A program made the position numbers and the translations under genes. The notes beneath the pieces were generated by a model, which made no database searches, was not told the DNA's origin, and saw only the letters and a program-made list of their open reading frames with translations. A stretch of 64,000 bases of DNA, from assembly GCA_001657325.1 (NCBI GenBank), contig LWRO01000001.1, forward strand, positions 62,001 through 126,000, read 5' to 3'. This document shows, one piece after another, positions 1 through 64,000 of this stretch. Origin of the DNA: Geitlerinema sp. BBD 1991-9. GTDB lineage: Bacteria; Cyanobacteriota; Cyanobacteriia; Cyanobacteriales; Geitlerinemataceae. How positions within the stretch are numbered: position 1 is the stretch's first letter; every line of letters starts with the position of its first letter.

Positions 1-2
1 AC

Positions 3-77
3 GACCCGAAAAAAACAGGCGTTGTTGGAGAATTTGTGGAAGTTCTTGACCGAGCGACATCTGAATTTCTCTACTGA
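3..77 (+). CDS. 3' end of an unidentified gene (partial)
   Basis: An open frame enters from the left window edge and ends at TGA 75-77, giving about 24 residues (it ends ATSEFLY). The codons look coding-like and the frame stops 20 bases before the convergent folK stop, which fits a gene tail. Too little is visible to name a family. It could also be chance. Confidence 0.35.
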   Translation, partial: DPKKTGVVGEFVEVLDRATSEFLY

Positions 78-97
78 CACTGCAAACGCGACGCTAG

Positions 98-577
98 CTA
101 TAAGGGGCGCACGTCGGAACAGTTTACCGCTTTCAGCAATCGCGAGACAGATTGACCCGATACCGGATCGATCCAATTGGGGGCGATATCCGCCAGGGGA
201 ACGAGAACGAAGGCACGTTCTCGCAGTCGAGGGTGGGGAACTTGCAACGTTGGCGTATCGACAACGCAATCGCCGTAGAACACCAAATCTAAATCGAGGG
301 TTCGAGGCCCCCAGCGCTCCCGACGAACTCGATCGAACCTTAACTCGACTTGCAAGAGCGTTTCGAGCAGTTCCTCTGGAGATCGACTCACCCAGGCGAC
401 GATGCAACCGTTAAGATAGTCTGGCTGTGGCGGCCCGACCGGTTTCGTGCGATACCACCTCGATTGCGATATTATCGCAATATCGGGCATTTGAGAGAGC
501 ATTTCGATCGCACCGTCTAATATTGCTCGGGAATTTCCCAAATTACTCCCCAACGCGATCGCGACTCGTTCTCCCAT
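98..577 (-). CDS. folK: 2-amino-4-hydroxy-6-hydroxymethyldihydropteridine diphosphokinase
   Basis: This enzyme (HPPK) transfers pyrophosphate from ATP to 6-hydroxymethyl-dihydropterin in cytosolic folate synthesis. The 159 residues have the usual short HPPK length. The N-terminal LGSNLG (residues 9-14), the catalytic RWGPRTLDLDL (88-98) with its metal-binding aspartates, and PHPRL (114-118) are all present. I start at ATG 577 rather than the TTG one codon upstream. This ATG shares its A with the TGA stop of the upstream permease (TGATG), so translation is probably coupled. It is the last gene of the minus-strand cluster, although folate synthesis has no evident link to sugar transport. Confidence 0.95.
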   Translation of the reverse strand: MGERVAIALGSNLGNSRAILDGAIEMLSQMPDIAIISQSRWYRTKPVGPPQPDYLNGCIVAWVSRSPEELLETLLQVELRFDRVRRERWGPRTLDLDLVFYGDCVVDTPTLQVPHPRLRERAFVLVPLADIAPNWIDPVSGQSVSRLLKAVNCSDVRPL

Positions 578-1440
578 CAACCTTTCACCGCCCCTGCTGT
601 CAGACCTTGGACGATTTTACGCTGGAAAAACAAGACCAACAGCACTAACGGAACCGTTCCTAAGACCGTAGCTGCTGCAATCGTTCCATAGGGAATCTCG
701 AAAATGGACGATCCACCTAATTGCGCTGCGGCTACAGGAAGCGTTTTCATCTCTTCGACTGTAATGAAGGTCAACGCAAAAATAAACTCGTTCCAGGCAA
801 AAATAAACGCCAAAATTCCGGTTGTGACCAGTGCGGGTAGCGTCATCGGTAATACGATTTTCATCAACATGGCAATCGTTCCATAACCATCCACCTTCGC
901 AGAGTCTTCTAAGTCTTTGGGGAGCTGCTGAAAGAAGCTTCGCATCACCAAAATAGTTAGGGGTAAATTAATTGCAGTATAGGGAATAATTAATGCCAAA
1001 TAGTTGTTACCGATCCCCAATGCTTTGACAATCTCCAACAATCCCAAAAACAGCAAAATATAGGGAAACAAAGTAATGACTAAAACACCCGTCAAAATAA
1101 GTTGTTCTCCTGGAAGTCGCAGGCGAGCCAGAGCATAAGCGGCAGGAGCGCCAAATCCCAAACACAGCACGGTGGAGGTGAGAGCGACGAACGCGCTGTT
1201 AAACATATAGTTGAAAAACGGTCGCCGAGCGAACAGTTCGCTGTAGTGACTTAATGTTAATTGGTCGAAGCCAGGCAGGTAGACGTTGGGAATGGCAACG
1301 ATCGACTCGTTGGTTTTGATCGACGTTAAAAACTGCCAAACGATCGGCCCCAAGCTAAATGCGATAACGAGAAACACGGAGAGGGGAATAATTGAATTTC
1401 TCCAAGATAAATTATTTTTCTTTGCTCGATCTTTAGTCAT
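577..1440 (-). CDS. Carbohydrate ABC transporter permease, MalG/GgtD type
   Basis: Inner-membrane permease of a CUT1-type sugar or compatible-solute importer, 287 residues with about six membrane segments. The first lies at about residues 17-37. The EAA loop that docks the ATPase is visible as EDSAKVDGYG followed by KIVLPM around residues 178-198. The gene lies 65 bases after the other permease and overlaps folK by one base. The order binding protein, permease, permease matches the cyanobacterial glucosylglycerol transporter ggtBCD, but other glycoside importers have the same order. Substrate is therefore not assigned. Confidence 0.88.
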   Translation of the reverse strand: MTKDRAKKNNLSWRNSIIPLSVFLVIAFSLGPIVWQFLTSIKTNESIVAIPNVYLPGFDQLTLSHYSELFARRPFFNYMFNSAFVALTSTVLCLGFGAPAAYALARLRLPGEQLILTGVLVITLFPYILLFLGLLEIVKALGIGNNYLALIIPYTAINLPLTILVMRSFFQQLPKDLEDSAKVDGYGTIAMLMKIVLPMTLPALVTTGILAFIFAWNEFIFALTFITVEEMKTLPVAAAQLGGSSIFEIPYGTIAAATVLGTVPLVLLVLFFQRKIVQGLTAGAVKG

Positions 1441-1505
1441 TACACTTTAATCTCAAAAACTTAAATTTCAAAACATCACAAGGACTGTTTTTATGGTGCA
1501 AAATC

Positions 1506-2408
1506 TTAAGGGTTTTCACCTGCTGACTCCCTCACTTTTTCCAAGGCATAAAAAGCTAGAGCAACGACAGCAATCAGAATAATAAACGTCACAACGACCA
1601 ATGCCGCACCATAACCGAAATCGAGATAGCGACGAACGGTGTCGTAAATATAGAGAGAAACCATTTCCGTTGCACCAGCCGGCCCCCCTCCTGTCATAAC
1701 TTGTATTAAATCGAATACACCGAACGATTGTGCGAAACGAAACAACGATGCAATTAAAATTTGTGGCATTAATAGGGGCAGTGTGATTTGACGAAAGCTT
1801 TGCCAAGGTGTTGCTCCTTCAATGGCATGCGCTTCGTAAAGATCCTGTGGAATAGATTGCAATCCTGCCAATAGCAAGATACTGACAAAGGAAGTCGTTT
1901 TCCAGACATCTGCCGTAATCACAGAAACCATTGCTAATGTGGGATTGCCCAACCAATTAATGCCCGTTTGAATGATGCCCAAGCGCATCAAAATATCGTT
2001 CAAAACGCCATACTGATCGTTAAAAATCCACGTCCATGCCAGTGCCATAATAGCTGTTGGCAGCGCCCAGGGAAGAATTGCTATCGTGCGTACCATTCCT
2101 CTGCCGCGAAACGATCGATCGAGAACGAGCGCGATCGACATTCCCAAAACCAGCTCTAAGATGAGGGAAACAACGGTAAAAAACGTTGTATTCCAGATAC
2201 TTTCCCAAAATGCGCCATCTCCCCAAATTCTTGCGTAGTTATTCAGTCCACTAAATACGGGTTGCAGTTCAGTTCCTAGGTTTTGCGTAAACAAGCTCAG
2301 CCAAAAGGCTCGCCCGATCGGATAAGCATAAACGAGCAGTAAAATGAGAAGGGCTGGAAGCATTAATATCCAACCCGTGAGCCATTGTCGGTTTTGAATC
2401 GTCCGCAT
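1506..2408 (-). CDS. Carbohydrate ABC transporter permease, MalF/GgtC type
   Basis: Partner permease of 300 residues. A membrane segment at about residues 12-32 is followed by a periplasmic stretch and the conserved CUT1 core. The EAA loop YEAHAIEGATPWQSF then TLPLL lies near residues 191-212, and GGGPAGATE near 239-247 is typical of MalF-like proteins. It sits between the binding-protein gene and the second permease, so it should form a heterodimer with the latter. No ATP-binding subunit lies nearby. In cyanobacteria such transporters often use an ATPase encoded elsewhere. Confidence 0.88.
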   Translation of the reverse strand: MRTIQNRQWLTGWILMLPALLILLLVYAYPIGRAFWLSLFTQNLGTELQPVFSGLNNYARIWGDGAFWESIWNTTFFTVVSLILELVLGMSIALVLDRSFRGRGMVRTIAILPWALPTAIMALAWTWIFNDQYGVLNDILMRLGIIQTGINWLGNPTLAMVSVITADVWKTTSFVSILLLAGLQSIPQDLYEAHAIEGATPWQSFRQITLPLLMPQILIASLFRFAQSFGVFDLIQVMTGGGPAGATEMVSLYIYDTVRRYLDFGYGAALVVVTFIILIAVVALAFYALEKVRESAGENP

Positions 2409-2422
2409 TTCAAGTTACGAGT

Positions 2423-2458
2423 TACAAGTGACGATTTACAAGCTACAAGTGACGATTT
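2423..2458. repeat. Heptamer-type tandem repeat between transporter genes
   Basis: The 15-mer TACAAGTGACGATTT occurs at 2423-2437 and 2444-2458, a period of 21 (three heptamers). Related imperfect units flank it. It fills most of the gap between the binding protein and permease genes and resembles the short tandemly repeated repetitive sequences of cyanobacteria. Confidence 0.7.
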
Positions 2459-2490
2459 CGGTACTTTGAAATTGGTGATTGAAAGGTGAG

Positions 2491-3792
2491 TTAACGACCT
2501 AATAATCGTCGAGTTTCTTCGGCGGCCCGTTGCATGGCTCGATCGGGAGTCAGTCGATCGGTGAGTGCAGCACTGAGGTAACGTTGGAGAATGTCCGAAG
2601 CTTGTGCGTATTGAGCGATAGGGGGACGCAAGACAGAGCTTTCTTGCACGGCTAAAAGTTCGGGATAGTGGCTGTATTTAGCGACGATGTCGGGATCGTT
2701 AAAGAGCGATCGACGACTGGGAACGTATCCCGTCTCGAGAACGAACTGTTTCTGAGACGCTTCGCTGGTGATAAATTCGATGACGCGCCAAGCTTCTTCA
2801 GGATGTCGGGTGCTTTTAACCATTCCGAGACCCCAACCCCCTTGACACGCACCACTGTCATATCCGATTTGGTGAACCATCGGTTTGATGGCAATTTTCC
2901 CCGCTACGGGAGAATCTTCGGCGTTCGCCAGCGGCCAGACGTAAGGCCAGTTTCGCATGAAGGCTGCTTTGCCGTTTTGGAAAAACCGCCTGGCTTCTTC
3001 TTCTTGATAAGTGGTGACACCAGGAGGCGAAATGCCGTTTTCGAGGGTACTTCTGAGGAATTCCACCGCTTCGATGGTTTCCGATCGATCGAGTCCGACT
3101 TCTTTCGTTTCAGGATCGATCCAAAATCCGCCGAATCCTTCGAGGAGTTCGACGAACATCGCCGCCAAACCTTCGTATTGTTTCCCTTGCCAAACGTATC
3201 CCCATTCAACTTGTCCGCTCTCTTGCAAGGCGGTGGCAATGCGCGTTAAATCTTCGACGGTTTCCGGGGGATCGAAACCTGCTGCTTCGAGGAGATCGCG
3301 ACGATAGTAAAGCATTCCCGCGTCGGAACGGAACGGAATGCGATAGAGTCCATCGCTGTAGCGTCCGCCGTTGACATCTCCGTTGAGAAAGGCTGAAAGT
3401 TCTGCATCAGCGATTCGATCGCTCAAATCCACCAACCACCCCGCTGCGGCGAATTTTGGTGTCCAAACGATATCCATATAGACGAGATCGTAAGGCGAAT
3501 CGCCGAGGAGAAACGAGGAGGTGTAAAGGTCTTCAACTAGGTTGGTGGCGTTGGGCCCTTCGACAATTTCGAGGTCGATGTCGGGGTTTTGTGCCTCAAA
3601 TTGTTCGACGAGGGGTTGCCACTGCGCCGCCTCCAACGCCTGCATCAGCACGCGAATTTTAACGGGTTGCTGGCTGAAGGCGAGTTGGTGAATTCCTACA
3701 GCGAGAACCAGAGCGATCGAGGTGACGGCGAGATAAAATCCACCGTTGCGCTGAAATAAGTGCCAAAATTTAGAGAGTAGTCGGACAATCAT
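2491..3792 (-). CDS. ABC transporter sugar-type extracellular substrate-binding protein
   Basis: Periplasmic solute-binding protein (SBP family 1, COG1653-like) of 433 residues. A hydrophobic N-terminal segment at about residues 17-40 ends in AFSQQ and has no lipobox cysteine, so it is a secreted or membrane-anchored form and not a lipoprotein. The mature part shows the usual two-lobe pattern, for example PYDLVYMDIVW and GKAAFMRNWPYVW. I start at ATG 3792 instead of the TTG one codon upstream. It is the first transporter gene, followed by two permeases. Glucosylglycerol, sucrose or trehalose are possible ligands, and the sequence alone does not decide. Confidence 0.88.
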   Translation of the reverse strand: MIVRLLSKFWHLFQRNGGFYLAVTSIALVLAVGIHQLAFSQQPVKIRVLMQALEAAQWQPLVEQFEAQNPDIDLEIVEGPNATNLVEDLYTSSFLLGDSPYDLVYMDIVWTPKFAAAGWLVDLSDRIADAELSAFLNGDVNGGRYSDGLYRIPFRSDAGMLYYRRDLLEAAGFDPPETVEDLTRIATALQESGQVEWGYVWQGKQYEGLAAMFVELLEGFGGFWIDPETKEVGLDRSETIEAVEFLRSTLENGISPPGVTTYQEEEARRFFQNGKAAFMRNWPYVWPLANAEDSPVAGKIAIKPMVHQIGYDSGACQGGWGLGMVKSTRHPEEAWRVIEFITSEASQKQFVLETGYVPSRRSLFNDPDIVAKYSHYPELLAVQESSVLRPPIAQYAQASDILQRYLSAALTDRLTPDRAMQRAAEETRRLLGR

Positions 3793-3915
3793 CAATCATC
3801 TGTTTTGGCGAACGACAGTGTCAATTCTGTATGGTCAATTCTGTTGTTTGCCGCCGTTTGGGAGGACTTGGCCTCTAGTGTCGCATCATCTCGGTCGTGC
3901 GTCATCCTAAAATCA

Positions 3916-4533
3916 CTACGCACGATACCCGCTTTCACCGGTTATCACGGCCGAACCGATGAGATGGGCTAAGCGCAAGGCTTCGGGAACGTGACCGCGA
4001 TCGGTGAGGACTTGTAGAACTTTTGCGATCGTTCCGGGTGCTTCTTGGCAAGTTTGGAAGTAGAATGGATGAAAGGCGTGAATCGGCCCCGCACGACGCA
4101 ACCGATCCCATCGTTTTTCAAAATCCGGTAGGCGACGCATTGCCTGTTGCATTTTGTCCAGATTAGGCGGACGGCGCATGAGTGCAACGCAAGGACGCTG
4201 CAAGCGCTCGGCTAACTCGGGTAAATCGACGAGGTTAAAGCCACCCAATCCGATTCCGTCTAAAAGAACGAGGTGTATCTGAGGGTGAAACTTGCCACCG
4301 AGGAGTAAGTTGCAAATCGTATCGGTCGCGTCCCATCCATCGGCTTCGATTTGTCCCCAAACCATTCCCTCAAAGCGAGTTCCACCGCAGATAATCCCCG
4401 AGATCGATACGGTTCGATCTCGGTTGCGCTCGAAGGGAGCATCGTCAAACCCAACGACGCGAATGGTTCGATCGAGTCTGATTAAATCGGCAAGTTTCAC
4501 GATCGAGAGATAAAGCAAACACTCAAAGTTCAT
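3916..4533 (-). CDS. DUF99 (UPF0215) family protein
   Basis: A 205-residue DUF99 member, a family distantly related to endonuclease V but without an established role. Visible family features are RVVGFDDAPF, the GGTRFEGMVWG stretch and LVLLDGIGLGGFN, in which the aspartate pattern recalls endonuclease V active sites. I use ATG 4533. A longer frame reaches TTG 4566 but has no better ribosome site. It lies 120 bases upstream of the ABC transporter on the same strand, so it may or may not be co-transcribed. Confidence 0.82.
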   Translation of the reverse strand: MNFECLLYLSIVKLADLIRLDRTIRVVGFDDAPFERNRDRTVSISGIICGGTRFEGMVWGQIEADGWDATDTICNLLLGGKFHPQIHLVLLDGIGLGGFNLVDLPELAERLQRPCVALMRRPPNLDKMQQAMRRLPDFEKRWDRLRRAGPIHAFHPFYFQTCQEAPGTIAKVLQVLTDRGHVPEALRLAHLIGSAVITGESGYRA

Positions 4534-4649
4534 TATCTCGCGTTCGCGCTTGTCAATATCAGACAAACTCGCTTTAATAATGAGACTGAGTCTGCTTTAA
4601 AACTTTTTTTTTCAAAACTCGATCTGCTCGTAAAACAGGAGGTGAGGCC

Positions 4650-5003
4650 ATGTCTGTGATGACGGAAAACCAAAACTTCCGAGTGATTTGGCTGTCGGAC
4701 AGCGTGAACGTCCATACTGATATTCAGGAACGTCACTTACCCGCACTGAGATCGGGTTTTGCTGGGTATCCCATGAATCCTCGTTGGGACGCACTGAAAT
4801 TTCGGGCCTGGAAACTCGGCCGTCAGTGGCGTAAAGCCTTAGATGCTGGTGAAATGTGCGTGCGTGCCAAAGATTCGCTCTTGATGTCGGTTCGCGATGT
4901 CGAAGCGTCTGAATCCGAAGCGTCTTCGTTGGATTCCGAGGATACTTCATTACCCGCAAGGTCGTCTAAGTGGGGAACGCGCATTTTGGCTTGGGGGTGG
5001 TAG
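4650..5003 (+). CDS. Conserved-looking hypothetical protein
   Basis: A 117-residue protein with no family I can name firmly. A strong ribosome site, AGGAGGTG at 4637-4644, precedes ATG 4650 by five bases. The first 80 residues are compact, with MNPRWDALKFRAWKLG as a striking basic and aromatic patch. The tail from about residue 83 is Ser/Asp/Glu-rich (SESEASSLDSED) and likely disordered. It is divergent from the DUF99 gene across 116 bases. The good start site and codon use argue that it is real. I infer a small soluble cyanobacterial protein of unknown role. Confidence 0.7.
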   Translation: MSVMTENQNFRVIWLSDSVNVHTDIQERHLPALRSGFAGYPMNPRWDALKFRAWKLGRQWRKALDAGEMCVRAKDSLLMSVRDVEASESEASSLDSEDTSLPARSSKWGTRILAWGW

Positions 5004-5079
5004 ATCGGATTCCCTTGTATCGCAGTCGAACAGTTCGTGTGAGTTCGATTCCCCTCAAGGTCACTACTATCCGATCGAG

Positions 5080-5114
5080 ATTCCCAGCTTGGCACTTCCA
5101 GGCTGGGATCTTTA
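5080..5114 (+). terminator. Probable intrinsic terminator after the 4650 gene
   Basis: A stem of TTCCCAGC pairing with GCTGGGAT (5081-5109), with a 12-base loop, is followed by a short T run (5110-5113). It lies between the 4650 gene and the DUF2892 gene. Confidence 0.55.
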
Positions 5115-5191
5115 ACGTTCTTTAGTTGACTAATTAACTAATCGGTTATAAAATAATATAAAATAATGTAAAGGGAAAGGAGCTTACTGAG

Positions 5192-5395
5192 ATGTCTAGC
5201 AACATCGGCAAGATCGATCGCTTCGTTCGCTTAAGCCTCGGCGGAATTCTACTATACCTAGGACAAACGATGTACGCTGGGGAGCAGCTCGGACTCGCAT
5301 TGACCGTCTTTGGAATCGTTGCGAACGTAACGGCAATGGTGGGTTTCTGCCCCTTATATCGCCTGCTGGGAACCAGTACCCGCACTGATGTGTAA
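5192..5395 (+). CDS. DUF2892 (YgaP-like) small membrane protein
   Basis: A 67-residue inner-membrane protein matching the DUF2892 pattern. It opens NIGKIDRFVRL, then has two hydrophobic segments (about 14-30 and 34-52) separated by a short polar turn, and ends GFCPLYRLLGTST. The family is found alone or fused to rhodanese domains in YgaP. Here there is no rhodanese. AAAGGAG at 5175-5181 gives a good ribosome site. It is followed 51 bases later by a methyltransferase on the same strand. Confidence 0.85.
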   Translation: MSSNIGKIDRFVRLSLGGILLYLGQTMYAGEQLGLALTVFGIVANVTAMVGFCPLYRLLGTSTRTDV

Positions 5396-5446
5396 ACGGG
5401 GATCGCAGGCAGAACATCGCGATTCCCTTATCTTAAGGTTCGTCTG

Positions 5447-6121
5447 ATGAACTGTTCGCCACTCTCTCAAATTCAAAAACGCCTGTTTGCTTGGGGAATG
5501 TCCAAAGCCAACGAGGCCGACGATCGAACGTTACAATCGATCGGTCACCCTCACTTTCTCAACCTGGCACAACTCAAACAGTCCTTGTTGGGGAAACTGC
5601 GAGGTCGCGTCTTAGAAATCGGACCCGGTGCAGGCGCAAACTTCAAATACTACCATCCAGAGATCGAGTGGGTGGGGATCGAACCCAATCCGTTCATGTA
5701 TCCTCACCTGGAAGCCGAAGCTCAACGTTACGGGTTAACGCAAGTTCGCATCGAAACGGGAACCGCCGAACACCTGCAAGTCGAAGAGAACAGTATCGAT
5801 GCTGTCGTTAGCACTCACGTTCTTTGTTCGGTGCGCGATCTCGATCGAGCCTTAGACGAAATCGAGCGCGTTCTCAAACCCAACGGTCGTTTCGTCTTTC
5901 TCGAACACGTCGCTGCCTGTTCGGGAACTTGGACGCGCCACGTTCAAAATGGAGTCGCGCCGCTTTGGACGAACCTGTTCGATCGATGCCATCCCAACCG
6001 CGAAACCGCAGCAGCCATCGATCGATCCCGATTCACCGAAATTCAGTATCACGACTTTCAACTGTCATTCCCAATCGTCAGTCCGCACATCGCCGGATTT
6101 GCCGTGAAAGGGGGAGGGTAG
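5447..6121 (+). CDS. Class I SAM-dependent methyltransferase
   Basis: A 224-residue Rossmann-fold methyltransferase of the METTL7/UbiE-like kind. Motif I, VLEIGPGAGANF, is near residues 55-66. The acidic motif II residue is in GIEPNPF, motif post-I includes DAVVSTHVLCSV, and the ERVLKPNGRFVFLEH stretch is typical motif III. No membrane segment is visible. The substrate cannot be read from sequence. Its plus-strand neighbours are a small membrane protein and a thioredoxin-reductase-like flavoprotein. Confidence 0.85.
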   Translation: MNCSPLSQIQKRLFAWGMSKANEADDRTLQSIGHPHFLNLAQLKQSLLGKLRGRVLEIGPGAGANFKYYHPEIEWVGIEPNPFMYPHLEAEAQRYGLTQVRIETGTAEHLQVEENSIDAVVSTHVLCSVRDLDRALDEIERVLKPNGRFVFLEHVAACSGTWTRHVQNGVAPLWTNLFDRCHPNRETAAAIDRSRFTEIQYHDFQLSFPIVSPHIAGFAVKGGG

Positions 6122-6231
6122 GCGCGAGAAACTCTCAACACCTACCCAAGGGATGAGGGGGGTTATCACTCTATCCCATTTCTCGCTGCGCGTCAAAAAA
6201 CGATATTGCCGGTTAAAACACCACTATCATC

Positions 6232-7230
6232 ATGCAGATCTCCAAACAAAACCTCGAAGAATACCAAGACAAAATTTACGATGTCATCGTTGTCGGTGGC
6301 GGTATGGGAGGACTGTCTGCCGGAATTTACCTACAACGCTACAACCTTTCGTCTTTAATTATCGACAAAGGCAAAGCGAGATCCTTCTGGATGCAAGAAC
6401 TGCATAACTATCTCGGCTTACCGTCAGACACCCCCGGACGGAATCTCCTCAAACAAGGCAAAGACCACTATCTCTCCGTGGACGGGGATCTGTTAAACGG
6501 CTACGTTGAAGAAGTCATCGATGAAGGCGAGACCTTCGCCGTGCGCGTCAAAGTCGGACGCAATCAAAGCCTTTATCCGACCTTCCGCGCCAAATACATC
6601 GTCGCCGCCAGCGGTATCATCGACAATCTGGTTCCTCTAGACGACATGAAAAACGTCTACGAATACGCCGGGTACAATCTCCACGTTTGTATGGTGTGCG
6701 ATGGGTACGAAATGACCGACAAACGTGCGGGTTTGTTCGTCGGTAGCGAGAACAGCATCAAAATGGCGTTTGGCTTGAGTTGGTTTACACCCAAAATCAC
6801 CATTTTCACCCACGGCTTGTTTGAAGTGAGCGACGAAATGCGATCGAAAGTCGCCAAAATGGGATATCGCATCATCGAAACGCCGATTGCGGAATTCCTC
6901 GGTGAAAACCATCAAATGAACGGTGTCAAGCTAGTGGATGGAACTGTCGTTCCGCTAGACACGGGATTGATTTCGATGGGATCGCACTACCACAACACCT
7001 ATCTGACGAGTTTGAACCTGGAAATGCAAGGTCAGAATCTGGTGACGGATAAAGTGGGAAGAACTTCACACCCGCGCGTTTTCGCCATTGGGGATTTGAA
7101 AGTCGGGTTGAATCAAGTCGCGATTGCAGTCGGTGACGGTGCGTTAGCCGCGACGAATATCTGGAAAGAAATTCGACAAAAAACGGGCCCGCGTCCTTGG
7201 GTGGAAAACTTGGAAGCAGTCGCCAGTTAA
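6232..7230 (+). CDS. Thioredoxin-reductase-like FAD-dependent disulfide oxidoreductase
   Basis: A 332-residue flavoprotein with the two-domain layout of bacterial thioredoxin reductase. The FAD site VIVVGGGMGGLSAG lies at about residues 17-30. A redox CxxC, CMVCDGYE, sits near 153-160, where thioredoxin reductase has CATCDG. The C-terminal FAD motif is VFAIGDLKVGLNQ. The usual NADPH Rossmann motif is replaced by GLFVGSENSIKMA, which lacks the GxGxxA pattern. The electron donor may therefore not be NADPH. Cyanobacteria are known to hold such divergent relatives, including ferredoxin-linked and diflavin-linked types. I do not choose between them. Confidence 0.85.
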   Translation: MQISKQNLEEYQDKIYDVIVVGGGMGGLSAGIYLQRYNLSSLIIDKGKARSFWMQELHNYLGLPSDTPGRNLLKQGKDHYLSVDGDLLNGYVEEVIDEGETFAVRVKVGRNQSLYPTFRAKYIVAASGIIDNLVPLDDMKNVYEYAGYNLHVCMVCDGYEMTDKRAGLFVGSENSIKMAFGLSWFTPKITIFTHGLFEVSDEMRSKVAKMGYRIIETPIAEFLGENHQMNGVKLVDGTVVPLDTGLISMGSHYHNTYLTSLNLEMQGQNLVTDKVGRTSHPRVFAIGDLKVGLNQVAIAVGDGALAATNIWKEIRQKTGPRPWVENLEAVAS

Positions 7231-7250
7231 TAGTCACCCGTCGCCAGTTA

Positions 7251-7291
7251 CCCGTCACCCGTCACCCGTCACCCGTCACCCGTCACCCGTT
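7251..7291. repeat. Heptamer tandem repeat (CCCGTCA)n
   Basis: Five perfect CCCGTCA units run from 7251 to 7285. Degenerate units lie on both sides, in the short gap between the flavoprotein and the MBL gene. It is a typical cyanobacterial short tandem repeat and does not encode protein here. Confidence 0.9.
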
Positions 7292-7324
7292 GCCTTCTTC
7301 CCCTCTCTCGAAAGAGAATTCATC

Positions 7325-8155
7325 ATGGTCAAAGATCTCGCAATTACCGTTCTCGTTGAAAATACCGCTTGGGGGCGAGACTTGCTGGGCGAACACGGTT
7401 TGGCGTGGTGGATTGAGGCGGACGGACATCGAATTCTGTTCGATACCGGACAGGGATACGTTCTCAAACACAACGCCAAGCAGCTAGATATTTCCCTGAA
7501 CGCCGCAGAAGCCATCGTTCTCAGCCACGGTCACGACGACCATGCGGGGGGATTGTCAGACGTTCTGGCTGAGTGTGGCGCGGAAGTCGATCTGTACTTG
7601 CACCCCGACACGCTGAAGCCGAAATACAGCCCTCGTGGGGAAATTGGCGCACCGTTGCGGGATGCGGATGAGTTAGAACGTCGGGTGCGTCGGTTGGTGG
7701 TGACGGCGGAACCGATGCAAGTGGTTCCGGGAGTGTGGCTGACGGGAACGATTCCTCGAACTCATCCGTTGGAAGATACGGGGGGATCGTTTTGGCACGA
7801 TCGAGATCGTCAGGAGATCGATCGATTGTTGGACGATCGATCGTTATTTATCGAAACCTCCAAAGGTCTCGTCGTCGTTCTCGGTTGCGCTCACTCAGGG
7901 GTTATCAACACCCTCGATTACATCGCCGATTTGACGGGAGTGCGTCGAATTTACGCTGTGATGGGGGGAATGCACCTGCTGCGGGCGAATCGGGAACGGT
8001 TGCAGGCGACTGTTGACGCACTGTCTCGGTACGAAGTGCAGCACGTTGGGGCGAACCATTGCACGGGAACGAAGGCGATCTCGTTTTTCTGGGAACGTTT
8101 GCTCGATCGATGCTTTGAATGTCGCGTCGGAACGCGCTTTGAAGTTCGCGATTAA
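7325..8155 (+). CDS. MBL-fold metallohydrolase (COG1237-like)
   Basis: A 276-residue metallo-beta-lactamase-fold protein. The metal site is visible as SHGHDDHAGGL (residues 64-74), with further ligands likely at the His of VVLGCAHSG and the C-terminal NHCTG. The layout matches the COG1237 group, some members of which are annotated in pterin (RFA-P synthase-like) metabolism. That assignment should not be taken as shown here. The ATG at 7325 follows a heptamer repeat. Its stop codon overlaps the stop of the convergent DUF2126 gene within TTAA. Confidence 0.8.
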   Translation: MVKDLAITVLVENTAWGRDLLGEHGLAWWIEADGHRILFDTGQGYVLKHNAKQLDISLNAAEAIVLSHGHDDHAGGLSDVLAECGAEVDLYLHPDTLKPKYSPRGEIGAPLRDADELERRVRRLVVTAEPMQVVPGVWLTGTIPRTHPLEDTGGSFWHDRDRQEIDRLLDDRSLFIETSKGLVVVLGCAHSGVINTLDYIADLTGVRRIYAVMGGMHLLRANRERLQATVDALSRYEVQHVGANHCTGTKAISFFWERLLDRCFECRVGTRFEVRD

Positions 8156-10446
8156 TGCGAGATTGGGGTAACTCGACGCAGATCGAGCGTCATAGGAAAT
8201 TCGCGATCGACGATGATTTGGGGAACCGTGACGGGTTCCGAACGAACATCGCGCGCGATAAACCGTTCGTCACGCCTCGATCGAGCGTCTTCGGCATTTT
8301 TGGGAAAATCAGAATACAGCGTTCCATCCGGTGCGGTGACAAAATAGGTACACCCTCCGATCGATCGATGGGTTTGTAAATCTACGATCTCGAACTGTAA
8401 CGGCGCGTGAGGTTCGATCGAAGGATGTAAGACCGCTTCAGCCGTTCTCGCCCGGAAACGAACGCCCCCGACGACTTCCCCCAGACTTCCCGCAAGCCCC
8501 AGGGGAACGGGATAGCCGTTACAGGTGACGGTGTAGCGAGAAATGTCCTCGCCGGAGAGTTTGACTTGGATGCGTTCCATGGAATCGTCAACGTATCGCG
8601 CCGTTCCCTGATTCGATATCTCTTCCCCAAGGACGTTCCACGGTTCGATCGCGTGTCGGATTTCTAGGGTGACATTCGATCGCGTCATCGTACCGTAGCG
8701 GGGAAAGCGAAACTCGAAAAACGGCACAAACCAGTCGAATTCAAAGGCATAACCCGCGTTTTGTAAGTCTTGGAGGATCGATCGAAAATCCAATTCGAGA
8801 TAGTGCGGTAACATGAATCGATCGTGTAGCGTCGTTCCCCACCGAGTTAGCGGTTCGGTGTAAGGAACTTGCCAAAACCACGCCACGAACGCCCGCACGA
8901 GCAGCAATTGCAACAGGCGCATCTCTTGCGTTGGGGGCATCGCGATCGATCTCAACTCCAACAAACCCAACTGTTGGCGCGGATTTTCCACCGGAAACAG
9001 TTTATCGATACAGAACGCCGTCCGATGGGTGTTTCCCGTCATGTCAACCAGCAAATTTCGCAACAGTCGATCGATCGACCACGGCGAAATATCTCGATCT
9101 CGTTCTAACTGCGCGAAAGCAATTTCCAACTCGTACAAACTCTCGTGTCTGGCTTCGTCGAGGCGGGGCGATTGGCTGGTGGGGCCGACGAACTTGCCGG
9201 AAAATAAATAAGAGAGACTGGGGTGGTTTTGCCAGTAACTCAGCAGACTTCGCAGCAAATCGGGACGACGCAGGAGCGGGCTGCGTTGCGTGGTTTGTCC
9301 GCCGAGGGTGATGTGTGCGCCGCCACCGGTACTGACTCGCCGTCCGTCTCGATCGAATTTTTCCGTTCCTAACCCGCAGTTTCGCGCTTCTTCGTAGAGA
9401 ACAGTCGTTCGATCGACCAATTCGTCCCAAGATTTAGCCGGATGGATGTTGACCTCGACGACACCGGGATCGGGAGTAATGCAAAATCCGTCGATACCAG
9501 CGTTTCCGGGGGGTGGATAGCCTTCCAACGCGACGTTCAAACCCGTTTCGGCGGCGGTGGTTTCCACAGCTTCGACGAGATTGAGGAAACTTGCCGCACC
9601 CGTCAAAGGTGGCATAAAAACGTAGAGCGTTCCCGATCTGACTTCGACACACAGGGCGATGCGAATTGTATCGGCAGGCGACTCGACGGGCGTTTCAGCC
9701 GGTTGTATCCGTTCTCCCAACGGTAAGATCGCTTCATCGAGGAGATGACTCAGTGGAGGAAGATCTCTCAGAGGAAGCCGCAACCCCAACGCCAAATCGC
9801 CACTGAGGAGGGTCAGTTTTTCCTCGGGTAGCGTCCACTGACAGGAGTGCCACGAGATGCGATTCTCTTCGACCGTAGGGAGCAAGGGTAGTAGATATCC
9901 TGAGATCTTCGATGACTCGGCTTCGTAGGCGGGACGGATGCAGGAGCGGGGAACGCCTAAAGTTTGCGACAGTCGATCGACAAATTGCCTCGCCACGTCT
10001 CGATCGTAGCCGTCGGATTTCCCATCTTCTGACAGCCAGCATCGATCGTTCCAAATGGGAACACCATCTTGCCGCCAATAGTAACCCAATGCCCAACGTG
10101 GGGCGTTTTCACCGGGATAGCATTTTCCCAAACCGTAATGCGGCAATCCCCCCGGTTTTCCAAACCGCTGTGCCAAGCGTTGCAAAAGCTGTCCGGCTAG
10201 GCGGCGTTTGTCGTCTCCCAGCGCAGCTGTTCGCCATTGCGGAGACTCGAAATCCGTTAGTGAAACGAAGGTGGGTTCTCCCCCGATGGTCAAGCCCACA
10301 CCGAAATGTTGCAGTTGAGCTTCGACCGTATGCCCCACCCGATCGATCTTTTGCCAACGAGATGACGTGCGCGTGTCTGCGAACGGAGGGAAACTCGATC
10401 TCGTTTTTAAACGTAGGATAGATACACGATTCACGAGATTTGTCAA
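8152..10446 (-). CDS. DUF2126 protein without transglutaminase domain
   Basis: A protein of up to 764 residues corresponding to the DUF2126 (COG4196) half of large bacterial transglutaminase-family proteins. Recognisable stretches include GVGLTIGGEPTFVS near residue 50, GLGKCYPGENAPRWALGYYWR, and GGGAHITLGG near 369-378. In the usual 1,100-residue form a transglutaminase domain precedes this region. Here it begins within about 45 residues of the start, so the protease-like domain is absent. The start is uncertain: the frame opens at TTG 10446 and GTG 10434 is close by, and neither has a clear ribosome site. It lies 25 bases after the zinc-ribbon gene, probably co-transcribed. Confidence 0.85.
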   Translation of the reverse strand: MTNLVNRVSILRLKTRSSFPPFADTRTSSRWQKIDRVGHTVEAQLQHFGVGLTIGGEPTFVSLTDFESPQWRTAALGDDKRRLAGQLLQRLAQRFGKPGGLPHYGLGKCYPGENAPRWALGYYWRQDGVPIWNDRCWLSEDGKSDGYDRDVARQFVDRLSQTLGVPRSCIRPAYEAESSKISGYLLPLLPTVEENRISWHSCQWTLPEEKLTLLSGDLALGLRLPLRDLPPLSHLLDEAILPLGERIQPAETPVESPADTIRIALCVEVRSGTLYVFMPPLTGAASFLNLVEAVETTAAETGLNVALEGYPPPGNAGIDGFCITPDPGVVEVNIHPAKSWDELVDRTTVLYEEARNCGLGTEKFDRDGRRVSTGGGAHITLGGQTTQRSPLLRRPDLLRSLLSYWQNHPSLSYLFSGKFVGPTSQSPRLDEARHESLYELEIAFAQLERDRDISPWSIDRLLRNLLVDMTGNTHRTAFCIDKLFPVENPRQQLGLLELRSIAMPPTQEMRLLQLLLVRAFVAWFWQVPYTEPLTRWGTTLHDRFMLPHYLELDFRSILQDLQNAGYAFEFDWFVPFFEFRFPRYGTMTRSNVTLEIRHAIEPWNVLGEEISNQGTARYVDDSMERIQVKLSGEDISRYTVTCNGYPVPLGLAGSLGEVVGGVRFRARTAEAVLHPSIEPHAPLQFEIVDLQTHRSIGGCTYFVTAPDGTLYSDFPKNAEDARSRRDERFIARDVRSEPVTVPQIIVDREFPMTLDLRRVTPISH

Positions 10447-10471
10447 TAAAATGTCGTCGAATTTAACAAAA

Positions 10472-10999
10472 TCAACTCAAGCGATGACCGCAACTGCCAC
10501 AGAATCGATCGTCGGCTTTCACAGAAGCACCGCACTGCGTACAGAACCGACGCGGCGTTCCCATTGACGGCGGCGTTCCCATCTGCATTTCCATATTGCC
10601 CATCCGCATTTGCATGGGATTGGCATTCATTTCCATGTCGCCCATTTTCATGGGTTGCATCGGCTTCATGGGTTGCATCGGCTTCATGGTTTCCATCGAT
10701 GCAGTCGGGATGTCCGCCACCTCTCGCACCGGCAATCGATCGGCATTTTCCACGGACATGGCAGTACTTTGACCCTGGATTTGAATGATTCGATCTCCTC
10801 GATCGGTTTGGATTTTGAGTACCACGCCGCCTGGCGTTCGGTACATCATCGGCGGTGCAGTCCAGATGCCCGTCTCGAAGCCGCTACTCGACTGCTGTTG
10901 CTGTCCGGCACTGCTGCTGACGGTGGTTACGACGGTTTGCGATCCCTGGTTGTCGAGATAAACCTTCTGGTTGCCGCCGAGTTCGCATAGATAAGCCAT
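10472..10999 (-). CDS. Met-rich protein with C-terminal zinc ribbon
   Basis: A 175-residue protein in three parts. The N-terminal part (1-90) looks like a small beta-rich domain. A low-complexity middle (about 100-145) is extremely Met-rich with MKPMQP-type repeats. A C-terminal zinc ribbon follows, with cysteines spaced CxxC, 11 residues, CxxC (FCTQCG to FCGSCG). I start at ATG 10999 and not TTG 11020. The Met repeats could bind soft metals such as copper, but that is inference. It precedes the DUF2126 gene by 25 bases on the same strand. Confidence 0.7.
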   Translation of the reverse strand: MAYLCELGGNQKVYLDNQGSQTVVTTVSSSAGQQQQSSSGFETGIWTAPPMMYRTPGGVVLKIQTDRGDRIIQIQGQSTAMSVENADRLPVREVADIPTASMETMKPMQPMKPMQPMKMGDMEMNANPMQMRMGNMEMQMGTPPSMGTPRRFCTQCGASVKADDRFCGSCGHRLS

Positions 11000-11159
11000 A
11001 ACTCTTAACTCGATAGGCAAAATTTCTATATTGGCATCTTAAGTTAAAAAGATGGTTATTTGTTTTTTTTTAATACTAATGTCGGATTTGACTCGCTTAT
11101 GTCATGAATCTATAACAAGCGAGTTTAAGTCCTTGGAGGCGGTATATTCATCAATGCAG

Positions 11160-12122
11160 TCAAACCATAGTTGAAGCTAGAAAATACCCAGGACAGCTAC
11201 CGCGTCGTTGAAATTCTGCCTCGATCTTCTGCAAAACCTGTGCTTTCGTCACGTCCCAATGCGGGGCAATGAGGGTATCTCCCAACGTATCTCCCATAAA
11301 ACGCTGAATTACTGTGTTTTCGGGAAGGCGTTCGATCGTATCGCACACTAGCGAAACGTAAGCGTCCGGTGTCAAAGTCTCAACTTTTCCGGCTTTATAC
11401 TCCCGAGCGAGTACGGTTCCTTTCACAATGTGGAGGTGATGGAGTTTAATACCAAACGTTGGGATATCGAGACTCATGACCAGTTCCCCCAGCCACTTCG
11501 CCGTTTCCTGCATCATCTGCGGTGTTTCGCCGGGAAGTCCCAAGATCGCATGGACGCACAGATTGAGACCCCGTCCCGACATGCGGCGAACGGCATCTTC
11601 AAACTGCGCCCGCGTGTGACCCCGATTGATGCGTTCTAGGGTGCTGTCGTGACTGCTTTCGAGTCCTAACTCCAGCCAAACACAGGTTTTTTGGGCGTAG
11701 GTTTGCAACAAATCGAGAACGTCGTCCGGGATGCAGTCGGGGCGCGTTGCGATATCCAAGCCGACAACCCCTTCGACCGAGAGCGCCTCGTCGTACAGTG
11801 TTTCGAGTACGTCAAGGGGAGCGTAAGTGTTGGAGAACGACTGAAAGTAAGCCAAAAACGCATCGGTTGGACGGCGACTTTGACGCACTCGATCGATTCC
11901 CGCTTCCAGTTGCTGGCGAACAGACAACCGACGATAGGCTGTTCCCTCGCTAAAGCTGCGGTTGTTGCAATAGATACAACCTCCCTTCGCCAAGGTTCCA
12001 TCGCGGTTAGGACAGGTAAACCCCGCATCGATCGAGATTTTGCGAACCGATGTCCCGAACGTCTGTTTCAGGTATTTTCCAAAGGTGTAAAGCGACATCC
12101 GGCGATCTCTCCCGTAAAGCAT
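11160..12122 (-). CDS. TIGR01212 family radical SAM protein (YhcC-like)
   Basis: A 320-residue radical SAM protein. The iron-sulfur cysteines are in FTCPNRDGTLAKGGCIYCNN (about residues 30-49), the long CPNRDGT...CIYC spacing that marks the YhcC/TIGR01212 family. LELGLESSHDSTLERINRGH follows and fits the SAM-binding half of the barrel. The reaction is not established for the family. ATG 12122 is the first start and ATG 12098 is an alternative. It is divergent from acsF across 86 bases, so both promoters lie in that gap. Confidence 0.9.
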   Translation of the reverse strand: MLYGRDRRMSLYTFGKYLKQTFGTSVRKISIDAGFTCPNRDGTLAKGGCIYCNNRSFSEGTAYRRLSVRQQLEAGIDRVRQSRRPTDAFLAYFQSFSNTYAPLDVLETLYDEALSVEGVVGLDIATRPDCIPDDVLDLLQTYAQKTCVWLELGLESSHDSTLERINRGHTRAQFEDAVRRMSGRGLNLCVHAILGLPGETPQMMQETAKWLGELVMSLDIPTFGIKLHHLHIVKGTVLAREYKAGKVETLTPDAYVSLVCDTIERLPENTVIQRFMGDTLGDTLIAPHWDVTKAQVLQKIEAEFQRRGSCPGYFLASTMV

Positions 12123-12196
12123 TGTTACAATTTGCGCCCTCCCCCCTAGCCGAAATCGGTTGAGTCGTTATAACTTAATATAACCATTCGGTGTTT

Positions 12197-12205
12197 AAAG
12201 GAAGG
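12197..12205 (+). promoter_or_regulatory. Ribosome site fixing the acsF start
   Basis: AAAGGAAGG ends three bases before ATG 12209. The upstream in-frame GTG 12191 overlaps the site itself, so ATG 12209 is the better start. Confidence 0.6.
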
Positions 12206-12208
12206 TAT

Positions 12209-13285
12209 ATGACTAGCACGGTGACGAAACCCACGATCGAGGAATTAAAGCCCGGTGTGAAAGCGCCCGCAAAGGAAACCCTCTTAACCCCACGCTTTTA
12301 TATCACCGACTTCGATGCAGTCGCGAACATGGACTTATCTCTTCAAGAAGAGGAGATCGAGACCATGCTAAACGAAATGCGGGCAGACTACAACCGCGAT
12401 CACTTCGTCCGCGATGAAGAATTCGAGCAGTCTTGGGACCACATCGACGAAGAAACTCGAGCGCACTTCATCGACTTTCTCGAACGATCTTGCACCTCCG
12501 AATTCTCTGGATTCCTTCTGTTTAAAGAACTGTCGCGAAAACTCAAAGATCGCAACCCACCCCTCGCTGAAATGTTCCACCTCATGGCACGCGATGAAGC
12601 TCGCCATGCTGGATTTCTCAACAAGGCGATGGGTGATTTTAACATTACCTTAGATTTAGGATATCTCACAAAAAATCGGAGTTATACCTTCTTTAAACCT
12701 GAGTGGATTATTTACGCAGTCTATCTCTCTGAAAAAATTGGTTACTGGCGTTATATTACCGTCTTCCACCACCTAGAGAAACATCCCGAACATCGCTACT
12801 ATCCCCTGTTCAAAAAATTTGACAGCTGGTGTCAGGATGAAAACCGCCACGGCGATATTTTTAAAGCGCTCTTGCGTTCCCAAGAGGGAATGTGGAAAAC
12901 CCTGAAAGGGCGCTTGTGGTCGCGCTTCTTTTTGCTGTCTGTTTTTGTGACCCACACGCTGACGGTGTTGGAACGGGGAGATTTCTACCGTTCTCTGGGA
13001 ATGGACCCGGTGGAGTTTGATAAAGAAGTGATTCGTCAAACGAATAATACCTCGGCTCGTACGTTCCCTGAAATTCTCAACGTCGAGCATCCTGAATTTT
13101 TCAAACGGCTTCATCGCTGTGCTGAACGCAACGCGAAGATGGCGGAGATCGACAAAAGTAAAGGTCCGAAATGGTTGAAGTCCCTGCGTAAATTGCCCTT
13201 GGCTGCTGGAACTTTCAGCGATTTTGTCCGTTTGTATCTGATTAAACCCATTGACGCTGAAGCAATGCGGTCGCAGGTTTGTTAG
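12209..13285 (+). CDS. acsF: Mg-protoporphyrin IX monomethyl ester (oxidative) cyclase
   Basis: The aerobic cyclase forms ring E of chlorophyll, turning Mg-protoporphyrin IX monomethyl ester into divinyl protochlorophyllide with O2, at the thylakoid membrane. The 358 residues are the normal length. Two diiron EXXH motifs are visible, DEARH (E130/H133) and DENRH (E211/H214). The N-terminal KETLLTPRFYITDFDA stretch is diagnostic. It is a strong marker of a photosynthetic, oxygenic lineage. The gene appears monocistronic, with its own terminator. Confidence 0.97.
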   Translation: MTSTVTKPTIEELKPGVKAPAKETLLTPRFYITDFDAVANMDLSLQEEEIETMLNEMRADYNRDHFVRDEEFEQSWDHIDEETRAHFIDFLERSCTSEFSGFLLFKELSRKLKDRNPPLAEMFHLMARDEARHAGFLNKAMGDFNITLDLGYLTKNRSYTFFKPEWIIYAVYLSEKIGYWRYITVFHHLEKHPEHRYYPLFKKFDSWCQDENRHGDIFKALLRSQEGMWKTLKGRLWSRFFLLSVFVTHTLTVLERGDFYRSLGMDPVEFDKEVIRQTNNTSARTFPEILNVEHPEFFKRLHRCAERNAKMAEIDKSKGPKWLKSLRKLPLAAGTFSDFVRLYLIKPIDAEAMRSQVC

Positions 13286-13314
13286 ATAGGAAATTTTACT
13301 TGTAGAGTAGAGTT

Positions 13315-13346
13315 AAACCGGGGTTCTTAAAGAATCTCGGTTTTTT
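13315..13346 (+). terminator. Intrinsic terminator of acsF
   Basis: A 12-bp stem (AAACCGGGGTTC with GAATCTCGGTTT, two G-T pairs) and five-base loop is followed by a T run at 13341-13346, 29 bases after the acsF stop. Confidence 0.75.
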
Positions 13347-13395
13347 GGTCTCGAAATTAATAATAAGATTTGTATCAAATTAAGACAAATCTTAT

Positions 13396-13490
13396 TACAG
13401 CGTTTCTCTGGAAAGTGAGGTACAGATTCCTAGCTGAAGTCCTCATGTAGCAAGGTTTATGTGTATCACACTTTTCAGGGAAACGCTGTA
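13396..13490. mobile_element. Probable MITE with TA target duplication
   Basis: Twenty-base terminal inverted repeats at 13398-13417 and 13469-13488 match at 18 of 20 positions (outer end CAGCGTTT). TA dinucleotides flank both ends (13396-13397 and 13489-13490). The 91-bp unit has no coding capacity. Size, terminal repeats and TA duplication fit a non-autonomous relative of IS630/Tc1-mariner elements. No second copy or transposase is in the window. Confidence 0.65.
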
Positions 13491-13671
13491 TAAATTTTTC
13501 GATCTTGCCAGGAAGTTGACTGAAAATTCAATCATTTCCCTAGCAAGATCGATCGTTAAAGCCAAGGGTGGGGAGACTCCGCCCTTACCTCAATTGTTGA
13601 GAATTTTAGGATTTTTTTCGATCTCCTTCAACTTTGTTGTACCCAACCTGTTCCTTTACAAGTTGGGCCTT
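13491..13671. other. Gene-free stretch with palindromes
   Basis: After the MITE there is an imperfect 50-bp palindrome (13501-13550, arms GATCTTGC and GCAAGATC). A second hairpin follows at 13564-13586 (AAGGGTGG with CCGCCCTT). Its sequence is related to a repeat at 52829-52847. A plus-strand frame of 119 codons covers the region, but it runs through the MITE and looks spurious. Confidence 0.6.
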
Positions 13672-13789
13672 CTACTTCTCGACGCCCACCTGAAAATTTT
13701 CGGCGACCTCATCCTCCACATTCCAGACATTTTTTTTCGGATTTCGGTTTTTCGGGCTTGCCTTTGTCGTAGGGATGTTGTTCAGACAT
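13672..13789 (-). pseudogene. Small gene with a one-base frameshift in an A8 run
   Basis: ATG 13789 has an excellent ribosome site (AGGAG seven bases upstream). The first frame reads MSEQHPYDKGKPEKPKSE and then meets a run of eight A (13730-13737 on the plus strand), after which it stops within six codons. If one A is skipped, the frame continues as NVWNVEDEVAENFQVGVEK to TAG 13672. Both halves look protein-like and together give about 38 residues. I read this as a real small cyanobacterial protein gene broken by homopolymer slippage. It could also be rescued by slippage or be a sequencing error. Function unknown. Confidence 0.5.
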
Positions 13790-13840
13790 TTGATTTCTCC
13801 TCGTACCGAGACTTTTGAACTGTAAAGACTTGACAAAGAA

Positions 13841-14275
13841 TCATAAGTACTTCGCAACAGCTTCCTCAAGATCGTCACATTCGGAAATGAGCCGGTTGAT
13901 AACATTCCTGAAATATTGAACGTCTATCAGACGAATTTCTGCATTGTGCATGACTGAATAAACCAATCTATCGCTGATTTTTTCAAGACACCAAAATCTA
14001 ATTTTGTAGTTGGCATTCTTTTCCAAAAGAATGGTAGACAACTATCCTGGCACATCTTCGTCAGAATTAAATTTTAATCCGCTAGGAACCGAAAATTCTA
14101 ATGTACTTCCATAGCGAAGAATAAACAGAGTTTGCGTATTTCCCGAATTCATATTAAATTTTAAAACAGCTCGTTTGTCGTTAATATCCGAAATACTCCA
14201 GCCAATTTGACTACAATACTCTTTGATTGTGTTTTTGAAGTTAGCACCGGAAAAAAGGTCTCGATCGATAGCCAT
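13841..14275 (-). pseudogene. Hypothetical gene interrupted by an in-frame amber codon
   Basis: One reading frame runs from ATG 14275 (AGGTG ribosome site upstream) to the stop at 13841, broken only by TAG at 14042-14044. Before it the frame reads KFNSDEDVPG. After it comes LSTILLEKN, then NYKIRFWCLEKISD and a well-behaved C-terminal helix. A single TGG to TAG change would restore a continuous protein of about 144 residues. I do not recognise the family. The two halves have identical strand, frame and composition, which argues for one gene recently disrupted, or a sequencing error. Confidence 0.6.
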
Positions 14276-14323
14276 GATTTCACCTAAAAAAATACAAAAA
14301 TTCAACACCAAGCAATCAATAGG

Positions 14324-14683
14324 TTAATCTTGATTTGAATTGTTCGGCACGGCAAATTTAAATTTTTTGAGACGATCTCGAATAACTGGATTGATTTTTA
14401 ATTCAGGAATTACTTTTCCAGAACTTGTAATCATCTCGACCTCTCCCTTAGAATTAAGGCGCAAGGAATAATTACCTCGGCATTCTGACAATCGATGTCT
14501 AGTCAATTGAATTCCTTGCTTTCCACCATGCTTTTTAAGCATGGCAAGAGCATAGTTTGAGCAGGTTAACTCAAAAATGCAAGTGCGACGAAATAGCGGA
14601 CGACCAAAAATTTGGTACAACCGTATCGATAAAATCGCAACGTATTTGAGCAAATTGTCTAATCGATTTTGCAAGAAAGACAT
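14324..14683 (-). CDS. YidD-like membrane protein insertion efficiency factor
   Basis: A 119-residue protein with the YidD core. A membrane-associated helix SIRLYQIFGRPLFRR (about residues 19-33) is followed by a cysteine-containing segment CIFELTCSNYALAMLKKHG that matches the family pattern of cysteines then SxYAL. YidD proteins assist YidC-dependent membrane insertion. The C-terminal 45 residues (GKVIPELKINPVIRDRL) are an extension beyond the short canonical form. It is separate from any rnpA/yidC operon, so it may be a paralogue with another role. It lies 48 bases upstream of the amber-interrupted gene. Confidence 0.65.
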   Translation of the reverse strand: MSFLQNRLDNLLKYVAILSIRLYQIFGRPLFRRTCIFELTCSNYALAMLKKHGGKQGIQLTRHRLSECRGNYSLRLNSKGEVEMITSSGKVIPELKINPVIRDRLKKFKFAVPNNSNQD

Positions 14684-14741
14684 TTTTAAATAAAGATTGG
14701 ATTGTAGATTCTAGATTGGTCTTGAGTAGGTCATCTACAGT

Positions 14742-15026
14742 TTATGCAAGCTGCACAGCTGTTCCCCAAGCAAAAACTTCAAAAGCCTGTTTGGGCCCGC
14801 TACATCCCCCCGTAGCTGCAAAGCGATTTTGGAAGTTAACATAGAGAAGTCCGTTAGCACCTTGAGCAGACGCACTCTCCATTAAACGCTTTAAAGCTGA
14901 TTGATAGGTATTTTCAACAGCAATTCCTCCCGAACATCCTTCGGTATCACTAGCAAAACCAACTACTAAACCTAAAACCCGGTAATTTTGGTCAATACCA
15001 CCAGAGCTGACAATCATTTTTGACAT
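14742..15026 (-). CDS. YbjQ/UPF0145-like small protein
   Basis: A 94-residue protein resembling the YbjQ (DUF74) fold. YRVLGLVVGFAS near the start, a central helix ALKRLMESASAQGANGLLYV, and the ending FEVFAWGTAVQL correspond to the family's strand-helix-strand pattern and final GTAV. The family forms pentamers and has no agreed function. Two starts are possible: ATG 15026 sits directly after GGAGA, while ATG 15017 has better spacing to AGGAG. Four cysteines and several Gly-rich turns are notable. Confidence 0.55.
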   Translation of the reverse strand: MSKMIVSSGGIDQNYRVLGLVVGFASDTEGCSGGIAVENTYQSALKRLMESASAQGANGLLYVNFQNRFAATGGCSGPKQAFEVFAWGTAVQLA

Positions 15027-15340
15027 TCTCCTATGTTTTCTGTTGTTTAATTTGTTTCTTTAGGGTTTATTTTAACTATATTGCTATTATAATTTCTAGG
15101 ATTTAATGCTTTTTTTATATTTAAAAAAAGTAGATATTATATTAACTAAATCTATCGAACTTTATTTTTTGATTTTACGGAAAACCCCAGTTTTTGCAAT
15201 AAAAATTTACACCCAAGAGAAGGTGTGGCGCAAAATTCGGCAATGTCCCTGAGAAGCGCCCCAGGATCGATCGAGTGATTGTGGGGAGGATCGCCTTACG
15301 CAACAATAGAGAAGACGAATTCAAAGCCGAAGCCGACTGA
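15027..15340. other. AT-rich divergent intergenic region
   Basis: This is the upstream region of both the YbjQ-like gene (minus) and glyQ (plus). It is strongly AT-rich up to about 15,200, with A and T runs, then returns to average composition. I see no RNA gene and no clear operator. The glyQ promoter should lie in the right half. Confidence 0.4.
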
Positions 15341-16210
15341 ATGAACTTCCAATCCGTCGTTCTGACCCTGCATAAATTTTGGAGCGATCGAGGCTGTCTG
15401 ATCGCCCAACCCTACGACACCGAAAAAGGGGCGGGAACCATGAGTCCCCACACCTTCCTGCGAGCCATCGGTCCCGAACCGTGGTCAGTCGCCTACATCG
15501 AACCCTGTCGCCGCCCCACCGACGGACGGTATGGCGAAAACCCCAACCGCTACCAGCACTACTATCAGTACCAAGTCCTGATCAAACCCTCCCCCGACAA
15601 CATCCAAGAGGTGTATCTCGATTCCCTCAAAGCCTTGGGAATTCACCCAGAAGATCACGACATCCGCTTCGTCGAAGATAACTGGGAATCGCCCACCCTC
15701 GGCGCGTGGGGTGTGGGTTGGGAAGTTTGGCTCGACGGGATGGAAATCACCCAGTTTACCTATTTCCAGCAGTGCGGCGGTATCGATTGCAAACCCGTTT
15801 CGATCGAAATCACCTACGGACTCGAACGGCTCGCCATGTACCTGCAAAACGTGGAAGCCATCACCGAAATTCAATGGACGGACAACGTCAACTACGGCGA
15901 CGTTCACCTCCAAGGCGAAATCGAACAATGTACCTATAACTTCGAGGCTTCCAACCCCGAACTCCTGTTCACCCTCTTCGGCTTATACGAACAGGAAGCC
16001 GAGCAACTCACCAAAAAAGGCCTCGTCCTCCCCAGCCTGGACTACGTTTTGAAGTGTTCTCACACCTTCAACCTCCTCGATGCAAGAGGTGTTATTTCCG
16101 TCACCGAACGCACCCGCTACATCGCCCGCATCCGCAATCTCGCCCGACGAGTCGCCCACCTATACCTCGAACAGCGGGAAAAGCTCGAATTTCCCCTAGT
16201 TGGGAGATAA
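15341..16210 (+). CDS. glyQ: Glycyl-tRNA synthetase alpha subunit
   Basis: Catalytic alpha chain of the bacterial tetrameric (alpha2-beta2) glycyl-tRNA synthetase, which charges tRNA-Gly. The 289 residues open with [17 protein letters not shown] and contain the class II core around [18 protein letters not shown] (residues 25-42), [17 protein letters not shown] and [13 protein letters not shown], all highly conserved. The beta subunit gene, glyS, is about 43 kb away at 59,615. Downstream lies comEC after a heptamer repeat. Confidence 0.97.
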
Positions 16211-16243
16211 GGAAAACCTATTAACTGAAAGCTCTCTTAACTA

Positions 16244-16278
16244 CTCACTGCTCACTGTTCACTGCTCACTGTTCACTG
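16244..16278. repeat. Heptamer tandem repeat (YTCACTG)5
   Basis: Five consecutive units of CTCACTG or TTCACTG occupy 16244-16278, between glyQ and comEC. An open frame extends comEC upstream through this repeat, but it begins inside glyQ. The repeat explains the odd N-terminus of that longer frame, so I do not count it as coding. Confidence 0.88.
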
Positions 16279-16286
16279 TAAAAGCG

Positions 16287-18479
16287 GTGCGAAGTTCGGG
16301 TTTTATTTTACTATTGGCGTATATTCTCGGTGTGTTATTTGCTGAAGTGCCGGGAATCCCTTATGTTTGGCTAATCCTCGGCTGTATCTTCGCTTTCGCG
16401 ATCCCGTGGATTTGGCGCACGGGGCCGCGAGCTGAACTTTGGATTACAGCAGGATTAACCGCTTTTTTCGCCTCGTTGTACTTTCAAGCCCGCGTTCCCC
16501 AACCGAGTTCGACGGATGTCAGTCAGTATGCGGGACAGGAAATCGCCGTTCGGGGAACTGTTATCGAAACGCCGACGTTGAATCGCGATCGAAACGTTCG
16601 GTTCGTTCTCGAAGCCCAATCTGTCGAAACCCAACCCCCCAAACCCACCTCGGGAAAACTCTACGTCACCGTTCCCATTCTGCAAGGAACTGGATTAACC
16701 CTCGATCGAGAAATTTCCGTCACCGGATGGCTGTACGAACCCCAACCCCCTCAAAATCCCGGCGGCTTTGACTTTCGCGCCTATCTCGCCCGAAAGGGAG
16801 TTTTCGCCGGATTGAAGGGAAAAACCATCGATTGGGAAACCGCCTCAGAACCATCCTCTTGGGGATGGTGGGCGTTACGAGAGCGCATTGTGAAAGCGCT
16901 CGTTGAAAAACTGGGGGTTCCCGAGGGAACGGTGGTGAGTGCGATGGTGTTGGGGCGGCGGGCGGTAGATTTATCAGACGACGTGCGCGATCGATTTGTC
17001 AACGTCGGACTCGCTCACGCCCTCGCCGCTTCAGGATTTCACGTGTCGCTGATTTTGGGGGCGGTGCTGGGATTGAGGCGAAATTTAGGGGATCGATCGA
17101 AATTCATCCTCGGTAGCGCCACATTATTAATGTATGTCGGCTTAGTTGGATTTCAGCCCTCGGTGTTGCGAGCGGCGTTGATGGGATTTGCGGGGTTAGT
17201 GGGATTGGCGACACAGCGGCGCGTCCATCCCGTGGGGGCGTTACTGGTGGCGGCGACGCTGTTGCTGTTGGTGAATCCGCTGTGGATTCGCGATTTAGGA
17301 TTTCAGTTGAGTTTTTTGGCGACGTTGGGATTGTTGGTGACGGTTCCGCCGTTGGTTGAAAAAATGGACGGGTTACCGCCCACCATTTCGCCGTTACTCG
17401 CCGTTCCCATCGCTGCGATAATTTGGACGCTTCCGCTACAACTTTACGTTTTCGGACAAACGCCCACATACAGTTTAGTTGTGAACCTGCTGACGATGCC
17501 GTTTCTGTCGGTGGTGACGTTGGGGGGATTTCTCTGTGGGATGGTGGCGTTGGTGTATCCACCTGCGGGAAGTTGGGCGGCGTTAGCGTTGTTGTATCCG
17601 GTTCGGGGGTTGCTGGCGATGGTGAATTTCTTCGCCGAACTCCCCGGAGGCTCGATCGCCGTCGATAAAATCGAACTGTGGCAATTAGCAAGTTTATACG
17701 GTGTTATTGGGGCGGGGTGGTGGTTGACGACACGGGAAAAACCGAGGTTTCTGAAGAGATGGCGTTCTTTCAGTTTATTGTTATTGGCAACAGTAGCGGG
17801 GGCGTTGGTTTTTGTTCCGGCGGTTGTCGAAAAAGCAAACTTGTTGCGAGTGACGGTGTTGGTGACGCGAGAACAACCCTCGATCGCGATCCAACAAGGA
17901 TGGAACACGACACTGGTTCACAGTGGCGATGAGGATACGACGCGATATGCGGTGTTACCGTTTTTGCGCCAGGAAGGTGTAAATCGTCTCGATACAGTGG
18001 TGGCGATGTCAGATGGCGCAGGGTGGACGTTGCTATTTGATACGTTACCCGCCCATCAGGTTTACGGTTTGGACGCGATCGAGGTTTCAGATAAAGATAC
18101 TTGGAAAGCCTTGTCGCCGGGAATGGAAATTTTCGATGAGGCGTTAGAAATTCGATCGATCGTCTCGAACCTTCCAGTTTTGCAATTTTCACTGTCAGGT
18201 GAAAAATGGTTGATTTTGGGAGATCTGACACGAGAGGAACAGGATATTTTGTTGGAGTCGGCGGAATTATCGCAGGTGTCCGTTCTCTGTTTTTGGGGAC
18301 GATCGATCGATCCGCATTTGCTCTCCGTTTTGAGTCCTTCGACGCTCGTTGTCGCTTCGGAAATTGACGAGTTCGAGAATCGGGAGATTGCGATCTTTCG
18401 ACTCGATCGAGAGGGGGCAGTGCAATGGACTCCCCAACACTCGATCGAACCCGTTTTAGAGACACCGATGGAGTTTTAG
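16287..18479 (+). CDS. comEC: ComEC/Rec2 DNA uptake channel with degenerate MBL domain
   Basis: Inner-membrane channel for single-stranded DNA in natural transformation, about 730 residues. An N-terminal membrane pair and OB-like domain (GTVIETPTLNRDRNVRF) are followed by the competence core with VGLAHALAASGFHVSLILGA (about 243-262) and many membrane helices. The C-terminal region aligns in position with the metallo-beta-lactamase domain but has MSDGAG where HxHxDH is expected. The nuclease-like site is thus missing. I start at GTG 16287, just after the heptamer repeat. Membrane segments begin within six residues. Confidence 0.9.
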   Translation: MRSSGFILLLAYILGVLFAEVPGIPYVWLILGCIFAFAIPWIWRTGPRAELWITAGLTAFFASLYFQARVPQPSSTDVSQYAGQEIAVRGTVIETPTLNRDRNVRFVLEAQSVETQPPKPTSGKLYVTVPILQGTGLTLDREISVTGWLYEPQPPQNPGGFDFRAYLARKGVFAGLKGKTIDWETASEPSSWGWWALRERIVKALVEKLGVPEGTVVSAMVLGRRAVDLSDDVRDRFVNVGLAHALAASGFHVSLILGAVLGLRRNLGDRSKFILGSATLLMYVGLVGFQPSVLRAALMGFAGLVGLATQRRVHPVGALLVAATLLLLVNPLWIRDLGFQLSFLATLGLLVTVPPLVEKMDGLPPTISPLLAVPIAAIIWTLPLQLYVFGQTPTYSLVVNLLTMPFLSVVTLGGFLCGMVALVYPPAGSWAALALLYPVRGLLAMVNFFAELPGGSIAVDKIELWQLASLYGVIGAGWWLTTREKPRFLKRWRSFSLLLLATVAGALVFVPAVVEKANLLRVTVLVTREQPSIAIQQGWNTTLVHSGDEDTTRYAVLPFLRQEGVNRLDTVVAMSDGAGWTLLFDTLPAHQVYGLDAIEVSDKDTWKALSPGMEIFDEALEIRSIVSNLPVLQFSLSGEKWLILGDLTREEQDILLESAELSQVSVLCFWGRSIDPHLLSVLSPSTLVVASEIDEFENREIAIFRLDREGAVQWTPQHSIEPVLETPMEF

Positions 18480-18530
18480 ATCGATCGCGTTAAAATTCAA
18501 CTACAGCAATCGAACAATGGAGAAAAAACG

Positions 18531-19106
18531 ATGACGGTTGCGATCGAACAAAAAAAGTACACCCCTCAAGAATATTTAGACTTAGAAACTGATGGTGAAG
18601 AGCGCCACGATTACATGGATGGAGATATTGTTTTAATGCCTGGAGGAACGCCAAACCACAACCGCATCGCACTCAATCTCGCTGGCTTCTTGAATTTCAC
18701 GCTAAAACGCCAACCTTACGATGTCTTTATCGCCGATCAGCGGCTTTGGATTCCCCAAAAAAGAATTTATACGTATCCCGATGTCATCGTCGTTCGCGAT
18801 GACATCCAGTTTCAAGAGGGACGCAACGATACAATTGTCAATCCTTTGATTATCGTAGAAGTTTTATCGCCCTCAACCCGAAGTTACGATAAAGGCGATA
18901 AGTTTGCCGCCTATCGCACGATTCCCGGCTTCTGTGAATATCTCCTCATCGAACAAGATATTCCCCACGTCGAGCATTATTTAAAAACCGACAAAAACCA
19001 ATGGTTATTTTCCGAATACGATGGAATTGAAGCGAGTTTTGAATTCGGCTCGATCGAGAGTTCGATCGATTTCTCTGAACTGTACGACAAAGTGAGATTT
19101 GAATAA
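18531..19106 (+). CDS. Uma2 family (DUF820) endonuclease-like protein
   Basis: A 191-residue PD-(D/E)XK-fold protein of the Uma2 family, hugely expanded in cyanobacteria. YTPQEYLDLETDGEERHDYMDGDIVLMPGGTPNH is typical (early Tyr, then GE.R.DYMDG). Putative catalytic residues are the Asp in YPDVIVV (about residue 84) and the Glu and downstream Lys in LIIVEVLSPSTRSYDKGDK (about 105-123). The biological role and substrate of the family are not established. It follows comEC by 51 bases on the same strand. Confidence 0.9.
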   Translation: MTVAIEQKKYTPQEYLDLETDGEERHDYMDGDIVLMPGGTPNHNRIALNLAGFLNFTLKRQPYDVFIADQRLWIPQKRIYTYPDVIVVRDDIQFQEGRNDTIVNPLIIVEVLSPSTRSYDKGDKFAAYRTIPGFCEYLLIEQDIPHVEHYLKTDKNQWLFSEYDGIEASFEFGSIESSIDFSELYDKVRFE

Positions 19107-19132
19107 AATTCAACAAAGCTAATCCGGAAAAA

Positions 19133-19837
19133 TTACAGCATTAATGAAAGTAATTCTCCTGGCTGGTAGCTGTGAGTAATTCGCCCCGCACTGCGTAAAA
19201 TCTCAAAATAATTACGGCCGACTTTTCCACTCGTTTTTGACAATTCATCAATGCCAATACCATTGCGTCCCAGACCTCTTCCAGAACTATGGATATAGCG
19301 ATTGTTTCCGAGATATAACCCGACGTGATTCGCTTTGTTTGAAGTTCCAAAAAAAACAAGATCGCCCGGTTGCAACGACTCGATCGAAATCTTTGCCGAA
19401 AACGCTTCTTGTAAATACGCATCGCGAGGAAGCCACACGCCAATCGATGCAAACGCGGCTTGCATCAAACCCGAACAATCGTAATTCGGCGACACCGTCC
19501 CGCCCCACAAATAAAATTCGTGTTCGGCCATCGCGCGATAGGTAAACTCGATCGCTTGAGGAATCGCCGCCCGAATTTCAGCCTGACTGAGTTGAAGCGG
19601 TGAATACAGCGTTTCGGCGGGATACAGATTTTGAATATCGTCAGGATGGAGCCAACCGGGATAATCATCTTCGCGCAAGCGTACTCGAATTGCCGCTCTT
19701 TCGTCAGACGGCAGTGATACAATTCGCAAGTGTCGCCCCGTGGCCGCTTGTGTGGCCAACGCTTCGCACTGAGGAGAATCGTAGAGGTTGAGGTTGCTCG
19801 CGCAGCAATATTCAGCCGCTCGGTTAAGTTCGACCAT
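19133..19837 (-). CDS. NlpC/P60 family peptidoglycan endopeptidase
   Basis: A 234-residue cell-wall hydrolase cleaving the D-Glu to diamino-acid bond of peptide stems, with an N-terminal bacterial SH3-like region (about 10-75) and a C-terminal NlpC/P60 domain. The catalytic triad is visible: Cys121 in NYDCSG, His171 in NHVGLYLG and His183 in YIHSSGRG. No signal peptide is evident, as in other cyanobacterial members. It is divergent from a serine hydrolase gene across only 25 bases and convergent with the Uma2 gene. Confidence 0.92.
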   Translation of the reverse strand: MVELNRAAEYCCASNLNLYDSPQCEALATQAATGRHLRIVSLPSDERAAIRVRLREDDYPGWLHPDDIQNLYPAETLYSPLQLSQAEIRAAIPQAIEFTYRAMAEHEFYLWGGTVSPNYDCSGLMQAAFASIGVWLPRDAYLQEAFSAKISIESLQPGDLVFFGTSNKANHVGLYLGNNRYIHSSGRGLGRNGIGIDELSKTSGKVGRNYFEILRSAGRITHSYQPGELLSLML

Positions 19838-19862
19838 TTCTATCTCGATCGGAAATTCGACA

Positions 19863-20816
19863 ATGACGTTTTTTTTTAGAGAAGACGAACAGCTTCAACA
19901 ACTCGGCGATCGAATCCTACAAGCGACGTGGGAAACCTTTCCCCAGTTAGCCCGCAATCAGATTGCGATGACCTGGATTCTCTACGAACCGCCGATTGTC
20001 GTCAACACAGGTGGCGCCCTCAGTTCGACGGAGTTTTGGAAGTACAAACCACGAGGGTTTCACTATCGCGGTGTCGAACGGATTTACCCCGCCAGCGTCG
20101 TGAAGTTATTTTATATGGTCGCAGCTTACGAATGGCTCGAAGGTGGCATGATTCAGCCATCGCCAGAACTCGAGCGAGCCATTCGCGATTCGATCGTTCA
20201 TTCTAGCAACGACGCTACCAGTTTAGTGGTTGACGTTCTCACGGGAACCACCAGCGGCCCGGAACTTCCCCCCGGCCCCTTTGAAACCTGGAAAATGCAA
20301 CGCAATCTCGTCAACCGCTATTTACAGTCATTGGGTTGGCCGGAGTTCGAGACCCTGAACGTCAATCAGAAAACTTGGTGCGATGGAGCTTATGGCCGCG
20401 AACGGGCTTTCCTGGGAACGATGATGGACAATCGCAATATGCTCACGACCAACGCCACCGCCCGACTGGTTCATAGCATTCTCGGCGGAGTTGCGGTTTC
20501 GTCCCAAGCCTCCCAAACCATGATGGCGTTTATGAAACGCAGTCTCGACCCGACGGAGTTAGCCGCTGACCCGGAAAACCAAGTGACGGGATTTCTCGGC
20601 GACGGCTTACCCTTGGAAGCAGGAGTTTGGTCGAAAGCGGGATTGATGAGCCGCGTGCGTCACGATGCGGCCTATATTGAATTACCAGACGCGCGACCTT
20701 ATTTATTAGTCGTGTTTACAGAAGGCCCCGAACAAAGCCGCAACGAGAAGTTATTGCCCTTCGTCTCCCAGCAGGTGGCGCAGGCAATGCGGGAACTGGG
20801 AACTGGGAACTGGTGA
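19863..20816 (+). CDS. Beta-lactamase/transpeptidase-like serine hydrolase
   Basis: A 317-residue class A beta-lactamase-fold protein. The SxxK motif is YPASVVKLFYM (Ser78, Lys81). The second motif is HSSNDAT, corresponding to SxN, and SKAGLMS probably stands for the third K(T/S)G box. No N-terminal signal peptide is visible, so location is unclear. I begin at ATG 19863, preceded by GGAAA. The longer frame would overlap the divergent NlpC gene. The end of the gene is made of three GGGAACT heptamers encoding RELGTGNW, so its C-terminus has been shaped by a repeat. Whether it acts on beta-lactams is not evident. Confidence 0.8.
   Translation: MTFFFREDEQLQQLGDRILQATWETFPQLARNQIAMTWILYEPPIVVNTGGALSSTEFWKYKPRGFHYRGVERIYPASVVKLFYMVAAYEWLEGGMIQPSPELERAIRDSIVHSSNDATSLVVDVLTGTTSGPELPPGPFETWKMQRNLVNRYLQSLGWPEFETLNVNQKTWCDGAYGRERAFLGTMMDNRNMLTTNATARLVHSILGGVAVSSQASQTMMAFMKRSLDPTELAADPENQVTGFLGDGLPLEAGVWSKAGLMSRVRHDAAYIELPDARPYLLVVFTEGPEQSRNEKLLPFVSQQVAQAMRELGTGNW
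20791..20811. repeat. Three GGGAACT heptamers inside a coding end
   Basis: Three perfect GGGAACT units overlap the last codons of the serine hydrolase gene. A repeat more usual between genes has here become part of a C-terminus. Confidence 0.8.
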
Positions 20817-20833
20817 AGGTTAGCTTGAAATGG

Positions 20834-20882
20834 ATTAGGATTTACGCAGAAACCCAGGTTTCTGCGTAAATCCTAATTTTTT
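20834..20882 (+). terminator. Strong terminator with 20-bp perfect stem
   Basis: A perfect 20-bp stem (20834-20853 with 20858-20877), loop CCAG, is followed by a run of T to 20882. It lies 17 bases after the serine hydrolase and insulates it from glmS. Confidence 0.88.
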
Positions 20883-20987
20883 CATCTCATCATCGCCTCT
20901 CTTCACGATCCCATCACCTCTCTGGGTCAATGTATTAAACTTTTTGAAGGTCAAACCCCGCTTGTGGTTGTAGAGGAGTGGCGTGAT

Positions 20988-22889
20988 ATGTGTGGAATCG
21001 TCGGTTATATCGGGATGCAAGCTGCTAGCGAAATTTTGTTGGCTGGCTTGGAAAAACTGGAATATCGCGGCTACGATTCCGCAGGTATCGCAACGGTAGA
21101 TGAAGGTGAGATTCATTGCGTGCGTGCGAAAGGAAAGCTACAAAACCTTCGATCGAAACTCCACGGTATCGAAAACCCTTCAAAAATTGGGATCGGACAC
21201 ACTCGCTGGGCGACGCACGGAAAGCCGGAAGAGTACAACGCACACCCTCACATGGATGTCGCGCGGCGCGTTGCTGTCGTGCAAAATGGCATTATCGAGA
21301 ACTTCCGCGAACTGCGTCTCGAACTGCAAGAGAAAGGACACGATTTCAAATCCGACACGGACACAGAAGTCATCCCCCACCTCATCGCCGAATATCTCGT
21401 CCATCCCGAATCTGCCGCCCCCGCAACACTGGCTTCGTCCCCCTTCCTCGAAGCCGTTCGCCAAGCCGTCAACCGCCTCGAAGGTGCGTTCGCGATCGCT
21501 GTCATCAGTGCTGACTATCCCGACGAACTCATCGTGGCACGACAACAAGCGCCACTCTCGATCGGGTTCGGACAAGGTGAGTTTTTCTGCGCCTCCGATA
21601 CCCCTGCATTGATTCCCCACACCCGCGCCGTTTTGACGATGGAAAACGGTGAACTCGCGAAACTCACACCCCTCGGCGTCGAGATTTACAGCTTTATCGG
21701 CGATCGACTCAAAAAAACCCCTCGCACCCTGACTTGGAACCCCATTGTGGTTGAAAAACAGGGGTTCAAACACTTTATGCTCAAAGAAATCTACGAGCAG
21801 CCGGGTGTCGTTCGGGTCTGTTTGGAAGCCTACACGGAAAGTACCTGGGAAGTTGGTCGCACCACACCGCCAATCCACTTAGACCTCGATGAGAGTCTCT
21901 ACGACAGCCTCGAACACGTTCAAATCCTCGCCTGCGGGACGAGTTGGCACGCGGGTTTAATTGGCAAATACCTGCTCGAGCAATTGGCGGGGATTCCCAC
22001 CATGGTTCAGTATGCTTCAGAATTCCGCTACGCTCCGGCTCCAGTCATGGCGAACACGCTGACGATCGGCGTAACGCAGTCGGGGGAAACCGCCGACACG
22101 CTCGCGGCTTTGGCGATGGAAAAGGAGCGACGGGAAACGCTAGATCTCAAATATCAAGCGCGTTTGCTCGGGATTACCAACCGTCCCGAATCGTCCCTCG
22201 GACATTTAGTTCCCAACATTATCGACACTCACGCCGGGATTGAAATCGGTGTGGCGGCGACGAAAACCTTTGTCGCGCAGGTCATTGCGTTTTACGCGCT
22301 GTCGATCGATTTGGGATATCGGCGCAAGGTGTTATCTGGGGAACGAGTACAGGAAATTTTGACGGGATTGCGGCAACTTCCCGCGCAAATCGAGCTAATT
22401 TTGGAAAGTCAGGAACGCTATATCGAGGAGTTGGCACACGATTTTAGCGATACTCAGGACTTTATTTTTCTCGGACGCGGGATTAATTTTCCAATTGCGT
22501 TAGAGGGTGCGTTAAAACTGAAGGAAATCAGCTACATTCACGCCGAAGGTTATCCGGCTGGAGAAATGAAACACGGGCCCATTGCTCTGTTAGATGCGAA
22601 GGTTCCCGTAGTGGCGATTGCCATGCCCGGTTCTGTGTACGACAAAGTGTTATCCAACGCTCAGGAAGCGAAAGCACGGGATGCTCGGCTGATCGGTGTT
22701 ACGCCGATGGACGATAAGGAAGCGGCGGAAACGTTTGACGATTTGCTTCCCGTTCCCACGATCGATGAAATGCTCTCGCCGATTCTGTCTGTGATTCCAT
22801 TACAGTTGTTGGCTTATCATATTGCGGCTCGTCGCGGGTTGGATGTCGATCAACCTCGGAATTTGGCAAAATCAGTTACGGTGGAGTAG
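20988..22889 (+). CDS. glmS: Glutamine-fructose-6-phosphate aminotransferase
   Basis: Makes glucosamine-6-phosphate from fructose-6-phosphate and glutamine, the first step to UDP-GlcNAc for peptidoglycan and glycolipids. The 633 residues start MCGIVGYIG, so Cys2 becomes the N-terminal nucleophile after Met removal. The glutaminase domain (about 1-240, with GIGHTRWATHG) is followed by two SIS domains, with ACGTSWHAG and GVTQSGETADT. The end DVDQPRNLAKSVTVE is diagnostic. I use ATG 20988, nine bases after AGAGGAG. A longer frame from 20964 would misplace the nucleophile. I saw no glmS ribozyme upstream. Confidence 0.97.
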   Translation: MCGIVGYIGMQAASEILLAGLEKLEYRGYDSAGIATVDEGEIHCVRAKGKLQNLRSKLHGIENPSKIGIGHTRWATHGKPEEYNAHPHMDVARRVAVVQNGIIENFRELRLELQEKGHDFKSDTDTEVIPHLIAEYLVHPESAAPATLASSPFLEAVRQAVNRLEGAFAIAVISADYPDELIVARQQAPLSIGFGQGEFFCASDTPALIPHTRAVLTMENGELAKLTPLGVEIYSFIGDRLKKTPRTLTWNPIVVEKQGFKHFMLKEIYEQPGVVRVCLEAYTESTWEVGRTTPPIHLDLDESLYDSLEHVQILACGTSWHAGLIGKYLLEQLAGIPTMVQYASEFRYAPAPVMANTLTIGVTQSGETADTLAALAMEKERRETLDLKYQARLLGITNRPESSLGHLVPNIIDTHAGIEIGVAATKTFVAQVIAFYALSIDLGYRRKVLSGERVQEILTGLRQLPAQIELILESQERYIEELAHDFSDTQDFIFLGRGINFPIALEGALKLKEISYIHAEGYPAGEMKHGPIALLDAKVPVVAIAMPGSVYDKVLSNAQEAKARDARLIGVTPMDDKEAAETFDDLLPVPTIDEMLSPILSVIPLQLLAYHIAARRGLDVDQPRNLAKSVTVE

Positions 22890-22985
22890 TTCGGAGGAGA
22901 TGAAAAGATAAATTTTGAATAGGTCTCAAGCATTATAGATTTAATATCTTTAGCTCAGTTGAGGTCGATAGAATTCGGAAAAAAC

Positions 22986-23417
22986 ATGAAAAATCCTATC
23001 TTTCATCTTGCTTTCCCCATTGGTGACATCTCGCAAACCAAAGCATTTTACGTAGATGGATTGGGGTGTGAGTTAGGGCGAGAATCGCGCCAAGCGTTGA
23101 TTCTCAATCTTTACGGCCATCAAATTGTCGCCCATGTCACACAAGACGAAATCCCACTCCAAAACGGGATTTATCCCCGTCACTTCGGCTTGGTATTTCA
23201 CGAACTCGGAGATTGGGAAATATTACTCGATCGAGCCAAACGGAACGGATTGAAGTTTTACCAAGATCCCAAACACCGCTTCCCCGGACAACCCACCGAA
23301 CACCAAACGTTCTTTCTCGAAGATCCGTTTCATAACTTATTAGAATTCAAATACTATCACCATCCCAGCGCGATTTTTGGAGAACGAGAAAGCGCAGAAG
23401 TTGGCGAGCGAGTTTAG
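22986..23417 (+). CDS. VOC (glyoxalase/bleomycin-resistance fold) protein
   Basis: A 143-residue vicinal-oxygen-chelate protein. IFHLAFPIGDISQTKAFYVD at the start is the typical first beta-alpha unit. HFGLVFHELGDWEILLDRA, and FFLEDPFHNLLEFKYYHHPS near the C-terminus, supply the usual metal ligands (His and Glu). I start at ATG 22986 rather than the upstream alternative. The substrate cannot be inferred. It ends 18 bases before uvrC, probably co-transcribed. Confidence 0.85.
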   Translation: MKNPIFHLAFPIGDISQTKAFYVDGLGCELGRESRQALILNLYGHQIVAHVTQDEIPLQNGIYPRHFGLVFHELGDWEILLDRAKRNGLKFYQDPKHRFPGQPTEHQTFFLEDPFHNLLEFKYYHHPSAIFGERESAEVGERV

Positions 23418-23435
23418 AATTTGGATTCAACGGTA

Positions 23436-25313
23436 ATGGAATCCTCGACTGAACGATTGTCACCGATCGAAAACCCCGATCGACTCGAACGGCGACTCAA
23501 AGAAATCCCACCCGAACCCGGCGTGTATTTGATGCGAGATAAGCTCGATCGAATCCTGTATATCGGGAAATCGAAAAAACTTCGATCGAGGGTTCGTTCT
23601 TACTTCCGCGATCTCGCCAATCACAGCGAACGCATTGCAATGATGGTGCGTCAAGTGTGCGAGATCGAATTTATCGTCACGGATACGGAAGCAGAAGCCC
23701 TCGCCTTAGAAGCCAACCTCATCAAGCAACACCAACCCCATTTCAACGTTCTTCTCAAAGACGATAAAAAATATCCCTATCTCTGCGTGACGTGGTCGGA
23801 AGAATATCCGAGAATTTTTATCACTAGAAAACGTCGTTTGAGCAACATTAAAGATCGCTATTATGGCCCCTACGTCGATACGCGATTGCTGCGAAGTACG
23901 CTTCACGTGGTCAAGCGTATTTTTCCCCTGCGACAACGTCCGAAACCCCTTTTTAAAGACCGTCCTTGCTTGAATTACGATATCGGACGCTGTCCGGGAG
24001 TCTGTCAAAAACGGATTTCCCCCGAAGACTATCGCCAGATCGTACAGAAAGTGGCGATGGTATTTCAAGGACGAACCGGAGAACTCATCGAGCTTCTCAC
24101 CGAACAAATGCAACAAGCTGCTGCTAATCTCGAATTCGAGAAAGCCGCACAGCTACGAGATCGAATTACTGGATTGCAATCGCTAGGAGCCGACCAAAAA
24201 GTTGCACTTCCCGACGATCGAATCTCGCGAGATGCCATTGCACTCAACATCGGAGATCGACACGCTTGCATTCAATTGTTTCAAATTCGCGCCGGAAAAC
24301 TCGTCGGACGACTGGGATTCGTTACCACCCCCGGCGAACCCGGTGCGGTATTACAGCGCGTTCTCGAGGAACATTACCGATCGATCGAATCCGTTGAAAT
24401 CCCCTCAGAAATCCTCGTTCAACACGAACTTCCCGAACCGGAACTCCTCGAAACTTGGCTGACACAAACACGAGGCCGAAAAGTCAGCATTCGCGTTCCC
24501 CAACGCCAACAAAAAGCCGAACTCTTGGCGATGGTGGAACGCAACGCCGCTTACGAACTGGCGCGAATGGAACGCCAAGACAGCCGTAACACAGCGGCGA
24601 TGCAGGATTTAGCGGAAATCCTCGACTTACCGGATTTACCCCGGCGGTTGGAATGTTACGACATTTCCCACGTCCAAGGATCGGATGCGGTGGCTTCCCG
24701 CGTCGTCTTTCTCGACGGTATTTCCGCGAAGCAACACTATCGCCGCTACAAAATCCGCGACCCCAACGTCAGATCGGGACGTTCTGACGATTTCGCGAGT
24801 ATGGCGGAGGTGATTCGCCGTCGTTTCCGCGAATATGCCAAGCTGTCTCCAGAAGAAATGTCCAGTCGAGAAGATTTTCCTGATTTGGTGGTTATCGACG
24901 GTGGGAAAGGTCAACTGTCGGCAGTGGTGGACGCATTGCGCGATCTCGATATTCTCGATGACATCCGCGTGGTGAGTTTGGCCAAACAGCGTGAGGAAAT
25001 CTTCCATCCGGGGGAATCTTTACCTTTACCCACAGATTCAGAACAACCGGGGGTGCAACTGCTGCGGCGCTTGCGCGACGAGGCGCATCGATTTGCGGTG
25101 ACGTTCCACCGACAGCAGCGAACCGAACGGATGCGGCGATCTCGCCTCGATGAAATTCCGGGTTTGGGATTCCAACGTCAAAAAGAGTTACTGGCGCATT
25201 TCCACTCGATCGACTATATCGTCCGAGCAACCCCGCAACAGCTAACAGAAGTCTCGGGAATCGGCCCGCATTTGGCACAGCAAATTTACGATTATTTCCA
25301 TCCGCCGAACTGA
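23436..25313 (+). CDS. uvrC: Excinuclease ABC subunit C
   Basis: Dual-incision nuclease of nucleotide excision repair, 625 residues. An N-terminal GIY-YIG domain ([20 protein letters not shown], about 25-44) makes the 3' cut. A UVR motif ([16 protein letters not shown], about 223-238) binds UvrB. The RNase H-like domain for the 5' cut ([19 protein letters not shown] and [12 protein letters not shown]) follows. The end has a tandem helix-hairpin-helix, [16 protein letters not shown] and [17 protein letters not shown] prefer ATG 23436 over TTG 23421. It is convergent with the SPFH gene, with an 18-base gap. Confidence 0.97.
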
Positions 25314-25331
25314 CACGTTGGCTGACTCGCT

Positions 25332-26162
25332 CTAATCCTCGGGACTCGCTCCATTTCCGTTCGACGACGATGGCGGTTCTTGCCGTAATTCTTCGCCGAG
25401 AATCGGTTCTAGTGCTTGCGAAAGGGCTTTTGGGTCCATAAAAACGACTTTCGAGTTCTCGCTACCGCTGAGTTTGAAGCTCGATTCTACGTATTTTTGC
25501 GTAATGAAAAAGTGGAGGATTTCGCGAGCGTTCCGTTTCGATTCCAGAGATTTCGCAATGCGGTTTAAATATTCGGCTGTTCCTTCCGCTTCCCGAATAA
25601 TTGCCCGTTTTTTAATTTCTGCGGCTCGTTCTTCTTCCATCGATTCAATTACAGTCGGCGATGGATTGATTTTTTGTACGTCAACTCGGGTCACTTTAAC
25701 GCCCCAGTTCCCGGTTTCGTCATCCATTTTTTCTAACATGGTTCGGTTGATTTCCGATCGGGCCGTCACCGTTCGATCGAGGACTCGCTGACCGATTTCC
25801 GAACCGAGAATGGTGCTGACACGATTTTGAATGGCTTCGTTAACGTTTTCGATCTCGTAGTAGGCACGTTCGAGATCGAAAATTCGCCAATAGACCACCG
25901 CTTGCACTTCCAGCGCCACGTTATCTTTCGTCAGTACTCGCTGTGGCTCGATTTCGATAAACTGTTCCCGCTCGGTATCTTCCCAGACGATGCGCTCGAC
26001 GACCGGCAAGGTGAAATTCACGCCCGGTTCGAGCGTTCGACTGTATTTCCCCAACCGTTCGACCAAGGCGAGATTACCCTGTTGAATGATTTTAATCCCT
26101 ACCGCTGCATAGCCAATCGCAGCGAGTAAGAAGGCAGCGACGATCGATTCGAGGGTAGCCAT
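25332..26162 (-). CDS. SPFH/band 7 (stomatin/paraslipin) membrane protein
   Basis: A 276-residue QmcA/paraslipin-like protein. An N-terminal membrane anchor (about 5-25) precedes QGNLALVERLGKYSRTLEPG, the start of the band 7 domain. A long charged helix region (INPSPTVIESMEEERAAEIKKRAIIREAEG, described in parts) and FITQKYVESSFKLS follow. Such proteins form membrane microdomain scaffolds, often with FtsH-type proteases. I start at ATG 26162. The longer frame overlaps the kinase gene. It lies 68 bases downstream of the kinase gene on the same strand and may be co-transcribed with it. No NfeD partner is present. Confidence 0.9.
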   Translation of the reverse strand: MATLESIVAAFLLAAIGYAAVGIKIIQQGNLALVERLGKYSRTLEPGVNFTLPVVERIVWEDTEREQFIEIEPQRVLTKDNVALEVQAVVYWRIFDLERAYYEIENVNEAIQNRVSTILGSEIGQRVLDRTVTARSEINRTMLEKMDDETGNWGVKVTRVDVQKINPSPTVIESMEEERAAEIKKRAIIREAEGTAEYLNRIAKSLESKRNAREILHFFITQKYVESSFKLSGSENSKVVFMDPKALSQALEPILGEELRQEPPSSSNGNGASPED

Positions 26163-26230
26163 AGCACTCGCGAAATACCTTGCTTCCAGTGTAGTGCAGG
26201 GTGGCGCGTCTGGCAGCGATGCACGACGAT

Positions 26231-28360
26231 CTAAGGCACTGCGGGCAACCGCCACTGTTTGATCGTTCGATCGAGACTGCCACTGAGCAAATAACGACCG
26301 TCTGGGGTAAACGTTAAACTCGTAACGGCCTTACCGTGACCGCGAAACGCATACTCTCGCGCTCCCGTTTTAAAGTTCCACAGGTAAATTGCACGACTGC
26401 CCCCGATCAAATAGTTGCCATCGGGGGAAAACGCCAGGGCGTAAGCGCGGACGCTATTGCGTTGGAGTCGATCGATCTCTGCCCCCGGAAACACGTTCCA
26501 CAACCGCACGGTGTTGTCGAGTCCGCTACTGGCGATCGTTCTTCCGTCTGGGGATAAAGCGACCGCTTCCACCGCACCTTCGTGGCCGGTCAGAGCGCGA
26601 AGCTGTACGCCTTTGTGGAGGTTCCAGACCCGCACGGTTCGATCGTCGCTAGCACTGACGAGGGTTTGGCCGTCCTTAGATAGGGCCAAACTATTGATGG
26701 GGGCGGTGTGTCCCCTCAACACGTGCAACGTCTGCCCACTCGTTACGTTCCAGACGCGAATCGTTCGATCGTCACTGGCACTGACGAGGGTTTGGCCGTC
26801 TGCCGAGACGGCTAAGGCGTTTACGGCCGCCGTATGTCCCGTTAAGGTGAGTTTGCGAATCCCCGTTCGCGTGTCCCACAACCGCACGGTGTTGTCGTCA
26901 CTGGCACTAATGATGGTGTTCCCGTCGGGTGTGAAGGCGATCGCGCGAATCCATCCTTCGTGAACGGTTCGCTCTTGCAGCAGAACGCCGTTCTTCAGAG
27001 AAATAATGCGAAGTGTGCTGAAACTTCCACTCGCGACGACGTTCGTTTTGGGCGACGCATCTAAGCTGTAGACGACTCCAGCATTGCGAGCGAGTACCGT
27101 GTCGAAAAACGAATTGCTCGGGAGGGCGATCGCGGGTAAGAGTGGATTCGAGGGAAACAAGCCGTAGCGCCAGTAGTTATAACCTTGGGTAACGGTCAAA
27201 ACCGCTGCAAGGGCAGCAGCAATGGGTTGCCAAGGGAGCGGACGGTGACGGTCAAATTGCGTGCTTCGCGTTCGGGAATAAGTGATGCGTCCTCCCGTCG
27301 TGCGAAAGGCCGAGCCAGTCGATCTCAAGTCTGACCCGCTCCCCCGCAGTCCGGAATCCACAGAACGGGAACGGGGGCTATGGGGGGGCGTTCGAAAGGT
27401 TGGCGGTGAGGGCGCTTTGTTCTGAAACGGCCAGCCCAACCCTGTTTTCGACGACGACATGGCCGCTTCGGCTTCGGCGAGGGACTGCAGGATCATTTGG
27501 GCGTGTTGCGGTCGATTCCCTGGAAACGGTGCCATCATGTAGTCGATCGCATCCGCAAGGGCGCTGGGAATATGAGAGGCGCTATCTCGCCACTGTAGCT
27601 TTCCAGTGCGCGGATGTTCGGGAAATTCCGTGGGCTTCTTCCCGGTCATCAGGTAGACGAAGGTTCGACCGAGGGCGTAAAAGTCTGACTGGGGAACCGC
27701 TTTTCCGTTAATTTGTTCGGGAGGGGTATAGCCGGCTGAGATAATTTCAGTAACGTTCTGTCCGCCGCCGACTTTGTTGAGGTAAGTTCCCGTCACTTCT
27801 CGCGCCGTGCCGAAGTCGATCAGCACCAGTTGCCCGTCAGGACGGCGCATGATGTTGTGGGGTTTAATGTCGCGGTGGAAGTAATGCTGTTTGTGGACTT
27901 GTTCGAGAATTTCGACAAGTTGTTTGAGCCATTCGACCGTTTGTTTTTTGTCGATGGGTTGGTTTTTGCGTTGTTCCAGCCACTCCGTCAGATTTAGCCC
28001 CTCAATTTTTTCCATGACCAGACAGTGAACGGGTTCGTCGCTGTTAGGTGGCCAGTAGATGAAGTAGCCGTCAGATTCGACTTTGGGAATGCCGGGATGG
28101 TGGAGGCGGCTGAGAACTTTGGCTTCTTGTTGAAAGAGGCTAACGGCTTTGGGGTGGTTTTTGTAGAGGACTTTGATGACTTTTAGCTGTTTCCCTTCAG
28201 CAGCTTCAAAGGTTTTGCCAAAGCCTCCGCTGCCCAATTGCCTCAGAACCCGATACCGATTTTGCAGCACCAAATCCGACCCACAGTGCGGACAGACGGG
28301 ATCTTTCGGATTGGGCTGTTCGGCAGGGTTAGGGCATCTGGGGTTAATGCAATAACTCAC
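26231..28360 (-). CDS. Serine/threonine protein kinase with WD40 repeats
   Basis: A 709-residue Hanks-type kinase. A short zinc-ribbon-like N-terminus (CINPRCPNP and CPHCGSDL) is followed by the kinase domain (about 36-310): GSGGFGKTF loop, VIKVL lysine, HRDIKPHNIM catalytic loop, DFGTAREVTG and TPPEQ. A Pro/Ser/Arg-rich linker, one membrane segment (about 380-400) and seven WD40 units (RTVRVWNL and similar endings) fill the rest. The arrangement suggests a cytosolic kinase linked to a beta-propeller on the other side of the membrane. I choose GTG 28360 because the conserved part begins there. No ligand or target can be inferred. Confidence 0.93.
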   Translation of the reverse strand: MSYCINPRCPNPAEQPNPKDPVCPHCGSDLVLQNRYRVLRQLGSGGFGKTFEAAEGKQLKVIKVLYKNHPKAVSLFQQEAKVLSRLHHPGIPKVESDGYFIYWPPNSDEPVHCLVMEKIEGLNLTEWLEQRKNQPIDKKQTVEWLKQLVEILEQVHKQHYFHRDIKPHNIMRRPDGQLVLIDFGTAREVTGTYLNKVGGGQNVTEIISAGYTPPEQINGKAVPQSDFYALGRTFVYLMTGKKPTEFPEHPRTGKLQWRDSASHIPSALADAIDYMMAPFPGNRPQHAQMILQSLAEAEAAMSSSKTGLGWPFQNKAPSPPTFRTPPHSPRSRSVDSGLRGSGSDLRSTGSAFRTTGGRITYSRTRSTQFDRHRPLPWQPIAAALAAVLTVTQGYNYWRYGLFPSNPLLPAIALPSNSFFDTVLARNAGVVYSLDASPKTNVVASGSFSTLRIISLKNGVLLQERTVHEGWIRAIAFTPDGNTIISASDDNTVRLWDTRTGIRKLTLTGHTAAVNALAVSADGQTLVSASDDRTIRVWNVTSGQTLHVLRGHTAPINSLALSKDGQTLVSASDDRTVRVWNLHKGVQLRALTGHEGAVEAVALSPDGRTIASSGLDNTVRLWNVFPGAEIDRLQRNSVRAYALAFSPDGNYLIGGSRAIYLWNFKTGAREYAFRGHGKAVTSLTFTPDGRYLLSGSLDRTIKQWRLPAVP

Positions 28361-28604
28361 GGATAGCAGCTGACCCGGTAGAGCAGTAAGGGGATGTGTC
28401 TTCACTATAGCTTGCTGCGATCGAGATAACTCTGAAGTTTTCGATCGCACTCCAAACGCACGGGATACAAGCCTCGCCGTTGCCCGGCGACTTTCTCTGA
28501 GATATGGTACACCGACGGGACTCCAAAGATAGCCGTTTAAAGTACAGTCTGTCTGGGTTGGGAAAACGTTCCTTTCAGGGGGGTAAACCTTTGGGACTCT
28601 TGTC

Positions 28605-28668
28605 GGCGAGTTCTAGGATACGCTAAAGGCCAGGATGGCGAGTTCTAGGATACGCTAAAGGCCAGGAT
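28605..28668. repeat. Tandem duplication, 2 x 32 bp
   Basis: The 32-base unit beginning GGCGAGTTCTAGGATACGCT occurs twice without mismatch at 28605-28636 and 28637-28668. It lies in a non-coding region and looks like a recent slippage duplication. Confidence 0.9.
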
Positions 28669-28828
28669 ACTGAAGGCCCTACGAGTCCAAAATTTGGGCT
28701 TCTCCACGGTGAAGAGTATCGATCGACGCTCTCAATTGACTCGAAACATGAGTACCCTCGTTTCATCGGCACTTCGGTTCTCTATGCCCTTCTGCGATCG
28801 GGGGGTCAATTCGCTCTTACAACGCTTC

Positions 28829-28861
28829 AACCCGAGAGGTTGGAGAGAACACTCTCGGGTT
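28829..28861 (-). terminator. Hairpin downstream of the small 28896 gene
   Basis: A perfect 10-bp stem (AACCCGAGAG with CTCTCGGGTT) and 13-base loop lie 34 bases past the stop of the minus-strand gene. No T run follows, so terminator function is likely but not certain. Confidence 0.5.
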
Positions 28862-28895
28862 GGAGGAGCGATGGGCTGGGTCGATCGAGGGGCGT

Positions 28896-29102
28896 TTACG
28901 GGCGAGATCGGCTGAGATTGGGGAGAAAGACGGTGACCGATTCGCCGTCGTCGTTTGTCAGGTGGTGAGGCGCAAATTCACACCGATCTCCTTGGCGAAA
29001 TCGATTGCGAGTGGAAGTGTCGCGCTTCCAGGGAGTTGCGGTACTTTCGGCACTTAACAGCGCGGGAATCGCGCGATCGAGCGCAACGACAGATTGAGCC
29101 AT
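28896..29102 (-). CDS. Possible small conserved-type protein
   Basis: A 68-residue open frame with a near-ideal ribosome site, GGGAGGT nine bases before ATG 29102, and a 10-bp hairpin after the stop. The protein has a hydrophobic start (VVALDRAIPALL), a basic middle and a compact end with GDRCEFAPHHL and ESVTVFLPNLS, which looks like folded protein and not random sequence. I do not recognise it. It sits alone between panB and the kinase. Overlapping frames on the plus strand lack start signals. Confidence 0.45.
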   Translation of the reverse strand: MAQSVVALDRAIPALLSAESTATPWKRDTSTRNRFRQGDRCEFAPHHLTNDDGESVTVFLPNLSRSRP

Positions 29103-29469
29103 CTTGCATTGACCTCCCTCAGACTGGGTAATTTTTCCCCGTCGAAACGGATAGACTTCGAGGGGTTAACATTGGAAAAAACACGATAACAAAAGTGCAA
29201 CCCAATGTTTTGGAAATACCGTGAATCTTTTGAATTGAAGTTCGTCGGTATGGTTGAATATCGGTTTCCAACACCTTCACTATAACGTAGTGCTGGTTTG
29301 AGATGTTGTAGGTTGAGTCAAAAATTTACAAACCCGTCGATCGAGGAAACAAAATGTTTTGTATCCGTATTTTTGACGATAAACCTAATGCGATCGATGA
29401 ATTTTTTGCGTAATATTATTGAATCAACAAGTTCGGGATCGGCTCGTTTGCCGCGATCCCCATCATGAA
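29103..29469. other. Intergenic stretch with a possible 19-codon frame
   Basis: The region between panB and the 28896 gene is moderately AT-rich. The only suggestive item is a short frame at 29354-29413 (plus), preceded by GAGGA and reading MFCIRIFDDKPNAIDEFFA. This may be chance. No RNA gene is recognisable. Confidence 0.35.
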
Positions 29470-30246
29470 TTACTGGCAATTGCGTCGCCCCCGCACGTCA
29501 TCGCTATAACGGCGAACGGCCTCCGTAATAGTATCTTGCAAATTTGCATAAACTTTGGCAAACGGTGGCTGTCGATCCGACCAGCCCAACAAATCGTGAG
29601 TGACTAAAATTTGTCCGTCGCACGCATTGCCTGCCCCAATTCCAATCGTTGGAATGCTTAATTTTTGGGAAATCGTCGTTGCGAGAGTTGTATCGAGGTG
29701 TTCGAGAACGATGCTGAACGCTCCGGCTTCCTGGAGTGCGAGAACTTCGCTCGACAACCGCGATTCGTCTTCTTTCGTTGTCCCCTGCTTGCGATAACCC
29801 AATTGATGCACCGATTGCGGTGTCAATCCAACGTGACCCATAACGGGAATCCCCGCACGAACCAGAAACGCAACGGTTTCGACCACGGCCGCATATCCTC
29901 CTTCGAGTTTAACAGCCGAGGCTCCTGTTTCCTTCAATACGCGCCCAGCCGATCGAAGCGCTTGCTGGGGACTTTCTTGATAGGTTAAAAATGGCAAATC
30001 CACCACCACGAGGGCTCGTTTGACGCCGCGACTCACAGCCTTAGCGTGGTGAAGCATTTCATCGAGGGTCAGGGGCAACGTGGTTTCGTACCCCAGCACG
30101 ACTTGAGCCAGGGAGTCCCCCACCAACAGCACGTCTACACCCGCTTCGTCCAGCACTTTGGCACTGGCGTAATCCCATGCCGTCAACGCCACGATCGATC
30201 GATTTTCTCGCTTCCAACGGATCAACGTGCGGGGGGTAACGACCAT
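29470..30246 (-). CDS. panB: 3-methyl-2-oxobutanoate hydroxymethyltransferase
   Basis: Adds a hydroxymethyl group from methylene-THF to ketoisovalerate, giving ketopantoate on the way to pantothenate and CoA. The 258 residues show the barrel markers [64 protein letters not shown]-like (here LGYRKQG), LEHL and [16 protein letters not shown]. Mg-binding acidic residues are in GDS and VDLPF. No panC is adjacent. The gene appears to be transcribed alone. Confidence 0.96.
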
Positions 30247-30484
30247 ACGGCAACAACGATGAAGTAAACGAACGCTAATGTCAGTTTAGCGAAAAGCGCC
30301 CTTGGAAAGGACGCGATATCCTAGAGAGGGACGAGGTAGCGGTCGATCGACTCGAGGTCAAAACCGAGGAATTTCTCGGGTGACATCCCCAGTTTCTGAT
30401 GTTTTTTGGACTTTAGCGACCGTTTGACGATCGGTTCGCATCTATCTGAACGTTTTCAGCTTTAGAGTTTAAGTTGCAATCGCC

Positions 30485-32524
30485 GTGTTTCAACGCTCGC
30501 GTATCATCAAACTGCTCGACCTCCGTTCTTTGCAGACAATCGTTGCCCTTTCGCTCGTCTTGCAACTGTCGGTATTCGCGGGGATTGTCGGCTATCTAAG
30601 CTATCAGCAGGGACAGCACGCCGCACGGGACTTGGGTACCCAACTCCAAAATCAAGTCAGTCGCCGCATCGCTCAACACCTCGAAGATTACCTCGAAACG
30701 CCACGTCAACTCACGGGTATTAATGTCGCTGCCGTCGAAACGGGACTGCTCGACCTCGAAGACCTCCGTTCGATCGAACGCTACTTCTGGAAACAGATGC
30801 AGACCTTCAACGTCAGCACGATTCACTTGATCCGGGCGGACGGACAGTTTATCGGTGTGGGCCGTCGCGCGGATAACAGTCTCTCGTTAACCGTCCGAGA
30901 GTCCGACGCACCCTTGCTGCAAGAATATCAATTAACCTCCCAGGGCGATCGAGGCACCCTCACCAACGAATTTGAAGACTTCGACCCGCAACGCGAAGCC
31001 GCCTACATCGACGCTGCTAACGCCCAAGCACCCGTTTGGAGACGGGTTGATGCGCCGTTAAATCGATCGGAACTCGCCGCCCTGGCCGCGAGTTACCCCC
31101 TCTACGACGAGGGTGGAACCCTCTTGGGCGTGATGGGCGCTTCGCTGCGCTTGTCAGAAATCGATCGATTCTTGCGAGAGCTTAAGATCGGAACGTCCGG
31201 ACAGGCTTTCACGCTCGATCGAAGCGGCCGACTCATTGCCAGCTCTGGCACGGATGCTTTATTGTCGGCGACCGAGCGACCGATTACCGACTTACCCGCC
31301 ACGGATAGCCGCGATCGAATCATCCAAGCAGCCGCCTTGCACCTAATCCGACAGTTCGGCTCTCTGTCAAACGTCAAAGAAGCGGAAATCTTAGAATTCT
31401 CCCTCAAAAACCGCCTCTACTTTCTGCAAGTTTTCCCCTTTCAAGACGAATGGGGTCTCGACTGGATTGTTGTTGTGACTGTTCCCCAAGCAGATTTTAT
31501 GGAGATCGTTTGGACGAACGCTCGCACCTCGGCAATTCTGTCCGTTGTCGCGTTCGCGATCGCCGTCTTCGTCAGTTGGCAGATCGCTCGATCGATGACT
31601 CGTCCAGTTGTCCGTGTGACGGAAGCGCTGCGGAAACTCGGCCGGCAATGGCAGATCCCTGTCTTTCTCGATTTCGCACCAGGAGGTTGGATCGCCCGAA
31701 CTCGGGAATTTAAAAGACTCCTGCAAGCTTTCAACTCGACGGCTGCCCAACTCCAAAAGACGGTTCGGGAATTGGACTCGGCAAACGCGGCCCTGCGAGA
31801 AACCGATCGACTGAAAGACCTATACCTCCAAAACCTCGTTGAAGAGTTTCAAACGCCCATTTGTAACACCCTAGACAGTACGAAAAAACTCCTCGAATAC
31901 CGAGATCGATATTCACCCGAGGACGTACAACGCTTCGAGCGCTTCGTTCGATCGAACAAGCGTCTCCTCGAGTTCTTGCAAGAGATTTCAGACCTTACGA
32001 AACTCCACTCCGGACAACTCCAACCGGATATTCGATCGGTCGATCTCCACGCCTGTCTCGATTTCGTCGTGGAAAACCACCGTTCGGATCTCGAAGTGGC
32101 TGCGTTAGAACTCAAGCGTCGGGATTTTCCGCCGCCACTCTACGTGCGAGCCGATCGAAATTTGCTCGAGCAAGTCCTGTCGATCGTTCTCGAAAACGCC
32201 ATTCAATTCACCGAACGCGGTTCGATCGCCGTTGAAACCTCGATTACAACCCCAGTTGGCAAAGCCAGTTATCACGAACTCCCAGAAGCGCTCGTGACGA
32301 TCTCCGATACGGGAATCGGCATCGATCCCAGTCAGCAGGACAAGCTCTTTCAGCCGTTTGCCAAAATTGAAGGCTGTCCCGAACACTGTCGCGGCCCGGG
32401 GTTGGGTTTGTCGATCGCCCACAGTTTCTTGGCGTTGATGGGCGGCAGGATCGCCGTGGAAAGTGCGGGTCAGGGTCAGGGGACGACCGTTAGAATCGTC
32501 CTCCCAATCGGGGGCTTATCTTGA
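30485..32524 (+). CDS. Membrane sensor kinase-like protein lacking the phospho-acceptor His
   Basis: A 679-residue sensor. Membrane helix 1 (about 17-37) is followed by an extracellular Cache-type sensing region (about 40-340), helix 2 (about 346-366), a HAMP-like segment and a coiled coil, then the kinase core. The DHp helix reads NLVEEFQTPI where NMSHELRTPL is expected, so the phosphorylated His is Glu453. The ATPase half is intact: LENAIQFTERG, ISDTGIGI and GPGLGLSIAHS. It may act on a partner or as a sensor scaffold, or phosphorylate unusually. GTG 30485 is the start. No response regulator is nearby. Confidence 0.85.
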   Translation: MFQRSRIIKLLDLRSLQTIVALSLVLQLSVFAGIVGYLSYQQGQHAARDLGTQLQNQVSRRIAQHLEDYLETPRQLTGINVAAVETGLLDLEDLRSIERYFWKQMQTFNVSTIHLIRADGQFIGVGRRADNSLSLTVRESDAPLLQEYQLTSQGDRGTLTNEFEDFDPQREAAYIDAANAQAPVWRRVDAPLNRSELAALAASYPLYDEGGTLLGVMGASLRLSEIDRFLRELKIGTSGQAFTLDRSGRLIASSGTDALLSATERPITDLPATDSRDRIIQAAALHLIRQFGSLSNVKEAEILEFSLKNRLYFLQVFPFQDEWGLDWIVVVTVPQADFMEIVWTNARTSAILSVVAFAIAVFVSWQIARSMTRPVVRVTEALRKLGRQWQIPVFLDFAPGGWIARTREFKRLLQAFNSTAAQLQKTVRELDSANAALRETDRLKDLYLQNLVEEFQTPICNTLDSTKKLLEYRDRYSPEDVQRFERFVRSNKRLLEFLQEISDLTKLHSGQLQPDIRSVDLHACLDFVVENHRSDLEVAALELKRRDFPPPLYVRADRNLLEQVLSIVLENAIQFTERGSIAVETSITTPVGKASYHELPEALVTISDTGIGIDPSQQDKLFQPFAKIEGCPEHCRGPGLGLSIAHSFLALMGGRIAVESAGQGQGTTVRIVLPIGGLS

Positions 32525-32535
32525 GTCGTCTCGTC

Positions 32536-32817
32536 TCAACGCCATTCCTCCAAAACTTCCACGGATTCGGGAATTTCCATTTCTTCCTGTTCCTGCAACG
32601 ATTTCCACCCCGCCCGCCACTGCTGGCGATCTTTCAGCACCTTGGCGTTGATCCAAAACCGCACTTGCGAGTCGCACGATGCCATCATCTCCGCGAAGAC
32701 GAACGCGCCCTCGTTTTTCCGACTGACGACCTGGAAGTGTCGCCATCCCCACGTCTTTTGTGCCGCCGTCCACTTCGACCCCACGAGATGCGGGAATTTT
32801 GGTTTGTTTTTGGCCAC
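32536..32817 (-). CDS. TIGR02450 family Trp-rich small protein
   Basis: A 93-residue protein with the family signature: GSKWTAAQKTWGWRHFQVV, then FAEMMASCDSQVRFWINAKVLKD and WRAGW. Tryptophans are spaced through the first 70 residues. The family is widespread in cyanobacteria and marine bacteria without a known function. It starts three bases after the rhomboid gene stops, so the two are an operon, and it is convergent with the sensor gene. Confidence 0.88.
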   Translation of the reverse strand: MAKNKPKFPHLVGSKWTAAQKTWGWRHFQVVSRKNEGAFVFAEMMASCDSQVRFWINAKVLKDRQQWRAGWKSLQEQEEMEIPESVEVLEEWR

Positions 32818-32820
32818 GAC

Positions 32821-33405
32821 TTAACTCCGAAACCGTTTGCGCGGCAGCGTTGCCGCTGCTAAAATTCCACCCAGCAAGCCGAAGAAATGACCTTCCCACG
32901 ACACCCCCGGTTGACCCGGTAGCACGCCGACCACTAAACCACCGTAGAAAAAAACAACCAAGAGCGATAGGGCGATCGACTGAAAACTGCGCTCGAACAA
33001 ACCGCGCAACAGGAGAAAGCCGAGATAGCCGAATACGACGCCACTAGCGCCGATGTGAAATCCCGGCGAGCCAAATATCCAAACACCGAGTCCGCTCGCG
33101 AGCATCACCACAGCGGTGACGAAGAAAAAGTCGCCAATGCCCCGTACCATGACCAGCCAGCCCAACACGAGAAACGGAAACGTGTTGGATAGCAAGTGTG
33201 CGAAGTTGCCGTGTAGAAACGGCATCAACAAAATACCGCGCAAGGATTCCGGGTGACGCGGTAGAATACCGAGTCGATCGAGTTGACCGTTGAAGATCAG
33301 TCGATCGATCAGTTCTGAAATCCACATGGCAGCGACAAAACCGCCGAGGATGACACCGTGGCGTTTGAGTTCTCGGGCGATCGCCTGGGGATCTTCTTGA
33401 CGCAT
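32821..33405 (-). CDS. Rhomboid family intramembrane serine protease
   Basis: A 194-residue, about six-helix membrane protease. The catalytic Ser121 is in HIGASGVVFGYLGF and His173 is in WEGHFFGLLGG. HGNFAHLLSNTFPFL (about 65-79) supplies the conserved HxxxHLxxN motif. I start at ATG 33405. The longer frame upstream runs through a 15-bp tandem duplication and is not conserved-looking. It overlaps nothing and precedes the Trp-rich gene by three bases. Substrates unknown. Confidence 0.9.
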   Translation of the reverse strand: MRQEDPQAIARELKRHGVILGGFVAAMWISELIDRLIFNGQLDRLGILPRHPESLRGILLMPFLHGNFAHLLSNTFPFLVLGWLVMVRGIGDFFFVTAVVMLASGLGVWIFGSPGFHIGASGVVFGYLGFLLLRGLFERSFQSIALSLLVVFFYGGLVVGVLPGQPGVSWEGHFFGLLGGILAAATLPRKRFRS

Positions 33406-33677
33406 CGACTTGATATTTAACGGTTGAAGAGCAAGTGCGTCCCGAGTGTTTCGAGATCGAGTGTTTCGAGATCGAGGCGGAAAAGCCTTAGAGTCCGGGG
33501 TGGGTACGAGACAAACATGACTCGACTGCATTTCGATCGGACAGCTTGGGTTGACCAGCTACATACCCTTCTCAGGTTAACAGGTTTGCCCGACTTCGAT
33601 CGTTCCCCACACCATCGAAGAAAACGGTACAATGCTTTCAAAGTGCGAACGCTTCTCAAAGATTACGAGGCAACGTT

Positions 33678-33917
33678 ATGGAAACTCTGCCCCTAACTAA
33701 AGACAACGTGGAAAAGGTTTTAGACGAACTGCGTCCCTATCTAATGGCTGACGGTGGCAACGTCGAACTGATGGATATCGAAGGTCCCATCGTTAAACTG
33801 CGCCTGCAAGGGGCGTGCGGGTCTTGCCCGAGTTCTGCCATGACGCTGAAAATGGGCATCGAACGCCGCCTGCGCGAATATATTCCCGAGATCTACGAAG
33901 TCGAACAGGTTCTCTAA
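33678..33917 (+). CDS. nfuA: NFU-domain iron-sulfur scaffold protein
   Basis: A 79-residue single NFU domain carrying a transient iron-sulfur cluster between subunits. The CxxC is GACGSCPSS (Cys47, Cys50), and [15 protein letters not shown] is the typical first part. Its length matches the free-standing cyanobacterial form (called NifU-like or NfuA), which supplies clusters for photosystem I and other proteins. It is followed by a bidirectional terminator and is convergent with raf1. Confidence 0.94.
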
Positions 33918-33954
33918 GTATCTTTTCGCCTCCCCAATGTCGAATTGACAAGAA

Positions 33955-33990
33955 CGATCGAAGTCGAGGGATTCCCCTCGACTTCGATCG
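33955..33990. terminator. Bidirectional hairpin between nfuA and raf1
   Basis: A perfect 16-bp stem (33955-33970 with 33975-33990) with loop ATTC lies between two convergent genes. T tracts are poor, but position and symmetry fit a shared terminator. Confidence 0.65.
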
Positions 33991-34082
33991 AGCGAGCAAT
34001 CTAGAAATCTCCCAACATCCGATCGATACTGTCAGAAGACGACGATATCGCGTTCAGATTTCTGATGCCCGCTTTTCAGCTT

Positions 34083-35159
34083 TCAATCGTCCATTTGCCA
34101 AGGTTGAAGGATGTTACTTTCGTCCAAAATGCGTTTGGGGCGCAGCACGACCACTACTCGAGCGAGAACGTCAGCGTTCGGTGTTTCGGGGAACCAAGCA
34201 ATTTCAAGCCCGTTGCCGGTTTCGGCGAGAAAGTAGCTGTTGGGATTCCACTGACGATCCGATCGATCGACTAAAACTAACATCATTTCGTCACTGCCCT
34301 CTGGGGCGTTAGGCAAGTCTGCACTATGGGTAAATAGGGCAACAGGATCGCCGGCTTGGAGAACCGCTTGCCAACCGGGAATCGGGACACAGACGGTTTG
34401 GGAAGCGACAGTGGTCACGCGAAACGGCTCGATCGATTCGACTTGCGGCACCGACTCCATTGCCGAAGCCGATAACGGGAGTGTGCCTGCCACGGGAACG
34501 ATACGGGGAAGTTCGAGTTCTTCGTCCACACGATAAAGCGGTAACAGTGGTGCTTTGCGTTGTGGTGGCGCGCTAATTTCGCTGAGGAGGGTTTCGAGTT
34601 GCAATCGCGCCCCGGCCGTTTGCGCGAATTTGAGTCCTCGAGCAATGGGGCGAGTCCGTTCGGCGAGATCTTTTTTCTGTCTGGCCTGTCGCCAACATTG
34701 GTAAGCGACGGCATCTCCCGGTTTACGGGTGAACCCTTCAGGCAATTTGGACAGTCGATCGATCGCTTTCACAGCTCGCGTGACGTCGTGAGCGCTGTCG
34801 ATGTCGAGTTGTTTTTCCCAAGCCAGTTCTACAGCTTCTGCCCGCTGTGTTTGGTTGAGGACGCGGAACTCGTAGAGAACGTCGCTTCGCGGACCTTCAC
34901 AGTACGCTCGGACGGCATCGGAAACGCCTTCCTTGACGATGCTGTCGTAAACTTGGGCGGCAACGATCACTTGGTTTTGAACAGCAGTCTCGAAACCGGT
35001 TTCTTCAAAGATATTTTGGGGATCGTATCCGGCTTTGTGGAGTTGGTAGCAAGCTTTCCCCCATGCAATCCAGTTTCCGTCTTTGTGGCGTAACGATCGC
35101 AAAAGGGCGAGGATTTCGTCTTCAGAGAGTTCGATTCGATCGAAGGTGTGTTCGCTCAT
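34083..35159 (-). CDS. raf1: RuBisCO accumulation factor 1
   Basis: Assembly chaperone that dimerises RuBisCO large subunits before small subunits bind. The 358 residues fit the family. The N-terminal helical domain shows LLRSLRHKDGNWIAWGKACYQ (described in part) and IFEETGFE. The middle has LPEGFTRKPGDAVAYQCWRQA. A Pro-rich linker then leads to the C-terminal beta domain (PGWQAVLQAGDPVALF). I use ATG 35159, as the longer frame adds unrelated sequence. It is divergent from the ccmO-type gene across 192 bases, a carbon-fixation pairing. Confidence 0.93.
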   Translation of the reverse strand: MSEHTFDRIELSEDEILALLRSLRHKDGNWIAWGKACYQLHKAGYDPQNIFEETGFETAVQNQVIVAAQVYDSIVKEGVSDAVRAYCEGPRSDVLYEFRVLNQTQRAEAVELAWEKQLDIDSAHDVTRAVKAIDRLSKLPEGFTRKPGDAVAYQCWRQARQKKDLAERTRPIARGLKFAQTAGARLQLETLLSEISAPPQRKAPLLPLYRVDEELELPRIVPVAGTLPLSASAMESVPQVESIEPFRVTTVASQTVCVPIPGWQAVLQAGDPVALFTHSADLPNAPEGSDEMMLVLVDRSDRQWNPNSYFLAETGNGLEIAWFPETPNADVLARVVVVLRPKRILDESNILQPWQMDD

Positions 35160-35351
35160 TAGCGCAATAGTTCTGAGATTCAGACGGTTTGACAGTGGAC
35201 GGATGTCCGCTCTCGATCGTCCCGTTAACGCAGCAACGGTTCGATCGAGCTTTCGGAAGTATTGCCGATACAATATGTATAAAGCACACTGTATCAAGAA
35301 CAGCGGTAGAATTCCCAAGCCGTTCGAATCGCCCCACGGAACCGAGTTTCA

Positions 35352-36209
35352 ATGCCTCAAATACCAGCACATCGCTCTCCCTCCGCTGTCTCCCAGAATC
35401 CGAGACGGGAACGATTGCGATTTCAAGATAGCGCCCTCGGGATGGTTTCGACTCGCAGTTTTCCTGCCATCGTCGGAACGGCCGATATGATGCTGAAATC
35501 AGCAGATGTGACTCTCGTCGGCTACGAGAAAATCGGTAGCGGTCACTGTACGGCGATCGTGCGCGGTCGCTATCCCGACGTGCGGCTTGCCGTGGAAGAA
35601 GGCGCGAAAACTGCAGAACAATTCGGACAATTGGTTTCTCAGTCGGTGATTCCGCGACCGATGCCGAATTTAGAGGTCGTGTTTCCCCTCGGCAGTCGTT
35701 TGGCTGAGTTGTGCCAGGAACAACGGGGTTACTCGCGTTTGAGCAACCGTGCCATCGGCTTGTTAGAAACCCGTGGTTTTCCAGCGATGGTGGGGGCAGC
35801 GGATGCCATGTTGAAAGCTGCTGACGTGCAACTGGCGGCTTACGAGACCATTGGGGATGGCTTGTGTACGGCGATCGTGCGCGGAACTGTGGCCAACGTC
35901 GCTGTTGCCATTGAAGCTGGGATGCACGAAGCCGAGCGTATTGGCGAACTTCATGCGGTCATGGTGATTCCGCGTTTGCTGGAAGATTTGGAGAAAGTGC
36001 TTCCCGTCGCCAGTTACTGGCTCGATCAGACGGAACCGCTCCCGGTTTTAATGAAAACGGCTCAACAAGAGGTTCAGGCGAAACCGCTGGCGCTACCGGC
36101 CTTGGAGAAGGTTCCAGTACGCATCGAGGAAGAAGTGGCAGAACCACAACGGATTGCCGAACCCCTGCCCGATGCAATACCGGACTCGCTACCGTCTGAG
36201 TTGGATTGA
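35352..36209 (+). CDS. ccmO: Carboxysome shell protein with tandem BMC domains
   Basis: A shell protein with two bacterial-microcompartment domains, 285 residues. BMC1 is about 30-115 (SFPAIVGTADMMLKSADVTLVGYE) and BMC2 about 130-215 (GFPAMVGAADAMLKAADVQLAAYE), both with GxCTAIVRG. An N-terminal 30-residue extension and a Pro/Glu-rich C-terminal tail flank them. This is the CcmO layout of beta-carboxysomes, where it helps build the shell facets. The other ccm genes are not in the window. In many cyanobacteria ccmO is unlinked or adjacent to ccmKLMN. Confidence 0.92.
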   Translation: MPQIPAHRSPSAVSQNPRRERLRFQDSALGMVSTRSFPAIVGTADMMLKSADVTLVGYEKIGSGHCTAIVRGRYPDVRLAVEEGAKTAEQFGQLVSQSVIPRPMPNLEVVFPLGSRLAELCQEQRGYSRLSNRAIGLLETRGFPAMVGAADAMLKAADVQLAAYETIGDGLCTAIVRGTVANVAVAIEAGMHEAERIGELHAVMVIPRLLEDLEKVLPVASYWLDQTEPLPVLMKTAQQEVQAKPLALPALEKVPVRIEEEVAEPQRIAEPLPDAIPDSLPSELD

Positions 36210-36357
36210 GACGGTTTTGTCGGTCTAGCCGTCTTCGAGAAGTCGCGTCGGGTGTGTTCGCAGGCAACCGAATCCGGCGGAAGTCCAGTTCGTGAAATTC
36301 CCGCAAACGCACCCATCCCATCACAACATCAAGCCTCCTGACTTCTGTACTGACGCT

Positions 36358-36615
36358 CTAACCGTCTTCGATAAGATGCCGCAAGAATTCGGCAAAGGTC
36401 GGGTCTCCCAGTCGGGCAAGGGCTTCGTCGAGGACGTCGCTCGGTGTATCGCCGTTACCGATCGACGGGACGACGAGGGACATATGGCGCAGCATTTGAC
36501 GCAAATCGTCGCGAATCCGTTGCCGCTTGATTTCGAGAACGTTCAGGGTGCGCCGAGTCGAACATTCTCGACGAAATGCAGTGGCTAAGGCTTGGCGATC
36601 GGGATTAGGAGCCAT
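36358..36615 (-). CDS. Small hypothetical protein
   Basis: An 85-residue frame, helical and strongly charged, for example TLNVLEIKRQRIRDDLRQ and ALARLGDPTFAEFLRHLIEDG at the end. It starts at ATG 36615 with only a weak ribosome site. The opposite strand has a comparable frame, but its composition (His, Lys and Gln clusters) is less protein-like. I do not recognise a family. It is convergent with the ccmO-type gene. Confidence 0.45.
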   Translation of the reverse strand: MAPNPDRQALATAFRRECSTRRTLNVLEIKRQRIRDDLRQMLRHMSLVVPSIGNGDTPSDVLDEALARLGDPTFAEFLRHLIEDG

Positions 36616-37098
36616 GGTGTTTCACTTCAATGAAGGGCAACCTGGCAGATTGGCGGACGCGCACGACCAATCCACTCCAACAGGAAATATTTGTTGAGTT
36701 TTTATTATGTCCGCGATAAGTTTTGATGATGTATTAAAGCCGATTTTTTGAAGTCTGTGGTAGCACTTTCATAAAAGTTTGAATATATCTAACAAACCAC
36801 ATCTGAGATGTGACTGAATAATAAGAACGTTACCATTTTCTTACGACAATTGAGGTCGGGTTACAGAAGTTGTAAAACGACAACGATTTTTTATCGTTCT
36901 TCAAAAAAATTATCAATTGAATCGTGGTTCGATCGATCCTAGCCATTCGATTGAAGCCGTAAAATTGCCGTACAATTTAATGATGCAAAATCGAACTGCG
37001 CGAACCCGATTGCTAAGCAAACCACTCGAGATCGTGTTGCGAATGACAGCTCGCGATTCGGGGCTTAGAGCGAAATTTGGTGAAAGATCGGCGTTCTG
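36616..37098. other. AT-rich gene-free stretch
   Basis: The right part is AT-rich, with a short palindrome CACATCTGAGATGTG at 36798-36812. I see no gene or named RNA. It separates the small hypothetical gene (start) from the pseudopilin gene (end), so it contains a promoter for the former. Confidence 0.45.
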
Positions 37099-37671
37099 CT
37101 AGTTTTCGCAACTGTCGTCTCGTTCGACTCGAATAGTTCCTAAAAGTGTTGCGACCACGAGGCAGCGTTTCGTTCCGGTCGGATTATCGCGAGCAACGAA
37201 CGTAATTTGGCCGATTCGATCGTCTGTTCCGCCAGATTGGTTGTCAAACCAATCTTGGTTAATTACGCCGCGATCTTGGAACTGAATGCAGTAGTCTCCT
37301 TGTGTACACCGGCCGTTCGCAATATCCGTGTTAGACGAGTCAACGATGACGCGGTTGCTCGCTTCTGGGGCGAGCGTTGCCCACGCTAACCCTCCATCCA
37401 CCGGATGCGCGGACCCTTCAAGGATACCGTTGTTTTCCCGAAAACTCGCTTCCCAAGTTCGGTTTTCCGTTACCGATCGAGATTGAGCCGTCCGCACGAT
37501 CTGTAAAGCAGCATCCGTCGCGGCGTTAATACGTTGGCGATTGACGAATGCGAGCCAACCGGGAGCGGCGATTGCGGTGAGGATACCTGCCATGACAATG
37601 ACCACGAGGAGTTCGATCGTCGTAAATCCCTCGATCGAGAATTGGGAATGCGTTTTCTGTCTCGAAAACAT
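37099..37671 (-). CDS. Prepilin-type pseudopilin (GspH-like)
   Basis: A 190-residue type IV pilin-like protein. The class III signal EGFTTIELLVVIVMAGILTA places the prepilin peptidase cut before Phe of FTTIELL, with Glu at +5. The hydrophobic helix is followed by a GspH-like globular part with two Cys pairs (GRCTQGDYCIQF and KRCLVV, DDSCEN). I start at ATG 37671 (TAGGAGAG upstream). It is the last gene of the hps cluster and is probably exported or assembled with HpsB and HpsC. Confidence 0.88.
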   Translation of the reverse strand: MFSRQKTHSQFSIEGFTTIELLVVIVMAGILTAIAAPGWLAFVNRQRINAATDAALQIVRTAQSRSVTENRTWEASFRENNGILEGSAHPVDGGLAWATLAPEASNRVIVDSSNTDIANGRCTQGDYCIQFQDRGVINQDWFDNQSGGTDDRIGQITFVARDNPTGTKRCLVVATLLGTIRVERDDSCEN

Positions 37672-37800
37672 AGCGTGTGGCTCTCCTAATTGAGATTCGA
37701 CAGGTGATAGATCGGTATGTGAGCTTTCTCGCCGCTTTGAATCGATACTGAAGTCTGTCAAACACGGACGAATACGCCTCGCATTTCACGGTCGACGCCT

Positions 37801-38886
37801 TTAATCCGTCGGGGGTTTTTTCTCTCGAACCCCTCGGTTCAATACTTGCGTTTGAATCGCGGGCATAAAGCCCTCGTTGGCTGTCGTAATCCCCGGTTTT
37901 CCCGCTGCGTTCCCCCTTAAAAACAAAATGACTTTCTGGTTGAACGCACTTCCTGCATCGTCATCACTCGAACTATCTACAGTAAACTGTTCGGGCAACT
38001 TGACACAGGCGTAAAAATTGCGCACGTCAGCAAAACCAAATCGTTCCAACGTCGAGTCACTTGGGGTGCGGACGTAGCGAACCCGTGCGTCGGCAGTATT
38101 TTCGGCAGGACATTCCACACTCGCCCCCCCCGCATCGACCAACTCGGGAATGTCACTTAAAGCTCGATCGTCTACGAAGTCCACCAAGACCACAGCGCGG
38201 TTGTTTGGAGGCGCTCCATCTTGCTGGTTGTTCCCTTCTGCATCGAGCGGCCAGCTCGCAAAGTTCGTGTTGTTCGTGGGATCGGCGTAGCCAGATACGG
38301 GAGCGCCACTACTGCTATATCTCGGTAGTGTGTAGCGCAGAATGCGAGCTTTACCTTGCCACAGATTGTTGGGATTGCTTCGAGACAGGTAGTACACCAC
38401 GAGCGTGTACATCCGCCCGGAAATACAAGGAACTAAACTTCCTCCGATTTCATATGTTGCCGAGCAATTATTCCGGACAGCTTGGGGAAGGGCTTCGAGT
38501 TTCCAGAACGCTAAAATCGGGACGCTTGCATCGTTGGGAGCGGGTATGTAATTAAAAATCCCCGCGCAATTGTCCGATACTGCAGTCCCCGTTCCATCGA
38601 CATCTTCGTCAGCTGAACAGCTGCCGTCGTAGACGTAGACGGCTTCTCGAATATCCGTACTGATAAAGTCGAGCGCCATTTGCATTTCGCGCTGCGTTTC
38701 CGTTCGGGCAGTTTCCCGAGTCTCAGTGGACATCAACTCCACCACCAAGCTCATTAACCCCGTCACGATCAAACCGCCAATAATAATCGAAACGAGCAAT
38801 TCAGTCAGCGTAAAGCCCCGATGGTTGGAGGACTTTCGCTGAGGTCGAACGCGGCCGAGCAGTTGGTTAAAAAACAGGACAGACAT
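37801..38886 (-). CDS. hpsC: Hormogonium polysaccharide secretion pseudopilin HpsC
   Basis: A pseudopilin of 361 residues. HRGFTLTELLVSIIIGGLIV gives the prepilin cut before FTLTELL, and the leader is about 24 residues. A large C-terminal domain rich in Asp, Asn and paired cysteines follows. Gene order with hpsB and hpsA identifies it. In Nostoc punctiforme HpsB and HpsC are needed for hormogonium gliding and polysaccharide release. I start at ATG 38886. A TTG at 38961 overlapping the hpsB stop would extend the leader to 49 residues, which is less likely. Confidence 0.85.
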   Translation of the reverse strand: MSVLFFNQLLGRVRPQRKSSNHRGFTLTELLVSIIIGGLIVTGLMSLVVELMSTETRETARTETQREMQMALDFISTDIREAVYVYDGSCSADEDVDGTGTAVSDNCAGIFNYIPAPNDASVPILAFWKLEALPQAVRNNCSATYEIGGSLVPCISGRMYTLVVYYLSRSNPNNLWQGKARILRYTLPRYSSSGAPVSGYADPTNNTNFASWPLDAEGNNQQDGAPPNNRAVVLVDFVDDRALSDIPELVDAGGASVECPAENTADARVRYVRTPSDSTLERFGFADVRNFYACVKLPEQFTVDSSSDDDAGSAFNQKVILFLRGNAAGKPGITTANEGFMPAIQTQVLNRGVREKKPPTD

Positions 38887-38957
38887 CGTTTTGGGTAGAG
38901 TGCGAACGTGAAACGAGCGTTCAGAGTCGGATTCTCCGAACCCACAGGAAGCAAAAA

Positions 38958-39674
38958 TCAATCGCAGCTTCCCTCGTCTCCCAACATACAGCGATATTTT
39001 CTGAGAGATTGGGATCGATCCGCTTGAGCGAGAGTGGTATACAGAACGGCAAGAGGCCGAGAGGTTTGCTGGCCTTCTCCATTGGTAAGTTGCAGCGAAG
39101 CTTCCTCCGTTTCCAGCGTGCCAAACCGAGCGTTTTTGTAATACACGCGAACGCCCATGTCGAAAATAATGGGAATCTCCTGCCCGTCATCTGAAACCGT
39201 TTGATCGTTAGCGCGGAACGTCTGAACGAAGAAGTCTTCTTCGCAATCTCCGTTCACGTCAACGGGTAAAGCACTCTCAACAGGAACTTGGGTCGGAGCA
39301 CGATCGTAGACTGAACACTCAAAGTTGGTCGATTGCAGTTTATCGAAGGCACTACTGGGCGAAGCAATCTGTGTGAGATCTGTGGACTCACCGACATCAA
39401 AGGGAAGTTGGGTGACGGTATCGGCTTGAATTCCCTGTTCGATCAACACGCGCACTTGGTCGATTTGACCGTGAGCGAGCTGGATGGCCTGTTCGGCGCG
39501 TCGGTTTTGCACGCGGGTGGCAACGGCGAGGAAAATCGCAGGGGTGAGGGACACGGTCACAGCAGAAACGACCAAAATGGCCACCAAGCCTTCCACGAGG
39601 GTTAACCCAGCCTGGGAGGAATTAGACCGGTTGCGCCAGCTTTGAAGTTGTGGGCTGAGATTCAATTTCCTCAT
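38958..39674 (-). CDS. hpsB: Hormogonium polysaccharide secretion pseudopilin HpsB
   Basis: A pseudopilin of 238 residues. The prepilin motif is QAGLTLVEGLVAILVVSAVTV with cleavage after Gly before LTLVEGL; Glu at +5 is kept. The hydrophobic helix is followed by a domain containing DVNGDCEEDFFVQTF and a C-terminal MLGDEGSC with a Cys likely in a disulfide. A TAGGAG ribosome site precedes ATG 39674. It sits 51 bases after hpsA. Confidence 0.87.
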   Translation of the reverse strand: MRKLNLSPQLQSWRNRSNSSQAGLTLVEGLVAILVVSAVTVSLTPAIFLAVATRVQNRRAEQAIQLAHGQIDQVRVLIEQGIQADTVTQLPFDVGESTDLTQIASPSSAFDKLQSTNFECSVYDRAPTQVPVESALPVDVNGDCEEDFFVQTFRANDQTVSDDGQEIPIIFDMGVRVYYKNARFGTLETEEASLQLTNGEGQQTSRPLAVLYTTLAQADRSQSLRKYRCMLGDEGSCD

Positions 39675-39725
39675 GAGCTTGCACTCCTAAACGGCAAGGG
39701 TTGGCGTTTTACAGCGGTTTCCACC

Positions 39726-42700
39726 TTAAGAACAATCCGCACGGGGATCGAGTCGCGATCCGCCCCCACTGGCACAGCGTAGGTTATTGATGTACGGATC
39801 GTCGACCGGCAGTTCGGTATAGTATTCGCTTCGCGTTCCGCCAACGGTGACTAAGCGGCTCGACACGGGGCCCGGTCGTGTTAACTGAAGTGCAACATCG
39901 TAACCCCAACGCCGGAATGGAGGACGGTAGTATCGGAGGTACTCTGCCTCGTCAAGTGTTGGATTGGGTTCCCAACCATCTTGGTCGTAGGGTGCGCTGG
40001 CTGAAGTGCTGAAGTTGAGTTGGAGGAACGAGCCAGTGATAAAGAGTTTTTTATTTCTCCAATTTTCGATAAAGCGTGGGAAGTTGTGTAAACCACCATA
40101 AGCTTGCTGCTCGCGCGAGGGAACAATACCGCTAATGATGATGGCGTTGACGTATTGTTCGTCGTTGGTTACGACAACCGGCCGTGCGTTATCAGAGCCG
40201 AACTCGTCGATCTCGAAGTAACTTCCATCATATTCAGATGGGTCGGGCGTGCTCCAGCCCGGTGTTGCCAACCGGGGATTGCCATTTTTCGAGATTTGAA
40301 TGGGCGAACCCGAATCGGCTGGGTTTTCCCGCAGCCATAGGGCGTTACTGTTGATGGCTCCCTTGGGACGAGTGAATCCCAGGTAGGAGGTGATACTCTG
40401 TTGCGGGTTTTGAACGCAGCCGTATACCTCGTTCAAACGGCCGAGATTGCTTCGATTTAAGTCTCGCAGTGCCGTGTCTAAGCTAGTACCGGGATTCATC
40501 GACGCTCCCGCGCTGGGGATGACGAGGAAGGGATCTTCAAGACTGCCATCGCAGAAGTTGTTGGAGAGGATGGTCAGACCGTCTACCAGGAATTCACTAT
40601 AACGCCAACTGTCTGCAGCGGGATCGGCAAACCGGCTGTCTTGAGCGTTAACGTTCGATCGTCGATCGTAAAAATCGATCGGCCCCCAATCGTCTTTATC
40701 CGATAGGGTGTAGTTGAACTCTTCGATGGGGTTGTCACAACTGCCACCTGGGGACTTGTGACAGTTGAAGTCTCCTTGGACGTAGGTCATGTTGTCGGAG
40801 ACCAAGGTTAAACCGAATTGCGAAAAACCACCTCGATTGGGACGAGAAATGTCTTCTCCGTTGATGACACGGAAACCGTAAGCTCTTCGATCGGGGTCGG
40901 GAATGAAGTTCACGGGTTTGGGGCTAATGCCGTTGTCGGGGTTGACGGCTGGGTCGATGCCGCTCGCACCGTTGAAGACCTCGGTATTACATCCACCACC
41001 GATATCGCTGGCGCTGGAACAGGTTCCACCACTAGGACGTTCGATACCGTCTTCCCGTAACGCATCTTCGCGGAAGGTGAAGAGGATACCGCCATCGAGG
41101 GCGTTGCTGTCGTCTCCTCCTGTGAGCCAGGTGTCACCGTTAATGGTGCCGTTGACCTGGCCGCTGGCGTTGTCTGAAAGTAGTTCGACATCCATATTAA
41201 GGGCGCGAACGCTTTGTAATTCCCGCCCGTCGTACAGGCCAGTATCTTTGAAAGCGACCCGATAGTAACTGTTGTTGACCCCATCGTAGACGAGGCTGTA
41301 TTGCTGACAGTTGGGGTTAGGATTGTCAGCTGCTGCATCGTTATTACAGGCCGATGTCGGAGTACTTCCTAGGTTTGAGTAAGGTAGCGTCCAGTTCGCA
41401 CTGACGAGGGGTTTGAGGACGATGTTACTCAGTTTTGTGGCATCGAAGGCTTTGTAGGTAAACCCTGCATTTTCAGCGGTGACGTAGGGATCTTGGATAT
41501 ACCAAATCTCATCGTCAGTGTTGTCTCCATCGTTGTTGAGATCGTTCCCCAAATCCATGATGCCTCGGTCGTTGAGCGGGGCAAAGTCAGAAATTTCAAC
41601 TTCTGCACCGGGTTGATCGTCCTGAGTGTCAACGGCTCCACTATCGTTTAAGTCGACCGAGACGTCTTTATGTCCGTGGTCGTCGATGGGAAAGACATAG
41701 TAGAGGGCGGGGAATTTGGGGGTGACGGGACAGAGGTTGTTGGCAAGGTTTAAAAATCGCTGCTCTGTTGCGGCATCACCTGGCGCACCGAGACCCAAAT
41801 AGTTGCTTTCGTTAAAGTTACAGCCAAAACTAAACGTAAGGGAACCATTAGTCGTGCCGTCATTGAGCCAGTAGTCCCACACTCCATTACCGTTGATATC
41901 TAAACCAGGGTTTAAAGCCTCGGTGGGAGCCGTACCGTCAAGATCTAACGTTGGGTCTTCGCTCCATGGGTTTGAAATCGCGTATTGGAATCCAGAAGCA
42001 CTGGTTGGCGACGGACGGAATCCATATTTACGATCTCGGTAGACTTGCTCTTTCAAGAAAATCGTCCGAGCGAGTTCGATTTCTTGAGATGTGGCGTCTG
42101 TGTACTGTAAGGCTTCGATATAAGCTTCCGGACTGGGAGTCATCCGCACGACGGCTTTCCCTTCGTCGTTAAAGATAATGACAGTTGGAATGTCGTCTAA
42201 ACTTCCATTGCCGTTGAAATCCTCGGCAATAGGTCGGCCGTCTGTATACTCCTCAACGATGCCGATACTGTCATTGTAGGTATCGAATTCCACGCTGGAC
42301 TCCGGAGTGGTCGGTGAGACGCTGCGATTTAAGTTCTCCGTGGGATAGTAGCCAACCTCGCCGTTATCCGTGTCGATAACGCCATCTCTCAACTGGCCTA
42401 AGTGGTCTGCTAAATCAGTGAGTAAGCTTGGGTTTATGTTTGTGTAATCCAAGGCATCAAGGTAGCTGACGTTGTAAGCCAAAGTGCCTAAGGTCAACGC
42501 GGCCGTATGCAAGTTCGACCAATCGGCGAAACTCCCGAGATCGTTAGCCAGGGTTCGACGCAGGTTCGAGAAGTTGCCCCATTGCGTTAGTGCGGGATTG
42601 GGGTGAATGGTACCTGCTTCTTGTTCGGCCGGGAACGCCCCGTCAATATCTCCGGAGAATTGAGCGAGGTTGTTTAAGGCATCTCGAACGTCCGCACTTC

Positions 42701-44753
42701 CGACATCAAATTGTGCCATGTCGAGCTGCCAACCATTCGTACCCCGGCCGGTGAAGAAATCGACGACCAACTCTTCTGGGGTATCTCCGAACGTGTCGCC
42801 AAATAAGGTGGTGTATGCGGGTTTGACCGGAAATGGTGTTTCAGGCTGCTCGAAGATGGCGCTGCGTTTGAGGGTTTCTGCGGTTCCGGGGTGAACGGTG
42901 CTGATTATGGCGGCGACGGGTGGCTCGCTCGTGTCGGTGGAACCAGCGGAGGAATGGTAAATGGCTGTGGTTTGCACGGCGGCTGGGTTATCGCGCAGCG
43001 TCCGGCGTTGCAGGGATTCGTGTAATCGGCTTGGGGTGAGCTTGGTTTGTTCGATCTGGGCGGGATCTGTGGTTCCGGCGAGAGGATCGTTGCCGAGTTC
43101 TAGGCGCTGTCCGACGATGACGCGCATTCCTTCGCGCCAAGCTCGCCGTTCCCAATAGCCATCGAGTCCGATGTCTTTGGGATCTTCGTCGTCATCGACG
43201 GAGAGTCGCAGGAGGTCGTCAGTGTGTAGCGTAATCTCCTCTCCAGTTTGGACGCCGAGTGTTTTTAAGCGGAGTTCGTCTTCGCCACCGTAACCCGGTT
43301 TGGGACCGTATCGATCGTCTGCCCGATAGAAGTCATCGATGTAAGGACGAGCGGCCGATTCGTTGAAAATCCGCCCGCGTTCCCAAAACGGACTGGACTC
43401 GAAACTGTTATTTCTGATGTTGTCGGCGCTGTAACTCGAATTGCGGTAGACCGATCGATCTTCGGTAAACAATACGATCGGATCGAGGGTAATGCCGATA
43501 ACGCTTCTTCCGGAAAGTAACGAGTCCGTATCCGGTGTAAGTTGTGTTTCGAGATTAGTCGGGTCTTCGTTCTCGTGATGGGTTGGGTCGCTTTCGGCCC
43601 ACAGGTGGAAGGACGACGTTCCTTTGGGTGAGTTGATACTGACGATGCCGCTGACAACTTGTCCTTCGTAAAGTTCGTCTGTTTCGGGATCGGTCGATCG
43701 ATCTAACGAAATTTCTGAGGTCGATCGACCAGCTCTGTAGAGGCAGGAACCCGGCCCGCTGACGAGATAGCCGAACGTTCTCATTCTTTCTGCTCTATGC
43801 CCGACGATTAAGCTGCCGTCGGTGTGCATGGCTCCGTTCCATTTGAATTCCGGACCGGGAAAGACTTCGAGGTCGTTTCGGAACCACGCTCCCCACTTGT
43901 TCCCACGATCGGCTTGTCGTTCTTGTTGAACTTCCAAGGTCGTCACGGTTCCATCTTCGTTGTCGGCGATGGCAAAGGCATCGATCTGAAAGTTTTTCAG
44001 CAAAATGGCAGTACTGACTGGATCGCGTATCCAACCGTTTTCAATTCGGCTGGTGCCGTCTTCGGGTTCGCAACCTAGAGTCGGTTCGCCACTGTAGGGG
44101 CCTTGGCGAACTTGGAGGCGGTTCGCTCGCCCAGCAATTGCGGTATCGCTCTGTTGCGCTAATGCATTGATACCCCCTTCGTCTTCGTCGGGGGTATCCC
44201 AAACAATGGAGTAGGCAATCCTCAAGTCCGGAACGCCGTTGCCGTCGTTATCATCCTCGGCATCAAAAGTCCAAGCGTTTGCTGACTGGCCGTTGAGGGT
44301 TACGCGGGTCTCGTCGGGAAAGGTGTAAAGGTCTGGAGGAGTGCTTCCGTCCGGGTTTTCCACTTGGTTCAACATGATCCGCGTCAGCAAGTCTTCACCC
44401 GGTATCCCTTGGGGAATGCGTTCGTCTTGGGTGAACATATATTCGAGCTTGGCTTTCGCTCGATCGATCGCGGGTGTTGCGGCGTTGTAAATGACTTTTT
44501 CTCGCCGTTGTAAGATTGCTTGCTCGGTTCGGGTTACGGTTCTCAGGAGAATCGCACCGACGACGAGACTCATGACCAACAACAGCATGATGGCGGTTGG
44601 CAGCACGAATCCCGAGGTTTTCAGGGACGTGCGACGACGACGGTATCGGCTGCGTAGCCGGTGGCGGACGAACTGGGCAAACTGGGCGTAGACCCGTTTG
44701 AGAGTGTTTCGCAACCAGCGTTTTAACAGGGCGATCGAACGGTGCTTAGCCAT
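39726..44753 (-). CDS. hpsA: Hormogonium polysaccharide biogenesis protein HpsA
   Basis: A very large extracellular or membrane-anchored protein of 1,675 residues. A basic N-terminus (about 1-50) precedes a PilX-like hydrophobic segment, GFVLPTAIMLLLVMSLVVGA. The rest is rich in Asp, Asn, Gly and Thr. Several loops match Ca-binding EF-hand or dockerin form, such as DDNDGNGVPD, DFNGNGSLDD, DINGNGVWD and DLNDSGAVD. It is the first gene of the hpsA-hpsB-hpsC-pilin series. In Nostoc punctiforme hpsA is one of the most induced hormogonium genes. I start at ATG 44753. An export route through the type IV pilus-like system is inferred. Confidence 0.88.
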   Translation of the reverse strand: MAKHRSIALLKRWLRNTLKRVYAQFAQFVRHRLRSRYRRRRTSLKTSGFVLPTAIMLLLVMSLVVGAILLRTVTRTEQAILQRREKVIYNAATPAIDRAKAKLEYMFTQDERIPQGIPGEDLLTRIMLNQVENPDGSTPPDLYTFPDETRVTLNGQSANAWTFDAEDDNDGNGVPDLRIAYSIVWDTPDEDEGGINALAQQSDTAIAGRANRLQVRQGPYSGEPTLGCEPEDGTSRIENGWIRDPVSTAILLKNFQIDAFAIADNEDGTVTTLEVQQERQADRGNKWGAWFRNDLEVFPGPEFKWNGAMHTDGSLIVGHRAERMRTFGYLVSGPGSCLYRAGRSTSEISLDRSTDPETDELYEGQVVSGIVSINSPKGTSSFHLWAESDPTHHENEDPTNLETQLTPDTDSLLSGRSVIGITLDPIVLFTEDRSVYRNSSYSADNIRNNSFESSPFWERGRIFNESAARPYIDDFYRADDRYGPKPGYGGEDELRLKTLGVQTGEEITLHTDDLLRLSVDDDEDPKDIGLDGYWERRAWREGMRVIVGQRLELGNDPLAGTTDPAQIEQTKLTPSRLHESLQRRTLRDNPAAVQTTAIYHSSAGSTDTSEPPVAAIISTVHPGTAETLKRSAIFEQPETPFPVKPAYTTLFGDTFGDTPEELVVDFFTGRGTNGWQLDMAQFDVGSADVRDALNNLAQFSGDIDGAFPAEQEAGTIHPNPALTQWGNFSNLRRTLANDLGSFADWSNLHTAALTLGTLAYNVSYLDALDYTNINPSLLTDLADHLGQLRDGVIDTDNGEVGYYPTENLNRSVSPTTPESSVEFDTYNDSIGIVEEYTDGRPIAEDFNGNGSLDDIPTVIIFNDEGKAVVRMTPSPEAYIEALQYTDATSQEIELARTIFLKEQVYRDRKYGFRPSPTSASGFQYAISNPWSEDPTLDLDGTAPTEALNPGLDINGNGVWDYWLNDGTTNGSLTFSFGCNFNESNYLGLGAPGDAATEQRFLNLANNLCPVTPKFPALYYVFPIDDHGHKDVSVDLNDSGAVDTQDDQPGAEVEISDFAPLNDRGIMDLGNDLNNDGDNTDDEIWYIQDPYVTAENAGFTYKAFDATKLSNIVLKPLVSANWTLPYSNLGSTPTSACNNDAAADNPNPNCQQYSLVYDGVNNSYYRVAFKDTGLYDGRELQSVRALNMDVELLSDNASGQVNGTINGDTWLTGGDDSNALDGGILFTFREDALREDGIERPSGGTCSSASDIGGGCNTEVFNGASGIDPAVNPDNGISPKPVNFIPDPDRRAYGFRVINGEDISRPNRGGFSQFGLTLVSDNMTYVQGDFNCHKSPGGSCDNPIEEFNYTLSDKDDWGPIDFYDRRSNVNAQDSRFADPAADSWRYSEFLVDGLTILSNNFCDGSLEDPFLVIPSAGASMNPGTSLDTALRDLNRSNLGRLNEVYGCVQNPQQSITSYLGFTRPKGAINSNALWLRENPADSGSPIQISKNGNPRLATPGWSTPDPSEYDGSYFEIDEFGSDNARPVVVTNDEQYVNAIIISGIVPSREQQAYGGLHNFPRFIENWRNKKLFITGSFLQLNFSTSASAPYDQDGWEPNPTLDEAEYLRYYRPPFRRWGYDVALQLTRPGPVSSRLVTVGGTRSEYYTELPVDDPYINNLRCASGGGSRLDPRADCS

Positions 44754-45151
44754 AGGTCTCGGGCTGACTCGGCAGATGCAAGTGTGGAAGGAACCCAAAC
44801 AGAACGGATAACGATGCAACCTGGAAGCTTTGTGTTTGAAGGAGGACGGTTGGATTCGGACGCTTGAGTCCTCCTAAATTCTGGGTCTAGCTCAGTCGTA
44901 ACTCATGCCGAGGTGAAACGGCAATCTCGAGGGGGGATTTACCTTCAGTTCTAGAGTACCCAGTTTTTCGGATCGATCGATCTGTGAGATTACGGATTTT
45001 TTTCAAGCGGCCGCCCGTCAAGCTTTGTCGGCAAACCGTCTCCTTATGAAGAGAAGACGGTTCGATCGAGGGCGAAGTTCCAGAACGGCGAAGCCGGGTT
45101 TTGTCTCGAACAAAACCCGGCTTGAGGTGGCCTGTAACGTGGCATGGCTGC
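44754..45151. other. Gene-free stretch upstream of hpsA
   Basis: This region should contain the hps operon promoter and the rpmB terminator. A smaller hairpin at 45034-45062 (AACCGTCT with AGACGGTT) may also end transcription. No other gene is visible. Confidence 0.5.
45091..45123 (-). terminator. rpmB terminator-type hairpin
   Basis: A perfect 14-bp stem (45091-45104 with 45110-45123) and a five-base loop lie 29 bases after the rpmB stop. The T run is missing on the minus strand, but position and stability fit. Confidence 0.65.
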
Positions 45152-45388
45152 CTAGAATTTGTTTAAGTCGATCCCGGCTTCTTTAGCGACTGCGGCGAGT
45201 CCTTTTTGTTGGATCGTTTTGAGAGCTTTGGTAGACAGACGTAGGCGCACCCAACGTTTGCCTTGGGGCCACCAAACCTTTTTCCATTGAAGGTTGGCTT
45301 GTTGTAAACGCTTAGTCCGTCGGTGGGAGTGAGAGACGGCAAAGGCGTTATTGGCTTTTTTTCCTGTAATCTGGCATCGGCGAGACAT
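45152..45388 (-). CDS. rpmB: 50S ribosomal protein L28
   Basis: A 78-residue large-subunit protein. [27 protein letters not shown] is the conserved start (seen in parts), with [18 protein letters not shown] near the end. Length and composition match cyanobacterial L28. It appears monocistronic, with a hairpin after the stop. Confidence 0.97.
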
Positions 45389-45448
45389 ATTCGCTTCTCC
45401 TGAGGTTGAATCTTTCGATCGGCGTTCGGGTAAAAAACACCCAGCTTC

Positions 45449-46036
45449 TTATCCTATCACCTCGTTCGGAACGGGTTGGGCAATGCTGTGGGCTTGTTCT
45501 AACAAGGTTTCAATCGAGGCGTTGGGTTCGAGAAACGAAAAGAGGTGTTTGTAGCAAAGTTTCCCATTTCGATCGAGTACGAACTGAGCGGGTAACGGTG
45601 CGCCCAGTGCCTGTCCGACACGATACGCGCGAAATACCTGACCGTCCGGATCGCTCAATAAAGGTAATTTCAAGTCCAAATCCCGAACGACGATTTTGCT
45701 TTGTCGCGTGTCGGTACTCGTCACCATTAGCACTTCAACCCCGAGGTCGGTAAACTGCTGGTAGCGCTCGTTTAACTCGACAATGTGGGGAAAGCATAGG
45801 GGACAGTATTGTTTTTCGGTAAAAATGCGCGTAAAGGCAACAATAACGGGCTGCTTCCCCCGATAGTCTCGCAGGTGAACTCGTCGGTTATGGGTCAGAT
45901 CGGGTAACTCGAAATCCGGCGTAGCGACTTCGTAGTACGATTGGTTGGTCGCGGGGATGGGGAAGAAGTTTTTGAAGAATCGAGGACTGAGTAAGCCGCG
46001 AAAGTCGGTCGATGTGAGTGGTATCGATTTCAGCAT
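45449..46036 (-). CDS. Peroxiredoxin-like (AhpC/TSA redoxin fold) protein
   Basis: A 195-residue thioredoxin-fold protein. The peroxidatic-type cysteines are in EKQYCPLCFPH (CPLC), and HLRDYRGKQPVIVAFTRIF is the usual preceding strand. The C-terminal part has VGQALGAPLPAQFVLDRNGKLCYKH. The CxxC spacing differs from the single peroxidatic Cys of typical 2-Cys enzymes, so a different redox partner is possible. I use ATG 46036, since the upstream ATGs give odd extensions. It lies after the peroxiredoxin gene on the same strand. Confidence 0.8.
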   Translation of the reverse strand: MLKSIPLTSTDFRGLLSPRFFKNFFPIPATNQSYYEVATPDFELPDLTHNRRVHLRDYRGKQPVIVAFTRIFTEKQYCPLCFPHIVELNERYQQFTDLGVEVLMVTSTDTRQSKIVVRDLDLKLPLLSDPDGQVFRAYRVGQALGAPLPAQFVLDRNGKLCYKHLFSFLEPNASIETLLEQAHSIAQPVPNEVIG

Positions 46037-46192
46037 GGTGAGTTCCGCTCGATACGAGTTGAAAAGGGGGTTCGATCGGGCAAACGTCCTCATGTCGCAA
46101 CCCCAACGCGATCGAGCATAACTCATCGCATTGGGGTCTCGAAAAAATGGGAACGATCCCACTGATTATCGTAAAAGTTTCCTCAAATCGCC

Positions 46193-46792
46193 CTAGATTG
46201 CCGCGAAGTACTCTTTCGAGGCGACGGGGTCGGGTTTCATGGTTCGTTCGCCCGGTTGCCAGCCCGCAGGGCAAACCTCGTCGGGGTGTTCTTGGACGTA
46301 TTGAATGGCTTGCAGCGTCCGCAGCGTTTCGTCAACGTTCCGACCGAAGGCCAGGTTGTTGATGGTAGAGTGCTGGACGACGCCGTCTTTGTCGATGATA
46401 AACAATCCGCGCAGCGCCACGCCCGCATCGGGGTCGAGCACGTTGTAGGCGGTGCTGATTTCTTTTTTGAAGTCAGAGACTAGAGGATAGTTCAGATCGC
46501 CAAGACCACCGGATTTACGGTCGGTTTGAATCCAAGCGAGGTGAGAAAATTCGCTATCGCAGGAAACGCCGAGGATTTCGGTGTTGAGTTGGCTGAACGC
46601 TTCGTATCGATCGCTGAACGCCGTAATTTCCGTCGGACACACGAAGGTGAAGTCCAGAGGATAGAAGAACAGAACGACGTATTTACCGCGATAGTCAGAC
46701 AGTTTAATGGTTTTGAATTCTAAATCGACAACAGCCGTCGCGCTGAAGTCGGGGGCGGGTTGACCGACCCGCAGGCATCCTTCTTGAGTCAT
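46193..46792 (-). CDS. Typical 2-Cys peroxiredoxin
   Basis: Reduces H2O2 and alkyl hydroperoxides using thioredoxin, cytosolic, 199 residues. The peroxidatic Cys52 is in FVCPTE and the resolving Cys174 in EVCPAGW. Both GGLG (in KSGGLGDL) and a C-terminal YF (KEYFAAI) are present, which in eukaryotic enzymes makes overoxidation more likely. It precedes the peroxiredoxin-like gene, 156 bases apart, perhaps as a stress pair. Confidence 0.95.
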
Positions 46793-46981
46793 TGATAAAA
46801 CGCTCCTGATATGAGGTTCTCCATCTGTGAAGCCCTCGATCGCACTGAGGCGACCTTCGGGCGCGTCGCTTTGAGTAACGAACTGTTACGACTCTACCAT
46901 AGTCATAACGACTTTGAGATATTTGCCTAAAAAATCCCCTATCCAAAAGCACAGGATAGGGGATTAAGGAAATATTTTAAA

Positions 46982-47055
46982 TGGCTCGGGGCGGACTTGA
47001 ACCGCCGACCTTGGGCTTATGAGTCCCCTGCTCTAACCAACTGAGCTACCAAGCC
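46982..47055 (-). tRNA. tRNA-Met (CAU anticodon)
   Basis: A 74-nt cloverleaf on the minus strand. The acceptor stem GGCTTGG pairs with CCGAGCC (one G-T). The D arm is GCTC with GAGC, the T arm GGCGG TTCAAGT CCGCC, and the anticodon loop CTCATAA gives CAU. The anticodon stem has two non-pairing positions (31-39 and 27-43), which is unusual. Discriminator is A and no CCA is encoded. Elongator Met is the likely identity. A tRNA-Ile2 (lysidine type) cannot be excluded. Confidence 0.85.
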
Positions 47056-47174
47056 TTGCTTTTTTGCTGCCGTATCCCACTATAACAGATTTTTGAGTTT
47101 TGGAAAGGGAATTTCAAGAATGTGAAGTTATTTTAACTTATGCTTGCTATTAGGGAAAACTATGCTAACTTGTA

Positions 47175-47690
47175 AACACTGAACACTGTAGAGCGAAACA
47201 CAACAAGCGCTCGAATCGGAAAAGGACAATAGCTCAGTGTTCGACCCGCTAGTTGTCCAGCCGCTAAGCTTCTCCCTGTACCGCCGTAATGAGTGGTATG
47301 CCCTTGCAAAAAGGGTTAATCCATACCTGAAGTCCGGAAAGACCAGACGATGCAGGAAACCGTGGAAGTCGAAGGTGGTTATCTGTAAACCTATCTAGCC
47401 ATCGCGTTAGCGTTTCAACTCATCGCTAGACCCAAAGCTATCCAATCTTTCATGCCCGTTACGGGTGGCACTAGAAGCAAACCTAATCTCAACAGAGGGT
47501 CTGGTGCTTACAGGTTACTCCCTACCTGCTGTCTACCTCGCTGATTTATGTAGTTCAGTCCGATTGTCCCGTATGTCAAGCGTTCAGGACGGGGTAGTCA
47601 AGGGAGAACGTCAAGGTCAAATTTGTTGAAAACTCTATCATTCATCACTTGTACGAGCCTGGCTTCCGAAGCTAGGCTCGTTGCATTGCG
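47175..47690 (+). ncRNA. Candidate long structured RNA of unknown type
   Basis: The plus strand can form GGACAA-TAGC with GCTA-G-TTGTCC (47225-47263), CCCTT with AAGGG (47304-47317), and GTACCGC with GTGGTAT just upstream. Longer-range CTAGACCC with GGGTCTGG also pairs. A terminal 13-bp hairpin lies at 47653-47681. The stretch lacks the motifs that define RNase P RNA, tmRNA, 6S or group II introns. An omega-RNA or HEARO-like element, or a decayed insertion-sequence end, are alternatives. Limits and strand are inferred. Confidence 0.35.
47653..47681. terminator. 13-bp hairpin closing the candidate RNA
   Basis: ACGAGCCTGGCTT pairs with AAGCTAGGCTCGT (one G-T), loop CCG. No T run follows. It may be a terminator or part of the RNA itself. 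Confidence 0.5.
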
Positions 47691-47826
47691 CTAACACATT
47701 TTGTGTGAATGCATTGAACGCATTGTGTTGACGGTTGCCGATAATTTGTCTTTGTCTTTGTAGAGGTACAAACTCACGTCACAATGGTGGAAGCAGCAAC
47801 GATAACCGCAGAAGGAATCACGCTCG

Positions 47827-48960
47827 ATGGGGAAAGCGGAAGCATTAGCGCGTCAGTGGCGTTTGCGCCTGGAGCGAGACTACCCCGACCCAACCTCCAA
47901 AACCCACGCCGGGATTCTGTGTTGGCTGTTCGGCGAAACGCTCGATCGATGGGACGATCTCGACGAAGATCGTAGCCAAATTGCCGAGCAGTCGATGGAA
48001 TTTCGCTACAGCATCCTACGGGCGCGATACCTCGGGGTTGCACCTGAAGCCGCATATCGCCATCTCGTGCGACGGTTGGGGAGCCTCGTATTACTGCGGA
48101 ACAAAATCCGCACTTGGGTCGCGTTGAGCCGAGATCGCCGTCGAACTGTCGTCGATGTGGTGCAGGAAGTCATCCAAGAGATGCTCGATAGCGATCGATA
48201 TCTACAGCGGGAAATGGAGCGAATTGCCGAGTGTACGACGGACGCTCGTCTGAGAAACGCCCTAGTTCTGTCCAGTCTCGAAGAGTACTGCTTGCGTCCC
48301 ATTCGCAACCAACCGCTTCTCGTCTATCGTTTTGTGAATTACCTCCGCCGAGCGCAGCGGGGAGGCTTAACCCAAGTCCCGACTCAAGAATTGGTACGTC
48401 TGGTTTCCGCTGAAGTCGCTCCCTCTGACCGTGAAGACACCGTCAACCTCATCGACACACAAACCCTTGCCCAATCCCAAAGCGATCGAGAGTGGGAAGA
48501 CCAACAGACATTGCGCGGGCAGGTTGCACGTGAATTTACAGATTACCTCGAACAAAACGTCAGTTCGATGGCCGCTCAGTGGTTGACCCTCTATCTACAG
48601 GGGTACTCCCAGGACGAGATCGCCAAACGCCTCAACGTTCCCGTCCCAGAGCTGTACCGCTTGCGAGAAAAAATCGGCTACCACGCTATCCGGGTTTTTG
48701 CCCTCAAACAATCTCCAGACTTGGTGGCGAGTTGGTTGAAAATTTCGCTCCAGGAGCATAGTTTGGGATTGACGCCCCATCAGTGGCAACAGTATCTCGA
48801 GCGACTGACCCCTCAGCAGCGTCAAATGCTCGATCGCCTCAAAGCCGGACAAAGCATCGAGACCATCGCGCAGGAACTCAACCTGAAAACAAATCAAGTG
48901 ATGGGGGAATGGAGCAAACTTTATCTGACTGCCCAGCAGCTCCGTAATTCCACGGACTAG
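47827..48960 (+). CDS. HetZ-related protein
   Basis: A 377-residue cyanobacterial protein of the HetZ-related group. Typical stretches are ILCWLFGETLDRWDDL (about 30-45), MEFRYSILRARYLGV, LVLLRNKIRTWVALSRDRRRTVVDV (in parts) and the C-terminal half with repeated helix-turn-helix-like segments (YSQDEIAKRLNVPVPELYRLREKIG and QSIETIAQELNLKTNQVM, each cited in part). HetZ itself acts in heterocyst commitment, but this related subgroup is common in strains without heterocysts. AAGGA upstream of ATG 47827 is a good ribosome site. The C-terminal pattern suggests a sigma-like DNA-binding fold. Confidence 0.78.
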   Translation: MGKAEALARQWRLRLERDYPDPTSKTHAGILCWLFGETLDRWDDLDEDRSQIAEQSMEFRYSILRARYLGVAPEAAYRHLVRRLGSLVLLRNKIRTWVALSRDRRRTVVDVVQEVIQEMLDSDRYLQREMERIAECTTDARLRNALVLSSLEEYCLRPIRNQPLLVYRFVNYLRRAQRGGLTQVPTQELVRLVSAEVAPSDREDTVNLIDTQTLAQSQSDREWEDQQTLRGQVAREFTDYLEQNVSSMAAQWLTLYLQGYSQDEIAKRLNVPVPELYRLREKIGYHAIRVFALKQSPDLVASWLKISLQEHSLGLTPHQWQQYLERLTPQQRQMLDRLKAGQSIETIAQELNLKTNQVMGEWSKLYLTAQQLRNSTD

Positions 48961-49146
48961 CGTCGTGTCAGAGCCGAAAATCGAAATTAAGATAAGGGTA
49001 GTCCTGGCTCGATTCTGTGGGCGTTGTACGAGCGCAACGTCGATCGAGCGTATCCGTACCCACCCCATCGTGAGCTGATACCTAGGGATTTTAGGTGTGC
49101 ATCTTCCCGATTTGAGACGCTTTTCCTTTTCTCAGTCGAGATTTTA

Positions 49147-50070
49147 ATGAACTCCGATTGGATTTTTAACTCGATCGACAAACTGATCCCCTTTGAAGTT
49201 TGTCTATACCATCAGGCTGTCCCTCTGTCCATGGAAGGGAGTCGCATTTACATCGGCATGGTCAACCCTGACGATACCCATGCCCTCGAGTACTTGCGCC
49301 AACTCCTCAGTTATCTCAACTGTTCCCTCGTTCCTCAAACCATTTCAGCTCGAGAGCACCAAGCACTCCTCTCGGCCTATCTCAGTCACACCACGCAGTC
49401 TCCATCTGCTGAGGACGAAATCGCGACAGAAGAGGAGGTGGTGTCTGTCAATCGACTGTCTGAAGTGCCAGAACTCCACCTCAAAGCCAGATACCTCGCT
49501 AGTCCCATCAAGGTTCTCGCTCAACTCCCTCCCCCTCAAATCGTGCAAGAACTACTCGCACGGGTTTTGATGGGTGGCATTGGAAGACTGTATTTTGCCC
49601 GTCAAGCCCCAAGCGGGCGGATTCTATGGAGTCAAGATGGCGTTCCCCAATCCGTTCTCGACAACTTACCTCTGGAAATTTTTCAAAGTATCATCAACGA
49701 ACTCAAGCGATTTGCTGAATTGCCGTTGTTACCCGTACACCATCAAAAGGAAGTCGAAATCGAGCGCATTTACGACAAACACCACGTTTTGCTCAAATTG
49801 CGCGTTATGCGTGGCGATTACGGTGAAGAATCAACCTTACAAGTGCTGCGGGGAGCCGCGTTGCGGTTTTACCAACAGCAAAAATTAGTGGACTTGAGCC
49901 AAGAAGCCCTCGTCGCAGCGCAAAATCTTCAGAAAAAGCTCGGCGAAATTCGCAGCGCTTACGAGCGACATCCCAATTTGCTTCACAAAAAACTCGAAAT
50001 TTTGTCGGCTTTGGAGCAGGTACTCGAGCAGGTTGAGGCAGAAGTTGCTACACTGCGAAATCAGTCGTAG
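49147..50070 (+). CDS. PilB/GspE N-terminal domain protein without ATPase
   Basis: A 307-residue protein. The N-terminal MshEN-like domain (about 5-95: IDKLIPFEVCLYHQAVPLS and YIGMVNPDDTHALEYLRQLL) and the N2-like domain (about 150-255: RLYFARQAPSGRILWSQDG, LLPVHHQKEVEIERIY, GEESTLQVLRG) match the non-catalytic half of the pilus ATPase PilB. No Walker A or B follows; instead a coiled coil ends the protein (about 258-305). MshEN domains often bind cyclic di-GMP, so a regulatory role in pilus or secretion is possible. It follows the HetZ-related gene by 186 bases. Confidence 0.78.
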   Translation: MNSDWIFNSIDKLIPFEVCLYHQAVPLSMEGSRIYIGMVNPDDTHALEYLRQLLSYLNCSLVPQTISAREHQALLSAYLSHTTQSPSAEDEIATEEEVVSVNRLSEVPELHLKARYLASPIKVLAQLPPPQIVQELLARVLMGGIGRLYFARQAPSGRILWSQDGVPQSVLDNLPLEIFQSIINELKRFAELPLLPVHHQKEVEIERIYDKHHVLLKLRVMRGDYGEESTLQVLRGAALRFYQQQKLVDLSQEALVAAQNLQKKLGEIRSAYERHPNLLHKKLEILSALEQVLEQVEAEVATLRNQS

Positions 50071-50233
50071 GTTAGAGAATCGTTGGGAGATAAGATAATG
50101 TGAGGGAGATAAGTTGAGATTTTTGCCAAATTTCTCATGATTTGGTTATGTCATTATATCGTTCTCTCATTTCGTCGGGGTGTAGTTCGACTCAGTTACA
50201 GGATTCTATGATATTTCAGGAGACAAGATACCC

Positions 50234-51007
50234 ATGAAAATGACGATCGAACGCCATTTTTTTCGGGGACGCAGACGAACGGTGTTTTCCGTGTTACTCG
50301 CGCTGTTGACAGTTCTCGTGGTGGCGTTACCCCGAATTCCAGCCACGGCTCAGATTACCCAGGCTACCATTGTTGAAATTCTCGATAGCGATGAGGTGTT
50401 TGTTGAGGAAGACAAAGCCTCGATCGATCAAATTGCAGAATTCGGACAAAACATTCATACAGAAGACGCACGAGCGGGATTGGTTTTTATCGACGATCTC
50501 GCAGTGGGACGGTTAGGGGAAGATTCCTCGGCGATCGTCGGTCAATGTGTCGAGGTACAGAACGGACAGCTCATCGCTAGCGGTCCAGTGAACGGTTGTT
50601 TGTCGGGATTTTTCGTTGATGTACGCGGAACGATCTTTATCATCGATGCGGACGACGATAAAGGCAACTTTAAGGTGTTGGAGGGGAATATTAAAGTTCG
50701 CAATCCCGAGCGAGGACAAGATATTGAAGTCGGTCAATTGCAACAACTCGGAAGACTCGATCGAGACGAGCCAGAAATTCGCCGGATCGATTTTGAAGAC
50801 TTAGTCAAAATCCTAGCGGGGGTACTGTTTCGAGGGTTTGAAGTAAAACTTCCCAACGAAGAAAAACTCCTCGCGATTTGCAACGAAGAGCGGTTCCGAA
50901 TTATCGAAGACGCAGGAGAAGGTGGCCCGGTCGTTGCCGCACGTTTACCGCAGTGTCCGACAGAGTTGGGCGTGCGCGTTGAGCCAGTGATTGACTTGCC
51001 GTTTTAA
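50234..51007 (+). CDS. Secreted FecR-like domain protein
   Basis: A 257-residue protein with a signal peptide (hydrophobic about 18-37, cleavage near ATAQ). The next part has the FecR-like pattern VFVEEDKASIDQIAEFGQNIHTEDARAGLVF, then beta strands and VRGTIFIIDADDDKG. Two cysteines occur close together (GQCVEVQNG and NGCLSG). The C-terminus has NEERFRIIEDAG. Its exact role is not known. It is followed by a 38-bp palindrome. Confidence 0.68.
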   Translation: MKMTIERHFFRGRRRTVFSVLLALLTVLVVALPRIPATAQITQATIVEILDSDEVFVEEDKASIDQIAEFGQNIHTEDARAGLVFIDDLAVGRLGEDSSAIVGQCVEVQNGQLIASGPVNGCLSGFFVDVRGTIFIIDADDDKGNFKVLEGNIKVRNPERGQDIEVGQLQQLGRLDRDEPEIRRIDFEDLVKILAGVLFRGFEVKLPNEEKLLAICNEERFRIIEDAGEGGPVVAARLPQCPTELGVRVEPVIDLPF

Positions 51008-51030
51008 GGTGACACTCGATCGTTTGTCGA

Positions 51031-51068
51031 TGAACGTAGAGACGTACCGCGGTACGTCTCTACGTTCA
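51031..51068. repeat. 38-bp perfect palindrome
   Basis: An unbroken inverted repeat, arms of 19 bases meeting at CGCG-type centre (ACCGCGGT). This GTAGAGACGT-centred form is a familiar extragenic palindrome in cyanobacteria. It lies 23 bases after the FecR-like gene and can also act as a terminator. Confidence 0.92.
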
Positions 51069-51219
51069 AACTTGTTTTGAAAAGTTTTGAAGTCGAAGAC
51101 AATTTGCGGATCGACTTGAGGGCGCTCCTATTTGAATCTTGAATAAACTTTTCGATCGGACGATCGTGTGATGAAAGGCAAGAAATGGGATTTGACGAAC
51201 AGATTAGATGCCATAAATT

Positions 51220-51228
51220 TGCTATAAT
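51220..51228 (+). promoter_or_regulatory. Extended -10 promoter before the TetR gene
   Basis: TGCTATAAT at 51220-51228 is an extended -10 element. Its likely start of transcription is about 17 bases before ATG 51252. No good -35 box is at the usual distance. Confidence 0.5.
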
Positions 51229-51251
51229 ATTAGAGATTAACCTCAAGAACA

Positions 51252-51863
51252 ATGGCTCGACATAAGGAATTCGATCGACAAGAAGCTTTAGAAAAGGCGA
51301 TGGAAGTGTTCTGGAGATACGGATACGAAGGAACATCCATTCGCGATCTGATCGGCCATATGGGAATTCATCGAGGTAGCTTGTACGATACGTTTGGCGA
51401 TAAACGATCGCTATTTAGTGAGGCGTTGAATTGCTACGATCGAGTCGTTGTCAGTACGGCGGTCGAGTGTTTAGAAACGCCCGAGGCATCGCTATCCTCA
51501 ATTACTCGTTTTTTCGAGCGCATTGTTGAAATCAGTATTCTCGATCGAGATCGAAAGGGATGTTTTCTCGTTAACTCCGCAGTCGAAGTTTGTCCTCACG
51601 ATCCAGAGTTGGCGAAACTCATTGCTGCCAACTTTGAAAAAATCGAGCGATCTTTTTTAAAAGCTTTGAAAAAAGCAGAAGCCAAAGGCGAAATTTCGCA
51701 GGATCGAGACTTAAAAGTCCTGGCTAAGTATTTGACATCGAGCTTGCAGGGATTGCGCGTGACTGCCAAAATTCATCCCGATCGCAAGACGTTATCCCAA
51801 ATTGCTCGATCGATTGTCGAGGGAATTCGTAAACCTCAAGAATCTAGCGTTCGACGAGAATAG
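51252..51863 (+). CDS. TetR/AcrR family transcriptional regulator
   Basis: A 203-residue repressor-type regulator. The helix-turn-helix region is ALEKAMEVFWRYGYEGTSIRDLIGHMGIHRGSLYDTFGDKRSLF (about 12-55, cited in full only as a span). The C-terminal ligand half is helical with one cysteine in GCFLV and one in VEVCP. Its own promoter sits just upstream, which fits autoregulation. No obvious target gene is adjacent on the same strand; the MPGP-type gene is convergent. Confidence 0.92.
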   Translation: MARHKEFDRQEALEKAMEVFWRYGYEGTSIRDLIGHMGIHRGSLYDTFGDKRSLFSEALNCYDRVVVSTAVECLETPEASLSSITRFFERIVEISILDRDRKGCFLVNSAVEVCPHDPELAKLIAANFEKIERSFLKALKKAEAKGEISQDRDLKVLAKYLTSSLQGLRVTAKIHPDRKTLSQIARSIVEGIRKPQESSVRRE

Positions 51864-51935
51864 GCAATAGGTACGGAAGCCTACTGACGCCAACGTTACC
51901 TTTCAGTTTATTTCATCCGTTTATTTCGTGTATTA

Positions 51936-52751
51936 TCATCCCAAGATTTCCCGAACTGCGGTTGCCCAACCTAGGCATCCCGAAGTGGGGGCAATTTCCC
52001 AGCCTCGATCGCGCAAACCCGGATGGGGATGACCGGCTTTATCGGGAATGACGATCGATCGATCGACCGTTTCGAGCATTTCTAAATCGTTGGGACTGTT
52101 GCCTAAACCAATGGTTATCAAATCGTCCGTCGCGCTTTTGAATCGATCGATCAGCCAGCGAACAGCTTTTCCTTTGCCCGAATGGGTTCCGATAAGATGA
52201 GAAAAGCGATCGCCGACGACAACGCGAAAACCCGCCTTGGCAACCCCATCCTTAATCGCATCTGCCGATCGATTTTTGGGCGTGACGAACGGCTCCGTAA
52301 ACTCCCGCGTCTTCGCTCGCTCCGCATCCTCGGGAAGCAATCCCGTGCGCGCCACAATTTCGTCAACGCCCATATCGCCAAACCCCCAGAGATCTAAATC
52401 GAGGTGTTTCGCGACTTCGGTTAAGCCCGCTCTCGCTTCAGCATACGTACAGCCAAACCGTTTGAGGTGATAGTCTCCCCAAGGCTCGGTATCGGAGATA
52501 TCGAATCGATCGTCACCTTGAGGAACAAACGCCCCACTGCCGTTTTCGACGATAAACGGATCGCGTAAATCAATGTATTGGCGTATTTGTTGGCGTAACT
52601 GCTCGACTTCTGCCCGCGTTTTACTCGTGACGGGAATGACGGGAATTTGGGATTTTTGTAACGCTTCTAAGACAGGCAATGCTGCATCGTAGCGATAATC
52701 GTCGGAGTTGAGCAGCGTTCCGTCGAGATCGGTGAAGATGATAAAAGACAT
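51936..52751 (-). CDS. Mannosyl-3-phosphoglycerate phosphatase-type HAD hydrolase
   Basis: A 271-residue HAD-IIB phosphatase. Motif I is FTDLDGTLL (Asp8, Asp10), motif II includes VTSKTRAE, motif III Lys is in HSGKGKAV and motif IV is GLGNSPNDLEML. These match MPGP, which removes phosphate from mannosyl-3-phosphoglycerate or its glucosyl analogue in compatible-solute synthesis. The synthase gene is not in the window. It is convergent with TetR. Confidence 0.85.
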   Translation of the reverse strand: MSFIIFTDLDGTLLNSDDYRYDAALPVLEALQKSQIPVIPVTSKTRAEVEQLRQQIRQYIDLRDPFIVENGSGAFVPQGDDRFDISDTEPWGDYHLKRFGCTYAEARAGLTEVAKHLDLDLWGFGDMGVDEIVARTGLLPEDAERAKTREFTEPFVTPKNRSADAIKDGVAKAGFRVVVGDRFSHLIGTHSGKGKAVRWLIDRFKSATDDLITIGLGNSPNDLEMLETVDRSIVIPDKAGHPHPGLRDRGWEIAPTSGCLGWATAVREILG

Positions 52752-52878
52752 AGTAATTGGCGATTGACGATTAGCGGTTTTTGACTAGCCGTTTACGATT
52801 GACAAGTTACGATTTGAGGAAGGAATTCGGGCGAAGTCTCCTCGCCCCTACAGATCGCCACATCATCTCGTCATTCCC
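52752..52878. repeat. Repeat-rich gap with heptamer-like units and a palindrome
   Basis: CGATTGACGATTAG and related TACGATT units look like degenerate heptamers (52761-52815). At 52829-52847 GGGCGA pairs with TCGCCC; this is the same repeat type as at 13564-13586. CT-rich sequence follows. No gene is present. Confidence 0.6.
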
Positions 52879-53538
52879 TCATCTCCTCATCATTTCCCGG
52901 GCTGTGCGGAAGGTGGCTTGACTGTACTCGTCACCCACCCAACGCCAATGCCAAGGTTCGTAATTGATACAGGGATGGGTTCGGGGAAACGACATCTCAA
53001 AGCCGTACTCGGGCGCGCGAACGATCAGCCACATTCCAGCAGCAGTCATCTCGAAGTCGGGACGAACGTCGGACTCTGGGGCGTTCGCGTCGCCGATGTC
53101 GATAGCATATCCCGTGTGATGCTCGCTATAGCCGGGAGGGGCAGAAACGCGAGCGCGCTCGTTGAGGCTTTGTCCTCGCTGGGCGGCAATGCCAAAGAAG
53201 AGACTTTCTTGGGTCGATCGATCTCGAAATCCCGACAGTGCAACCAAGCGAATCCCTTCGCGGGCTGCGGCTTGTTGCATGGCCAGAAAACTGGCTGCAG
53301 CACTCGATCGAAGATATTCGCCGTTTCCCACTGAAACGAGATCGCGCCGAGAAGCTTCAGCGTAGGGAAAATGTCCGTACGCGGAACGCTCGGACACCGC
53401 ACGACAGTCGAGTTTGGGACGTGGGATGTTGTCGGGCTGGGTGGCATCTTGGCGTTGGGCTGCGACTGTGGGTTGATACAGTCCCCAACTCAGCACCATC
53501 AAGACGAGAATACGGAGAACGAGATCGACTCGAACCAT
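52879..53538 (-). CDS. VanY-type D-alanyl-D-alanine carboxypeptidase
   Basis: A 219-residue secreted M15B peptidase. The signal peptide runs about 5-27 (ending VAAQ). The zinc-binding motifs are SEHHTGYAIDIGD (about 136-148, with the SxHxxGxAxD form) and EPWHWRWVG (about 192-200). The SGFRDRSTQ stretch is the usual substrate loop. It trims terminal D-Ala from peptidoglycan stems. Its minus-strand neighbours are an MPGP-type gene downstream and a cupin gene upstream. Confidence 0.93.
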   Translation of the reverse strand: MVRVDLVLRILVLMVLSWGLYQPTVAAQRQDATQPDNIPRPKLDCRAVSERSAYGHFPYAEASRRDLVSVGNGEYLRSSAAASFLAMQQAAAREGIRLVALSGFRDRSTQESLFFGIAAQRGQSLNERARVSAPPGYSEHHTGYAIDIGDANAPESDVRPDFEMTAAGMWLIVRAPEYGFEMSFPRTHPCINYEPWHWRWVGDEYSQATFRTAREMMRR

Positions 53539-53565
53539 AGCCGTTTTATCGATTATCCGAAGTTT

Positions 53566-53856
53566 TTATCCAAAGTTATAGTGCTTGCGAACGTCTTTCG
53601 TAATTTTCCAAGTGCAGGACATCCCGGCTGGAAACGAGACTAAATCCCCTTTTCGAATTTCAACGGGTTCGCCACCGTCGGGGGTGACGATGACCTCACC
53701 CGCAAGGAGGTAACAAGTTTCTCGTTCGTCGTAAGTCCAGGGAAATTCCGAGACTTCCTTTTCCCAAACCGGCCAACTCGAAACGCCTAATTCGGACAGT
53801 CGAGCGTTGTTGGGTTCGCGTTCGATGTTAATTTCCGTGGTTTTCGAGACAGTCAT
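53566..53856 (-). CDS. Small cupin-domain protein (DUF861-like)
   Basis: A 96-residue single cupin. WTYDERETCYLLAGEVIVTPDGG and IRKGDLVSFPAGMSCTW (cited in parts) show the two cupin boxes. Metal-ligand positions are partly conserved: the Glu in the first box is present, while the usual His is not. I start at ATG 53856. DUF861 proteins include ethanolamine or ureidoglycine-related enzymes, but this one is too short and generic to assign. Confidence 0.82.
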   Translation of the reverse strand: MTVSKTTEINIEREPNNARLSELGVSSWPVWEKEVSEFPWTYDERETCYLLAGEVIVTPDGGEPVEIRKGDLVSFPAGMSCTWKITKDVRKHYNFG

Positions 53857-53959
53857 GGTTCTGTTTCTGGTGGTTGTGTTTCGGAGCAGCAATCGTATTG
53901 TGGCGCATTTTGGTACGGGACTTACGTTAAATTAGCGTTAGTGGAGAGGTGAGCGCACG

Positions 53960-54145
53960 ATGGGACGAAAAGCGAAACTCAAAAAGTTGCGTCGGGACGA
54001 GAAACTGAAGCCAGAAATACCGACGCCACCGCCAACGTTTGACGAGACACAGTTCGTTACGAATCTCGAACGTCAAGGCTACTCTCTCAAGCAGGGAGAT
54101 CGAGCGCCAGAGATTCCCCAGTCTGGGGCGGAGCCACAAGTTTAG
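53960..54145 (+). CDS. Small basic hypothetical protein
   Basis: A 61-residue protein with a good ribosome site (GAGAGGTG before ATG 53960). The N-terminus is strongly basic (MGRKAKLKKLRRDEKLKPE), then a Pro-rich stretch and an acidic-polar tail. It may bind nucleic acid or a ribosome, but nothing more can be said. It lies between the cupin and trpS. Confidence 0.55.
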   Translation: MGRKAKLKKLRRDEKLKPEIPTPPPTFDETQFVTNLERQGYSLKQGDRAPEIPQSGAEPQV

Positions 54146-54265
54146 CCACTAGGCGATACGGCGGACACCCGGTATGTCAAACTAGATGAAGTTAAAATTT
54201 TGTAACGTCGATCGATCTTATCTAAAGGACTAAGTCGATCGAACTTGTCGTCTCGATCGTTCGTC

Positions 54266-55276
54266 ATGGGCAAACAGCGCGTTCTCTCTGGTGTTCAACC
54301 CACGGGAAACCTTCACCTCGGGAACTATCTCGGGGCGATTCGGAACTGGGTGGAAAACCAGCATCAATACGAAAATTTCTTCTGTGTGGTGGACTTACAC
54401 GCGATTACCGTTCCCCACAACCCGGCCACCCTCGCCACCGATACTTACACGATCGCCGCTTTGTATCTCGCCTGTGGGATCGATCTCGACTGCTCGGATA
54501 TTTTCATTCAATCCCACATCAGCGCCCATAGCGAATTAACTTGGCTGCTCAACTGCATCACCCCAATTAACTGGCTGCAAGGGATGATTCAGTTTAAGGA
54601 AAAGGCACTCAAACAAGGTGAAAACGTCGGAACGGGACTGCTCGACTATCCCGTGTTGATGGCTGCGGACATTCTCCTTTACAATGCGGATAAGGTACCC
54701 GTGGGCGAGGATCAGAAGCAACACATCGAACTGACTCGCGATATCGTTATTCGCATCAACGATCGATTTGGCGATGCGGACAATCCGGTTTTGAAAATGC
54801 CCGATCCGTTGATTCGCGAGGATGGAGCGCGCATTATGAGTTTGATGGACGGAACGAAGAAAATGTCGAAATCCGATCCGTCGGAAATGAGCCGGATTAA
54901 CCTCCTCGATCCGCCTGATGTCATTACGAAGAAAATTAAAAAGTGCAAAACCGATCCGGTGCGCGGTTTGGAATTCGACAACCCAGAACGTCCCGAGTGC
55001 AACAACTTGCTGACACTGTATATGATGCTGTCTGGCAAGGATAAGGAGACCGTGGCGAACGAGTGTACCGATATGGGTTGGGGTCAATTCAAACCCTTGT
55101 TGGTCGAAACGACCGTGGAAGCCTTGCGTCCGATTCAGGAAACCTATAAAGAAGTGATGGACGATCGCGGTTATTTAGAATCAGTCTTACGTCGCGGCCG
55201 TGAAAATGCCGAATCGATCGCGCAACAGACGCTCGATCGAGTCAAAGATGCAATGGGCTTTTCTAAGCCGCTCTGA
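54266..55276 (+). CDS. trpS: Tryptophanyl-tRNA synthetase
   Basis: Class I synthetase that charges tRNA-Trp, 336 residues. The HIGH-type motif is GNLHLGNYLGA (about 15-25) and the KMSKS loop is KKMSKSDPS (about 199-207). VLSGVQPTG opens the Rossmann fold, and YPVLMAADILLYNADKVPVGEDQKQH is the Trp pocket (cited in parts). I start at ATG 54266. The longer frame begins at TTG 54245 without a better ribosome site. It precedes the MTHFR gene by 29 bases. Confidence 0.96.
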   Translation: MGKQRVLSGVQPTGNLHLGNYLGAIRNWVENQHQYENFFCVVDLHAITVPHNPATLATDTYTIAALYLACGIDLDCSDIFIQSHISAHSELTWLLNCITPINWLQGMIQFKEKALKQGENVGTGLLDYPVLMAADILLYNADKVPVGEDQKQHIELTRDIVIRINDRFGDADNPVLKMPDPLIREDGARIMSLMDGTKKMSKSDPSEMSRINLLDPPDVITKKIKKCKTDPVRGLEFDNPERPECNNLLTLYMMLSGKDKETVANECTDMGWGQFKPLLVETTVEALRPIQETYKEVMDDRGYLESVLRRGRENAESIAQQTLDRVKDAMGFSKPL

Positions 55277-55305
55277 GTTTCGAGTTCCCTTTATCTCAAT
55301 ACAGA

Positions 55306-56202
55306 ATGTCTCGTTTCCGCAACGCCGCCCACTCCGGAGAATTTCTCGTAACTGCCGAAGTTGCCCCCCCAAAGGGTAGCAACCCCGCCCACATGGTGGA
55401 AATGGCAAAATCTTTGAAAGGTCGCGTTCATGCCGTGAACATTACGGACGGATCGCGGGCGGTGTTACGAATGTCTCCCCTGCCAGCCTCGGTGATTCTG
55501 TTGCAACACGGAATTGAGCCGATTTGTCAGATGGCCTGTCGCGATCGAAATCGCATCGGCTTACAAGCGGATTTGATGGGCGCGCACGCTCTGGGAATTC
55601 ACAATATTTTGGCGTTGACGGGCGATCCGGTGGCCGCAGGCGATCAGCCAGACGCGAAAGGGGTATTCGATTTAGAGTCGGTGCGTTTGTTGCGGATTAT
55701 CGATAAGATGAATCGGGGTTTGGATTCTAACGATAAGCCGCTGAAGGATGGGAAAACGGACTTATTTGTTGGGGCAGCCGTCGATCCGCAGTTGTCGAGT
55801 TGGTCGGGTTTACAGCGTCGGTTCGAGCGCAAAATCGAAGCGGGGGCGCAGTTTTTTCAAAGTCAGTTGATTTCGGATTTCGATCGACTCGACAAGTTTA
55901 TGAGTGAGGTGGCTTCAGGTTATGGTAAACCGATCTTGGCGGGAATTTTCTTAATTAAATCGGCGAAAAACGCTCGATTTATTAATAAGTATGTGCCAGG
56001 AGTTCATATTACGGACGAGACGATCGCTCGACTCGAAAAAGCCTCCGATCCCCTGCGAGAAGGAATGGCAATCGCTGCCGAACAAGTCCGCTTGGCTCGC
56101 GATCTTTGCCACGGCGTTCACATGATGGCCATTCGTACAGAACACCTGATTCCGGAAATTCTCGATATGGCGGATGTCGCTTCGATCGACGAAACCTGCT
56201 AG
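55306..56202 (+). CDS. metF: Methylenetetrahydrofolate reductase
   Basis: Reduces 5,10-methylene-THF to 5-methyl-THF for methionine synthesis, 298 residues with a TIM barrel. TAEVAPPKGSNPAHMVEMA near the N-terminus, ICQMACRDRNRIGLQADL (substrate loop) and ILALTGDPVAAGDQ (FAD-binding turn) are typical. It lies 29 bases after trpS on the same strand, probably one transcript. Cyanobacterial MTHFRs often form a group apart from the Escherichia coli enzyme; I do not claim the electron donor. Confidence 0.9.
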   Translation: MSRFRNAAHSGEFLVTAEVAPPKGSNPAHMVEMAKSLKGRVHAVNITDGSRAVLRMSPLPASVILLQHGIEPICQMACRDRNRIGLQADLMGAHALGIHNILALTGDPVAAGDQPDAKGVFDLESVRLLRIIDKMNRGLDSNDKPLKDGKTDLFVGAAVDPQLSSWSGLQRRFERKIEAGAQFFQSQLISDFDRLDKFMSEVASGYGKPILAGIFLIKSAKNARFINKYVPGVHITDETIARLEKASDPLREGMAIAAEQVRLARDLCHGVHMMAIRTEHLIPEILDMADVASIDETC

Positions 56203-56345
56203 TTCTTCGTTCGTGTTAAGGAATTTGAAAAAAAGAACTCGTGCTTCTCTCTTTACATTTTTTAATTAACGTTTTATTGACATTTTCAAAATATAAATTT
56301 AATTGATATTAAAATGGTAAATTGTCTCATTCGTGGAGATCTTCA

Positions 56346-57188
56346 ATGAGTCGAACCAGAGTTATTTCTCGCGAATACAAATTAATGCTACGGGTCGATC
56401 GATTTGTGGGAAATCGGGTGCAACTCCTCGATGCAGCGAGTGCGTTTTGGCAAGCTTTACAACCCGTCCTCGAACCCTACACTTTCGGCGTAACGGGAAA
56501 TCTCGATTCGATCGAAAAGCATCGTGCAGTCCGGTTTTACGACACGGAAACAAACCAACTCCGTCAGAACGATTACGTATTCCGCGAACGGATCGATCTC
56601 GAACGAAACCAACGAGAAGTCACCCTGAAATTTCGTCACCCCGATCGATATATCGTCGTCGATCGCAACATGGATGCTGCCGAGCGAAATCGTGGAAAAA
56701 CGAAACTCGAGGAAGACATCAAACCGCCGTTTCTCAAGCTTTATAGCTTTTCAACCAAGCAGGACATCGACGACGATCGATCGTTCGATCGTCTCAAAGA
56801 TATTGACGATTTGTATCCCGACTTTTCCAAGAAACTCGATAACTATAAGAAAAAAGTTTCCCTACACTGTCTCGGCAATTTTACAGCCCGAGAGCTAGTA
56901 GTGACCGGGGGCTTCTTCAAACTTCGCAAGTCACCAGAACGCAACGCCGAATGTGCGTTAGTGGCTTGGTACGTCAACGGAGGAGATGCGGAAACGCCCC
57001 AAGTGGTCGAATTTAGTTTTCGCTACGGCGACGAGAAAGAAGACTACTCTGGAAAAATGGCACGACGGGCTTACAACGTGTTTCAAGGAATTCAGTCAGG
57101 ACTGACGAACTGGATCGATCCGAAGTCGAAAACGAAAACAGCTTACGTATACCATTTGGCGTCTCAAGCGTTGCCGATTTCCTCTTGA
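56346..57188 (+). CDS. Hypothetical protein with possible CYTH-like fold
   Basis: A 280-residue protein with a beta-rich, charged composition. ISREYKLMLRV near the N-terminus, RFYDTETNQL, YVFRERIDLERNQREVTLKFRHPDRY (in parts) and KKKVSLHC recall the alternating ExExK and RxR strands of CYTH tunnel enzymes, but the standard ExExK motif is not exact. I treat the fold as a suggestion. I start at ATG 56346, preceded by TGGAG. It sits after an AT-rich leader with TTGACA-like sequence. Confidence 0.6.
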   Translation: MSRTRVISREYKLMLRVDRFVGNRVQLLDAASAFWQALQPVLEPYTFGVTGNLDSIEKHRAVRFYDTETNQLRQNDYVFRERIDLERNQREVTLKFRHPDRYIVVDRNMDAAERNRGKTKLEEDIKPPFLKLYSFSTKQDIDDDRSFDRLKDIDDLYPDFSKKLDNYKKKVSLHCLGNFTARELVVTGGFFKLRKSPERNAECALVAWYVNGGDAETPQVVEFSFRYGDEKEDYSGKMARRAYNVFQGIQSGLTNWIDPKSKTKTAYVYHLASQALPISS

Positions 57189-57265
57189 CGGACTGAGAAA
57201 ATCGCGAAAAGATGCTGGTGTACGCTCGTTCGCGAAGCGGAACAGAGGTCTATCGATCGACAACC

Positions 57266-58009
57266 ATGACAGAATTCGAGATTCAAACCCAGTGGGTGAA
57301 AGTTCCCAACGGCGACTTGGAAATCGACGCTTATCTCGCTCAACCGACGGGTGAGGGGAGATTTCCCGGTGTCGTCGTGTTTCAAGAAGTGTTCGGCGTT
57401 AACGTTCACATCCGCGATGTCACCGAACGTCTGGCGAAAGAAGGTTACGTCACGATCGCTCCAGCTTTGTACCAACGTCTCGAACCGGGGTTTGAGGTGG
57501 GGTACGGTGAAGAGGATTTGAAAAAAGGGCGAGAATACAAAGTTCAAACGAAAGCATCGGAACTTCTCAGTGATACTCAAGCCTCGATCGACTACTTAAA
57601 AACGCTCTCCAACACCACGGACAAATTCGGCTGTATCGGGTTTTGTTTTGGCGGACACGTCGCTTATCTCGTCGCTCAGTTAGACGATCTCGATGCTGTT
57701 GCGTCTTTTTATGGAGCGGGAATTGCTGTTCTGTGTCCTGGCGAAGAGAACCAAGTTACGATCGATTTTACAAAAGATATTGCGGGAACGATTTATCTAT
57801 TTTTCGGAACGGAAGATCCGCTCGTTCCGCTCCTACAGGTTGATGAAATTGAAGCCGCTTTAACCGAACATAAAATTGATTACAAAATTTTCCGCTATGA
57901 GGGAGCGGGACATGGCTTTTTCTGCGATCGACGAGCGAGTTATCTAGAGGAAGCTGCTCGCGATGCTTGGCAACATACGTTACAACTTTACGATCGCGTA
58001 TTGCGCTAA
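57266..58009 (+). CDS. Dienelactone hydrolase family protein
   Basis: A 247-residue alpha/beta hydrolase. The nucleophile Cys lies in IGFCFGGHVAY (about residue 133), the Asp in GTEDPLVPL and the His in GAGHGFFCDR. These form the DLH triad. PGVVVFQEVFGVNVHIRDVTERLA is the usual first part. Role in the cell unknown; dienelactone degradation as such is not likely in a cyanobacterium. I start at ATG 57266. Confidence 0.92.
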   Translation: MTEFEIQTQWVKVPNGDLEIDAYLAQPTGEGRFPGVVVFQEVFGVNVHIRDVTERLAKEGYVTIAPALYQRLEPGFEVGYGEEDLKKGREYKVQTKASELLSDTQASIDYLKTLSNTTDKFGCIGFCFGGHVAYLVAQLDDLDAVASFYGAGIAVLCPGEENQVTIDFTKDIAGTIYLFFGTEDPLVPLLQVDEIEAALTEHKIDYKIFRYEGAGHGFFCDRRASYLEEAARDAWQHTLQLYDRVLR

Positions 58010-58097
58010 CTGCTTAAATGGATCTATGGTCAGGGTGGGGTTTCCCTGCCCTCAATTGTCAGAATATGTCAACAGAAACCCAAAAATCATCGCAAAA

Positions 58098-58970
58098 TTA
58101 GGGCGTCGAGGTTTCGTCGTGTCGCCAAATATAATCGGCGAGGGGACGTTCGGGAGTTGACGGAAGATCGGAATCGGGGTCAAATAAGACTAAAGCATGG
58201 TGTAAATTGGGGATTCTGCGATCGACGCGATCGGGAATCCCATCGCCGTAAATAATGTGACCTTGTCCCGCTAACACGACCATCTGGGTATCGGGGTTTT
58301 GGATGAGAAATTGTGCGATACGATCGGCCATGGTTTCGTCCCAAAGTACCTGTGCTTCAAAGAATCGATCGAATCCGTCACTCGAACCATGACCCTGATG
58401 GTGTCGATCGAAGATCTCTTTTAACCATTGGCGATAAAACTCGTTATCCGTTCGCAGATCTTCGATGGGCGGAACGAAGTCTCGGTAGTCTGCGCTGATA
58501 TTGTCAAATCCACCGATTGCAACTTGGCGCAATGCTTCGCTCGGTGCGTTCAGTGCGATGACAGGAATTCCATTCGTTTTGGCAAAATCTAGAATCGGGG
58601 CGTACAGTTCCCAGGGAAAGCCCCATCGAGTTTCGTATTCCGTCTGTTCGAGCAATTCAGCTTCCGTAATGTCTCCCGTTAAGTATCGATCGATGGCTTC
58701 TTGATAGGGACGTTGAAACATTTCCATCCCGATGGCAAGATTGGGATTTTCTGCATAGAGAGAGCGCAAAATTTCGAGTTGAGTGATGTGGTGATCGACT
58801 CGATCGTGTGTTTCGCCGAGATAGATAATATCGGCTTGATAAAGATTAGAAATAAATTCGTTGCGACTGTACGTTTGTGTTTGTGAGGGATTCTCGATCG
58901 TCTGCGCCCAAACCGGAACACCGCAGCACAGCCACGCACTCAGTAAACAAGCAGAAAATTGAACTTTCAT
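58098..58970 (-). CDS. ChaN family (DUF399) haem-binding-type protein
   Basis: A 290-residue secreted protein. A signal peptide (about 5-22, ending VWAQ) precedes the ChaN domain. IIYLGETHDRVDHHITQLEIL, AIGMEMFQRPYQEAI, and VVLAGQGHIIYGDGIPDRV are characteristic, with conserved His and Glu residues. ChaN of Campylobacter binds haem as a lipoprotein. Here no lipobox Cys is evident, although a cysteine pair lies in the signal region. Function in cyanobacteria is unknown. Confidence 0.85.
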   Translation of the reverse strand: MKVQFSACLLSAWLCCGVPVWAQTIENPSQTQTYSRNEFISNLYQADIIYLGETHDRVDHHITQLEILRSLYAENPNLAIGMEMFQRPYQEAIDRYLTGDITEAELLEQTEYETRWGFPWELYAPILDFAKTNGIPVIALNAPSEALRQVAIGGFDNISADYRDFVPPIEDLRTDNEFYRQWLKEIFDRHHQGHGSSDGFDRFFEAQVLWDETMADRIAQFLIQNPDTQMVVLAGQGHIIYGDGIPDRVDRRIPNLHHALVLFDPDSDLPSTPERPLADYIWRHDETSTP

Positions 58971-59063
58971 ATTTCAAGCTGATGTTAAATCACTTCGATC
59001 GAATATCCGCTTGTTCGACGAACGACGCCTTCCACTTTAACGCAATTTCACCTGTTTTGCGAG

Positions 59064-59155
59064 GATCGAGTCTAATACCCATAACGGTAATTATCGGTAT
59101 TAGACTCGATCGAACGATCCCCCAAAATGCTTATAAGAAAAGCATTTTGGGGGAT
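59064..59155. repeat. Two adjacent perfect 16-bp hairpins
   Basis: Hairpin one has arms 59064-59079 and 59096-59111 around a 16-base loop that itself contains ATAA and TTAT. Hairpin two has arms 59117-59132 and 59140-59155 around seven bases. Only five bases separate them. They may be remnants of mobile elements or a terminator for the plus strand. Confidence 0.85.
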
Positions 59156-59494
59156 ATTGGTGTTGAAGCAGAAAAGCGTACAATATTTTTTGAGTCGGCA
59201 AAGGAAAACGCGAGTTGCAAAATTGCGTTTTGCAGTTAGTGAAGCACTCAGAGATTGGGAATTATAGCTGAAAATCTTTGGATTTTAACCCAAAATTCTC
59301 TGCCGCCTAACACACCCTACCGCTGAAAAAGGTGCAAGAACAATCGCAGATCGAAAAGCTGAACTGAAAATTACCATCGAAACAAAAAATATCATATCGC
59401 CGCAAACACATCGACTTCGCCGTTAACTAGAAGTGTTCCCACCCATACTAATACACCGTTTTGAGTGTAGGGGGACGATCCGATCGTTTGCCTC

Positions 59495-59525
59495 GATGTT
59501 CTGCAACATCGCTAAGCAGAACATC
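59495..59525 (+). repeat. Hairpin in the glyS leader
   Basis: GATGTTCTGC pairs with GCAGAACATC, a perfect 10-bp stem with 11-base loop, 89 bases before the glyS start. It might be regulatory or chance. I recognise no known riboswitch. Confidence 0.4.
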
Positions 59526-59614
59526 ATCGCGGTAAACTGTTTCGAGTGCGTCGGGACACTCAGCAATCGATCGCACTCGTCGTACACCTCCCATCGTTCA
59601 CTCGAATCAAGGCA

Positions 59615-61765
59615 ATGCCTACGTTTGTTTTAGAAGTCGGTACCGAAGAACTGCCCGCCAGCTTTGTGGAAGGGGCGATCGAACAGTGGCAAGAACGCAT
59701 TCCCACCAGCCTCGCGGAAGCATTTGTCGAACCGGAAGCGGTGGAGGTGTACGGAACGCCACGCCGTCTCGCTGTTGTTTTGCGAAACCTCCCCGACAAA
59801 CAAAACGATCGAACTGAAGATATCAAAGGCCCCCCAGTCAAAGCCGCTTACAAAGACGGAAAACCCACCAAAGCTGCTGAAGGCTTCGCCCGCAAACAAA
59901 ACGTCTCCCTTGACGATCTCGAAATTCGCGACACTGAAAAAGGCGAATTCGTCTTCGTCCGCAAACAGATTCCCGGTCGTCCTACAGCCGATATTTTAAA
60001 AGAACTCGTTCCCCAGTGGATCTTCAAACTCGAGGGCAAACGCTTCATGCGCTGGGGAGACGGAGACGTGCGCTTTCCCCGTCCAATTCGCTGGCTGGTG
60101 GCACTCCTCGACGATGCCGTGTTGCCCCTCGAAGTCGTCAGTGGTTCCGATACCATCGCCAGCGATCGAATCTCTTCGGGACATCGCGTTTTGCACCCGG
60201 AACCCATCTCGATCGAAACCGCATCAGACTACATTGAAGCCTTACGTCAAGCTTATATCGAAGTCGATCCAGAACGACGTAAAACGGCGATCGTCGAAGG
60301 CATTAATACCGAAGCCAAAAAAGTGAGCGGCACAGCCGAGATTCCCGAAGATTTACTGACAGAAGTCGTTCATCTCGTCGAATATCCAACTGCCGTTACC
60401 GGAAAGTTCGACGAAGAATTTCTCATTCTTCCCCCAGAAGTGATTACCACCGTCATGGTGTCGCACCAACGGTACTTCCCCGTTCTGAACGAGAAAAATT
60501 CCAAAGAACTTCTGCCCTATTTTATTACCATTTCCAACGGCGATCCGGCGAAATCTGAGATTGTCGCCGCCGGAAACGAACGGGTGATTCGGGCGAGATT
60601 GGCAGATGGCGAGTTTTTCTATAAAGCTGATTGCGAAAAACCCCTTGAAACGATGATGCCCAAATTGGAAAGCGTTACCTTCCAAGAAGATTTGGGAACA
60701 GTGAAAGATAAGGTCGATCGATTGACGAAAATTGCCGATCGAATCGCCGAAGCACTTCAGCTGTCCGACGAAGAGAAAATGAAAATTCGTCGCGCCGCTT
60801 ACCTCTGCAAAGCCGATCTCGTCAGTCAAATGGTGTACGAGTTTCCGGAATTGCAGGGGGCAATGGGGGAAAAATACGCCCTCGTCAGTGGCGAAAATGC
60901 GGAAGTTGCTAAAGCGATTTTCGAGCATTATCTTCCCCGTGGGGCGGATGATATTTTCCCCGAAACTCTCACTGGACAAGTGATTGGTTTAGCCGATCGC
61001 CTCGATACCTTGGTGAGTATTTTTGGTTTAGGAATGTTGCCGAGTGGTTCGTCCGATCCCTTTGCGTTGCGACGTGCAGCCAACGCCGTAGTAAATATTA
61101 CTTGGACGGCGAATTTAGAGTTAAACCTCGATCGACTGTTGCAAAGCAGCGTTGCTGATTTCCAAAGCGCATATCCGAAAGCTTCGTCAGAACTGTTATC
61201 GCAACTTCAAGGATTTTTCTTGCAACGGATTCAAACCCTACTGCAAGATGAAAAAAGCATTGATTACGACCTCGTTAACGCTGTTTTGGGGGAAAACGAT
61301 CTCGAATACACTGAACGGGCGTTAACCGACTTACTCGACGTGCGCGATCGAGCAGAATTTTTACAATCGATTCGTAGCGACAAAACCCTCGATACCATCT
61401 ACGAAACCGTCAATCGATCGACTCGACTCGCCAAACAAGGCGATCTCGACACGCAACAACTCAATCCGCGTCCCATTGTCACACCCGATCGCTTCGAGTC
61501 TCCCGCTGAACAGGCGTTTTACGATGCGTTGGTGAAGTTGCTTCCCCGAACGGAAGCCGCCCGACAAGAGCGCAACTACCGACAGCTCATCGACGCTTTA
61601 GCAGAAATTGCGCCCACCGTCAGCGAGTTTTTCGACGGAGAAACGAGCGTGTTAGTCATGGCTGAAGATGAGAACGTAAAGCGCAATCGTTTGAATCTGT
61701 TAGGACTGTTGCGAAATCACGCCCGCGTTCTAGCAGATTTTGGCGCAATTGTCAAGAGTGCCTGA
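59615..61765 (+). CDS. glyS: Glycyl-tRNA synthetase beta subunit
   Basis: tRNA-recognition chain of the tetrameric glycyl-tRNA synthetase, 716 residues. [17 protein letters not shown] opens it, and [41 protein letters not shown] and [13 protein letters not shown] (cited in parts) are conserved. The HD-like and anticodon-binding regions follow toward the end. I start at ATG 59615. The longer frame adds 23 residues that look unrelated. The partner glyQ is about 43 kb to the left on the same strand. Confidence 0.96.
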
Positions 61766-62482
61766 ATCTGAGGTTATAGCGATAGAGATGCAATCGCATC
61801 TCTATCGTAAAGGTTGGAAATTTAACTCAATTCTCATCTGGCATTTCTCCATCCTCGAGATCGAACTTTCAAAATATTCCGTTCTCGCCAAACTCTCAAA
61901 AATGGTTTGGAGCAAGAGTCTAATGTAAAGTTCACAAAAGTTGGCGATCGTTAAGGCGATTTTTTCAAGAAAAAAATCCACGCCACACCCATAAACACCT
62001 TCTATTTAGATAAAATATACAGTTCTAGATGCTGAAAAACTGTGTCGATCGAGTCTTGAGAGAGATATTGTAGGATCGATTGAAATACTCTAGATACTGA
62101 CGCCGATCGATTTGAAGGCTTGAAATATAATTAAATTTTACGAAGAATCTTCAACGTCACGAACAACAGATTGAGTAATAGAGAAGCTTTAAAAACGTGT
62201 AAATAGTATGAATCGATCGATCGAAAGAAACTCGAGGAGACCGATCGAGCTATATCATCCCATCAGACGCCTGAACTGTGAAATACGAACGAAGAAGTTT
62301 GATTCACATCCTCCTACAAAATTCTTAAAATATTTTCAATGGGAACTGTATATCGGCTCTTCTGAGAAAGATGATTTTTAGGCGATAATATAGAGTCGTT
62401 AGTATAGACTTTCAAGCCAGGGGGTCCGTGCGAAACCTCGATCGGCCGCGATCCTGCTCTGCGTCTTGGTATACGAGCCACA
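61766..62482. other. Gene-free stretch after glyS
   Basis: After a hairpin at 61780-61807 the sequence is AT-rich to about 62,350 and then returns to normal composition at the sensor gene leader. Minus-strand frames here only shadow the next gene. No other feature is evident. Confidence 0.5.
61780..61807. terminator. Perfect 12-bp hairpin after glyS
   Basis: CGATAGAGATGC pairs with GCATCTCTATCG around AATC. It lies 15 bases after the glyS stop. The form GATGC-AATC-GCATC is common as an extragenic repeat, so it may be both repeat and terminator. Confidence 0.65.
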
Positions 62483-64000
62483 ATGTTCGATTTCCGTCGT
62501 TTAGAAACTAAATTTACAGCCCTACTGCTTCTCGTCTTTTGTGGCGGAATTCTATTAAGCGGGATCGTACTGTCGTCAGCCATGCAACATCAGACTGAAG
62601 AGATCGCGATCGATCGCGCTCAGATGCTGGTGACGAGCATTAATGCCATTCGCAAGTACATGACTGACGAACTCGCTCCCCAACTGGCTCAACCGGAGAC
62701 GCCCCAGGAAAAGTTCCCGCTCGAAGTCTTTCCCGGCCATGCCGTTCAACGTGTTTTCGAGAACTTTCGCCGACAGGAAGCCTATCGCAACTACATCTAC
62801 AAAAACGCAGCATCCAATCCCACCAACCCACAAAACAAAGCTGACGCATTCGAGAGCCAATTGCTCGATCGATTCCGAGACAACCCCGCATTAGACCGCT
62901 TATCCGGCTATCGAAATCTCAACGGCGAGCACCTATTTTACCTGTCTTATCCTCTCAAACTGAGCGATCCGAACTGCTTACAGTGTCATTCAACCCCCGA
63001 ACGAGCGCCGAGAGAACTCCTCGCCACCTACGGCACCGAAGGGGGATTTGGTTGGAAACTCAACGAGATCGTCGCCGCAGAAACCGTTTACATTCCAGCA
63101 GACGCTCTCATCACTCGCCAGAATCGCTTGCTGTCGAGCGTCCTGACGATCTTCATCGGAACCTTTGCCCTTGCGATTTTGGTCATCAAACGCCTGTTGC
63201 ACAAGGGCGTTATTCAACCGATCTCGATCCTCACGCAGTGGACGAGACGATTGCACGATCGCAACTGGAACACGAACGATGCAGTCGATCGACTGGTCGA
63301 TCGTGGCGACGAAACCGGTCATCTCGCGCGAGCCTTCCAACATCTCCTCTGCGAAGTGCGAGAACGAGAGCAACAACTACAAAACAACGCAACAACCATC
63401 CGCCACTTATACGAAACGACCACCTGTTCGGATATCGACTTTGAAGAGCGTATCGCTCGGATTCTAGATCTCGGATGTCAACATTTTGACTTACCCCTCG
63501 GTATCGTTGCTCGCATTCAGGATAGCGACTGTTACGTTGTGGCCGTCCGCTCTACCCATAACGTTGCCCTTCCCATTAAAAAAGGACGGCGAATTCCACT
63601 CCAAGAAAGCTATGGCTTAGAAACCCTTAAAGCAGGAAAACCGCTCGGCATTCACAACATTCGAGCTTCAGAAGAACGATCGCAACACTGGGCCGATCGA
63701 GGTTTGTTCCTGGAAGCTTATCTCGGAACGCCCATAACGGCAACCGGAAAAATCTATGGCATTTTAGCGTTTGTCAGTCCGTTGCCTCACGCCCCGTTTA
63801 CCGAACCTCAAAAAGACTTGCTGCAGCTCATGGCGCAATGGATGGGAGGCGAACTCGAACGCCAGGATGCCAAACGAGAATTAGAGCAAGCTCGAGATCG
63901 CGCCCTCGCCGCGACGCAAGCCAAGAGCGATTTTCTGGCCGTGATGAGTCACGAAATCCGAACGCCGATGAATGCCGTCATCGGAATGACGAGCTTATTG
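62483..64000 (+). CDS. Sensor histidine kinase with DUF3365 haem-type domain (partial)
   Basis: The frame is open at the right edge, with 506 codons in the window. A membrane helix (about 12-32) is followed by a periplasmic DUF3365 (Tll0287-like) domain bearing CLQCHS (Cys165, Cys168, His169), a c-type haem motif. A second helix (about 215-232), HAMP region, GAF-like domain (about 310-460) and the HisKA start [15 protein letters not shown] follow. The phospho-acceptor His is present. It probably continues into ATPase and receiver domains. ATG 62483 is the first credible start. It may sense redox state or a gas through haem. Confidence 0.85.

Follow-up and report, generated by a model that had tools for sequence, protein, structure and literature searches.

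The gene-free stretch between a tRNA-Met gene and a HetZ-related gene of Geitlerinema sp. BBD 1991-9 almost certainly encodes a member of a real family of structured RNAs. That a long structured RNA lies here had been the main proposal of an earlier reading of the sequence alone, and homology, covariation and conserved synteny now support it. As to the nature of this RNA, we see about an even chance that it is the product of a stand-alone non-coding RNA gene, from a seemingly undescribed family seen mostly in a single cyanobacterial order, with its own promoter and a ribonucleoprotein role in trans. All positions refer to the window, by which we mean the whole stretch of 64,000 nucleotides that was analysed (Table 1).

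The gene-free stretch and its homologs

Between the tRNA-Met and HetZ-like genes there are only short, overlapping open reading frames and no credible protein frame, as the sequence-only reading had said of these ~770 bases. A second redoxin-like open reading frame (45449-46162, minus strand) lies, like the peroxiredoxin gene, beyond tRNA-Met. The folding energy of the stretch is only modestly better than that of shuffled sequences (z = -1.9), which is weak evidence by itself, and the case therefore rests on comparison. The ends that we predict for the RNA agree with the earlier estimate of ~47,175-47,690, both being predictions.

BLASTn in relatives, which had been suggested as a check, found homologs, and covariance models extended the set across families. 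The sequence is present once in its own genome. Against a genome from another genus of the same family (G002), blastn gives 72% identity over query 2-363, and the alignment of the stretch has ~74% identity with many gaps, the majority of which are not multiples of three. Further relatives gave partial matches. Searches against plasmids by blastn gave no match, and exact-pattern searches reached close relatives and nothing farther. R1, the first covariance model, covered the core and brought in homologs from further families of the order; four weak R1 matches without the features of the family (L044, L045, L046 and L048) were dropped by eye from later steps.

A second model, R2, was built from ten sequences, all from families other than the window's. 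Of the order's 389 sampled genomes, R2 matched 130 at E <= 0.01, and these belong to 56 of 149 genera, so that about one third match at the thresholds used, and the others may lack the RNA or be missed. A single match was found in 117 of the 130. R2 also recovered the window RNA at 47258-47398, with E values of 0.007 in its own genome and 3e-4 over 256 kb. Because R2 was built solely from other families, this match confirms the window RNA independently. R3, the third model, combines all 73 matches and gave E 2e-11 in the window, a better score that is not independent, since the window's own sequence is included. R3 was also run at E <= 0.001 on a phylum-wide sample of 386 genomes, made up of about 105 from the same order, 81 from the rest of the class and 200 from outside it (assuming that the genome table counted covers the same sample). 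Matches were found in 33 genomes: 32 belong to the order, and one, whose sequence looks genuine, belongs to another order of the same class. As a specificity control, none of the ~200 genomes outside the class matched.

Table 1. Features of the RNA locus, in window coordinates
Feature	Position	Strand	Remarks
Peroxiredoxin gene	46193-46792	-	beyond tRNA-Met as seen from the RNA locus
tRNA-Met	46982-47055	-	upstream flank of the stretch
Degenerate upstream repeat copy TGTGAAGTTATTTTAA	47121-47136	+	by position relative to homologs; HLR1-like in homologs
Probable -10 box TATGCT	47161-47166	+	recurs in homologs
Predicted non-coding RNA, ~515 nt	47173-47690	+	located from promoter, conserved fold and 3' hairpin; both ends predicted
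H1 5' strand TGAACACTG	47180-47188	+	pairs with 47235-47243 (CAGTGTTCG); pseudoknot stem
H2 hairpin GAGCG/CGCTC	47191-47212	+	within the H1 loop; by eye in several homologs
H3 5' strand GGACAATAGC	47224-47233	+	pairs with 47248-47258 (GCTAGTTGTCC); closes H-type pseudoknot with H1
Conserved core domain, helices H8, H4, H5, H6, H7	47258-47398	+	R2, R3, covariation
H8 5' strand AGCCGC	47259-47264	+	pairs with 47375-47380 (GTGGTT); window register assigned by hand
H4 5' strand CCTGTACCG	47275-47283	+	pairs with 47348-47356 (CGATGCAGG), one mismatch; assigned by hand in the window's family
H5 TGG/CCA, U-U alongside	47294-47323	+	encloses H6 and conserved TTAA; covariation
H6 hairpin, variable	47301-47305 / 47311-47315	+	inside H5
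H7 hairpin GTC[CGGAAA]GAC	47332-47343	+	most conserved motif; ~95% of cells paired
Unpaired conserved box TGTAAACC	47384-47391	+	columns 90-100% conserved
3' hairpin, probable terminator, no clear U-tract	47653-47681	+	score 32 vs shuffle maximum 25
HetZ-like gene	47827-48960	+	NCBIfam HetZ_rel_2, 591 bits

A covarying core domain

The outer helices of the core are H8 and H4; inside them lie H5, with its variable hairpin H6, and H7. The window RNA carries H8, H4, H5 and H7 together with the conserved motifs, and thus belongs to the family. H5 illustrates the covariation well, as it occurs in the forms TGGT/ACCA, AGGT/ACCT, AGGC/GCCT and TGGC/GCCA. The model-fitted alignment has 67 distinct rows; 93.4% of its cells are paired, a share that falls to 41% or less with slid partners, and 16 of the 18 pairs show a change of both partners in at least one place. 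A MAFFT alignment made from sequence only (37 members) gave 91.4% paired cells and 10 of 18 pairs double-changed, with slid partners at no more than 38%; it is the less biased of the two, yet the structure was derived from the same sequences. In both cases the slid-partner controls leave relatedness in, and with related homologs the counts overstate independence.

An H-type pseudoknot upstream of the core

Stems H1 and H3 form an H-type pseudoknot at a fixed place upstream of the core in 50 of 54 long homologs. Their sequences differ strongly between families, while complementarity is kept. The pseudoknot score exceeded that of all 20 shuffles in 38 homologs, the window included (37, against a shuffle maximum of 32), though this score was written after the pattern had been seen by eye and so serves as a check rather than a blind test. 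The search found no pseudoknot in four of the long homologs, namely L019 and three close relatives from family f20; in the latter three, inspection by eye shows a shorter stem despite the failed search.

Promoter, upstream repeat and 3' end

The sequence-only reading had also pointed to a possible -10 box and a closing hairpin, and both are borne out by the homologs. Of 58 homologs, 43 have a TGnTARnT-type -10 box ahead of the RNA (8.5% in shuffles), and 46 have, further upstream, a repeat, TGTAAnnTTTnGTAAA with 10-bp spacing (12% in shuffles), the consensus motifs having been defined after the sequences had been inspected. In 51 of 58 homologs the 3' hairpin outscored 10 shuffles, although the hairpin with the top score is probably not the terminal hairpin at a few loci. 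The 3' hairpin mostly lies within ~100 nt past the core and is found farther away in the window, where extra sequence intervenes. All three elements keep a near-constant distance across homologs. A plain sigma-70 and terminator scan of the window flagged neither the predicted promoter nor the predicted terminator, consistent with a poor -35 region and the missing U-tract.

Read in reverse orientation, the upstream repeat resembles the HLR1 site of RpaB, a redox-responsive regulator. HLR1 consists of two direct repeats with 10-bp spacing (PMC9241938). The window's own copy matches no better than chance. RpaB control is thus a suggestion to be read with care, because the consensus was picked post hoc, the relatives are not independent and the window copy is degenerate.

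Genomic neighbours, copies and variants

At 20 loci in eight families, alaS lies divergently upstream of the RNA (for example, L064 2-1288, minus strand); three of these genes were identified by NCBIfam at 540-605 bits (cut-off 457) and the others by their likeness to these three. The divergent arrangement in eight families argues that the RNA gene is old. In close relatives of the window, the RNA instead follows a divergent tRNA-Met gene. Downstream, four genera of the window's family, the window's own included, have HetZ_rel_2 on the same strand; in other families the downstream genes vary and may be convergent. Taken together, this synteny fits a gene that is old and independent; it argues against a leader in cis and against a mobile element, and the variable neighbours favour action in trans.

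In genus g6 the known RNA NsiR1 (RF02399, 53.7 bits) follows directly after the RNA on the same strand (L018 796-855, minus strand), and the remaining g6 loci inspected have a sequence similar to NsiR1 in this place. A gene for a small protein resembling heavy-metal-binding proteins, whose NCBIfam match is weak and below the cut-off, lies downstream at L072 (1913-2149, plus strand) and at five more loci.

Two or three matches occur in 13 of the 130 genomes, several of them in tandem (for example, L043, L037 and L039). Each RNA copy in the multi-copy genomes has its own promoter-like sequence. A short form, which starts near the core and lacks the pseudoknot, occurs in some genomes of families f33 and f8 (L080, L081, L082 and L090), and in one genome, G047, it is present alongside the long form. 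In another genome (G496, L035 ~1360-1430), what looks by eye like the 3' end of a group II intron appears to abut or interrupt the 5' part of the RNA.

What the RNA may do

By analogy, the RNA may act in trans as part of a ribonucleoprotein, a role to which we assign even odds. It is the role that we consider most likely, based upon the large conserved fold, a copy number that is usually one and the varying neighbours. In such a scheme, the RNA would be transcribed from its own promoter, perhaps under RpaB-type light/redox control through the HLR1-like repeat (degenerate in the window), and the transcript would end at the 3' hairpin. The pseudoknot and helices could form a rigid scaffold, on which the conserved unpaired bases (AAACC, the YGGAAA loop and UGUAAACCYUAG) may make protein or tertiary contacts, and the RNA would then work in trans as the RNA component of the particle. 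The fuller picture, of an unrecognised large pseudoknotted family that is mostly single-copy, old and long linked to alaS, with a ribonucleoprotein or ribozyme core and perhaps light/redox control, we hold somewhat more tentatively, at a little under even odds.

The main rival to a ribonucleoprotein role is that of a base-pairing regulator. Here the RNA would be a regulatory sRNA acting in trans, with UGUAAACCYUAG or AAACC pairing to mRNAs and the rest serving as a stabilising scaffold. Its own promoter, the 3' hairpin, the varying neighbours and the conservation of unpaired bases would all fit, but a large, pseudoknotted and conserved fold exceeds what a base-pairing sRNA needs, and we regard this explanation as possible and on the unlikely side. 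A regulator could also act in cis, as a leader or riboswitch of the HetZ-related gene, which indeed lies downstream on the same strand in four genera. However, this constant arrangement holds only within the window's family, NsiR1 comes after the RNA in genus g6, and a hairpin closes the RNA ahead of HetZ_rel_2, making a leader improbable.

A catalytic RNA of its own type, for example with a group I-like pseudoknot, would explain the pseudoknot and multi-helix core; yet no Rfam 15 ribozyme family matches, and the RNA is flanked by a -10 box and a 3' hairpin rather than by splice sites, so that we rate this reading as marginally less probable still than a leader. Size, single copy and pseudoknots also recall a diverged housekeeping RNA. 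The genome, however, has its own RNase P RNA (C105:24010-24457, 245 bits) and its own tmRNA (C3:61079-61469, 114 bits; none in the window), as expected from the earlier exclusion of both. The 6S and SRP RNA models find no match in this stretch, which no Rfam family reaches, and a housekeeping RNA is very improbable. Finally, the sequence-only reading had offered an omega-RNA/HEARO element or a decayed insertion-sequence end, and its suggestion is the only point in favour of either. Neither holds up: HEARO has no match in the stretch at E <= 5, and the single genomic copy, the conserved position in relatives, the covarying structure and the synteny are against both, leaving this the least credible of the explanations considered.

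Conservation depth, the pseudoknot and the old alaS linkage argue that the RNA has a role that cells keep. A structured RNA that lies outside Rfam 15 and occurs in one third of the genomes sampled from a large cyanobacterial order would be a notable addition. What appears to be new is the RNA family; a stand-alone non-coding RNA is a known kind of molecule, and its function may prove familiar. The gene is present in culturable strains, for example Baaleninema simplex PCC 7105, and is thus directly testable.

Comparison with known RNAs

As had been proposed, the RNA was compared with all Rfam models by Infernal, and no family matched it. In the window and 16 related loci, the 4227 families of Rfam 15 at gathering threshold matched only neighbouring tRNA genes and, at one locus, NsiR1, and permissive thresholds added sub-threshold chance matches; at E <= 5, this stretch gave the tRNA and chance matches and nothing else. 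Searches of the accessible literature found no account of the RNA, though a homolog may stand as a start site in supplementary tables.

HEARO/omega-RNAs are likewise structured non-coding RNAs of a few hundred nucleotides, from which the window RNA differs in being single-copy and in giving no HEARO match at E <= 5. At this locus HetZ_rel_2 is its neighbour, and no nuclease gene of the IscB/TnpB type was found beside it. RNase P RNA and tmRNA share its single copy and pseudoknots but are present elsewhere in the same genome. NsiR1 is also a cyanobacterial non-coding RNA, and constitutes a separate family of 60 positions with no similarity to the window RNA. Yfr1 is another widely conserved cyanobacterial non-coding RNA gene, of 54-57 nt in the marine lineage (PMC4734099); the window RNA is several times larger and pseudoknotted. 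Like OLE, GOLLD and ROOL (PMC12286853), it would be a large non-coding RNA with an intricate fold, and from these structured bacterial RNAs it is set apart by having neither sequence nor structure match to any Rfam 15 family.
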